Positions 1 to 37,679 of a stretch of DNA of 37,679 bases are shown here, in pieces; position 1 is the stretch's first letter, and each line of letters opens with the position of its first letter. Under the pieces are notes generated by a model. It saw only the letters and a program-made list of their open reading frames with translations, ran no database searches and was not told the origin of the DNA. The stretch spans positions 1-37,679 of the forward strand of contig DATGRI010000023.1 in assembly GCA_035303785.1 (NCBI GenBank), written 5' to 3'. Made by a program: the position numbers and the translations under genes. This stretch comes from Sphingobacteriaceae bacterium. GTDB taxonomy: Bacteria; Bacillota; Sulfobacillia; Thermaerobacterales; RSA17.

Positions 1-98
1 ACCAGCCGTACCATTAAGTGTCAACTGTCAAAACGCATGAGACCAGGTGGGTATTTCTTCCTGGCGGCAGGCTGGGAAGAAGGTCCGGAACCCATTGT
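1..98. other. Non-coding left edge upstream of the metG promoter
   Basis: No believable gene is seen here; the short open frames that cross it run on into the T-box leader. The only structure noted is a 7-bp inverted repeat, TTCTTCC at 55-61 and GGAAGAA at 75-81, lying just upstream of the -35 box. It has no T-run on either side, so it is not a convincing terminator and its role is unknown. Confidence 0.5.
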
Positions 99-127
99 TT
101 GACACCGGGTGGGGCCGTTGGTATATT
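99..127 (+). promoter_or_regulatory. SigA-type promoter of the metG T-box transcript
   Basis: A perfect -35 TTGACA (99-104) is followed after 17 bp by TATATT (122-127), with the extended -10 dinucleotide TG at 119-120. Transcription would start near 134, leaving about 400 nt of leader before metG. Spacing and hexamers match the vegetative consensus closely. Confidence 0.85.
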
Positions 128-164
128 CGGAACCAAACTGAAGGGTGACCGGGTTCACCTGCTT

Positions 165-518
165 TTTTGCCATGACGGGGAGGAGTATCACCCCGGCGCT
201 GGTTCCAGAGAGCCGGGACCGGCCCGCACAGGGGGTGGCCGGGCTGCAAGCCCGGTACCAGCGAGGGGTGGGAAGATGGCCCCTGAGCACCCGGCTGAAG
301 GTGCACGCAGGTCACGGGGCGCCGCCTGCCAGGCAGCGGCCCTCGGCGGCGGCATTGGGTAGGCCGGGCGGAGGCGCCCGTTAAAGCGCCGGGCATCCGG
401 CCGCACCCGCCGGCGGGCGGCGGGGCCGGATCCGCAGAGGCCGTCGGCGTGAGCCGCCGGCGAATTAGGGTGGTACCGCGAGCGATCCTCGCCCCTGGGG
501 CAGGGTCGTTTTTTATTT
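165..518 (+). ncRNA. T-box riboswitch leader (tRNA-Met sensing) of metG
   Basis: The T-box core AGGGTGGTACCGCG lies at 467-480. Stem I can be followed from the AGTA motif (184-187) through the distal-bulge GAGAGCC (208-214) and the apical CTGCAAG loop (244-250) to the specifier region GGAAGATGGC, where ATG at 276-278 is the likely specifier codon for methionine. The bulge TGGT (471-474) would pair with an ACCA 3' end, as expected for tRNA-Met with discriminator A. A competing terminator follows at 483-518. Known role of the class: uncharged tRNA stabilises the antiterminator and lets RNA polymerase continue into the synthetase gene. The codon assignment is read from sequence alignment by eye, not from a covariance model. 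Confidence 0.9.
483..518 (+). terminator. T-box intrinsic terminator before metG
   Basis: CGATCCT (483-489) can pair with AGGGTCG (502-508, one G-T pair), with GCCC/GGGC inside, followed by TTTTTT at 509-514. It overlaps the 3' half of the antiterminator, as T-box control requires. Confidence 0.8.
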
Positions 519-539
519 CACGGCGAGGTGGTGCATCGG

Positions 540-2132
540 GTGAGCGCCATACCAAGGAGAGGCACCTTCTACATTACGACGCCTATTTATTACCCCAACG
601 ACCGGCTGCACATCGGCCACACCTACACCACGGTGGCGGCCGATGCCTTGGCCCGTTACCATCGGCTCAAGGGCAACGACACGTGGTTCTTGACGGGGAC
701 CGACGAGCACGGCCAGAACGTGGAGCGGGCGGCCCGGCGGGCTGGGAAGGAGCCCCTGGAGTACATCGATCCCATCGTGGATTGGATCCAGCAGTTGTGG
801 GCCACCTTGGAAATCAGCTACGACGACTTCATCCGCACCACGCAGCCCCGGCACAAGAAGCGGGTGCAGCAGATTTTCCAGCAGCTTTACGACCAGGGGG
901 ACATCTACAAGGGCACCTACCGGGGCCTGTACTGCGTCCACTGCGAGGCCTTCTACCCCGAAGGGGAGCTGACGGAGGAAGGCCTCTGCCCGGTCCACGA
1001 AAAGCCGGTGGAATGGGTGGAGGAAGAAAGCTACTTCTTCCGCCTGTCCAAGTACGGCGATGCCCTGCTGCGGCATATCGAGGCCAATCCCGACTTCGTC
1101 CAGCCCGAAACCCGCCGCAATGAGGTGACCTCCTTCATCCGGCAGGGCCTGGAGGACCTGTCGGTGTCCAGGACCACCTTCAAGTGGGGCATTCCCGTGC
1201 CCTTCGACCCGGACCACGTAATCTACGTCTGGGTGGACGCCCTGGCCAACTACATCACCGCCTTGGGCTGGCCGGAGGTGGAGGGGGAGGGCGACGCCCA
1301 ACTGTACCGGCGCTTCTGGCCCGCCACCGTCCACCTGATCGGCAAGGACATCCTGCGCTTCCACGCCATCATCTGGCCCGCCCTGCTGCTGGCCCTGGGC
1401 CAGCCTTTGCCCAAGATGGTGTACGGCCACGGCTGGCTCCTCATCGGTGGCGGCAAGATCGGCAAGTCCCGGGCCGGGGGCCAGGTCATCGATCCCTTCG
1501 CCCTGGTGGAAAAGTATGGGGTGGACGCCGTGCGCTACTTCCTGCTGCGGGAGGTGCCCTTCGGCAACGACGGCACCTATTCCGAGGAGGCCCTGGTGAA
1601 GCGCATCAACTCCGATCTGGCCAACGACCTGGGCAACTTGGTGTGGCGCACCGCCTCCATGATCGAGCGGTTCGCCGGGGGCACGGTGCCGGCGCCGGTG
1701 GCCCAATACGACGACGGCATCCTGCGGGAGACGGCGGCCGGCGTCTTCCAGCGGGTGGAGGCGGCCCTGGACCGCCTGGAGCTGAACACGGCCCTGGAAG
1801 AATGCTGGACCTTGATCAAAGGCGCCAACAAGTACATCGACCAGCAGGCCCCTTGGGACTTGAACAAGCGGGGCGAGCGGGACCACCTCCATACCGTCCT
1901 GTACAACATCGCCGAGAGCATCCGCCTGGCGGGGGTCTTGCTCAGCCCCTTCCTGGTGAAGACGCCGGCCAAGTTGTGGGCCCAGATGGGCATTACGGTG
2001 GACGAGGTCCGGTGGGATGAGGACCAGCGGTGGGGCGGCCTGGCGCCGGGCAGCCGGGTGCACAAGGCGGAGCCTTTGTTCCCCCGCTTGGATCCCGACG
2101 AAGTGCTGGCGCCGTCGGGGGATGCCTCTTGA
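540..2132 (+). CDS. metG: Methionyl-tRNA synthetase
   Basis: Charges tRNA-Met with methionine in the cytoplasm. The class I catalytic domain carries HIGH (LHIGHTYTT), a zinc-knuckle region with a CxxC and a CPVH element like that of Thermus MetRS, and a KMSKS loop that reads GKIGKSRAGG, a variant two residues longer than usual. The anticodon-binding helical domain follows. At about 530 aa it lacks the C-terminal EMAP/Trbp111-like dimerisation domain found in Bacillus MetG. The frame is open from GTG 528, but GTG 540 is chosen because GAGGTG (525-530) sits nine bases before it and the protein then begins as in relatives, eight residues before TFYITTPIYY. A second, stronger SD-like AAGGAGAGG at 552-560 has no start codon after it. 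Expression is governed by the T-box leader. The stop codon overlaps the tatD start. Confidence 0.95.
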   Translation: MSAIPRRGTFYITTPIYYPNDRLHIGHTYTTVAADALARYHRLKGNDTWFLTGTDEHGQNVERAARRAGKEPLEYIDPIVDWIQQLWATLEISYDDFIRTTQPRHKKRVQQIFQQLYDQGDIYKGTYRGLYCVHCEAFYPEGELTEEGLCPVHEKPVEWVEEESYFFRLSKYGDALLRHIEANPDFVQPETRRNEVTSFIRQGLEDLSVSRTTFKWGIPVPFDPDHVIYVWVDALANYITALGWPEVEGEGDAQLYRRFWPATVHLIGKDILRFHAIIWPALLLALGQPLPKMVYGHGWLLIGGGKIGKSRAGGQVIDPFALVEKYGVDAVRYFLLREVPFGNDGTYSEEALVKRINSDLANDLGNLVWRTASMIERFAGGTVPAPVAQYDDGILRETAAGVFQRVEAALDRLELNTALEECWTLIKGANKYIDQQAPWDLNKRGERDHLHTVLYNIAESIRLAGVLLSPFLVKTPAKLWAQMGITVDEVRWDEDQRWGGLAPGSRVHKAEPLFPRLDPDEVLAPSGDAS

Positions 2133-2929
2133 CCTTTATCGACACCCACGCCCATCTGGACTCGGAGCAGTTCGCCGGCGATGTGGATCAGGTGGTGGCC
2201 CGGGCCCGGAAGGCGGGGGTGACGGGCATCATCAACATTGCCATCGATCCGACCCACATCGGCCCGGTGCTGGCCCTGGCCGAGAAATACGAGGGCTGCT
2301 GGGCCGTCGTGGGCATCCACCCCCATGCCTCGGGCCGGTGGCGGGACAAGCTGGACGAAGGCCTGGCCCAGGTAGAGGAAGCCCTGGCCCATGAGCGGGT
2401 GGTGGCGGTGGGGGAGATGGGCCTGGATTTCTACCGGGACTACGTGCCCCACCATATCCAGGAGGAAGTGTTCCGGGCCCAACTGCGGCTGGCGGCCCGG
2501 ATGGACATGCCCATCGTCATCCACAACCGCCAGGCCGATGAGCGCCTGCTGGCCGTTGTCGACGAAGAGCGGGCGGCGGGGCAGGGGCCCGAGACGGGGG
2601 TCATCCACTGCTTCAGCGGCGGCCCCGACTTCGCCCTGGAATGCGTCCGGCGGGGCTTTTACCTGGGCTTCGGCGGCGTCTTGACCTACCCAGCCGCTGA
2701 AGGGGTGCGGGAAGCGGCGGCGGCGGTGCCCTTGGACCGCATCTTGCTGGAGACCGACGCTCCCTACCTGGCTCCCCAATCCCGCCGGGGCAAGCGGAAC
2801 GAGCCGGCCTTCATGGTGGAGACGGCCCAAGTGCTGGCCCGGGTGCGGGGCCTGTCCCTCGAGGAAGTTGCCGACCGGACGACGGCCAACGCCCGGCGGC
2901 TGTTCGGCCTGCCCGGGAACGAATCATGA
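2129..2929 (+). CDS. tatD: TatD family metal-dependent deoxyribonuclease
   Basis: A TIM-barrel metal-dependent hydrolase of the TatD/YcfH family; members have 3'-5' DNase activity and quality-control roles. Metal-ligand motifs are all present: DTHAHLD at the N terminus, GEMGLDFYRD, the histidines of VIHNR and VIHCFSGG, and LLETDAPYL near the C terminus. The open frame begins at 2030, but the family starts a few residues before IDTHAH, so TTG 2129 is taken as start; it overlaps the metG TGA (TTGA) and has GGGGGAT about six bases upstream. That gives 266 aa, normal for the family. The stop overlaps the rsmA ATG by four bases, so metG-tatD-rsmA look translationally coupled. The rnmV gene that follows tatD in Bacillus is absent. 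Confidence 0.93.
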   Translation: MTFIDTHAHLDSEQFAGDVDQVVARARKAGVTGIINIAIDPTHIGPVLALAEKYEGCWAVVGIHPHASGRWRDKLDEGLAQVEEALAHERVVAVGEMGLDFYRDYVPHHIQEEVFRAQLRLAARMDMPIVIHNRQADERLLAVVDEERAAGQGPETGVIHCFSGGPDFALECVRRGFYLGFGGVLTYPAAEGVREAAAAVPLDRILLETDAPYLAPQSRRGKRNEPAFMVETAQVLARVRGLSLEEVADRTTANARRLFGLPGNES

Positions 2930-3837
2930 CCGGCCCAGGGGGGTCCCTGCAGGTGGACCCCGTCCGCCCCAGCCAACTGCGGGAACTGCTGGCCCGGGCG
3001 GGCATCCGGCCCCAGCGCCGCCTGGGCCAGAACTTCCTCATCGACGGCAACGTGCGGGACCGGATCATCGCCGCCGCCCGGCCTAGCCCCGAAGACGCCG
3101 TGTTCGAAGTAGGGCCGGGGGCGGGCGCCCTCACCCTGGCCTTGCTGGAGCGATGCGGCCTGGTGGTGGCGGTGGAAAAGGACCGGCGCCTGCTGGCGGT
3201 GCTGGCGGGCTTGGTGCCGCCCCAGGCCCCCGTGGAGCTCATCGAGGCCGACGCCTTGACCATCCCGTGGGCGGCGACGCTGCTGGAAGCGGCGGGGAGG
3301 CGGGGCCTGCAGCCGGAGCGGCTGCTCTTCGTGGCCAACCTGCCCTACAGCATAACGGGGCCGGCTCTGGTGCGCCTCCTGGCGGGGGAACGGCAGTTCA
3401 GCGGCGCCGTCATCATGGTGCAGAAAGAAGTAGGGGACCGGCTGACGGCGTCTCCGGCCACCAAGGATTACGGATCCCTGACGTTGCTGGCCCAGTATCA
3501 CGGTCATGTGGAAAAGCTGTTTACGGTGGCGCCGGGCAGCTTTTGGCCCCGGCCCGCCGTGGTGTCCATGGTGCTGCGCTTCACCCGGCGGGCGGACCCG
3601 CCGGCGACGGCCCCGGAGCAGGTGTTGTTCACCGTCATCCGGGCGGCCTTCGCCCAGCGGCGCAAGACGTTGCGCAATGCCCTGGCGGCGGGCTTGGGCC
3701 TGCCGGCGGATACGGTGGCGGCGGCGCTGGCAGCGGCGGGCGTCGACGGCTCCCGCCGGGGCGAAACCTTGACTTTGGCGGAATTTGACCGGGTGGCCCA
3801 GAGCCTGCCGGTGGAAGATATGCACAGAGAAGGATGA
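2926..3837 (+). CDS. rsmA: 16S rRNA (adenine1518/1519-N6) dimethyltransferase
   Basis: Dimethylates two adjacent adenines in the loop of 16S rRNA helix 45 late in small-subunit assembly; loss gives kasugamycin resistance in other bacteria. Seen: the RRLGQNFL motif, the SAM-binding loop VFEVGPGAGALT, the acidic residue of VVAVEKD, and the catalytic NLPY in VANLPYSIT, followed by the small helical C-terminal domain. At 303 aa it is slightly long because of about 15 extra N-terminal residues. The start ATG lies inside the tatD stop (ATGA) and its own stop overlaps the next gene in the same way, so all four genes form one operon under the metG T-box unless internal promoters exist. Confidence 0.95.
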   Translation: MTGPGGSLQVDPVRPSQLRELLARAGIRPQRRLGQNFLIDGNVRDRIIAAARPSPEDAVFEVGPGAGALTLALLERCGLVVAVEKDRRLLAVLAGLVPPQAPVELIEADALTIPWAATLLEAAGRRGLQPERLLFVANLPYSITGPALVRLLAGERQFSGAVIMVQKEVGDRLTASPATKDYGSLTLLAQYHGHVEKLFTVAPGSFWPRPAVVSMVLRFTRRADPPATAPEQVLFTVIRAAFAQRRKTLRNALAAGLGLPADTVAAALAAAGVDGSRRGETLTLAEFDRVAQSLPVEDMHREG

Positions 3838-4328
3838 GGGGCAGGGACCGGGGCGTGCCGGAATTCATCAGTCCAACCCGCGGCAGGCTCTCCTTCGAGG
3901 AGATGTTTGCCGACATAACCGCCTATATGAACGAGGAGCCCGAGGCCGAGTACAAGGTCATCATCGGCACCGACTCCCAGGCCCGGGACGAAACGGTCTT
4001 CGTCACCGCCGTCATCGTGCACCGGGTGGGCAAAGGCGCCCGCTACTACTACCAGAAGCAGCGGCGCCGGAAGATCGAAAGCCTGCGGCAGAAGATCCTA
4101 TTCGAAGCCTCCTTGAGCCTCAACCTGGCGGCCCGCCTGGTGGACCGCCTCACCTGGAACGGGAAGGTGGAGCCCAACGTGGAAATCCACCTGGACGTAG
4201 GCAGGGGCGGGGAAACCCGGGATTTAATCCGTGAAGTAGTAGGCATGGTTACCGGCAGCGGCTTTGACGCCAAAATTAAGCCGGAATCGTACGGTGCCAG
4301 CAAGGTGGCGGACAAGCATACCAAATAG
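3834..4328 (+). CDS. YkuK-like (DUF458) predicted RNase H-fold protein
   Basis: A 164-aa protein resembling the YkuK/DUF458 family, which has a predicted ribonuclease H-like fold. Visible landmarks are IIGTDSQ early in the domain, a long basic helix (YYYQKQRRRKIESLR), NVEIHLDVGRGGETRDL and a conserved C-terminal YGASKVADKHT. The acidic residues in GTDSQ and HLDVG could be the metal ligands of such a fold, but this is inference. No biochemical role is established. ATG 3834 overlaps the rsmA stop; GTG 3855 is a possible alternative start. In Bacillus this position between rsmA and veg holds yabG, the spore-coat protease, so the gene is a lineage-specific occupant. A perfect GACGGCC/GGCCGTC stem (4328-4345) sits on its 3' end but lacks a T-run. 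Confidence 0.7.
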   Translation: MRGRDRGVPEFISPTRGRLSFEEMFADITAYMNEEPEAEYKVIIGTDSQARDETVFVTAVIVHRVGKGARYYYQKQRRRKIESLRQKILFEASLSLNLAARLVDRLTWNGKVEPNVEIHLDVGRGGETRDLIREVVGMVTGSGFDAKIKPESYGASKVADKHTK

Positions 4329-4387
4329 ACGGCCGCCGGGCCGTCGGAGCCTGCTGCGACATTTTCCTGCCGCTTGCCCCTTTGGTC

Positions 4388-4417
4388 TTGACACAAATTT
4401 AAGGCCTCTGGTACAAT
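4388..4417 (+). promoter_or_regulatory. veg promoter P1 (SigA type)
   Basis: TTGACA (4388-4393), 18-bp spacer, TACAAT (4412-4417) preceded by TG at 4409-4410. The spacer, rich in A and T at its 5' end (AAATTTAAGGC), is almost the same as that of the map promoter on the other strand at 33487-33516. It is the distal member of a tandem pair. Confidence 0.85.
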
Positions 4418-4425
4418 CCATTTTT

Positions 4426-4455
4426 TTGACAAAGCGGCCTGGGGCATGCTATTAT
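4426..4455 (+). promoter_or_regulatory. veg promoter P2 (SigA type)
   Basis: A second consensus -35 TTGACA (4426-4431) is followed after 18 bp by TATTAT (4450-4455). It starts nine bases downstream of the P1 -10 box, giving a tandem arrangement that suggests very strong expression, as known for Bacillus veg. Confidence 0.75.
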
Positions 4456-4488
4456 TAGTTAGCAAAATGTCGTAAAGGTGGTGTGCCC

Positions 4489-4767
4489 GTGGCGGAAGGT
4501 CGCATGCTCTTGGCGCAAATTCGCGATGATGTGAAAGGGTATGTAGGCAGCCGGGTGCGTGTCAGGGCTAACAAGGGGCGCCGCCGGGTGGTGGAGCGGG
4601 AAGGCACCCTGGAGCGGGCTTACCCCAACTTGTTTGTGATCAAATTGGATGATGAACATCACGGGCGCCGTATTACATACACTTATGCCGACATCTTGAC
4701 CGAAACAGTGGAACTGACGGTAATGGACAACGACGGCAACAAGACTTTGGCCTACCAGGTCAGCTGA
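4489..4767 (+). CDS. veg: Veg protein (DUF1021), biofilm/sporulation-associated
   Basis: A small basic protein of the Veg family; Bacillus Veg is very highly transcribed and influences biofilm gene expression through SinR, while its molecular activity is not settled. Seen: the family core GYVGSRVRVRANKGRR followed by EREGTLERAYPNLFVI, an SH3/Sm-like beta barrel pattern, and YTYADILTETVEL. The frame is open from GTG 4483, but AAAGGTGG at 4475-4482 would overlap that codon, whereas GTG 4489 has proper spacing; the chosen product is 92 aa. It sits in the standard place between the rsmA group and ispE, with two strong promoters directly upstream. A 9-bp hairpin lies 32 bp after the stop. Confidence 0.9.
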   Translation: MAEGRMLLAQIRDDVKGYVGSRVRVRANKGRRRVVEREGTLERAYPNLFVIKLDDEHHGRRITYTYADILTETVELTVMDNDGNKTLAYQVS

Positions 4768-4799
4768 CCAGCCGGCCTCAATATTTCCTTGCAGTCCTC

Positions 4800-4821
4800 A
4801 GCGACCACGACGGTGGTCGCT
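4800..4821 (+). terminator. Hairpin between veg and ispE, possible attenuator
   Basis: AGCGACCAC and GTGGTCGCT form a perfect 9-bp stem with tetraloop GACG. Only a weak T-containing stretch (TGTTGCCTCTT) follows, so it is either a partial terminator that lowers veg read-through into ispE or an mRNA-stabilising 3' structure. Confidence 0.45.
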
Positions 4822-4854
4822 GTTGCCTCTTACAGGGAAGGGTCCCCAACGCCC

Positions 4855-5820
4855 ATGGCTAATGATTCCTTGGTCGTCAGCGCTCCCGCCAAATTGAATT
4901 TGTGCCTGGCTGTGCTGGGCCGGCGGCCCGACGGCATGCACGAACTGGACGGCGTCATGCACGGCCTGACCTTGGAGGATACGATCATCCTGCGCCCTGC
5001 CGCCGGCCTGTCCTTGACGGTGGTGGACCGGCGCCCGGGGGGCGGGGCGCCCGGCGTCGACGGGCGGGGCAGGCCGGCGCTCCAGAATGGGGAACTGCCG
5101 TCGGTGCCCCACGGGCCGGAGAACTTGGCCTGGCGGGCGGCCGCAGCCTTGCGCCGGGCGGCGGACGTCTCCGAGGGTGTCCACATCACCTTGATCAAGC
5201 GGATTCCCGCCGGGGCAGGCCTGGGAGGCGGCAGCGCCGACGCTGCGGCGGTCCTCCTGGGACTGAACCGCTTGTGGGGGCTGGGCCTTTCCCATGGGGA
5301 CCTGCACGCCTTGGCCTTGGGCCTGGGGGCCGACGTGCCCTTCGCCCTCCACAGCGGCGCCGCCCGGGCCCGGGGCGTGGGGGAGATCCTGGAGCCGCTG
5401 CCCACCCTGGCGGGCATGCCCGTGGTGCTCATACCCCAAACCTTCGGGGTTTCCACCGGCGAAATCTTTGCCCAATGGGCAAGCCGGGGAGACCAGGCCC
5501 CGCCGGGTCCGGCCGTGGCGACCATGGCTGAAGCCATGGGCCAAGGAGATTATCAGCGGGCGGCATCCTTGTGCGGCAATGTATTAATATCAATAACGGC
5601 CCGCCGCCATCCCCAGGTGCGGGCCGCCCTGGAAGACCTGGAGCGGTGGGAGCCCCTGGCGGCCGCCATGACGGGCACCGGGCCCACGGTGTTCGGGCTC
5701 TTCGCCCGCCGGCGGCAGGCCCGGGAGGCGGTCCGGGCCTTGCGGCAGCGCTGGCCCCTGGCCCGCCTGACCCATCTGCGCCACCGGGGGATCGGCCCGG
5801 CGACGGGAGCGACCCGTTAG
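4855..5820 (+). CDS. ispE: 4-diphosphocytidyl-2-C-methyl-D-erythritol kinase
   Basis: GHMP kinase that phosphorylates CDP-methylerythritol in the non-mevalonate isoprenoid pathway. Seen: the substrate motif PAKLNLCLAVLGRRPDGMH, the ATP-binding loop IPAGAGLGGGSADAAA, and the C-terminal MTGTGPTVFGLF glycine-rich motif. ATG 4855 is chosen over the longer open frame because the family begins just before the PAKLNL motif; it gives 321 aa, slightly long owing to an insert around residues 60-80. A stretch of codons unusual for this GC content (TTA, ATA, TCA, ATA) occurs at 5581-5598. It supplies precursors that the terpene synthase at 23845 would consume. The next gene follows after 28 bp. Confidence 0.93.
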   Translation: MANDSLVVSAPAKLNLCLAVLGRRPDGMHELDGVMHGLTLEDTIILRPAAGLSLTVVDRRPGGGAPGVDGRGRPALQNGELPSVPHGPENLAWRAAAALRRAADVSEGVHITLIKRIPAGAGLGGGSADAAAVLLGLNRLWGLGLSHGDLHALALGLGADVPFALHSGAARARGVGEILEPLPTLAGMPVVLIPQTFGVSTGEIFAQWASRGDQAPPGPAVATMAEAMGQGDYQRAASLCGNVLISITARRHPQVRAALEDLERWEPLAAAMTGTGPTVFGLFARRRQAREAVRALRQRWPLARLTHLRHRGIGPATGATR

Positions 5821-5848
5821 CCCCAGGCCGCCGAAGGAGGACCCAGCC

Positions 5849-6598
5849 ATGACCATCAGCGCCATAGTCCTGGCCGGCCGGAGCAACGACGGGGCCTTCC
5901 GGGAAGCCTACGCCGAAGAGGCCGAAGCCCTCATCCCCCTCCGGGGGCGACCCCTCATCGCCCCCATCCTGGATGCCCTGGCCGGTGTGGACGGCCTCCT
6001 GTCGGTTACGGTGGTGGCCCCGCCGGCGGTGGCAGAGGCCATCCGAGCCTGGGGCGCCCTGCGAGTGGACCCGGGCGACAGCCTGACGGGCAGCATCCGC
6101 CAGGGCTTGGCGGGGGCGGCCCATTCGGAGCGGGTGCTGTTTGTGGCCGGCGACGCCCCCTTGGTGACCACCGCCACGATAAACGCCTTCCTGTCGGCCT
6201 GTGCATCCATGACGGGCCAATTTTTCTACCCCATTGTCACCAAAGAATGCTATGAAGAGCGCTTCCCCGATTCCCACCGCACGTGGGTGCGTCTCAAGGA
6301 CGGCACCTTTACCGGCGGCAATATGTTTCTGGTGGACCGGGACGTGGTGGAGCCCGGCCTGGCGGTGGTGGACCGGCTCTACGCCGCCCGGAAAAACCCC
6401 TTGCGCATGCTGCAGATCATCCGACCGGCCTTGATCCTGAAACTGCTCCTGGGCCGGGTCGCGGTGCAGGAATTGGAGGAGCAGGTTTCCCGGCTGGTGG
6501 GCGCCCGGGGCCGGGCCGTCGTACTGGCCCACCCCGAGATCGCCCTGGACGTGGACCGGCCTGAAGACATCGCCTATGTCGAGGGCTTGCCCCTATGA
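5849..6598 (+). CDS. MobA-like NTP transferase domain protein
   Basis: A 249-aa nucleotidyltransferase-fold protein of the MobA/GlmU-N superfamily. Seen: an N-terminal AIVLAGRSN signature in place of the usual LAGGxGxRM, IPLRGRPLI, the metal-binding aspartate of FVAGDAPLV, a central FTGGNMFLV segment, and the C-terminal DVDRPEDIAYV typical of sugar- or cofactor-nucleotide transferases. The weakened glycine-rich loop (AGRSNDGAF) suggests a substrate different from that of MobA. The substrate is unknown. It is common between ispE and purR in Clostridia-type genomes. GAAGGAGG lies well placed before ATG 5849; the stop overlaps the purR start (ATGA), indicating coupling. Confidence 0.75.
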   Translation: MTISAIVLAGRSNDGAFREAYAEEAEALIPLRGRPLIAPILDALAGVDGLLSVTVVAPPAVAEAIRAWGALRVDPGDSLTGSIRQGLAGAAHSERVLFVAGDAPLVTTATINAFLSACASMTGQFFYPIVTKECYEERFPDSHRTWVRLKDGTFTGGNMFLVDRDVVEPGLAVVDRLYAARKNPLRMLQIIRPALILKLLLGRVAVQELEEQVSRLVGARGRAVVLAHPEIALDVDRPEDIAYVEGLPL

Positions 6599-7506
6599 AG
6601 GCCGAAGGACGGCGGCCCCGCCGCAGCCGGCGTATCGCAGCCATCGTCCGCACCTTGATGAGCAGGCCCGGGGAACTGCTGCCCCTGAGCCTTTTCACCG
6701 ATGAACTGGATGCCGCCAAGTCCACCATCAGCGAGGACTTGGCCTTGATCCGGGAGGCCCTGGCGGAAGCCGACATGGGGCAGGTGGAGACGGTGGCGGG
6801 CCCCGCCGGGGGCGTTCGGTACCGGCCCATCCACAGCCCCGCCTGGGTGGCCCGGCGCCTGGAGGAACTGGCGGCGCAGCTGGCCGACCCGGGCCGTATA
6901 CTGACGGGCGGCTTTCTCTACATCACCGATTTGGTCTTCGATCCCCGGCGGGCCCAGCAGCTGGGCGAGGTTTTCGCTTCGGTGTTTGCCCACGTGGAAT
7001 GCGACGCGGTGGTGACGGTGGAGACCAAGGGCATCCCCCTGGCCTTGATGACGGCCCGGGCCCTTGGCAAGCCCCTGGTCTCCTGCCGCCGGGACAGCCG
7101 GGCCACCGAAGGGACGTCCATCAGCATAAACTATGTGTCCGGCTCCCGCCGGCAAATCCAGACCATGTCCCTGCCCAAGCGGGCCCTGGCCCCCGACAGC
7201 AGGGTATTGCTGGTGGACGACTTCCTCCGGGGCGGCGGCACCTTGAAGGGTGTCCAGGAGCTGATGGGTGAGTTCGGGGCCCAGGTGGTGGGCACGGGGG
7301 TGCTCATCGCCATGGGCGAGCCCCGGGATAAACTGGTGGACGATTACTTGGCCCTCGTTCTGCTGGACGAAGTAGATGAGCAGGAGCGGCGGGTCGTGGT
7401 GCGCCCCAACGAGGCGGTCACCGCCCATATGATGGCGGGGCGGGCCGCGGCCTCGGCCCGGGAGCCGGGGGCGGGAGAGGAGTCGAAGGATGGACAGCGT
7501 CGTTGA
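6595..7506 (+). CDS. purR: Purine operon repressor PurR
   Basis: Gram-positive PurR: an N-terminal winged-helix domain (about residues 1-75; SRRIAAIVRTLM through STISEDLALIREAL) fused to a type I phosphoribosyltransferase-fold domain that binds PRPP and is not catalytic. The PRPP-binding motif VLLVDDFLRGGGT is clear. High PRPP releases the repressor from PurBox DNA in Bacillus. The 303-aa length is slightly above the usual 280 because of a charged C-terminal tail. ATG 6595 overlaps the preceding stop; the last 17 bases overlap the next gene. No PurBox was recognised upstream, so autoregulation cannot be claimed. prs, which makes PRPP, lies about 3 kb downstream. Confidence 0.95.
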   Translation: MKAEGRRPRRSRRIAAIVRTLMSRPGELLPLSLFTDELDAAKSTISEDLALIREALAEADMGQVETVAGPAGGVRYRPIHSPAWVARRLEELAAQLADPGRILTGGFLYITDLVFDPRRAQQLGEVFASVFAHVECDAVVTVETKGIPLALMTARALGKPLVSCRRDSRATEGTSISINYVSGSRRQIQTMSLPKRALAPDSRVLLVDDFLRGGGTLKGVQELMGEFGAQVVGTGVLIAMGEPRDKLVDDYLALVLLDEVDEQERRVVVRPNEAVTAHMMAGRAAASAREPGAGEESKDGQRR

Positions 7507-8716
7507 CGAAAAGCTGCCCACTTTGGCGGACATTCAAGAAGCGGCGGGCACCTTGGCCGGGGTGGCCCTGCGGACTCCCCTGCTGCCGGCCTTGGAACTG
7601 GGGCGCCAGATCGGCGCGGATTTGTTCCTCAAGTGCGAAAACCTGCAGAAGACCGGCTCCTTCAAATTGCGGGGCGCCTACAACCGGATCCGCTCCTTGT
7701 CGCCCCAGCAGCGCCAGCGGGGCATCGTGGCCGCTTCCGCCGGCAACCACGCCCAGGGGGTGGCCCTGGCTTCCCGGGAGATGGGCGTCAAGAGCACCAT
7801 CGTCATGCCGGCGGCGGCGCCCATGGTCAAGGTGGAGGCCACCCGGGCCCTGGGCGCCCAGGTGGAGCTGTACGGCCGGGATTTCGACCAGGCCTACAGG
7901 TACATGGAGAAATTGAGGGTGGAGCGGGGCGCCACCTTGGTCCATCCTTTCAACGACCCCCTGGTCATCGCCGGCCAGGGCACCATCGCCCTGGAGATCT
8001 TGGAGGAACTGGACGACCTGGATCTGGTGGTGGTGCCCGTGGGGGGCGGCGGGCTCATCGGCGGGGTCGCCGTGGCGGTCAAGGAGATGAGCCCCAAGAC
8101 CCGGGTGGTGGGAGTGCAGGCGGCGGCGGCGCCGGCCCTGTACCGCTCCTGGCTGGCGGGCCGCCTCCTGACGGTGCCCCCCGACGTCACCTTGGCCGAC
8201 GGCCTGGCGGTCAAGGAGCCCCAGGACATCACCTTCCGCTTGGTGCAAAAGTACGTGGACGATCTGGTGGTGGTGGATGAAGAGGAAATCGCCCGGGCCA
8301 TCCTGCTCCTCCTGGAAGGCGCCCACCTGCTGGTGGAAGGAGCCGGTGCCGTCACCCTGGCAGCCCTGCTGAGCCGCAAGGTGCGGGGCCGCAAGGTGGC
8401 CATCATCCTCAGCGGCGGCAACATCGACGGCAACGTGCTGGCCCGCATCATCGAGCGGGGCATGGTGTCCGACGGCCGCTACCTGCGCATCAGCACCCGC
8501 CTGATGGACCGGCCCGGCGAACTGCAGGGCCTGCTGAACATCGTGGCCGATCACGGCGCCAACGTCATCGGGGTGCATCACAACCGCCTGTACGGCGACG
8601 TCTCCTGGGGCGAGACCGAGGTGGAACTGCTCCTGCAGACGGAAAACCACGAACACATCGGCCGCATCCTGGCCGCCATCCGGGTGGCCGGCTTCCCCTG
8701 CCGGGAGATCCGGTAA
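7490..8716 (+). CDS. ilvA: Threonine ammonia-lyase (PLP) with C-terminal ACT domain
   Basis: Deaminates threonine (and usually serine) to a 2-oxoacid, first step to isoleucine or a catabolic route. The PLP lysine lies in GSFKLRGAYNR; ASAGNHAQGVA, the phosphate-binding loop VPVGGGGLIGG and a SGGNID motif mark the fold-type II enzyme. After about residue 325 there is one ACT-like domain (YLRISTRLMDRPGEL onward), the TdcB/short IlvA architecture of about 400 aa. Start ATG 7490 has GGAGAGGA upstream and overlaps purR by 17 bp. Its place between purR and spoVG is where Bacillus carries ridA (yabJ), whose product detoxifies the enamine released by exactly this enzyme class. Biosynthetic or catabolic use cannot be decided here. 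Confidence 0.9.
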   Translation: MDSVVDEKLPTLADIQEAAGTLAGVALRTPLLPALELGRQIGADLFLKCENLQKTGSFKLRGAYNRIRSLSPQQRQRGIVAASAGNHAQGVALASREMGVKSTIVMPAAAPMVKVEATRALGAQVELYGRDFDQAYRYMEKLRVERGATLVHPFNDPLVIAGQGTIALEILEELDDLDLVVVPVGGGGLIGGVAVAVKEMSPKTRVVGVQAAAAPALYRSWLAGRLLTVPPDVTLADGLAVKEPQDITFRLVQKYVDDLVVVDEEEIARAILLLLEGAHLLVEGAGAVTLAALLSRKVRGRKVAIILSGGNIDGNVLARIIERGMVSDGRYLRISTRLMDRPGELQGLLNIVADHGANVIGVHHNRLYGDVSWGETEVELLLQTENHEHIGRILAAIRVAGFPCREIR

Positions 8717-8753
8717 GGGCGGTTCACCTGCTCCAATACAATTCCAAAAACTG

Positions 8754-8780
8754 GAAGGAAGAGGCGGCTCCTTGTCGAAT
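8754..8780 (+). promoter_or_regulatory. Predicted SigH promoter of spoVG
   Basis: GAAGGAAGA (8754-8762) fits the -35 pattern RnAGGAWWW apart from one base, and GTCGAAT (8774-8780) fits RnnGAAT, separated by 11 bp. Bacillus spoVG is a textbook SigH target, so the position supports the reading. The predicted start lies some 35 bp before the SD. Confidence 0.65.
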
Positions 8781-8824
8781 ACCTCCTGGGCCGGCTGAAT
8801 GGCAAAAAAAGGAGGTGAGCTGCC

Positions 8825-9103
8825 TTGAACATTTCGTCGGTGCGCATCCGGCCCCTGTCAGGCGACGGCCGGGTCCGGGCCTTGGCTTCCATCACTTTGG
8901 ACAATGCCTTCGTAGTTCATGAACTGCGGGTGGTGGACGGGCAGAACGGGCTCTTCGTGTCCATGCCCAGCCGGCGGAAAGTTTCCGGGGAGTACATCGA
9001 CATCGCCCACCCCATCACCAGCGAGGCCAGGGAAAAGCTGGAGCAGGCGGTGCTGACGGCCTACGCCGAGGCTTTGGGCAGCGAAGCCGCGGCCAATTCG
9101 TAA
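8825..9103 (+). CDS. spoVG: SpoVG, septation/sporulation RNA- and DNA-binding protein
   Basis: A 92-aa SpoVG. The family affects asymmetric septation, cortex formation and many post-initiation regulatory events by binding nucleic acid. Seen: N-terminal ISSVRIRPLSGDGRVRALAS, the central LDNAFVVHELRVVDG, and MPSRRKVSGEYIDIAHPI, which carries the basic patch needed for binding. The start is TTG 8825, fixed by a perfect SD GGAGGTGA at 8811-8818. A SigH-type promoter is predicted upstream and two strong hairpins follow, so the gene is probably expressed as its own unit, apart from any read-through from purR-ilvA. Confidence 0.96.
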   Translation: MNISSVRIRPLSGDGRVRALASITLDNAFVVHELRVVDGQNGLFVSMPSRRKVSGEYIDIAHPITSEAREKLEQAVLTAYAEALGSEAAANS

Positions 9104-9115
9104 GGCGAATCATGG

Positions 9116-9151
9116 CCGCTGCGCGGGCAAACCGCCCGGCAGCGGCAATTT
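9116..9151 (+). terminator. Stem-loop with short T tract after spoVG
   Basis: CCGCTGC (9116-9122) pairs with GCAGCGG (9139-9145) and CGGGC (9124-9128) with GCCCG (9134-9138), one bulged G between; AATTT follows. The very stable stem just 13 bp after the stop makes a terminator plausible although the T tract is short. Confidence 0.5.
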
Positions 9152-9218
9152 ACGGGAGGTGCCACGGGTTACCCATCCCGCCCATCAAGGTCATATCCCC
9201 ACCCACCTCTGATGCTGC

Positions 9219-9247
9219 CCGGCCGGCCTCTGCCGGCCGGCTCTTTG
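9219..9247 (+). terminator. Second intrinsic terminator-like hairpin before glmU
   Basis: CCGGCCGGC (9219-9227), loop CTCT, GCCGGCCGG (9232-9240), then CTCTTTG. A perfect 9-bp stem with a tetraloop. Together with the stem at 9116 it would insulate spoVG from glmU. Confidence 0.6.
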
Positions 9248-9294
9248 TGGCGGCCCGGGCGGGGGCCTAAAGGGGAACCGGCCCGGCTGGTGGA

Positions 9295-9326
9295 ATACCA
9301 TCTTGGTATCAGGGGGGCCTAGGCCC
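9295..9326 (+). promoter_or_regulatory. Inverted repeat and small hairpin in the glmU leader
   Basis: ATACCA-TCT-TGGTAT (9295-9309) is a perfect 6-bp inverted repeat of operator size. It is followed by GGGCCTAGGCCC (9315-9326) and a pyrimidine-rich TTCTTTCCTTTCT tract, which could form a weak terminator just before the glmU SD GGGAGGATG. No promoter was recognised with confidence between here and glmU. Confidence 0.3.
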
Positions 9327-9352
9327 TTCTTTCCTTTCTGGGAGGATGAACC

Positions 9353-10744
9353 ATGCAGACAGCCCTGATTCTGGCCGCCGGTCGCAGCCGCCGCATGATG
9401 ACCAGGCGGGCCAAAGTGGTGCACCAGGTGGGGGGCCGCCCCATGATCCAGCACGTAGTGAATGCGGCAAGGGCGGCGGGCCTCTCCCGCGTCTTGGTGG
9501 TGGTGGGCCATCGGGCTGAAGACGTGCAGGCCGTTTTGGGTGACGGGGTGGAATACGTCTTGCAGGAAGAGCAGCGGGGCACGGGCCATGCAGTGCTGCA
9601 GGCCGCTGCCCAGCTGGCCGGCCAGGAGCACGTCCTGGTCTTGAACGGGGATACGCCCCTGCTGACGGCCGATGCCCTGGCATCCCTGGTGGAGGCCCAC
9701 CTGGCCCGGGGACAGGCCGCCACCCTTATGACGACCCGGGTGCCGGACCCCACGGGGTACGGGCGCATCCAAAGGGACGGGGCCGGCAACATCGCCCGCA
9801 TCGTGGAAGAGGCCGACGCCGACGAGGAGACCCGGCGCATCAACGAGATCAACACAGGCATCGGCTGCTACCGGGTGGAGCCCCTGATGGCGGCCTTGGG
9901 CCGGGTGGCGCCCGACAACCGTCAAGGTGAATACTACCTGGTGGACGTGGTGCCCCTGATGCTGGCGGCGGGCCAGCAGGTGGGCACCTGCACCGTGGAT
10001 GACTACCGCCAGTTCCTCAACGTCAACGACCGCCGGGCCCTGGCGGCGGCGGAGGCGGCCATGCGGGAGCGGGTCCTGGACCGGCTGATGGCGGCAGGGG
10101 TGACCGTGGTTGACCCCGCCAACACCTACGTGGATGATACGGTTACAGTGGGCATGGACACCGTCATCCTGCCCTTTTCCATAATCAAAGGCGACACGGT
10201 CATCGGCGCCGACTGCATCGTCGGCCCGGGGGCGGTCATCGAAAACTCCCACCTGGAAGACGGGTGCCGGGTGGAGCAGTCTACGGTGCGGGACAGCCGT
10301 CTGGGGGCCGGCAGCCGGGTGGGTCCTTACAGCCACCTGCGGCCGGGGACGGACCTGGCGCCGGGGGTCAAGGTGGGCAACTTCGCCGAGATCAAGAACT
10401 CCACCATCGGCACCGGCAGCAAGGTTTCCCACCACAGCTACATCGGCGACAGCCGCATCGGCCGGGACGTGAACATCGGCGCCGGCGCCGTGACCGTCAA
10501 CTACGACGGCTACCGCAAGCACGAGACCATTATCGGCGACGAAGCTTTTGTGGGCTGCAATGTGAACATCATCGCCCCGGTGGAAATCGCTCCCGACAGC
10601 TACGTGGCCGCCGGGTCGACCATCAACCAGGACGTGCCTTCGGATGCCCTGGCCATCGCCCGGGCCCGCCAGGAAAACAAGCCGGGCTGGGTGTCGCGGC
10701 GCCGCCAGAAGATGGAGAAGGCCGAGGGCGCGGGCAGCCGGTGA
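9353..10744 (+). CDS. glmU: Bifunctional UDP-GlcNAc pyrophosphorylase / GlcN-1-P acetyltransferase
   Basis: Makes UDP-N-acetylglucosamine, the entry point to peptidoglycan. Residues 1-230 are the uridylyltransferase domain, with LAAGRSRRM in place of the common LAAGxGTRM, the catalytic lysine of [21 protein letters not shown] and VLNGDTPLL. Residues 250-463 form a left-handed beta helix with many hexapeptide repeats, the acetyltransferase site [13 protein letters not shown], and NVNIIAPV. The 463-aa length is standard. GGGAGGATGAACC gives the SD for ATG 9353. The Thr-to-Arg change in the nucleotide loop is notable but the rest is intact. prs begins 10 bp after the stop. Confidence 0.96.
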
Positions 10745-10754
10745 GGGGTGCGGC

Positions 10755-11696
<942 letters not shown>

Positions 11697-11743
11697 CGGG
11701 ACCGGCGGGCCCGCGGCGGCAGCCACCGGCCCCGGGCCTTGCT

Positions 11744-11773
11744 TTGACAGGCTTCTCCAGGTTGGCATAGACT
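11744..11773 (+). promoter_or_regulatory. SigA-type promoter of ctc
   Basis: TTGACA (11744-11749), 18-bp spacer, TAGACT (11768-11773), followed by about 35 bp to the SD GGAGGAGGT. Bacillus ctc is a SigB stress gene; no SigB element was seen here, so control appears vegetative. Confidence 0.7.
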
Positions 11774-11818
11774 GAAGGATGGTCTTTTCGCGGCAACCAG
11801 CGGAGGAGGTGCACCCCT

Positions 11819-12448
11819 GTGCAGACGATTCAGCTCCAAGCCCAGCGGCGCAAGGCGGGCAAGGCCAAGCAGTTGCGCCGGGCCGGCTTGGTGCCGGCCA
11901 TCATTTACGGGCGGGACCAGGAGCCCGAGCCCATCGCCCTTGCCGCTCCCCAAATGGTGCGCCTGCTGAACAGCGGCGCCCACGGCGTCATCCAGATCAC
12001 CGTGGAAGATGACGGCGGCCGGGCGGAAAACGTCATGATCCGGGACGTGCAGCAAGACCCCGTCCGGGGCGACATCATTCATGTGGATTTCCTGCGGGTA
12101 TCCATGACCGACAAGGTGCAGACCACGGTGCCCGTCACCTTGGCGGGCGACGACAAGGTACCCTCGGGAGCCGTGCTGCAGCAGCTTCTGTACGAAGTGG
12201 ACGTGGAGGGGCTGCCCGGGGATCTGCCCGAAGCCGTCACCGTGGACGTGAGCGGCCTGGCGGTGGGCGACAGCATAACCGTGGCCAACATGGCGCCGCC
12301 CCAGGGGATCACGGTGCTGAACGACCCCGAGCAGGTAGTGGTCCAGTTGGTGGAGATCCACCAGCCCGCCGAGGAGCCCGCGGCAGAGGGCGAGGAGGCG
12401 GCTCCGGAGGCCGAGGCAGACCAGCAGGATGACGGCGGCCAAGACTGA
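11819..12448 (+). CDS. ctc: Ribosomal protein bL25, CTC (general stress) family
   Basis: Binds 5S rRNA in the large subunit. The long CTC form is recognised: an N-terminal L25 domain (about 1-92; RRAGLVPAIIYG, HVDFLRVSM) followed by a TL5-type beta domain (about 93-185; VPVTLAGDDKVPSGAVLQQ, LPEAVTVDVSGLAVGDSI) and an acidic tail rich in Glu and Ala (about 187-209). At 209 aa it is typical for thermophile-type L25/TL5. GTG 11819 follows GGAGGAGGT with good spacing. The tail coding region overlaps the pth start by 20 bp, so translation of pth is likely coupled. Confidence 0.95.
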   Translation: MQTIQLQAQRRKAGKAKQLRRAGLVPAIIYGRDQEPEPIALAAPQMVRLLNSGAHGVIQITVEDDGGRAENVMIRDVQQDPVRGDIIHVDFLRVSMTDKVQTTVPVTLAGDDKVPSGAVLQQLLYEVDVEGLPGDLPEAVTVDVSGLAVGDSITVANMAPPQGITVLNDPEQVVVQLVEIHQPAEEPAAEGEEAAPEAEADQQDDGGQD

Positions 12449-13031
12449 AGGGCCGGTCTACGCCTTCGTCGGCCTGGGCAATCCCGGCCCCCGCTATGCC
12501 GACACCCGCCACAACTTCGGGTTCATGTTCATCGACCACCTGTCCCGGGCCCTGGGCGTGCCGGTGGAGGACACCGCCATCGCCGGGGCCGTGTCGGGGC
12601 ACGGCGTGTGGAACGGTCATCGTATAATTTTGGTGAAACCCATTACATACATGAATTTGAGCGGGCGGGCCGTGGCCCGGCTGCTGGAGAAGCGGCCCGA
12701 AGCCGGGGACAACCTCTGGGTGGCCCACGACGACCTGGACCTGGAACTGGGGTGGCTGCGCATCCGCCCCGGCGGCGGCAGCGGCGGCCACCGGGGCGTG
12801 GCCCACATCCAGCAGGTCCTGGGGCACCAGCAGTTCGGCCGCTTCCGGCTGGGCATCGGCCGGCCCCCCGGCGGCCGGGATCCGGCGGACTACGTGCTGG
12901 CTCCCTTCGAACCGTCGGAGGAGCCTTTGGTGCTGGCCGTCCTGGACCGGGCGGTGGCGGCGGCCCAGGTGCTGATGGCGGAGGGGCCCGAGGCCGCCAT
13001 GTCCCGCTTCAACGGTCCTGTGGCAGGCTGA
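12429..13031 (+). CDS. pth: Peptidyl-tRNA hydrolase
   Basis: Recycles peptidyl-tRNAs that drop off ribosomes. The fold and active site are complete: VGLGNPGPRYADTRHNFGF with the catalytic histidine in TRHN, KPITYMNLSG, the aspartate of HDDLDLELG, and GGGSGGHRGV. It has 200 aa, slightly longer than the usual 185-195. It starts inside the ctc tail, in another frame, and precedes mfd by 72 bp, the Bacillus order except that fin (yabK), which lies between pth and mfd there, is missing. Codons around 12621-12660 are markedly richer in A and T than their surroundings. Confidence 0.95.
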   Translation: MTAAKTEGPVYAFVGLGNPGPRYADTRHNFGFMFIDHLSRALGVPVEDTAIAGAVSGHGVWNGHRIILVKPITYMNLSGRAVARLLEKRPEAGDNLWVAHDDLDLELGWLRIRPGGGSGGHRGVAHIQQVLGHQQFGRFRLGIGRPPGGRDPADYVLAPFEPSEEPLVLAVLDRAVAAAQVLMAEGPEAAMSRFNGPVAG

Positions 13032-13103
13032 AGACAGGTGATGGGTGGAGCAAGGTGACGGATTCATCGGGCAAGGCGACGCTTTGAAACAACATGAGGA
13101 GAC

Positions 13104-16100
13104 GTGGCTCCATTGCAAGATCCCCTGGACAACGCCCAAGGTGACTACCGGGCGTTTTTTGGGCTTCTCAGGGACCTGCCGTCCTTTCGTTTCCTAATCG
13201 ATATAGTGCGCAAGCGCCGGGGCCACGGCGGCGTCCGGGGCCTGCCGGGCGCCGCTGCCTCCTTCGTCATGGCCGCCTTGGCGGCGGAGACGGGCCGGCC
13301 CATCTTGTGGGTGACGCCCGACAGCCACAAGGCCCGGGAGCGGGCCGAAGCCCTGGGTCTCTGGCTGGGCCGGCAGCGGGTGGGTGTCCTGGTGGCCCAG
13401 GAGATTCTCCCTTATGCACTGCTGGCTGCCAGCCGGGAAGCGGTCCACCAGCGCATGGAGGTGCTGGCGGCGGCGGTGACGGGGCGTCTGGCGGTGCTGC
13501 TGGTGCCGGCTCCCGTCATGCTGTCCCGGGTGGTGCCGCCCCAGGTGCTGGCGGGCCGCATCACCCAAGTGGCCGTGGGCGACGAACTGCAACTGGACGC
13601 TTTGAGCCGCCGGCTGGCGGCGGCGGGCTACCAGCGGGTGGACCAGGTGGAAGCCCAGGGCCAGTTCGCCCTTCGGGGCGGCATCGTGGATCTGTTTGCA
13701 CCCACGGGATCCCTGCCGGTGCGCCTGGAGTTCTTCGGCGATCTGCTGGAGTCCATCCGGCTCTTCGATCCCGGCACCCAGCGGTCCCTGGAGCAGGTAG
13801 AGCGGGTCACCATCACCCCCGCCGCCGAACTGCTCCTGGACGGGGAGGCCCGGCAGCGGCTGGTGGAAGCCCTGGACCGGGAACTGGCGGCGGTGCGGGA
13901 GCGCAAGGCCCTTTCCCTGAACAAGCTGGGCCGCCTGCAGGACCGGGTGGCCGAGCACAAGGCCCGCATTGCCGCCGGCATGGGCTTCCCAGGCATGGAG
14001 CGCTATCTGAGCCTGGCCTATCCCGAAGCCCCGTCGCCGGCGGGGCTGCTGGGCGGCGACCAGCTGCTGGTGCTGGAGGAGCCCCGCCGCATCAACGAAG
14101 CCCTGGACGACCACCAGCGGCACCATGTGGAGCAGTACCACCGTCTCCTGGCCGACGGCGCCGTCCTGCCCGGGGAGGGGGAGGCCTACCTGACCCCCGA
14201 CCAGTTGCAGGCCGAAATGGGCCGCTGGCAGCAGCTGCACCTGTCGGAATGGACTTCCCACCAGACGGGGGGCCCGGTGGCCTCCTTCCGGGGCCGCAGC
14301 GTGCCCTCCTTCCGGGGCCAGTGGCGCCTGTTCCTGGACGAGTTGAAGGCATGGCAGGGGAGCCGCCGGCGCATCGTGGTGGCGGCCGTGGATGAGCAGA
14401 TGAAGGACGCCGTCACCGCATCCTTGGCCGACGCGGGCATCGGCGTGGACCGGCGTGGGCCGGTCCCGGCGCCGGGGAGCGTCGCCGTGGCGGCCATGCC
14501 CCTAGCGGAAGGCTTCCAACTGGACGACATCGGCCTGACAGTGGTGTCGGGTAGCGATCTGGCGGGTCGCCGGCCCCGCAGGCCTGCGGTGCGCCCCGCC
14601 GCCGGGGAGCCCCTGGAGCATTACGACGACCTGATGGAAGGCGACTACGTGGTCCACGCCTACCACGGCATCGGCCGCTACCTGGGCATCCGCACCATGG
14701 AGGTGCAGGGAGCCCAGGGCGACTACCTGGTCATCCAGTACGCCGGCGGCGACCGCCTGTACGTGCCCACGGACCAGGTGGACCTGGTGCAGAAGTATGT
14801 GGGGGCCGAGGGCCGGGAGCCCCGCCTGTCCAAGATGGGCGGCGCCGAGTGGAGCCGGGTCAAGGAGCGGGTGCGGGCCTCGGTGCGGGAAATGGCCGAG
14901 GAATTGATGATGCTGTACGCCGCCCGGGAGTCCCTCCAGGGCCACGCCTTCGGGCCCGATCAGCCCTGGCAGCAGGAGTTTGAAAACGCCTTCCCCTTTG
15001 AAGAGACGGAAGACCAGCTGCGGGCCACGGCGGAAATCAAGGCCGACATGGAAAAGCCCCGGCCCGCCGACCGGCTGCTGTGCGGCGACGTGGGCTTCGG
15101 CAAGACGGAAGTGGCCCTCCGGGCCGCCTTCAAGGCGGTCACCGAGGGCAAGCAGGTGGCCATCCTGGTGCCCACCACCATCCTGGCCCAGCAGCACTAC
15201 GAGACGGTCAAGGAGCGGATGGCCGGCTTCCCGGTGAATGTGGGCCTCCTGTCCCGCTTCCGCACCGTCAAGGAGCAGCAGCAGACGATTGACGGGCTCC
15301 GCCGCGGCACCGTGGACATCGTGGTGGGCACCCATCGCCTGCTGCAGCCCGACGTGGGCTTCAAGGACCTGGGCCTGCTCATCGTGGACGAAGAGCACCG
15401 GTTCGGCGTGGCCCACAAGGAACGGATCAAGCAGTTGAAGCAAAATGTGGACGTGCTCACCCTGACGGCCACTCCCATCCCCCGCACCCTGCAGATGGCC
15501 TTGTCGGGGCTGCGGGACATGAGCGTCCTGTCCACGCCGCCCCAGGACCGGCAGCCGGTGCAGACCTACGTCACCGAGTACAGCGACGGCCTGGTGCAGG
15601 AGGCCATCCGCCGGGAACTGGCCAGGGGCGGCCAGGTGTTCTACGTCCACAACCGGGTGCGCAGCATCCATCACGTCCTGAGCCGCCTGCAAAAGCTGGT
15701 GCCCGAGGCCCGCATCGCCGTGGGCCACGGCCAGTTGGACGAGGACCATCTGGAGCGGGTCATGGTGGATTTCGTGGCGGGCCGCTACGACGTGCTGCTG
15801 TGCACCACCATCATCGAATCGGGCCTGGACATTAGCAACGCCAACACCTTGATCGTGGAGGACGCCGACCAGCTGGGCCTGGCCCAGCTTTACCAGCTGC
15901 GGGGGCGGGTGGGGCGCTCCCACCGGCTGGCCTACGCCTACTTCACCTACGACCGGGGGCGCATCTTGACGGAGACGGCGGAAAAGCGCCTCCAGGCCAT
16001 CCGGGACTTCACCGAACTGGGCTCGGGCCTGAAGCTGGCCCTGCGGGACTTGGAGATCCGGGGGGCCGGCAACATCCTGGGGGCCGAGCAGCACGGCCAC

Positions 16101-16664
16101 ATGGTGGCGGTGGGCTTCGACATGTATACCCAGCTGCTGGCTGAGGTGGTCCGGGAACTGAAGGGCGAGAAGGTGGAGCAGCGGCTGAAGCCCACGGTGG
16201 ACCTGGGCTGGGACGCCTACCTGCCCGATGACTACGTCAACGATCCCCGGCGCAAGATCGAGTTTTACAAGCGCATCGAGCGGGCGGGCGATCGGGAGCA
16301 GCTGGCGGCCATCCGGGACGAACTGGCCGACCGCTACGGCCCCCTGCCGCCGCCGGCCCGCAACCTCCTCACCCTGGCGGAAATCCGCCGCCGGGCGGCG
16401 GGGGCCGGCGTCCTGACGGTGGTAAGGCAGCCGGGCGGCCTGCGCCTGGAACTGCTGCCGGTGCCGCCCGACGTCCTGGCAGAAATTCAGGAACTGGGGC
16501 AGCTGCCCGGCGTCAAGGTGCAGACCACGGGGGGCCGTCCGGTGCTGGCGGTCCAAGTGCCCGACACCGACCGGAAGAAACTCCTGGAAACCTTGCGCCA
16601 CCTGTTGGCCCACCTGCGCCGGGCCGTAGCTGCGGAGCCGGCCACGCCCATGGGCGCGAATTAA
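13104..16664 (+). CDS. mfd: Transcription-repair coupling factor
   Basis: Removes RNA polymerase stalled at DNA lesions and recruits UvrA. 1186 aa, normal for Mfd. Domains in order: UvrB-like N-terminal modules (about 1-350), a CarD-like RNA polymerase interaction domain (about 505-565; [31 protein letters not shown]), an SF2 translocase with Walker [15 protein letters not shown] (about 659), Walker B DEEHRFGV (about 761), [13 protein letters not shown] and the motif VI region [11 protein letters not shown], then the TRCF C-terminal domain. GTG 13104 has GAGGAG only two bases before it, while TTG 13113 is better spaced, so the true start may be three codons later. No terminator was seen after it. 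Confidence 0.95.
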
Positions 16665-16760
16665 TCAGGCCCTTCCCGCACAACACTATGGCCGTAACGG
16701 CGTTGCCCCCGCGAGGCCGCTGCGGGCCTGTCACGGTGGTGGGCAGGGAAGGAGCCGCCC

Positions 16761-17324
16761 TTGAAAGCAACAGGCATTGTACGCCGCATCGACGACCTAG
16801 GCCGGGTAGTCATCCCCAAGGAGATCCGGCGCACCCTCCGCATCCGCGAGGGAGACCCCCTGGAAATTTTCGTCGACCGGGACGGCGAGGTCATCCTGAA
16901 GAAATACTCGCCCATCGGCGAACTGGGCGACTTTGCCCGGGAATTTGCCGAGTCCCTTTACGATGCCTTGGGCCACATCGCCCTCATCGCCGACCGGGAC
17001 GTGATCATCGCCGCGGCCGGCGCCCCCCGCAAGGAGTTCATGGACAAGCGCCTGGGGGAGGTGGCCCTGGCGGCCATGACGGCCAAGGAGACGGTCATCG
17101 TCAACGACCCCGTCCAGGGCCCCAAGCCGGTGGACGGCACCCTCCTGGCGGGCGACGAGGACGACAGCCGCTTCACCGCCTACCTGGTGGCGCCCATCGT
17201 GGTCAAGGGCGATGCCATCGGGGCGGTGATCCTTTGCAGCAAGGAGCCCGACACGGCCATGGAGGAGTTGGAGCGCAAGGCGGCCGAGACGACGGCCTCC
17301 TTCCTGGCCCGGCAGATGGCCTAG
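16761..17324 (+). CDS. spoVT: Stage V sporulation protein T, AbrB-like regulator
   Basis: Forespore-stage regulator that tunes SigG-dependent genes. N-terminal AbrB/MazE swapped-hairpin DNA-binding domain (about 1-50): MKATGIVRRIDDLGRVVIP, then LRIREGDPLEIF. A GAF-like domain follows (about 55-187), starting at FAREFAESLYDALG. 187 aa against 178 in Bacillus. TTG 16761 is preceded by GGGAAGGAG. Bacillus spoVT is transcribed by SigG; no SigG element could be defended in the 96 bp upstream, which hold only short GC hairpins. The 3' end is followed by a long inverted repeat that also contains the next promoter. Confidence 0.95.
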   Translation: MKATGIVRRIDDLGRVVIPKEIRRTLRIREGDPLEIFVDRDGEVILKKYSPIGELGDFAREFAESLYDALGHIALIADRDVIIAAAGAPRKEFMDKRLGEVALAAMTAKETVIVNDPVQGPKPVDGTLLAGDEDDSRFTAYLVAPIVVKGDAIGAVILCSKEPDTAMEELERKAAETTASFLARQMA

Positions 17325-17337
17325 CCCGCAACGCCCG

Positions 17338-17393
17338 AAAACCACCGGTGCTATAATAGGACCAGTTTGTTCGTCCTGGGAGCCGGTGGTTTT
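17338..17393 (+). repeat. 11-bp inverted repeat enclosing the flippase promoter and start codon
   Basis: AAAACCACCGG (17338-17348) and CCGGTGGTTTT (17383-17393) are perfect inverted copies 34 bp apart, with an inner AGGAC/GTCCT pair. In a transcript reading through from spoVT this would be a long hairpin ending in TTTT that hides the start of the next gene. In a transcript from the promoter inside it only the right arm is present. Confidence 0.75.
17349..17357 (+). promoter_or_regulatory. Extended -10 promoter of the yabM/spoVB-like gene
   Basis: TGCTATAAT (17349-17357) is a perfect extended -10 element. The -35 region 18 bp upstream (GCAACG) is poor, which extended -10 promoters tolerate. 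Start of transcription would be near 17364, about 22 bp before the gene. Confidence 0.6.
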
Positions 17394-19008
17394 GCGTCGA
17401 CAAACCTTCTTGCAGGGCGCCCTGGTTCTGGCAGTGGGCGGCTTGCTGTCCCGAGTGCTGGGCGCCGTCTACCGCATAATCCTGCCCATGCTGTTCGGCC
17501 CCGAAAAGGATTACGGCATGGGCCTCCTCCAGTACAGCATGGGCGTCTATACGGTGGCCCTCACCTTGTCGTCCATGGGCATTCCCCTGGCCATCGCCAA
17601 ATTGGTGTCGGAGCGGGCCGCCCGCAACGACCCCGCCGGAGCTGTGCGGGTGTACCAAGTGGCCGGCCGGGTGCTGGCGGCGCTGGGGGCTGCTTTCACC
17701 GCGGCCATGGTGGGAGCGGCCTTTTATTTTCAGCAGGTGTACGACCCCAAGGCCCTGGTGTCCATGCTGGCGGTGGCCCCGGCCATTTTCGTGGTGTCCA
17801 TCATGTCGGCCCTGCGGGGCCTCTTCCAGGGCATGCAGATCATGACCCCCTTTGCCGCCTCCCAGGTCATTGAGCAGATCGTCCGCATCCTCACCATGTT
17901 CGTCCTGGCGGCGGCCCTGCTGCCCATCGGCGTGGAATTCGCTGCGGCGGGGGCGTCCTTCGGCGCCGTCACCGGGGCCGTGGCGGGGCTGTTGTACCTG
18001 CTGGTGGTGTTCCGCCGCCACCGGCCGGCCCTGCTGCCCGAGGCGCCCAACCCGGCCCCGGAGGTGGAGCCGGCGGGCAGCCTCATCAAGGAAGTGCTGC
18101 ACCTGGCCATCCCCATGTCCCTGGCGGCCCTGGCCTTCCCCTTGTTCTCCCTGGTGGACACCATGGTGGTGCCCTTGCGGCTCCACGCCATCGGGCTCAC
18201 CACCGAGGCGGCCACCGCCGCCCTGGGGGTGCTGAACCAGATGGCCATGCCCTTCGTCAACCTGCCCTTGGTCTTCACCACCGCCCTGGCCCTCAGCGTG
18301 GTGCCGGCGGTGTCCGAGGCCTGGGCGGCGGGGCAGCAGGACCGGATCCGCCGCATTACCGTGGCGGCCCAGCGGGTGACTTTGATGATCAGCCTGCCGG
18401 CGGTGGTAGGCTTAGTGCTCCTGGCTACCGAAATACCATCCATATTGTGGGGCGCCCCCCACGTGGGCGGGCCCCTGCGGCTCCTGGCGCCGGCGGCTTT
18501 GTTCATCGGCCTGCAGCAGGTGTCCTCGGGCACCCTGCAAGGTTTGGGCCATCCCACGGTGCCGGTGCGCAACTTGATGACGGGCGTGGTGGTCAAGCTG
18601 GCGGCCACCTGGGTGCTGACGGCCCAGCCGTCCTTGGGCATCAACGGCGCCGCCACCGCCAGCGCCGCCGGGTTCTTGACGGCGGCGGCCCTGAACCTGG
18701 CGTCGGTGCACCGGCGGGCGGGGGGAGCCCTGGTGGCGGCGGGGGACGTCCTCCGGACGGGGGGCGCCGTCACCGCCATGGTGGTGGCCGTGGCCGTGGC
18801 CAAGGGGTGGCTGGCCCCGTGGCTGGCGGGGAACAGCCGTCTGATGGCGGCGGCAGCCCTGCTGGTGGTCATCACCGTAGGCGCGGCGGTTTACGGCGCG
18901 GCGCTTCTGCTGTTGGGCGGCATCAACAAGGAAGACTTGGACTTGATGGGCGGTCCGGGCCGGCGGCTGGGCCGGCTCCTGCAGCGCCTGGGGCTGCTGC
19001 GACGTTGA
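17386..19008 (+). CDS. SpoVB/YabM-type polysaccharide (MOP superfamily) flippase
   Basis: A 540-aa polytopic membrane protein of the MATE/MVF (MOP) exporter superfamily, with about 14 hydrophobic helices. Relatives move lipid-linked cell-wall or cortex precursors across the membrane. Seen: the N-terminal basic QTFLQGALVLAVGGLLSRVLG segment, YRIILPMLFGPEKDYGMGLLQ, LFQGMQ near the middle, and repeated small-residue-rich helices. Position directly after spoVT matches yabM of Bacillus; an exact substrate is not established. GTG 17386 is used, but the SD GGGAG (17378-17382) is only three bases away, so TTG 17392 with nine bases is a real alternative. The start lies within the right arm of the inverted repeat. 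mazG follows after 16 bp. Confidence 0.88.
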   Translation: MVLRRQTFLQGALVLAVGGLLSRVLGAVYRIILPMLFGPEKDYGMGLLQYSMGVYTVALTLSSMGIPLAIAKLVSERAARNDPAGAVRVYQVAGRVLAALGAAFTAAMVGAAFYFQQVYDPKALVSMLAVAPAIFVVSIMSALRGLFQGMQIMTPFAASQVIEQIVRILTMFVLAAALLPIGVEFAAAGASFGAVTGAVAGLLYLLVVFRRHRPALLPEAPNPAPEVEPAGSLIKEVLHLAIPMSLAALAFPLFSLVDTMVVPLRLHAIGLTTEAATAALGVLNQMAMPFVNLPLVFTTALALSVVPAVSEAWAAGQQDRIRRITVAAQRVTLMISLPAVVGLVLLATEIPSILWGAPHVGGPLRLLAPAALFIGLQQVSSGTLQGLGHPTVPVRNLMTGVVVKLAATWVLTAQPSLGINGAATASAAGFLTAAALNLASVHRRAGGALVAAGDVLRTGGAVTAMVVAVAVAKGWLAPWLAGNSRLMAAAALLVVITVGAAVYGAALLLLGGINKEDLDLMGGPGRRLGRLLQRLGLLRR

Positions 19009-19024
19009 CGAAGGAGGGACCGGT

Positions 19025-19906
19025 GTGACGGGTCAGACCGACGGCAATGGGGCCCACGGCAATTCGGCGGGCGACGCCTTCAACCGGCTGGTGGCCTTGG
19101 TGCACTTCCTGCGGGGACCCGACGGCTGCCCATGGGATCGGGAGCAGACCCACCGGTCGCTGCGGCCTTACGTCCTGGAAGAAGCCTACGAAGTGGTGGA
19201 GGCCATCGATGCCCTAGCCGCCGGCGACCCCGACGGCGGGAATAAACTGCAGGAGGAATTGGGAGACTTACTCCTGCACGTGGTACTTCATGCCGAAATT
19301 GCCAGCGAGACGGGCCTGTTCGACGTAAAGGGCCTCATTGAAAACCTCCACGAGAAGCTGGTGCGGCGGCATCCCCATGTGTTCGGCACCAAGGAAGCGG
19401 CCAGCGCCGCTGATGTAGGCCGCCTGTGGGAGGAGATGAAGGCCCGGGAGCGGGCGGCCCAGGACGGCCGGGCGGGGGGACAAGCCCCCGGGCAGGAGAG
19501 CCGCCTGGCCGGCCTCAACGCCGCCTTGCCGGCCTTGATGCGGGCCTACCAGGTGCAGGTGCTGGCGGCCAAAGCCGGCTTCGATTGGCAGCGGCCGGAA
19601 GAGGCCGTGAAGAAGGTTTGGGAAGAGGCCCGGGAGGTGCGGGCCGCCTGGCGGGCCGGCGACGCCGAAGCACTGGAAGCCGAAGTGGGCGACCTGCTCT
19701 TCGCCCTTATCAACGTCATCCGGCTCATGCGGATCCATCCCGAAACGGCCTTGGCCGGGGCGGTGCGGCGGTTCGAGGAGCGCTTCCACCACATGGAGGC
19801 GGCGGCCGCCGGGGCGGGTAACAATCTAGAAGAGATGTCCCTGGATGAGATGGAGGAATTGTGGCAGGCGGCCAAGGCGGCTCTGGACCGGGGAGAAAAA
19901 CCATGA
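19025..19906 (+). CDS. mazG: MazG nucleoside triphosphate pyrophosphohydrolase
   Basis: Hydrolyses (d)NTPs to monophosphates and PPi; a house-cleaning enzyme. Two MazG domains: the first with GCPWDREQTHRSL, VLEEAYEVVEAID and LQEELGDLLLHVVLHAEIA (the ExxE...ExxD metal ligands), the second around residues 165-265 with VWEEAREVRAAW and LEAEVGDLLFALINVIRL. At 293 aa it lacks the N-terminal tetrapyrrole-methylase domain fused to MazG in Bacillus YabN, and so resembles the proteobacterial form. GTG 19025 follows AAGGAGGGA. It lies between the flippase and HU as in many Clostridia. Confidence 0.94.
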   Translation: MTGQTDGNGAHGNSAGDAFNRLVALVHFLRGPDGCPWDREQTHRSLRPYVLEEAYEVVEAIDALAAGDPDGGNKLQEELGDLLLHVVLHAEIASETGLFDVKGLIENLHEKLVRRHPHVFGTKEAASAADVGRLWEEMKARERAAQDGRAGGQAPGQESRLAGLNAALPALMRAYQVQVLAAKAGFDWQRPEEAVKKVWEEAREVRAAWRAGDAEALEAEVGDLLFALINVIRLMRIHPETALAGAVRRFEERFHHMEAAAAGAGNNLEEMSLDEMEELWQAAKAALDRGEKP

Positions 19907-19996
19907 AATGCATGAAGGAAAAGGATTTGGCGCCCTTTAGCGGAATAGGAGACCCAACAACATGGGCCTCTGGCCCGATGGGGGGGAATCAGCTGA

Positions 19997-20272
19997 ATGA
20001 ACAAGGCTGACCTGATCAACAGTGTGGCCCAGGACACCGGTCTGACCAAGAAGGACACGGAGCGGGCCATCAACTCCTTCATGGCCAACATCGAGAAGGC
20101 TCTGGCCAAGGGCGAGAAAGTTTCTCTGGTAGGGTTCGGTACTTTTGAAGTGCGGCCCCGCAAGGCCCGGGTCGGGCGAAATCCCCGCACCGGAGAGACC
20201 ATTGAGATTCCTGCCTCCAAGGTGCCTGCCTTCAAGCCCGGCAAGGCCCTGAGGGCAAAGGTGGAAGGCTGA
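19997..20272 (+). CDS. hup: HU family DNA-binding protein
   Basis: A 91-aa histone-like protein that bends and compacts DNA as a dimer. The pattern [16 protein letters not shown], then [22 protein letters not shown] and the beta-arm [20 protein letters not shown] is the standard HU sequence, including the arm-tip proline region. Start ATG 19997 has GGGGGG ten bases upstream. The 90-bp spacer after mazG holds a GGGCC/GGCCC hairpin (19964-19976) and no convincing promoter. Strong hairpins and a T8 terminator follow. The S4-domain gene rqcP (yabO), which usually follows mazG or hup in this cluster, is not present. Confidence 0.97.
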
Positions 20273-20284
20273 AAAACGGTTTTG

Positions 20285-20316
20285 CGGCAGGCCGTCGCCC
20301 ACGGCGGCGACTGCCG
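20285..20316 (+). other. Stable stem-loop in the hup 3' region
   Basis: GGCAG and CTGCC with CGTCGCC/GGCGGCG inside (one G-T pair, small internal asymmetry) form a 12-bp imperfect stem right after hup. It may protect the abundant hup mRNA from 3' decay. The real terminator follows at 20330. Confidence 0.45.
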
Positions 20317-20329
20317 GCTTCAGGGCTTG

Positions 20330-20361
20330 CTACCGGCCCCCAGGGGACGGTAGTTTTTTTT
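20330..20361 (+). terminator. Intrinsic terminator of hup
   Basis: CTACCG (20330-20335) pairs with CGGTAG (20348-20353), with CCC/GGG inside, followed by eight T residues (20354-20361). This is the clearest rho-independent terminator in the window, and it separates hup from the sporulation pair yabP-yabQ. Confidence 0.88.
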
Positions 20362-20391
20362 GCATAACTCGGACACCGGCCCCATAGGCAT
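20362..20391 (+). promoter_or_regulatory. Candidate SigE promoter of yabP-yabQ
   Basis: GCATAAC (20362-20368) resembles the SigE -35 and CATAGGCAT (20383-20391) the -10 (CATA half conserved), with a 14-bp spacer, the SigE norm. It begins one base after the hup terminator and 67 bp before yabP, which is mother-cell (SigE) expressed in Bacillus. Fit of the -10 second half is weak. Confidence 0.45.
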
Positions 20392-20428
20392 GGTTCGGAA
20401 AGGTGCCAGCAGGGAGGGGGCCGGTGTC

Positions 20429-20743
20429 ATGGCCGATGAGCGCCATCCCGTAAGTCCTTACAGCAACAGCGAAAGCGTCCACGAAGTGCTGCTCCACAAT
20501 CGGGAGCACCTGCGGGTGAAGGGGGTGCTCCACGTGGAGAGCTTCGACGACCGGCAAATAGTGCTGGATACCGATCTGGGCACCCTCACCATCGAAGGCG
20601 AGGACCTGCAGATCAAGCAACTGGACTTGGAGGCCGGCGATTTCGCCGTGGCCGGCCTGGTTTCCGCCTTGACCTATTCGGTAGGCGGGGCCAGGGATTT
20701 GCGGGGCAAGGGCAAGAGCCTCATCGACCGCCTCCTGCGCTGA
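20429..20743 (+). CDS. yabP: Sporulation protein YabP
   Basis: A 104-aa YabP-family protein. In Bacillus it is made in the mother cell under SigE and is needed with YabQ for normal spore formation; its molecular role is not known. Seen: LHNREHLRVKGVLHVESFDD, IVLDTDLGTLTIEGEDLQIKQLDLE and the ending region VAGLVSALTYS typical of the family. ATG 20429 with GGAGGGGG eight bases before it is chosen over the longer open frame, which would begin inside the hup terminator. yabQ follows six bases after the stop, so the two are almost surely cotranscribed. Confidence 0.9.
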   Translation: MADERHPVSPYSNSESVHEVLLHNREHLRVKGVLHVESFDDRQIVLDTDLGTLTIEGEDLQIKQLDLEAGDFAVAGLVSALTYSVGGARDLRGKGKSLIDRLLR

Positions 20744-20749
20744 CCGGCC

Positions 20750-21211
20750 GTGATCCCCCTGGACCTGCAGCTGCTCATCTTCGCCGTCATGACCTTGACG
20801 GGCATCTTCATCGGCGTCTGGTACGACTTCAACCGGGCGGCCCGGGAAAGCCTCCGCTGGCGCGGCCCCCTGGGGGACCTGCTGGATGTGGTTCTCTGGG
20901 CCGGCGCCGCCTTTCTCGTCTTGTCGGCCCTCCTCCTGAGCAACTGGGGGGAGTTCCGCTTTTACGTCCTGGTGGGCCTGGGCCTGGGCGTCTGGGTCTA
21001 CCGGGCTTGGGCCGGCCCGGTGGTGCTGCCTTGGTGGAGGAGCTTCTTCCAACTGCTGCGCCGGGCCGCCGGCGCCCTGGGCCGGCTCTCGGCACCCATT
21101 AGAGGGATGAGGGACCGCCTGCCCCGGTTGCCGGGGCTGCCCAGGCTTCCCCGCCTGCCCCGGCTCCCCGCCTTGCCGCCCCTTTTCCGCGCCTTGAAAC
21201 CGAAGAAATAG
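20750..21211 (+). CDS. yabQ: Spore cortex biosynthesis protein YabQ
   Basis: A 153-aa membrane protein of the YabQ family, required for cortex formation and located in the outer forespore membrane in Bacillus. Three hydrophobic segments are visible (about 5-24, 43-65, 70-88), with the family feature GIFIGVWYDFNRAARE after the first. The C terminus (about 124-145) is a run of tripeptides of the form LPR/LPG/LPA/LPP, not part of the family core and very basic. GTG 20750 has no good SD, so translation probably depends on coupling to yabP. Confidence 0.85.
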   Translation: MIPLDLQLLIFAVMTLTGIFIGVWYDFNRAARESLRWRGPLGDLLDVVLWAGAAFLVLSALLLSNWGEFRFYVLVGLGLGVWVYRAWAGPVVLPWWRSFFQLLRRAAGALGRLSAPIRGMRDRLPRLPGLPRLPRLPRLPALPPLFRALKPKK

Positions 21212-21381
21212 CCTGCTTGCCCCGGGAGCATCCCAGGAAAAATGGGCCGGGTTGGCCCAGCCGGCAGGGATTCGCCCTCCGAGGGTGAAAGGTGTCATTT
21301 CAATGTAGTAAGTTTGTCCACAATTTGTACACAATCTGTGGATAAGTAACATGGGCCGGCGGCGGTTGAGGGGCAGCTCGG
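21212..21381. other. Intergenic region between yabQ and the HTH gene
   Basis: The first 80 bp are GC-rich with a GGGCC-type imperfect hairpin. From about 21292 the sequence turns AT-rich, unlike the rest of the window, and holds three DnaA-box-like 9-mers. No convincing SigA promoter was found: possible -10 matches around the boxes lack spaced -35 partners. Confidence 0.6.
21314..21345 (+). promoter_or_regulatory. Cluster of three DnaA boxes
   Basis: TTGTCCACA (21314-21322), TTGTACACA (21325-21333), and TGTGGATAA (21337-21345), the last being the exact reverse complement of the consensus TTATCCACA. The first has one mismatch to TTATCCACA, the second one mismatch to TTWTNCACA-type consensus. 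Start-to-start spacing is 11 and 12 bp, about one helical turn, in an AT-rich patch. Known from Bacillus: such clusters outside oriC mediate DnaA control of nearby genes. Confidence 0.6.
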
Positions 21382-21657
21382 GTGCAGATAGAGATCCGGG
21401 GCATGGAAAAACTGAGCTTCCGCGAACGACAAGTAGTGGTCCTGAAAGAAACGGGGCACAGCACCGAGGCCATCGCCCGGCGGCTGGGCATCACACCGGC
21501 CACGGTGGCCACCTTGTTCAACCGGGCCCGCAGCAAGGGCTATCAGGTGGTGGCGGTCATACCCGGCGATGCCCTGGGGCTGTTTGATCCCGATCCCCTC
21601 ACCGATGAGGACGACGAGACCGGGGCCGGCCGCGGGTCGCAAGGCGACGAGACTTGA
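21382..21657 (+). CDS. Small sigma-70 region-4-like helix-turn-helix protein
   Basis: A 91-aa protein not assigned to a named family. Residues about 10-52 match the sigma-70 region 4/LuxR-type HTH pattern: LSFRERQVVVLKETGHS, AIARRLGITPATVATLFNRA. A short hydrophobic segment follows (YQVVAVIPGDALGLF) and then an acidic tail (about 68-91). It is far too short for a sigma factor and lacks region 2, so it is either an autonomous regulator or an RNA polymerase-associated factor; that is inference. GTG 21382 has GAGGGG eight bases upstream; ATG 21403 is an alternative. It sits between yabQ and divIC, where Bacillus has no gene, and is preceded by the DnaA-box cluster. divIC follows after 12 bp. Confidence 0.75.
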   Translation: MQIEIRGMEKLSFRERQVVVLKETGHSTEAIARRLGITPATVATLFNRARSKGYQVVAVIPGDALGLFDPDPLTDEDDETGAGRGSQGDET

Positions 21658-21669
21658 TGAGGAGCGGGC

Positions 21670-22230
21670 ATGATCAGGGGCAGGAAGGCTAAAGGTTCAG
21701 GACGCATTCGCCGGCGCGGCAGCGCCGGCAAGGCCCGGGGACGGCAGGAGCTGCGCTTGGTGCCGCCCCAGCAGGCGGTGAGGGAGCGGTTTCGGCTGCC
21801 CGTGGGCGAGGACGGCAGCGGCGAGAAGGCCGCGGCCCGGGAACGGAGCCGCCTGGGCGGCCTGCCCTGGAACCGCATCATCGTGCTGGCCGCCGTAGTT
21901 TACTTCCTCATAACCTTCGTCTCCCAGGAAGCCCAATTCGCCAGCCTCCGGCAGGAAATCTACCGGCTGCAGGGGGAGATCGCCCTCCGCCAGGCCGAGG
22001 TGGAAGCCTTGCGGGAGCGGCGGGACTACCTGAGCAGCCCCGCCTACGTGGTGGCCGAGGCCCGGCGCCGCTTCAACCTGACCCGGCCCGGGGAAATCCA
22101 CTACTTGACCATCTGGGAAGAAGGCGAGGAGGAGTTCCAGGCAGCCGGCCAGGATGAGGAAGAGGAACTCCCGGAAGAAGTTGTCCCGGATGGCATGGTA
22201 GAGGATCCCCAAGAGGAGGCCGGGCGGTAA
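21670..22230 (+). CDS. divIC: DivIC/FtsB-type septum formation initiator
   Basis: Bitopic division protein that links FtsL and DivIB/FtsQ in the divisome. Layout: a long basic N-terminal cytoplasmic tail (about 1-66, many Arg and Lys), one membrane helix (about 69-85, IIVLAAVVYFLITFV), an extracellular coiled coil (about 86-120, SLRQEIYRLQGEIALRQAEV), the conserved YVVAEARRRFNLTRPGEI region, and an acidic tail (about 150-186, rich in Glu). The 186-aa length exceeds Bacillus DivIC (125) because of both tails. ATG 21670 follows GGAGCG. It is in its usual place before yabR. Confidence 0.9.
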   Translation: MIRGRKAKGSGRIRRRGSAGKARGRQELRLVPPQQAVRERFRLPVGEDGSGEKAAARERSRLGGLPWNRIIVLAAVVYFLITFVSQEAQFASLRQEIYRLQGEIALRQAEVEALRERRDYLSSPAYVVAEARRRFNLTRPGEIHYLTIWEEGEEEFQAAGQDEEEELPEEVVPDGMVEDPQEEAGR

Positions 22231-22253
22231 AGGCAGGGCGGGGCCCGGCTTCG

Positions 22254-22283
22254 TTGACACCCTTTTTCCAGCGAGTGTATAAT
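22254..22283 (+). promoter_or_regulatory. SigA promoter of yabR
   Basis: TTGACA (22254-22259), 18 bp, TATAAT (22278-22283): both hexamers perfect. The leader of about 50 nt contains a small CTGC-GTAA-GCAG hairpin followed by a T5 stretch (22310-22314) that may act on early elongation. Confidence 0.9.
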
Positions 22284-22338
22284 CACCGTACTGCGTAAGC
22301 AGGCGACTATTTTTCAACGGGGGGCAAAGGTTACTGGG

Positions 22339-22734
22339 ATGTCCATAGCAGTAGGGGACATTGTTGAGGGCACGGTCACCGGCATAACGCGCTTCGGCGC
22401 CTTCGTCGAACTGCCCAACGGCCAGACCGGGCTGGTGCACATTTCTGAAGTAGCAGACACCTATGTGGAAGATGTCAACGACCATTACAAGGTGTCCGAC
22501 AAGGTAAAGGTGAAGGTCCTTTCCATGGAGGACGACGGCCGCAAGATCGGCCTCTCCATCCGGCAGGCGCAGCCCGGTTACGACCCCAATCGCAGCCGGC
22601 GCCGCGGCGGTCGCGGTGGCGGCCGCAGGGACTCGTCCTTTGAGGATCTGCTCTCCCGCTTCATGAAGGAAAGCGAGATGAAGCTGGCGGAACTGCGCAG
22701 GGGCGAGCGCACCCGGCGCGGCAGGAAGTCCTGA
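22339..22734 (+). CDS. yabR: S1-domain RNA-binding protein YabR
   Basis: A 131-aa protein with one S1 domain (about 1-75): VGDIVEGTVTGITRFGAFVEL, GQTGLVHISEVAD, VKVKVLSMEDDGRKIGLSI. After it comes an Arg/Gly-rich linker (about 85-98) and a charged helix. Similar to Bacillus YabR and general stress protein 13; probably binds RNA or ribosomes, function not settled. ATG 22339 is preceded by GGGGGG and AAAGG. It has its own strong promoter and terminator, so it is a single-gene unit. The spoIIE gene that follows in Bacillus is absent here and a tRNA gene is found instead. Confidence 0.9.
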   Translation: MSIAVGDIVEGTVTGITRFGAFVELPNGQTGLVHISEVADTYVEDVNDHYKVSDKVKVKVLSMEDDGRKIGLSIRQAQPGYDPNRSRRRGGRGGGRRDSSFEDLLSRFMKESEMKLAELRRGERTRRGRKS

Positions 22735-22761
22735 AGACGCAGCACCGGACTGGAATCGGAA

Positions 22762-22797
22762 AGCGGGCGCCCCAGGGCGCCCGCTCCTGCTTTCTTC
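22762..22797 (+). terminator. Terminator of yabR
   Basis: AGCGGGCGCCC (22762-22772) and GGGCGCCCGCT (22775-22785) form an 11-bp GC-rich stem, followed by CCTGCTTTCTT. The T tract is imperfect but the stem is very stable. Confidence 0.65.
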
Positions 22798-22823
22798 ATA
22801 CCCCAAAACGTAGATGCTATAAT
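22795..22823 (+). promoter_or_regulatory. Promoter of tRNA-Leu
   Basis: TGCTATAAT (22815-22823) is a perfect extended -10; TTCATA (22795-22800) is a weak -35 at 17 bp. The predicted start lies about five bases before the tRNA, giving a very short leader. Confidence 0.65.
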
Positions 22824-22834
22824 GTCCTCGCTGG

Positions 22835-22918
22835 GCCGGAGTGGCGGAATTGGTCTACGCGGCTGGCTTAAAATCAGCTGGGCTTATGCCCGTGCGGGTT
22901 CGAGTCCCGCCTCCGGCA
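22835..22918 (+). tRNA. tRNA-Leu (anticodon UAA)
   Basis: Acceptor strands GCCGGAG (22835-22841) and CTCCGGC (22911-22917) pair fully; the anticodon loop CTTAAAA gives TAA; a long variable arm (GGGC-TTAT-GCCC) marks it as class II; the T arm is GCGGG-TTCGAGT-CCCGC. Discriminator A at 22918 is followed by CCG, so CCA is not fully encoded and must be added by the nucleotidyltransferase. It reads UUA/UUG, rare in this GC-rich genome. It marks the end of the plus-strand block. Confidence 0.96.
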
Positions 22919-22923
22919 CCGGG

Positions 22924-22954
22924 GCCCGCGGCGCCGCCGCGGGCTTTAGTGTTT
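22924..22954 (+). terminator. Terminator after tRNA-Leu
   Basis: GCCCGCGGC (22924-22932), loop GCC, GCCGCGGGC (22936-22944), then TTTAGTGTTT. A perfect 9-bp stem only five bases downstream of the tRNA. It also lies at the 3' end of the convergent fabI. Confidence 0.75.
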
Positions 22955-22980
22955 ATGTCCGCCGGCACAGACGCGCCGGT

Positions 22981-23751
22981 TCACAGGCCTACGATGTGGT
23001 AGCCGGCATCCACATGGAGCACCTCGCCGGTGATGCCGCTGGCCTTGTCCGACAGGAGGAACACCGACGCGGCGGCCACCTCGGCGGCGGTGATGTTGCG
23101 CCGCAGGGGCGCCCGCTCTTCCATGTGCTGCTGCATGGTGCCCAGCCCGCGGACGGCGCTGGCGGCCAGGGTGCGGATGGGACCCGGCGAGACGGCGTTG
23201 ACCCGGATGCCTTGGGGCCCCAGATCGGCGGCCAGGTACCGGACGGTGGCCTCCAAGGCCGCCTTGGCCACCCCCATGACGTTGTAGTTGGGGAAGACCC
23301 GCTGGGATCCTTGGAAGGAAACGGTGAGAAGGCTGCCGCCTTCGGTCATGTAGGGCCGGGCGCCCCGGGCCACGGCCACCAGGGAATAGGTGCTGATGTC
23401 GTGGGCCAGGGCAAAGCCTTCCCGGGAGGTGGCCACGAACTCCCCCGCCAGTTCCTCCCGCTTGGCGAAGGCCACCGAGTGGACCACGAAGTCCAAACGG
23501 CCCACCTGCTTTTCCACCGTCTCGAACAGGGCGGCGATGTCTTCATCATTGCCCAAATCGCACCGCACCAGGAGATCCGTCTGCACCTCATCGGCCAGCT
23601 GCCGGGCCCGGTCCTCCAGGCGGTCGTCGGCATAGCTCAAGATGAGGCGGGCTCCCTCCCGGGCGGCTTCCTGGGCGATGGCCCAGGCGATGCCCCGGTT
23701 GTTGGAAACGCCCAGGATGAGGCCGGTTTTGTCCTGCAGCAATCCGCTCAA
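22981..23751 (-). CDS. fabI: Enoyl-[acyl-carrier-protein] reductase (NADH)
   Basis: Catalyses the last step of each fatty-acid elongation round. A 256-aa SDR protein with the FabI nucleotide loop LGVSNNRGIAWAIA, the Gram-positive HSVAFA active-site segment, and catalytic Tyr156 and Lys163 in NYNVMGVAK (same numbering as the E. coli enzyme). The conserved tyrosine ten residues earlier is replaced by Phe146 (VSFQGS), as in mycobacterial InhA. The DAGYHIVGL end is standard. TTG 23751 follows GGAGG at eight bases. It is a lone gene, divergent from the terpene synthase gene. No FapR-type operator was recognised upstream. Confidence 0.94.
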   Translation of the reverse strand: MSGLLQDKTGLILGVSNNRGIAWAIAQEAAREGARLILSYADDRLEDRARQLADEVQTDLLVRCDLGNDEDIAALFETVEKQVGRLDFVVHSVAFAKREELAGEFVATSREGFALAHDISTYSLVAVARGARPYMTEGGSLLTVSFQGSQRVFPNYNVMGVAKAALEATVRYLAADLGPQGIRVNAVSPGPIRTLAASAVRGLGTMQQHMEERAPLRRNITAAEVAAASVFLLSDKASGITGEVLHVDAGYHIVGL

Positions 23752-23844
23752 TGAATTTCCCTCCGTTGATTCGTCTTACCAGGGGATATACTGGCTCACA
23801 AGCACCGTTGCCTGCCGGTGGTACCATGGAACGGGGGCGGGTGT
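23752..23844. promoter_or_regulatory. Divergent control region fabI / terpene synthase
   Basis: The 93-bp gap holds TATACT at 23787-23792 on the plus strand with TTGATT at 23766-23771 (15-bp spacer, short of optimum), and the overlapping TATATC on the minus strand without a good -35. A GCACCG/CGGTG inverted repeat lies next to it. Promoter calls here are weak. Confidence 0.3.
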
Positions 23845-24963
23845 ATGTCGCGAGGGACACGACTCCTTTGGCCCGGCCTCACGCCCGGCCTTGCCTACGG
23901 CATGCGGCTCTTCCGCCGGGTCTTGCCCTTGGTTCACGCGGAGCTGGAGAATTGGCGGCGCCTGGCCACCGCCATCCCAGAGCCCTCCATCCGGGAGCAG
24001 GCATTGAACAGCATCCGGTACAAGCGGTTCCACTGCGAGGGGGGCGCCGTCTTCGCCTGCCAGTTTGCCCGGCCCGACCCGGGCCTGGTCGGGGCCATCG
24101 TAGCCCTGCAGACTTTGAGCGACTACCTGGACAACCTGACGGACCGCTGGGCGCCGGGAGACGGCCGGATGGCCCGGCGGCTGCACCGGGCCTTCATCGA
24201 TGCGGTGGAGCCCCACCGCCCCGGCGGCCGCTACTTTGACCCCGCAGGCCCCCACGACGGCGGCTACGCCGCAGCCCTGGCGGAAACGGTACGCCGGGAA
24301 TGCCGCCGTCGACCCGGCTATGGGGCGGTGGCCGGAACCATGGGCTGGCTGGCCCGGCGGTACGCCGACCTGCAGGTGCTGAAGCACCTGGACGCCGGGC
24401 GGCGGGAGCCCCTCCTGCGTCGCTGGGCCGAGCGCCACAGCCGCCCTTGGGCCGGCGGCTTGCACTGGTGGGAATTTGCCGCCGCCGCCGGCTCCACCTT
24501 GGCCATGTTCAGCCTGCTGGCGGCTGCCCGGGATCCGGCCCTGACGGCGGACCAGGCTTCGGCTTTGGCCGGGGCCTACTTCCCGTGGATTTGCGCCCTC
24601 CACATCTTGCTGGACTACTTCATCGACCAGGAAGAAGACCGGCTGGGGGGCGATTTCAACTTCGCCGCCTGCTACCGGGATGACGGACAGGCCGTGGCCC
24701 GGCTGGAGCACCTGCTGGAGCGGGCTTTGGCCGCAGCGGCCACCCTGGTGCCGGCGGGCTTCCACTCATTGGTGGTGCAGGGCCTGCCGGGGCTATACCT
24801 GGCCGACGGCAAGGTGGACCGCCAAGGTTTCCGGGGCCATGCCCGGCGGCTGCTGGCCCGGGCGGGCCATCGGGCCTGGGTGGTGCACTGGGTGGCCCGC
24901 TGGCGCCGCCGCCTGGCCCGGGAAGATCCCGGCCTGCAGCCGCCGCCCCTGCCCGGAGCTTAG
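23845..24963 (+). CDS. ytpB: YtpB-type (DUF2600) tetraprenyl-beta-curcumene synthase
   Basis: Large terpene cyclase family that turns heptaprenyl diphosphate into a C35 terpene; in Bacillus the product feeds spore terpenes (sporulenes). About 372 aa, the usual length. Asp-rich motifs are visible: LSDYLDNLTDR (about 91-101) in a conserved LQT context, and LLDYFIDQEEDR (about 255-266) near the C terminus, which bind the Mg-diphosphate. EGGAVFACQF and FAAAAGSTLAMF segments are also family-like. ATG 23845 with GGGGGCGGG upstream is preferred to the longer GTG 23818 frame. The stop codon overlaps that of the convergent next gene, leaving no room for a terminator. The partner cyclase (sqhC) is not in the window. 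Confidence 0.85.
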   Translation: MSRGTRLLWPGLTPGLAYGMRLFRRVLPLVHAELENWRRLATAIPEPSIREQALNSIRYKRFHCEGGAVFACQFARPDPGLVGAIVALQTLSDYLDNLTDRWAPGDGRMARRLHRAFIDAVEPHRPGGRYFDPAGPHDGGYAAALAETVRRECRRRPGYGAVAGTMGWLARRYADLQVLKHLDAGRREPLLRRWAERHSRPWAGGLHWWEFAAAAGSTLAMFSLLAAARDPALTADQASALAGAYFPWICALHILLDYFIDQEEDRLGGDFNFAACYRDDGQAVARLEHLLERALAAAATLVPAGFHSLVVQGLPGLYLADGKVDRQGFRGHARRLLARAGHRAWVVHWVARWRRRLAREDPGLQPPPLPGA

Positions 24964-25943
24964 GCCATCTTGCCCACCAGGGCGATGACTTCACCCGTAT
25001 GGACGGTAGGATGGGGATTCAAGGCCACCACCATGCCGGTGACGGGGGCCGGCACGTCGGCTTCGTCCACCAGGCGCTGCAGGCCGTAAATGGTGCCTAG
25101 GGGCTGGCCCAACTCCACCTTGTCACCCACGGCCACGGCGGGCACAAACAGGCCGCCGCTGGGGGCCAAAGCCTTGGTCAACCGGCCTTCCACCACCACC
25201 TGGGGCTGCCGGGGCGGTTCCGGTTCGCCCGGCGTTATGCGCAAATATCGAAAAACATTCCACAGGCCCCGCACACCGGCTGCCACCGCCTCCTCATGGA
25301 ACCGGCCGGGGCCGCCCAGTTGGACGGTGATGGCCGGGGTGCCGATGCCGGCGCACCCCCGGGCCAGCTGGCCCTGGAAGCGTTGATCGGGCGCGCCGGC
25401 TTCCGGGTCATCCTGGATGAGAACGGGCAGGCCGAAAACTTCGGCCAGCCGCCGGCTCTCCCGCTGGTCGGGGAGGAAAAGGGCGTGCATTACGGTATCG
25501 GCAAAGTCGGCGTGAAGGTCGATGACCGCATCGGCCTGGCGCACAAAGCTTTCGAACAAGGCGTGGGCCATGCGCTCGCTCATGTTGCCGTCGGGCTTGC
25601 CGGGCCACGCCCGGTTCATGTCGGCCCCGTCCCAAGGGGTGTGGCGCTGCCGGGCGGTGAAGGCCGGCAGGTTGGCCACGGGTACGGCGATGATGCTCCC
25701 CGATAGGGCGGAGGGCTCCAAGGCATGGAGGAACCGCCGGATCACCTCGATGCCGTTGACTTCATCGCCGTGGACGGCGGCCTGCACGTAGACGGTGGGA
25801 CCTTCCCCGGAACCCCTGACGATGACCACGGGCAATTCCACCCGCCGGCCGTCGGCCAAGCGGCCTACGGGGACCGCCGTATGCAGCTTCTCCCCGGGGC
25901 CGGCGGCTTTGCTGCTGCCGTTAAAATGGGCCAGGGGGATCAC
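24960..25943 (-). CDS. Succinylglutamate desuccinylase/aspartoacylase (M14-like zinc hydrolase)
   Basis: A 327-aa AstE/AspA-family zinc-dependent amidohydrolase. Zinc ligands: His58 and Glu61 in VHGDEVNG and His144 in DLHADFAD; DMNRAWPG supplies the substrate-binding asparagine and arginine. The last 110 residues form a lipoyl/biotinyl-like beta barrel (AVAVGDKVELGQPLGTIYG ... PAPVTGMVVAL), seen in several AstE-like enzymes. The substrate is not predictable. The start is problematic: GTG 25943 lies within the SD AGGAGGTG, while CTG 25934 has ideal eight-base spacing. It is convergent with the terpene synthase, overlapping at the stop codons. Confidence 0.85.
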   Translation of the reverse strand: MIPLAHFNGSSKAAGPGEKLHTAVPVGRLADGRRVELPVVIVRGSGEGPTVYVQAAVHGDEVNGIEVIRRFLHALEPSALSGSIIAVPVANLPAFTARQRHTPWDGADMNRAWPGKPDGNMSERMAHALFESFVRQADAVIDLHADFADTVMHALFLPDQRESRRLAEVFGLPVLIQDDPEAGAPDQRFQGQLARGCAGIGTPAITVQLGGPGRFHEEAVAAGVRGLWNVFRYLRITPGEPEPPRQPQVVVEGRLTKALAPSGGLFVPAVAVGDKVELGQPLGTIYGLQRLVDEADVPAPVTGMVVALNPHPTVHTGEVIALVGKMA

Positions 25944-26020
25944 CTCCTCTTCCCATCAATCATAATGGCCGCTCCTGCCAGGGACACTATAGGGCAGCAT
26001 CCTGCTTGGGGAGGTGGCCC

Positions 26021-26488
26021 TTGGTTCAACCCCTCAGTTCCATGGAAGCCCACGGGCTGATCCAAGTCCTGCGGGCTTTGCAGTCAGCCATTCAGAAGTT
26101 GGGGCGGTACGCCGTGGAAGCCGATTCCGCCGAAATCCACAGCCTGCTGCGGGAGATCCAGCTGGCCCATAGCCGGCGGTTCGACGCCTTGACGAGCTTC
26201 TTCCACCGGGAGGAGCCGGAGCCGGCGGCCATGGCGCCCAGGCCCATCCCCGCCCCGGCGCCGGGGCCCATGCCCGGGCCCACCCCGGCCACGCCCATGC
26301 CGGCGGCGGGCTACGCCGGGGTAGCGGCGGGCCACTTTGAGGCGGCGGCGGAGTTGTCGCCCCAGGGGGGGCAGGGGGAGAGGCGTACGGAGCGGCAGCG
26401 TCCCCTCCAGCCCCGGCGCTACGAGGTGGAGCCGGCCAACGAAGGGGACCGGCGGCGCCGGCGGCCGCCCAAGGGGGCAAGCCGTTGA
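26021..26488 (+). CDS. Hypothetical protein with helical N terminus and Pro-rich linker
   Basis: No family recognised. About 155 aa: an N-terminal helical part (about 8-66; GLIQVLRALQSAIQKLGRYA, SLLREIQLAHSRRFDAL), a proline-rich low-complexity stretch (about 69-98, alternating Pro with Ala, Gly and Met), and a highly basic tail (RRRRRPPKGASR). TTG 26021 is chosen because GGGGAGGTGG is six bases before it. No signal peptide or membrane helix. It is coupled by a TGATG junction to the CotF-like gene, so a role in the spore coat is possible but unproven. Codon use resembles the neighbours, so recent transfer is unlikely. Confidence 0.6.
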   Translation: MVQPLSSMEAHGLIQVLRALQSAIQKLGRYAVEADSAEIHSLLREIQLAHSRRFDALTSFFHREEPEPAAMAPRPIPAPAPGPMPGPTPATPMPAAGYAGVAAGHFEAAAELSPQGGQGERRTERQRPLQPRRYEVEPANEGDRRRRRPPKGASR

Positions 26489-26736
26489 TGCGGGACTGGA
26501 GTTCCTTGATGGATGCCTTGGAGACGGAGCGCCACATCGCCGGGCTGTGCACCGCCGCCCTGGGCCGGACGGTCCACGGGGAACTGCGGGCCCAACTGCT
26601 CATGTGCCACCAGGAGGCGGTGGATGGGGCGGGCCGCCTGCTGGAGGTCATGTGCCGGCAGGGCGGGCTCCAGCCCATGCCCTTGTCCCCCGAGCAGCGG
26701 CAGGCCCTGGCGGGGCAATTCCGCCGGCCCCGCTGA
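26488..26736 (+). CDS. Small CotF-like (spore coat) helical protein
   Basis: An 82-aa protein whose pattern (LMDALETERHIAGLCTAALG, then LRAQLLMCHQEAVDGAGRLLEVM, then RQGGLQP) resembles the ferritin-like CotF coat family: a helix with E-H at its start, a second helix with H-Q-E, and a short tail with a glycine turn. The likeness is by eye and modest. ATG 26488 overlaps the upstream stop (TGATG). It is convergent with lpdA, five bases apart, with only a small CCCCG/CGGG hairpin between. Two cysteines (about 22 and 40) and a third near 57 may matter for coat cross-linking; this is speculation. Confidence 0.5.
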   Translation: MRDWSSLMDALETERHIAGLCTAALGRTVHGELRAQLLMCHQEAVDGAGRLLEVMCRQGGLQPMPLSPEQRQALAGQFRRPR

Positions 26737-26741
26737 CGGGC

Positions 26742-28193
26742 TTACGAATCGGGAGTTACGGTCTTGGGGCTCATCATGTGGAGGGGCTGCCCCATGGCGG
26801 CCAGGGCGGCCTCCATGAGGGCCTCGCCCATGGTGGGATGGGGGTGCACCGTAAGGGCCAGGTCTTCCAGGCGGGCACCCATTTCCAGAGCCAGGGCCGC
26901 CTCGCTGATGAGGGTGGATACGTCCTTGCCGGCCATCTGGACCCCCAGCACCACCTGGCTGGCGGCGTCGGCCACCACCTTGACGAAGCCGGCGGCGGCA
27001 TCGGTGCTGACGGCCCGGCCCAAGGCCTGGAAGGGGAAGCGCCCCACCCGCACATCGTAGCCGGCCCGGCGGGCTTCATCCTCGGTCATCCCCACCGAGG
27101 CCAACTCCGGCTGGGTGAAGACCACCGCGGGAATGGCCGTGGGGGCGAAGGCCGCGGGCAGGCCGGCGATGGCTTCGGCCGCTGCCAGGCCCTGCTGGTA
27201 GGCCTTGTGGGCCAGCAGGGGCTCGCCCGTTACGTCGCCTACGGCAAAGATACGGTCCACGGACGTGCGGCACTGCTCGTCCACGGTGATGTAGCCGCTG
27301 TCGTCCACGGCGACTCCCGCCGCGTCCAGCCCCAGGTCGTCGGTATCGGGCCGGCGGCCGACGGCCACCAGGATCAGGTCGCAGGGAACGACCTGTCGTT
27401 GCCTTTCCCCGCCCTCCTCCTGGAAGACGGCCACCTGGAGGGAGCCGTCGTCGGCCCGCTCCCAGCCCTCGGCCCGGGCCTTCACCAGGGTGGTGATCCC
27501 CAGGCGCTCCAGGCTCGGGGTCAGCGTTGCCGTCAGTTCGGGGTCGAAGCCGGGCAGCAGCCGGTCCATGGCTTCCACGATGGTCACCCGGCTGCCCACG
27601 GAGGCGAAGAAGGTGCCCAGTTCCAGGCCGATATAGCCGCCCCCGATGACCAGCAGCCGGGGCGGGATCTCCTTAAGGCGCAGGATGGCGCCGGCGTTCA
27701 GGACGGCCTTTCCATCGAAGGCGAAGCCCGGCAGGCCTCGGGCCAGGGAGCCGGTGGCGATGACGGCATGCTCGAATTCGATGGTCTCGTTGCCGCCGGG
27801 GCCGCTGACGGCCAGCTGGCGGGGGCCGGTGAAGCGGGCCCGGCCCTGGATGATCTGGACGTCCCGGGAGCGGCACAACTGGTTCAGGCCGGCGGCCAGG
27901 CGGTTCACCACGTCGTCCTTCCACTGCTGCAGCTTGGCCATGTCCAAGGAAGCCCCGGCCACGTTGATGCCCCGGGCGGCCAGGCCGGGCAGGCTGTGGT
28001 AGATCTCGCCGGCGCTCAAGAGGGCCTTGGACGGGATGCAGCCTTTGTGGAGGCACACGCCGCCCAAGGCTTCGGCTTCGATCAAGACGACGTCTTTGCC
28101 CAATTGGGCGGCCCGTAGGGCGGCGGCATAGCCGCCGGGCCCGCCTCCGATGACGGCTACCTGGGTGCCGGTGGCCACATCCCCTACAACCAT
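26742..28193 (-). CDS. pdhD: Dihydrolipoyl dehydrogenase (E3)
   Basis: Reoxidises dihydrolipoamide of the dehydrogenase complex with NAD. 483 aa. FAD-binding VAVIGGGPGGYAAALRAAQ, redox disulfide Cys47-Cys52 in GGVCLHKGCIPSK, NAD-binding LLVIGGGYIGLELG, FAVGDVTGEPLLAHKA, and the catalytic His-Glu pair in VHPHPTMGEAL are all present. LHKGC replaces the frequent LNVGC, as in Bacillus PdhD. ATG 28193 lies two bases after the E2 stop. It is the last gene of the E1a-E1b-E2-E3 operon; a PDH role follows from that context. Confidence 0.94.
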   Translation of the reverse strand: MVVGDVATGTQVAVIGGGPGGYAAALRAAQLGKDVVLIEAEALGGVCLHKGCIPSKALLSAGEIYHSLPGLAARGINVAGASLDMAKLQQWKDDVVNRLAAGLNQLCRSRDVQIIQGRARFTGPRQLAVSGPGGNETIEFEHAVIATGSLARGLPGFAFDGKAVLNAGAILRLKEIPPRLLVIGGGYIGLELGTFFASVGSRVTIVEAMDRLLPGFDPELTATLTPSLERLGITTLVKARAEGWERADDGSLQVAVFQEEGGERQRQVVPCDLILVAVGRRPDTDDLGLDAAGVAVDDSGYITVDEQCRTSVDRIFAVGDVTGEPLLAHKAYQQGLAAAEAIAGLPAAFAPTAIPAVVFTQPELASVGMTEDEARRAGYDVRVGRFPFQALGRAVSTDAAAGFVKVVADAASQVVLGVQMAGKDVSTLISEAALALEMGARLEDLALTVHPHPTMGEALMEAALAAMGQPLHMMSPKTVTPDS

Positions 28194-28195
28194 GA

Positions 28196-29494
28196 TCAGA
28201 CCATCTCCATAAACAGCAGGCTGGGCTTGGCCAGGTATTCCATGACCTGGTTCAGGAACCGGGCTGCAACGGCGCCGTCCACGATCCGGTGGTCGAAGGC
28301 CAAGGACAAGTTGAGCATGTGCCGGGCTACGATCTGCCCTTCATGGACCACGGGCCGCTCCTTGATGCGGTGGACGGCCAGGATGGCGGCCTCGGGGGCG
28401 TTGATGATGGGGGTGGCGAAGACGCCCCCCAAGGGCCCGATGTTGGTGATGGTGAAGGTGCTGTCCCGCAGGTCATCCAATTGGATGGTGCGGTCCCGGG
28501 CCTGGCGGGCCAGCCGGTCCAAATCCGCCGCCAGCTGGAAGATGCTCTTCTGGTCGGCGTGCTTGATGACAGGCACCACCAGGCCGTCGTCGGTGTCGGT
28601 GGCGATGCCGATGTGGTAGTAGTGCTTGTACACGATTTCTTCCCGCTCATCGTCCAAGGAGGCGTTCAGTTCCCGGTAGCGGCGCAGGGCGGCGGTGACG
28701 GCCTTGATGATGAAGGGCAGGAAGGTGAGCCGCAGACCCTGCTCCTCCGCCAGGGCATGGGCCTGGTCCCGCAATTGCACCAATTCGGTGACGTCCACCT
28801 CGTCCATGTGGACGGCGTGGGGGATGGTCTGCATGCTGCGGACCATCTGCTCGGCGATCTTACGCCGCAGGCCCCGCAGGGGAACCCGTTCCTCACCGCC
28901 GGCGGGCGGGGAGGCCGCGGGGGCGGCAGCCGGCGCCGCGGCTGCCGCAGCGGCGGCGCCACCGGGGGCCAGTCCGTCCCGCTGGGCGCCCCCGGCCAGG
29001 AGGGCGGCGGCCCGCTGGACGTCTTCGTCGGTGATGCGCCCGGCGGGGCCCGTCCCCTTCACCTGGGCCAGATCCACACCCAGTTCCCTGGCCAGGCGCC
29101 GGGTGGAGGGGGCCGCCAAGATGGGCCCCGATGGCGCCGGGGGTGCCGGCGGCACCGTGGCTACGGGCGTCGAGGCCGCTGGAACAGCGGATTCCGCCGG
29201 CGAGGACGCCTCCGCCCGGGGGGATTTGGCGCCTGCTGCCGGCGGCGACGCTCCTTCCGCCAGGTCGATGGTGATCAAGACGGCGCCCACGGCCACGGTG
29301 TCGCCTTCGGCGGCGTGGAGCTTGGCCACGGTGCCCGCCACGGGGGATGCGATCTCCACCACGGCCTTGTCGGTCTGGATCTCCACCATGGGCTGGTCTT
29401 CCGCCAGGGAATCCCCTTCCTTGACGAGCCAGCGCACGATTTCCGCTTCATGAAGTCCTTCGCCCACGTCGGGCAGTCGAAACTCATAGGCCAT
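28196..29494 (-). CDS. pdhC: Dihydrolipoamide acetyltransferase (E2) of pyruvate dehydrogenase
   Basis: Core of the complex. One lipoyl domain (about 1-78) with Lys43 in the QTDKAVVEI context, an Ala/Pro-rich linker, a peripheral subunit-binding domain (about 128-165; PSTRRLARELGVDLAQVKGTG), a second Ala-rich linker that includes a run of about a dozen Ala with few interruptions, and the catalytic acyltransferase domain (about 200-432) with the histidine of FDHRIVDGA. 432 aa fits Gram-positive E2 with a single lipoyl domain. The branched-chain type has the same layout, so substrate is inferred from E1. Starts 21 bp after the E1b stop. Confidence 0.93.
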   Translation of the reverse strand: MAYEFRLPDVGEGLHEAEIVRWLVKEGDSLAEDQPMVEIQTDKAVVEIASPVAGTVAKLHAAEGDTVAVGAVLITIDLAEGASPPAAGAKSPRAEASSPAESAVPAASTPVATVPPAPPAPSGPILAAPSTRRLARELGVDLAQVKGTGPAGRITDEDVQRAAALLAGGAQRDGLAPGGAAAAAAAAPAAAPAASPPAGGEERVPLRGLRRKIAEQMVRSMQTIPHAVHMDEVDVTELVQLRDQAHALAEEQGLRLTFLPFIIKAVTAALRRYRELNASLDDEREEIVYKHYYHIGIATDTDDGLVVPVIKHADQKSIFQLAADLDRLARQARDRTIQLDDLRDSTFTITNIGPLGGVFATPIINAPEAAILAVHRIKERPVVHEGQIVARHMLNLSLAFDHRIVDGAVAARFLNQVMEYLAKPSLLFMEMV

Positions 29495-29515
29495 AGATTG
29501 TGCCTGCCTTTCCGG

Positions 29516-30496
29516 TCACGAAGCCATCACCTGCTCGATGGCGGCCCTGGTGCGCTGCGGGCTGGGCAGGTGGAACTGCTCCCGGGCGAAGAAGGGGGTC
29601 GGGACGTCGTAGCCGCACACCCGGGCCACGGGAGCCTGCAGGTGGAAAAAGGCGTGCTCGTTGATGAGGGCGATGAGTTCGCCGCCGAAGCCCCCTTGCT
29701 GGGGCGCTTCGTGGACGATGACGCAGCGGCCGGTCTTCTGGACGGAATGGATGATGGTCTCCCTGTCCACCGGGGAAATGGTGCGCAGGTCGATGAGTTC
29801 GATGGACCAGCCCGTTTCCGCCTGCACGTCCTGGACCACCTTTTGGGCCAGGTGCAGCATGGCTCCCCAGGCGATGACCGTCAGGTCGGTGCCTTCCTGC
29901 ACGACCCGGGCCTTGCCGATGGGAACGGTATAGGCTTCGGCGGGCACTTCCTCCCGGAAGGCCCGGTAGATGCTCTTGGGCTCCAAAAAGATTACGGGGT
30001 CGGGGTCCCGGATGGCGGCGATCAACAAGCCCTTGGCGTCGTAAGGCGTGGCGGGGATGACCACCTTGAGGCCCGGCACGTGGGCGTACCATGCCTCGGG
30101 GCTTTCGGAATGGTGCTCCGGGGCCCGCACGCCGCCGGCATAGGGGGCCCTGATGACCATAGGGCAGGTGAACCGCCCCCGGGAACGGTTCCGGATGCGG
30201 GCCACGTGGGAGACGATCTGGTCGAAGGCGGGAGGCATGAAGCCGTCGAACTGGATCTCCACCACGGGCCGCAGGCCGTAGACGGCCATGCCCACGGCGG
30301 TGCCCACGATGGCCGATTCCGCCAGGGGCGTATCAATGCAGCGATCGGGGCCGAACTCGTTGTACAGTCCTTCGGTGGCCCGGAAAACGCCGCCGTTGAC
30401 CCCCACGTCCTGGCCCATGACCAGCACCCGGTCATCCCGGCGCATTTCTACCATCATGGCGTCGTTGACGGCCTGGACCAAATTGAGACGGGGCAT
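29516..30496 (-). CDS. pdhB: Pyruvate dehydrogenase E1 component, beta subunit
   Basis: Transketolase-like C-terminal half of E1, 326 aa. Seen: MGQDVGVNGGVFRATEGL with the glutamate that activates TPP supplied in the TEGL/TPLAESAIVG region, EIQFDGFMPPAFDQI, the loop RAPYAGGVRAPEHHSES, and IDLRTISPVD with VHEAPQQGGFGGEL. All are typical of PDH and branched-chain E1 beta. The ATG abuts the E1a TGA with no gap (TGAATG), so translation is coupled. Part of the four-gene operon read leftwards. Confidence 0.94.
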   Translation of the reverse strand: MPRLNLVQAVNDAMMVEMRRDDRVLVMGQDVGVNGGVFRATEGLYNEFGPDRCIDTPLAESAIVGTAVGMAVYGLRPVVEIQFDGFMPPAFDQIVSHVARIRNRSRGRFTCPMVIRAPYAGGVRAPEHHSESPEAWYAHVPGLKVVIPATPYDAKGLLIAAIRDPDPVIFLEPKSIYRAFREEVPAEAYTVPIGKARVVQEGTDLTVIAWGAMLHLAQKVVQDVQAETGWSIELIDLRTISPVDRETIIHSVQKTGRCVIVHEAPQQGGFGGELIALINEHAFFHLQAPVARVCGYDVPTPFFAREQFHLPSPQRTRAAIEQVMAS

Positions 30497-31579
30497 TCAG
30501 TCATCCTCCTTCAGGCTTGCCAGGAGGCTGTTCTTCTGTTCCGCCAGGTGGGGGGGCAGTTCGGCGTAAACGTAGTCGAAAATTTCTTCAGGCCGCGGGG
30601 GAGGCGCCGCTTCGGCCTTCTGGATGGCTTCGGCCACCTGCCGGCGGGTCTTTTCCTGCAACTCTTCCTCCAAGGCGGGGCTCCAATGGCCCTGCCGCTC
30701 CAAAAAGCGCCGGAAGCGCACGATGGGGTCGTGCTCGGCCCACGACGCCACCTCGTCTTCGCTACGGTAGCGGCTGGGGTCGTCTACGGTGGTGTGGGCG
30801 CCCAGGCGGTAGGTCACCGCCTCGATCAGGGTGGGGCCCTCGCCGGCCCGGGCCCGCCGGGCCGCTTCCTTGGTCACCTGGTAGACGGCCAGCACGTCGT
30901 TGCCGTCTACCCGCACCCCCGGCATGCCGTAGGCGGCGGCCTTCTGGGCGATGGTTTCCGTGGACGTCTGGCGGCTCACCGGCATGCTGATGGCGTACTG
31001 GTTGTTCTGGCAGAAAAGGATGCAGGGCGCCTGGAAGGTGGCGGCAAAGTTGGCCCCTTCGTGGAAGTCCCCTTCGGAGGTGGCGCCGTCGCCGAAGTAG
31101 ACGATGGTGACCACGGGATCCTGCCGCAGCTTGGCGGCCCAGGCGGCGCCCACGGCATGGGGAATCTGGGTAGCGATGGGAATGCAGTTGGGAAAGACGT
31201 TGACGCCGGGCGGGACCGCCGTCCCTTCTTCCCGTCCCATCCAGTACAGCAGGGCCTGGTCCAAAGGCTGACCGTGGACGGCGGTGGCCGCTCCATCACG
31301 GTACGAGGGGAAGATCCAGTCGTCTTTTTCCAGGGCGAAGGCGCTGCCCACCTGGGCTGCCTCCTGGCCCTGCAGGGGCGGGTAGGTGCCGATGCGCCCC
31401 TGGCGCTGGAGGGTTATGCAACGGTTGTCGAAAGTGCGCATGAGGAGCATCCACTCGTACATGGCGAGCATCTGCTCCGGGCTGAGGTCCGGCAGGTCGG
31501 CTTCCCGCTCACAAGTCCCATCGGGTGACAAAATGCGGGCCATCGCGTAGGACGTACCCGTGACGTTCGGCACAGACAT
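30497..31579 (-). CDS. pdhA: Pyruvate dehydrogenase E1 component, alpha subunit
   Basis: TPP-binding half of the decarboxylase, 360 aa. The TPP motif runs from YFGDGATSEGDFHEG to CQNNQYAIS. GRIGTYPPLQGQEAAQVGSA, WIFPSYRDGA, YRLGAHTTVDDPSRYRS (with the phosphorylation-loop equivalent) and DPIVRFRRFL resemble Bacillus PdhA more than branched-chain E1a, which supports pyruvate as substrate. ATG 31579 in the minus reading has AGGGAGGCG upstream. It is the first gene of the operon and is preceded by about 300 bp of non-coding sequence shared with the divergent sleB-like gene. Confidence 0.93.
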   Translation of the reverse strand: MSVPNVTGTSYAMARILSPDGTCEREADLPDLSPEQMLAMYEWMLLMRTFDNRCITLQRQGRIGTYPPLQGQEAAQVGSAFALEKDDWIFPSYRDGAATAVHGQPLDQALLYWMGREEGTAVPPGVNVFPNCIPIATQIPHAVGAAWAAKLRQDPVVTIVYFGDGATSEGDFHEGANFAATFQAPCILFCQNNQYAISMPVSRQTSTETIAQKAAAYGMPGVRVDGNDVLAVYQVTKEAARRARAGEGPTLIEAVTYRLGAHTTVDDPSRYRSEDEVASWAEHDPIVRFRRFLERQGHWSPALEEELQEKTRRQVAEAIQKAEAAPPPRPEEIFDYVYAELPPHLAEQKNSLLASLKEDD

Positions 31580-31888
31580 TCGCCTCCCTGATGGTGAGGG
31601 CCTGGGCCGGCCGGGGGGCCCAGGAACAGGTTATCATGCCCAAACCATCGGACTAATTCCAGTCTGCAGTATAAAACACCTGCCCCTGCGGGACGTAGAA
31701 CATGGGGTCGCACCCGGGTTTTTCCGGTTGAAGCGGCCCGGGAGCCGCTGTTAACATAACACCCGTCCGGAGGCCGGGCGCCGGTGGGCGCCGGGCAGCC
31801 GGTCACATGCTCCAAAGGGGCCCGGACACCAGAAGCCAATGACGGGTGGCGCGGCAGGCCCGTCAGAAGCCCAAGGGAGGTCGGACCC
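31580..31888. other. 309-bp divergent intergenic region pdhA / sleB-like gene
   Basis: No gene. On the minus strand TATACT (31668-31673) could be the pdhA -10, but no -35 is found at the right distance. A perfect 8-bp stem CCTGGGCC/GGCCCAGG (31601-31624) lies in the putative pdhA leader. AGCGGC/GCCGCT and, beside it, the operator-like inverted repeat TGTTA-ACA-TAACA (31749-31761) lie near the middle, and a direct repeat of GGGCGCCGG occurs around 31776-31795. On the plus strand no sigma-factor consensus, vegetative or sporulation, was convincing. Confidence 0.5.
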
Positions 31889-32563
31889 GTGTTGACAACC
31901 GATCATACATGCCCGCGCCGTTGGCGACGACCGGCGGCAGTGGCGCTGCTGACCCTCTTTTTCCTCGCACTGTTTTCCTTCCCCGCCAGCGCTCCCTCCT
32001 TGACGGCCCTCATGGGATCCCGGGGCGCGGACGCCGCCCAGGTCCACACCGTAAGTCCCGGCGAGTCCTTGTGGCTCATCGCCCAAAGGTACGGCACGAC
32101 GGTGGGCGCCCTGCGGGAAGCCAACGGCCTGGGGGGCGACTTGATCCGGCCGGGCCAGAGGCTGACCATTCCCCAGTCGGCATCCACGGCCTGGGCTGCG
32201 CCCCTGCTCACGCCGGCGGAGATGGACCTGCTGGCGCGCCTGGTGCGGGCCGAGGCTGAAGACCAGCCCTACGCCGGCAAGGTGGCGGTGGCCGCTGTGG
32301 TGCTGAACCGCACCCGCAGCAGCCTGTTTCCCAACGGCGTTTGGGCGGTCGTCTACGAACCTTACCAATTCGAACCTGTTATGAACGGGCAAATCAACCT
32401 GCCCGCCCGGCCCACCGACCGGCAGGCCGTGGCGGATGCCCTCAGCGGTTGGGACCCCAGCTACGGGGCCTTGTACTTCTTCAACCCCGCCAAGACGGCC
32501 AACGCCTTCTTGTGGTCCCGCCCGGTGACGGTGACCATCGGCGACCACCGGTTCACCCGCTGA
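31889..32563 (+). CDS. LysM + SleB-type spore cortex/cell wall hydrolase
   Basis: A 224-aa exported hydrolase. N terminus: basic residues then a hydrophobic segment (about 14-33, AAVALLTLFFLALFSFPASA), a signal peptide or anchor. A LysM peptidoglycan-binding repeat follows (about 51-95; HTVSPGESLWLIAQRYGTT, NGLGGDLIRPGQRLTI). Residues about 108-224 form the SleB/CwlJ (Hydrolase_2) domain: LARLVRAEAEDQPYAGKVAV with the presumed catalytic Glu122, VLNRTRSSLFPNGV, YEPYQFEPVMNG and the ending YFFNPAKT. The domain order matches SleB-like lytic enzymes of germination or mother-cell lysis. GTG 31889 with GGGAGG eight bases upstream is chosen over an open frame that starts 105 bp earlier. Transcribed away from pdhA. 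Confidence 0.88.
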   Translation: MLTTDHTCPRRWRRPAAVALLTLFFLALFSFPASAPSLTALMGSRGADAAQVHTVSPGESLWLIAQRYGTTVGALREANGLGGDLIRPGQRLTIPQSASTAWAAPLLTPAEMDLLARLVRAEAEDQPYAGKVAVAAVVLNRTRSSLFPNGVWAVVYEPYQFEPVMNGQINLPARPTDRQAVADALSGWDPSYGALYFFNPAKTANAFLWSRPVTVTIGDHRFTR

Positions 32564-32578
32564 ACTGCCGGCAGGGGG

Positions 32579-32631
32579 GGCCGGCGCCGGCGCCGGCCGG
32601 CCTGGTCCTCCCGCCCGGCGGGGCGCCGGGC
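32579..32631. repeat. GC palindromes between the convergent sleB-like and map genes
   Basis: A perfect 20-bp palindrome, GGCCGGCGCC followed by GGCGCCGGCC (32579-32598), and a perfect hairpin GCCCGGCG-GGG-CGCCGGGC (32613-32631). Neither is followed by T residues on either strand, so they are not standard terminators, but they occupy the place where both transcripts must end. Confidence 0.6.
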
Positions 32632-32633
32632 AG

Positions 32634-33389
32634 TCAGTCTCCGGGCAGCTGGGTGAGAATCTCCGGCCCTTGGTCCGTTATGGCCACCGTATGCTCAAAC
32701 TGGACGGCGATGGATCCGTCGCGGGTGCGCACCGTCCAGCCGTCGGGATCCATGGTGACCCGCCAATCCCCCATGGTGATCATGGGCTCGATGCATAGGA
32801 CCATCCCCGCCGTCAGGCGGATGCCGGTGTTGGGCTCGCCGGCGTGGTACACTTCCGGCGGCTCGTGGAGATCCCGGCCGATGCCATGGCCCACGAAGTC
32901 CCGCACCACGCCGTAGCCGTGGCCTTCGGCCACCGATTGCACCGCATGGGCCAGGTCGCCCATCCGGTTGCCGTCTACGGCTTGGGCGATGCCGGCGTAG
33001 AGGCATTCTTCTCCGATGGCCATGAGATGGGCTATTTTGGGGTCCACGGGCTCCACGGCGTAGGTCCAGGCCGAATCACCGTGGTACCCCTTGTAGTACG
33101 CGCCTATATCAATGGAAATTACGTCCCCCGGCTGGAGGAGCTGGGAGCCGGGAATGCCGTGGCAGACTACGTCGTTGATGGAAGTGCAGATGGAGGCGGG
33201 AAATCCCCTGTATCCTTTGAAGCTGGGGGTGGCTCCCTTTTGGCGCAGGAAGTTTTCCGCCACTTGGTCCAGTTCGGCGGTGGAAATGCCCGGCTTGACG
33301 TAATCTTTGAGGACGGCGTGACAGCCGGCGACGATGGCGCCCGCTTCCCGCATGATGGCCAGTTCCCGCTGGGATTTCAACTTGATCAA
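32634..33389 (-). CDS. map: Type I methionine aminopeptidase
   Basis: Removes the initiator methionine from nascent proteins. The pita-bread fold metal ligands are present: the aspartates in VISIDIGAYYKGYHGDSAW, the histidine in FVGHGIGRDLHEPP, and the glutamates in MVLCIEPMI and VQFEHTVAI; NDVVCHGIP holds the substrate-site histidine. An ATG at 33395 touches the SD (AAGGAG then one base), so TTG 33389 with correct spacing is taken as the start, giving MIKLKSQRELAIMREAG, like other bacterial MAPs. About 251 aa. It is a single-gene unit far from the ribosomal protein operon where Bacillus keeps it. Its promoter strongly resembles veg P1. Confidence 0.95.
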   Translation of the reverse strand: MIKLKSQRELAIMREAGAIVAGCHAVLKDYVKPGISTAELDQVAENFLRQKGATPSFKGYRGFPASICTSINDVVCHGIPGSQLLQPGDVISIDIGAYYKGYHGDSAWTYAVEPVDPKIAHLMAIGEECLYAGIAQAVDGNRMGDLAHAVQSVAEGHGYGVVRDFVGHGIGRDLHEPPEVYHAGEPNTGIRLTAGMVLCIEPMITMGDWRVTMDPDGWTVRTRDGSIAVQFEHTVAITDQGPEILTQLPGD

Positions 33390-33461
33390 GGGCATGCTCC
33401 TTTAGGGGCGACCTGGGCAGGGCATCAGCCGCCAAGACCGAAGCCGCGTCGGGTTACGGTT

Positions 33462-33491
33462 TTGTCGGGAAATCTGTTACATTCGTACTGT
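33462..33491 (+). promoter_or_regulatory. Possible promoter of csaA overlapping the map promoter
   Basis: TTGTCG (33462-33467), 18 bp, TACTGT (33486-33491). The -10 boxes of the two opposing promoters share the palindrome GTACTGTAC, so only one polymerase could occupy the site at a time. Hexamers are only fair. Confidence 0.4.
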
Positions 33492-33516
33492 ACCACACGC
33501 CTTAAATTTTGCTCAA
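33487..33516 (-). promoter_or_regulatory. SigA-type promoter of map
   Basis: Reading leftwards: TTGAGC (33516-33511), 18-bp spacer, TACAGT (33492-33487), extended by TG. The spacer agrees with that of veg P1 at 15 of 18 positions. It overlaps the -10 of a possible opposite promoter for csaA. Confidence 0.7.
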
Positions 33517-33543
33517 AGCCGGCGGCGGGGCAATAGTATCGCC

Positions 33544-33870
33544 ATGATAGAGTACGAGCAATTCCGGCAGGTGGACATGCGGGTGGGCAAGGTGGTAAGC
33601 GCCGAGCCCCTGGCGGGAGCGCGCCGCCCGGCCTACCGCATGACCATCGATTTCGGCCCTTTGGGGATGCGTCAAAGCAGCGCCCAGATCACCGATTTGT
33701 ATACGCCCCGGGACCTGGTCGGACGACTGGTGGTGGCGGTGGTCAACTTCCCGCCCAAGCGGATCGCCGGCTTCCGGTCAGAAGTGCTGGTCCTGGGGGT
33801 GGACACCGGCGCCGGGGTGGCGCTGCTGGGCGTGGACGGCGATGTCCCCCTGGGGGCACGGGTTTACTGA
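33544..33870 (+). CDS. csaA: CsaA, tRNA-binding/EMAP-fold chaperone-like protein
   Basis: A 108-aa stand-alone EMAP (OB-fold) domain: VDMRVGKVVSAEPLAGARRPAYRMTIDFG, QSSAQITDLYTPRDLVGRLVVAVVNFPPKRIAGFRSEVLVLG. Bacillus CsaA is described as a secretion-linked chaperone; the fold is also that of Trbp111, a tRNA-binding partner of MetRS. The MetG in this window lacks that domain. ATG 33544 has no good SD, which suggests a weakly translated or leaderless-like start. A small membrane-protein gene follows after 44 bp. Confidence 0.88.
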   Translation: MIEYEQFRQVDMRVGKVVSAEPLAGARRPAYRMTIDFGPLGMRQSSAQITDLYTPRDLVGRLVVAVVNFPPKRIAGFRSEVLVLGVDTGAGVALLGVDGDVPLGARVY

Positions 33871-33914
33871 ACATTGCAACGGCCTGAGGGAATGGGCCTA
33901 AGGAGGGAGTCCGG

Positions 33915-34127
33915 TTGGTCACCTTCTTGCTGGTGGCGGCCGCCATCTTGCTGATGGTGCTGGTGGACGTGCTCAACCCGGTGGTGAGGCGCCAGCAGAT
34001 CGAGCTGGAGGAGGAGCGCCTGCGCCGCTTGGAGGAAGAACTGGGCAAGGATCACCCGGAGGTCCGGGCCCTGAAGGTGAAGCACTGGCGCCATCGCTTG
34101 TACGGCAACGGTGAGGCGACGCCTTGA
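33915..34127 (+). CDS. Small single-pass membrane protein with coiled coil, unknown
   Basis: 70 aa, no family recognised. One N-terminal membrane helix (about 2-22, VTFLLVAAAILLMVLVDVL), then a charged helix likely to form a coiled coil (about 25-45, RQQIELEEERLRRLEEELG) and a basic tail. TTG 33915 is supported by AAGGAGGGA eight bases upstream, one of the better SDs of the region, so the gene is probably real. It lies between csaA and rpsD; its final codons contain the -35 box of the rpsD promoter. Topology would place the coiled coil in the cytoplasm if the N terminus is outside. Confidence 0.65.
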   Translation: MVTFLLVAAAILLMVLVDVLNPVVRRQQIELEEERLRRLEEELGKDHPEVRALKVKHWRHRLYGNGEATP

Positions 34128-34152
34128 CCGCCCCATTCCGGCAAGGTAAACT
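34124..34152 (+). promoter_or_regulatory. SigA-type promoter of rpsD
   Basis: TTGACC (34124-34129), 17 bp, TAAACT (34147-34152). The -35 overlaps the stop codon of the preceding small gene. Only about 30 nt of leader remain, too short for the large S4 autoregulatory RNA known in Bacillus. Confidence 0.7.
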
Positions 34153-34188
34153 GAACTTTGGCTTTATGAATGGGAGGTTCAATAAGCG

Positions 34189-34803
34189 TTGGCCAGAAGA
34201 ACAGGACCGAAACACCGGCTATGCCGCCGCGTAGGCCAGCCCCTATGCGGCTCGCCTCGTTGCCCCGCCCTGAAGCGGCCTTATCCCCCTGGCCAGCATG
34301 GGCGGTCGGCCAGGCCGGGTCGGAAGCTGAGCGAATACGGCATCCGGCTGCTGGAAAAGCAAAAGCTGCGGGAAATTTACGGGGTCATGGAGCGCCAGTT
34401 CCGGCGGTACTATGACCGGGCCAGCAAGACCAAGGGCAAGACGGGTGAAGCGTTGCTGCAGCTGCTGGAGACCCGGCTGGACAACATGGTCTACCGCATG
34501 GGCTTTGCCCGGACGCTGCCCCAGGCCCGCCAGCTGGTTTCCCACGGGCACATTGACGTCAATGGCCGCAGGGTAGACCGGCCTTCCTTCCAGGTGCGGC
34601 CGGGCGACCGGGTGGCCGTGCGGGGCAAGAGCCGCAACTTGGACTTGATCAAGGAAGCCCTGGAAGTGGTTGCCCAGGTGCCCAACTACCTCAGCGTGGA
34701 CACGGAAAAGCTGGAAGGCACCCTGGTAAGGGTTCCGGCCAGGGAGGAAATTCCCGTGGCCGTCGATGAAACGCTGGTGGTGGAGTTTTACGCCGGCAAG
34801 TAA
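34189..34803 (+). CDS. rpsD: Ribosomal protein uS4
   Basis: Primary 16S rRNA-binding protein that starts small-subunit assembly. 204 aa. N-terminal arm with His9, Cys12, Cys20 and Cys25, in the place of the four-cysteine zinc site of C+ type S4 but with a shortened loop and His for the first Cys; then [10 protein letters not shown]-like [30 protein letters not shown], and an S4 RNA-binding domain (about 95-155; [27 protein letters not shown]). TTG 34189 is used, with GGGAGG about 11 bases before. It stands alone outside the S10/alpha operons, as in Bacillus. Its terminator overlaps the end of the coding sequence. Confidence 0.96.
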
Positions 34804-34819
34804 GCCGCCGGCGTTTTTT
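34790..34819 (+). terminator. Intrinsic terminator of rpsD overlapping its stop codon
   Basis: ACGCCGGC (34790-34797) and GCCGGCGT (34807-34814) form an 8-bp stem with a nine-base loop that contains the TAA; six T residues follow (34814-34819). Confidence 0.85.
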
Positions 34820-34847
34820 CTGTTCCTTAGGCGGGAATCAAGACGAA

Positions 34848-34895
34848 GGCAATCAAAGGCCCCCATCAGCCGACAACTGCCGGCGGATGGGGGCC
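34848..34895 (-). terminator. Terminator at the end of the korA-korB-ywhD operon
   Basis: Read leftwards, GGCCCCCATC and GATGGGGGCC (34895-34886 and 34867-34858) form a perfect 10-bp stem with an 18-base loop that holds an inner GCCG/CGGC pair; TTTGATT follows and includes the ywhD stop codon. The stem therefore lies in coding sequence. Confidence 0.65.
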
Positions 34896-35335
34896 GGTGT
34901 ATTTTCCCACAGTTCCTTTTCCCAGCTGAGGAGGCGCCGCAGGGCCTGCCGCGCCTCGGGGGTCATGTTGCCCACTTCCACCTGGCCCGCCAGGGCGGCC
35001 CGCATGCCGTTCACGTGGTCGGCCAGGGACTTGTAGCCCACCATGGCCTCCCGGTCGATCCACATGGGGCAGGCCACCAAGCCCCGGTAGCAGCGCCCCC
35101 CTGCCTCATTGCGGCCCAAAGTGATCCAGACGACCCAGTATTCCTTGCCCTGGGGCACCTGCTGGGGGTCGTCCACCCACTTGACGCCCCGCTCGGCGGG
35201 ACTCCGGGCATGGAGCGCCTCGGCCGAGAAGTAGGCCGTATCCTCTTCTACGATGGCTGCGGCCAGGTTCCCCAGATCCTCTCCTTGGGCGGCGGGATCG
35301 GGGATGAGCTTAAAGGCCGGGTCGCCCAAGTCCAT
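34853..35335 (-). CDS. ywhD: YwhD-like protein of unknown function
   Basis: 160 aa, resembling Bacillus YwhD by eye: a central ALHARSPAERGVKWVDDP block, GKEYWVVWITLGRN, CPMWIDREAMVGYKSLADHVN, and a C-terminal helix with a conserved ELWEN. No signal peptide, membrane helix or cofactor motif is evident; function unknown. ATG 35335 overlaps the korB stop (TGATG), so the protein is made together with the ferredoxin oxidoreductase, which gives a functional hint not available from Bacillus, where ywhD has other neighbours. A TTG one codon upstream is possible. Its 3' end forms part of a terminator. Confidence 0.7.
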   Translation of the reverse strand: MDLGDPAFKLIPDPAAQGEDLGNLAAAIVEEDTAYFSAEALHARSPAERGVKWVDDPQQVPQGKEYWVVWITLGRNEAGGRCYRGLVACPMWIDREAMVGYKSLADHVNGMRAALAGQVEVGNMTPEARQALRRLLSWEKELWENTPAPIRRQLSADGGL

Positions 35336-36219
35336 CAAGCGAACTCCTGCATGATGGCTTGCAGTTCTTCCTTGCCGATGGTCAAGTCCTGGGTCACGAT
35401 GGGCTCCTCCCGGTAGCCGGGCAGGTGCTCCTCGTAACTGGGCGTGTTCAATTCCTGGTATATGATGCCCGTGACCAGCTCGTTGGTTTCAATGACCTTT
35501 TGCCGCGCCGCTTCCAGGTCGTGGCGGTCGTAGTTGGGATCGTCGTCCACGGACACCAGGTTTTCCCGGAAGAAGTCATAGGTGTTGATCTTGTTGTACG
35601 TGACACAAGGGCTGAAGCAGTTGACCAGGGAGAAGCCCTTGTGCTGGATGGCCGCCTTGAAGATTTCGGCCATGGTCTTGGGATCACCGGAGAAAGCCTG
35701 GGCTACGAAGGTGGCCCCGGCGGTGAGGGCCGTCAGGACCGGCCGGACGGGACGCTCCGCCGAGCCCGTCGGGGTGCTGATGGTTTCGAAGCCCAGCTGG
35801 CTGGTGGGCGAGAACTGGCCCTTGGTGAGCCCGTAAATCTGGTTGTCCATGACGATGTAGGTTATGTCCAAGTTGCGCCGGGCGGCATGGAGAAAATGGC
35901 CCAAGCCGATGCCGTAGCCGTCGCCGTCGCCGCCGGCGGCGATGACGGTCAAGTTGCGGTTGGCCAGCTTGATGCCTGTGGCCACGGGCATGGCGCGGCC
36001 GTGGACCACGTGGACGCTGTAGGAATTGAAGTAGTCGCCGATCTTGCCGGAGCAGCCGATGCCGGCCACCAAGGCTACGTTCTCGGGGTCCAGGTTCAAC
36101 TCGGCCGCTGCTTGCTGGAGGGCAGCCAAGACCCCGAAGTCACCGCAGCCCGGACACCACCAGGAGGCGGCGTCGGTCCGAAAGTCCTTTACGGTGCGCT
36201 TCTTCGTCACAGTAGACAC
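35335..36219 (-). CDS. korB: 2-oxoacid:ferredoxin oxidoreductase, beta subunit
   Basis: TPP-binding subunit of a KorAB-type enzyme that decarboxylates a 2-oxoacid (2-oxoglutarate or pyruvate) to acyl-CoA and reduces ferredoxin. 294 aa. Cluster/TPP motif WWCPGCGDFGV (Cys22, Cys25), a further cysteine in GIGCSGKIGDYF, the TPP Mg motif GGDGDGYGIGLGHFLHAARR with MDNQIYGLTKGQFSPTS, and a fourth cysteine in FSPCVTYNK near 200, typical of the [4Fe-4S] site. The open frame extends further, but GTG 36219 follows GGAGG by nine bases and lies one base after the korA stop. The two-subunit layout and motif set suggest the KorAB group. Confidence 0.92.
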   Translation of the reverse strand: MSTVTKKRTVKDFRTDAASWWCPGCGDFGVLAALQQAAAELNLDPENVALVAGIGCSGKIGDYFNSYSVHVVHGRAMPVATGIKLANRNLTVIAAGGDGDGYGIGLGHFLHAARRNLDITYIVMDNQIYGLTKGQFSPTSQLGFETISTPTGSAERPVRPVLTALTAGATFVAQAFSGDPKTMAEIFKAAIQHKGFSLVNCFSPCVTYNKINTYDFFRENLVSVDDDPNYDRHDLEAARQKVIETNELVTGIIYQELNTPSYEEHLPGYREEPIVTQDLTIGKEELQAIMQEFA

Positions 36220-36220
36220 T

Positions 36221-37679
36221 TTACAGGACCTCCCTGCAGTGAGCTGCGATTTCTTGGGCCAGGAACGACGTACCGTCGTACTTGGTGAAGCTGCCCAGTT
36301 TGCCCTTCGGCACGTCCAGATGCTGTCGCAGCACCAAGTTGAGTTGCCCTTGGGCGTTGTTTTCCACCACCACAACCTTGTCGGCCCGGTTGACTACAGC
36401 CTCGATCTCGGCGGCCGGCAAGGGGGAGAGCAGCTTGACGGCCAGGCTGGCCACCTTGCGCCCTTCCGCCTGGAGCAGTCCCACGGCTTCGTTGATGGGG
36501 CCCATGGCGGAGCCCCAGCCCACCAGCAGCAGTTCGGGCTCTTCGTCGCCGAAGTAGCCGGTGGAGATGCCGTTGGTCTGGGCGCCTGCGATCTTGCGCA
36601 GCCGCTTGTTCATCATCTGGATGCGGTTTTGCCGGTTTTCGGTGATGTGGCCCGTTTCGTCGTGCTCCACACCGGTGGCCAGGTGGAGACCGCCGGGCAT
36701 GCCGGGAATGGAGCGGGGCGAGATGCCGCTTTCGGTGAAGGCATACCGCTTGAAGGGCTGGCCGTTCAGTTGATCCAGCTCCTCCTGGGTGATGAGGGAC
36801 CCCCGATCGATGTTGATGCGGTCGAAGTCGAAGCCTTCCACCGTCTGGACGGAAAGACCCAGGGACAGGTCCAGGGCGAGAATGACAGGGGTCTGGTAAC
36901 GCTCCGCCAAGTTGAAGGCCTCGGCGGCATAGTAGAAGCATTCCTCTACATTGGTAGGCGCCAGGATGATGCGGGTCAGGTCGCCGTGGGTGCCGTACAG
37001 CATCTGCAGCAGGTCCGACTGCTCGTGCTTGGTGGGCATGCCCGTGCTGGGCCCGCCCCGCTGCACGGCCACGATGACCACGGGCGCCTCGATCATGCCG
37101 GCGTAGCCCAAGGTTTCCATCTTGAGGGAAAGCCCGGGGCCCGAGGTAGCCGTAAGGGACCGGACGCCGGCGTAGCCTGCCCCGATGGCCATGGCCATGG
37201 AGGCGATTTCGTCTTCGGCCTGCACTACAACGCCGCCGTACTTGGGCAGCTTGCGCACCAGCCAGTGCATGACTTCCGAAGCCGGCGTAATGGGGTAGGC
37301 GGCCATGAAGCGGCAGCCTGCCGCCAAAGCGCCGAAGGCGGCGGCTTCGTTGCCGGCCATCAGGTGGCGCCGTTTGTCGTCGCCCGGCGCCAGTTTCAAC
37401 AGATCAAGACCGTTCATCTGGCTCAGGGCCGCATCATAGCCGGCGTCGAAGGCCTGCCGGTTGGAGGCTACCATCTTCTCGCCCCTGCGGCCGAAGCGTT
37501 CTTGGATGACGTTGTGGAAGGGCTGACGGTCCAGGTCCAGGAGGGCTGCCGCAGCGCCGGTGGCCACCATGTTCTTCATGATGACGGCCCCGGCCTCCCT
37601 GGCGATCTGGGAGATGGGGATATGGAGCGCCACCACCTCCGGGCCCTCGGGAAGCTTGGCCTGCCGCTTGCCGTCGGAG
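36221..37679 (-). CDS. korA: 2-oxoacid:ferredoxin oxidoreductase, alpha subunit (5' end beyond window)
   Basis: The frame is open to the right edge of the window, so the gene is partial; a GTG at 37636 is unlikely to be the start, because codons upstream of it continue the conserved reading (KLPEGPEVVALHIP). The visible part has the end of the gamma domain (AGAVIMKNMVATGAAAALL, HNVIQERFGRRGE), then a linker, and the alpha domain with RFMAAYPITPASEVMHWL, QAEDEIASMAMAIGAGYAG, LTATSGPGLSLKMETLG and VQRGGPSTGMPTKHEQSDL. The gamma-alpha fusion is the KorA/two-subunit type. Pairs with korB one base downstream. Confidence 0.92.
   Translation of the reverse strand, partial: SDGKRQAKLPEGPEVVALHIPISQIAREAGAVIMKNMVATGAAAALLDLDRQPFHNVIQERFGRRGEKMVASNRQAFDAGYDAALSQMNGLDLLKLAPGDDKRRHLMAGNEAAAFGALAAGCRFMAAYPITPASEVMHWLVRKLPKYGGVVVQAEDEIASMAMAIGAGYAGVRSLTATSGPGLSLKMETLGYAGMIEAPVVIVAVQRGGPSTGMPTKHEQSDLLQMLYGTHGDLTRIILAPTNVEECFYYAAEAFNLAERYQTPVILALDLSLGLSVQTVEGFDFDRINIDRGSLITQEELDQLNGQPFKRYAFTESGISPRSIPGMPGGLHLATGVEHDETGHITENRQNRIQMMNKRLRKIAGAQTNGISTGYFGDEEPELLLVGWGSAMGPINEAVGLLQAEGRKVASLAVKLLSPLPAAEIEAVVNRADKVVVVENNAQGQLNLVLRQHLDVPKGKLGSFTKYDGTSFLAQEIAAHCREVL

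Follow-up and report, generated by a model that had tools for sequence, protein, structure and literature searches.

The helix-turn-helix (HTH) gene between yabQ and divIC was preceded by a ladder of head-to-tail 11-bp units, which was conserved in its sequence anatomy, linked almost exclusively to this gene and, in most species, contained units identical to DnaA boxes. The ladder may be a composite operator, through which the HTH protein, joined in most species by DnaA, would control its own gene and often divIC; this reading was given a probability of about one half. The window, the whole stretch of DNA analysed (37,679 nucleotides), was contig C23 of a 1.64-Mb assembly. The features around the ladder were as follows:

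20750–21211, + strand: yabQ, the upstream neighbour of the HTH gene (Pfam, 2.7e-17)
21266–21289, + strand: sigma-H-like promoter by consensus match, AGGGATT (21266–21272), 11 bp, GGTGAA (21284–21289)
21303–21346, + strand: array of four head-to-tail 11-bp units (21303–21313, 21314–21324, 21325–21335, 21336–21346), consensus TTGTNNANAAN
21314–21322, + strand: DnaA-box-like 9-mer TTGTCCACA, in array unit 2 of 4
21325–21333, + strand: DnaA-box-like 9-mer TTGTACACA, in array unit 3 of 4
21337–21345, − strand: perfect DnaA box TTATCCACA, in the array unit nearest the gene
21382–21657, + strand: HTH gene with a GTG start (91 aa), predicted helix core of sigma-70 region 4 / GerE type between two strands
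21670–22230, + strand: divIC (Pfam, 1.4e-12)

The initial annotation had placed a 91-aa HTH gene between yabQ and divIC, and the open reading frame and the Pfam matches of its flanks agreed with this. Upstream of the HTH gene lay HU, yabP, and yabQ, and it was followed by divIC and an S1-domain gene. The stop codon of the HTH gene was separated from the divIC start by 12 nt, and both genes probably belong to the same operon. In B. subtilis, divIC lies directly after yabQ. A literature search for yabQ, divIC, and a helix-turn-helix found no publication treating all three together. The AT-rich patch that had been noticed in front of the gene was also evident, with a GC content of 0.33 at 21296–21350 compared with 0.67 for the whole window.

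The four units of the window array, in order ATGTAGTAAGT TTGTCCACAAT TTGTACACAAT CTGTGGATAAG, followed each other in an exact 11-bp phase. Three DnaA-box 9-mers, one of them perfect, had been described here at about one-turn spacing. All three were present, two on the plus strand and one on the minus strand, and the spacing proved to be exact, whereas the count of three had missed the fourth unit at 21303–21313. The 9-mers TTGTCCACA and TTGTACACA each differed from TTATNCACA by one mismatch. Together with TTATCCACA, they gave the arrangement expected of a DnaA-regulated promoter, with boxes in the promoter region and at least one of them near the consensus. When scored with a matrix derived from 133 other loci, the array reached 35.5, compared with 9.0 for the second-best position in the window and a top score of 11.8 in block-shuffled windows (n = 60). 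A chance cluster was ruled out by these shuffles, by the relatives, and by genome-wide pattern searches.

Of the 141 distinct upstream regions of the HTH gene pooled from all searches, 135 contained an array, which was called present when its score exceeded 99% of the null. The distances between pairs of strong units in 54 upstream regions of the class were 11 bp (133 pairs), 22 bp (91 pairs), and 33 bp (50 pairs), with almost none between. The ladder usually contained 3–6 units of the consensus T T G T N N A N A, in which G3 was conserved in 96% and T4 in 99%, and it ended at a median of 19 bp from the start codon. The units were ordered by position. The unit nearest the gene was mostly TTGTGGATA, and was TGTGGATA in 77 loci; the middle units were TTGTACACA or TTGTCCACA, and the distal units were TTGTACTAA or TTGTAATAA. 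The array extended far outside the class, to Desulforamulus, Thermincola, Sulfobacillus, Syntrophomonas, and Carboxydothermus.

The uniqueness of the array within each genome was assessed by pattern searches rather than matrix scans. A strict three-unit pattern matched in 11 of 61 genomes, always before the HTH gene, and gave 0 control matches, so the many equal clusters across the genome that would have spoken against the proposal did not occur. With two mismatches allowed, 40 genomes were matched, nearly always at the HTH gene, and the other matches fell in oriC regions (e.g. G060 and G006) or in isolated places. A regulon of further ladders was rejected, as no recurrent second target appeared beyond the oriC regions and isolated single matches. 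The clearest copy away from both oriC and the HTH gene was a ladder of the same 11-bp type near a thiolase-like gene in G047 (L328 around 1510–1560; G047:C17:40822). In the genome of the window, the dnaA promoter region (L005, G000:C63:22140-22200) contained a three-unit 11-bp box group including TTGTGTACAA, which resembled the HTH array.

The array was absent from all seven HTH-less genomes among the 61, although yabQ was retained. In five of the seven, yabQ and divIC were located on one contig without an array, accompanied by the S1-domain gene in four. In G027, yabQ and the S1-domain gene were recovered with an unmatched DivIC-looking ORF between them, and in the seventh genome the contig ended inside yabQ. 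The array was thus missing where the yabQ–divIC interval lacked the HTH gene, which indicates that it tracks the HTH gene and not divIC. Since the gene and the array are adjacent, their co-occurrence would also be expected if DnaA alone regulated the gene. A third regulator could read the ladder while the HTH protein acts elsewhere, because the tie of the HTH protein to the ladder is one that we infer; however, the array follows the HTH gene alone and is lost along with it, and a single conserved target makes this explanation less economical. It was considered very improbable.

DnaA-box identity was widespread among the arrays. An exact box was contained in 80 of 135 arrays, and 126 of 135 had a 9-mer within one mismatch of TTATNCACA. 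The expected conservation of boxes in relatives that keep the gene was therefore largely seen, but not in all of them, as nine of the 135 arrays had none. Arrays without DnaA-like 9-mers occurred at L208 (Desulfoscipio geothermicus), L214, L190, L148, and L058, in species that do have canonical boxes close to dnaA. DnaA is therefore not the sole reader, and a reader other than DnaA is needed. A further candidate, L206, had DnaA boxes directly downstream of the array and was left out of the count.

The arrays also differed from origins in composition and spacing. When HTH upstream regions were compared with oriC regions of similar total length, TTGTANTNA occurred 43 times versus once, and TTGTACACA 65 times versus twice. 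Minus-strand boxes on the same strand were spaced mostly by 11 bp in the HTH arrays (16, against 4 at 12 bp) and mostly by 12 bp at oriC (7, against 2 at 11 bp). The box-free arrays, the bias in TTGTANTNA and TTGTACACA, and the spacing together indicate that the conserved element is a phased TTGT ladder, in which DnaA boxes form a frequent but dispensable layer.

The binding of DnaA to the HTH array appears plausible from its sequence, because the perfect box has neighbours 2–3 bp away. E. coli DnaA favours pairs of boxes separated by 2 or 3 bp (PMC11317965), and the low-affinity sites of E. coli oriC are 2 bp apart (PMC6727663). These preferences would also suit regulation by DnaA alone, in which DnaA anchored at the strong gene-proximal box spreads over weaker 2-bp-gapped boxes toward the promoter, much as in the low-affinity arrays of E. 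coli oriC, and the HTH gene is simply a member of the DnaA regulon. In keeping with this reading, the DnaA-box quality of the units dropped from gene-proximal to promoter-proximal positions, and the other promoter-type perfect boxes of the same genome were located at dnaA, gyrA, and nrdR. The box-free arrays in species with canonical oriC boxes and the difference in minus-strand spacing argue against it, however, as does the rarity of comparable arrays at other DnaA-type promoters, and DnaA as the only regulator is unlikely. Perfect and weaker boxes 2–3 bp apart in a promoter are likewise found in the B. subtilis sda promoter, the double DnaA boxes of E. coli, and low-affinity arrays of oriC. 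The present ladder differs from these in its phase-locked TTGT units, including the TTGTACTAA and TTGTAATAA types, and in that some arrays have no DnaA box.

The 1.64-Mb genome contained seven perfect DnaA boxes, at dnaA, gyrA (two), nrdR, the HTH array, and two apparently intragenic positions. Perfect boxes were present both at dnaA and in the HTH array in five of five genomes of family-f2, and these were the only perfect boxes genome-wide in G003 and G006. The two boxes in the gyrB–gyrA interval (L006, G000:C63:29438-29511) were 65 bp apart, with a weaker box beside each. In the nrdR promoter (L001 1480–1530, G000:C21:2832), an NrdR-box-like palindrome (ACACAATATATTGTGT) was immediately followed by the perfect DnaA box.

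Conversely, the HTH protein alone could read the ladder, and the likeness to DnaA boxes would then be incidental, arising from a TTGTNNANA site that overlaps the DnaA consensus. The strict 11-bp phase, the single target per genome, the arrays without DnaA boxes, and the nearly constant G (about 96%) at the third unit position all agree with this explanation. It does not readily account for the gene-proximal unit, which in most species was the universal DnaA consensus including the 3' flanking base; the base following TGTGGATAA was C in 49% of cases in arrays and 48% at oriC. In addition, unit positions 5–6 were coupled to positions 7–9 (GG with ATA; CC and AC with ACA), as expected from DnaA boxes in both orientations. 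Sole reading by the HTH protein is therefore somewhat unlikely, although it ranks as the strongest competitor of the composite operator. The third box base depended on the strand, with G favoured 133:7 on the plus strand and A favoured 99:19 on the minus strand. This asymmetry was rejected as proof against DnaA, because minus-read units retained ACA at DnaA-box positions 7–9.

The conserved unit TTGTNNANA at an 11-bp phase and the several arrays without DnaA boxes show that a plain DnaA-box cluster does not describe the array. The proposal of a DnaA-responsive regulator thus survived in part: DnaA binding is plausible and the boxes are mostly conserved with the gene, but the simple cluster did not stand. 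Judged from the sequences, autoregulation by the HTH protein would account for the universal part of the array better than a DnaA-box cluster. Co-variation of the recognition helix with the array was weak (p = 0.0035); a lower array score went equally with rare residues in other parts of the protein, and the co-variation was not counted as support.

One clear orthologue of the HTH gene was present in 54 of 61 class relatives, with 56–82% identity over the aligned core, and the gene order was mostly kept, usually between yabQ and divIC. In a phylum sample of 249 genomes, 102 carried the gene at E ≤ 1e-20; carriers included Desulforamulus, Desulfofundulus, Thermincola, Syntrophomonas, Sulfobacillus, Carboxydothermus, and Carboxydocella. 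Within the family, hardly any variation was seen in the recognition helix or in the motif KGYxVV. In G028 the gene (L061, G028:C1:3441343-3441587) was split across two frames by a frameshift or a sequencing error.

The only curated matches of the HTH protein were generic helix domains, Sigma70_r4_2 (PF08281; 1.4e-9, 37.9 bits against a gathering cut-off of 25.7) and GerE (1.8e-6), and no curated NCBIfam cut-off was reached. The predicted structure consisted of a strand (residues 2–6), three helices, and a second strand (residues 55–59), with pLDDT values of 92–98 over residues 1–60. The helix core matched DesR, region 4 of SigF, and GerE with Foldseek probabilities up to 1.0, but with E-values above 0.03. 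The match covered a region-4-like segment (residues 8–52 of 91), and sigma-70 region 2, which serves core binding and −10 recognition, was not found in the protein. From the generic domain matches and the predicted helix core, the HTH protein is seen as a stand-alone DNA-binding domain and not a sigma factor. The initial annotation was right in likening it to sigma region 4 in its HTH, though this does not extend to a sigma factor, and in placing the gene outside named families: it represents a conserved HTH family without a name, of the sigma-region-4 / GerE helix class. The protein resembles NarL/GerE and sigma-70 region 4 domains in sequence and predicted helix core, but it lacks a receiver or other sigma regions and its core is flanked by strands.

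Of the 135 loci, 77 had the pattern AGG[AG]WW-N10-14-G..GAA ahead of the array, compared with 0.7% of shuffled sequence. A further 27 loci had a TATAAT that in most cases directly adjoined the array; the Sulfobacillus-type loci are an example. The sigma-H consensus is RnAGGAWWW – 11/12 bp – RnnGAAT; the window elements AGGGATT and GGTGAA depart from the strict form and matched the relaxed pattern. The same genome contained a sigH gene whose score exceeded the curated cut-off. The promoter at 21266–21289 may drive the HTH gene and probably divIC too, and its sigma-H-like sequence leaves room for expression linked to the transition phase or to division.

The array starts about 14 bp past the −10 element and would cover approximately the first 50 transcribed bases, so that a protein bound there would block transcription. 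Several copies of the HTH protein may bind the ladder head-to-tail, one per helical turn, and such a multimer on its own ladder would make the gene repress itself, which is the most likely reading. As the ladder incorporates DnaA boxes in this and most related species, DnaA could bind there too; in vivo, it might tune expression with the replication state through the perfect gene-proximal box and the weaker boxes 2–3 bp away.

Self-repression by multimers would be the most economical mechanism, by analogy with BldC of Streptomyces, which forms a cooperative head-to-tail multimer on a variable number of direct repeats spaced by roughly one helical turn (PMC5859096). BldC (MerR-like, 68 aa) shares with the HTH protein a small stand-alone DNA-binding domain, and its sites have the same layout as the present ladder of direct repeats, mostly 3–6 units at exactly 11 bp. 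However, BldC is MerR-like and reads AATT-type repeats, whereas the HTH protein has a predicted region-4/GerE-type core and putative TTGTNNANA repeats; a MerR-like winged HTH fold was not seen in its predicted core.

The DnaA-box cluster had originally been likened to that of sda, a sporulation checkpoint gene of Bacillus. The presence of the HTH gene was not tied to Spo0A. Neither Spo0A nor YabQ could be detected in G013 and G038, which retained the gene, and both were present in seven genomes that lacked it; this makes a sporulation-only role unlikely. On this distribution, a purely sporulation-linked role was rejected, and sporulation-checkpoint logic was not specifically supported for the locus; a role in division, or in cell-cycle control more generally, is the better fit. 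G013 and G038 (L043 and L042) were genomes of 1.5–1.6 Mb, in which the HTH gene was accompanied by a DnaA-like array variant.

The HTH protein would represent an uncharacterised regulator family found in roughly 40% of the genomes in the phylum sample, with a predicted HTH–array site that is short, periodic, and nearly unique per genome. Bacillus models such as sda may not hold in deep-branching Firmicutes. Tentatively, and with less confidence than for the composite operator itself, we propose a widely conserved and previously undescribed Firmicute regulator family that controls itself by forming head-to-tail multimers on a phased ladder with DnaA boxes, so that replication initiation and the regulator level jointly set the HTH–divIC division operon. 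This would be a concrete link between replication initiation and the division and sporulation gene cluster in deep-branching Firmicutes.
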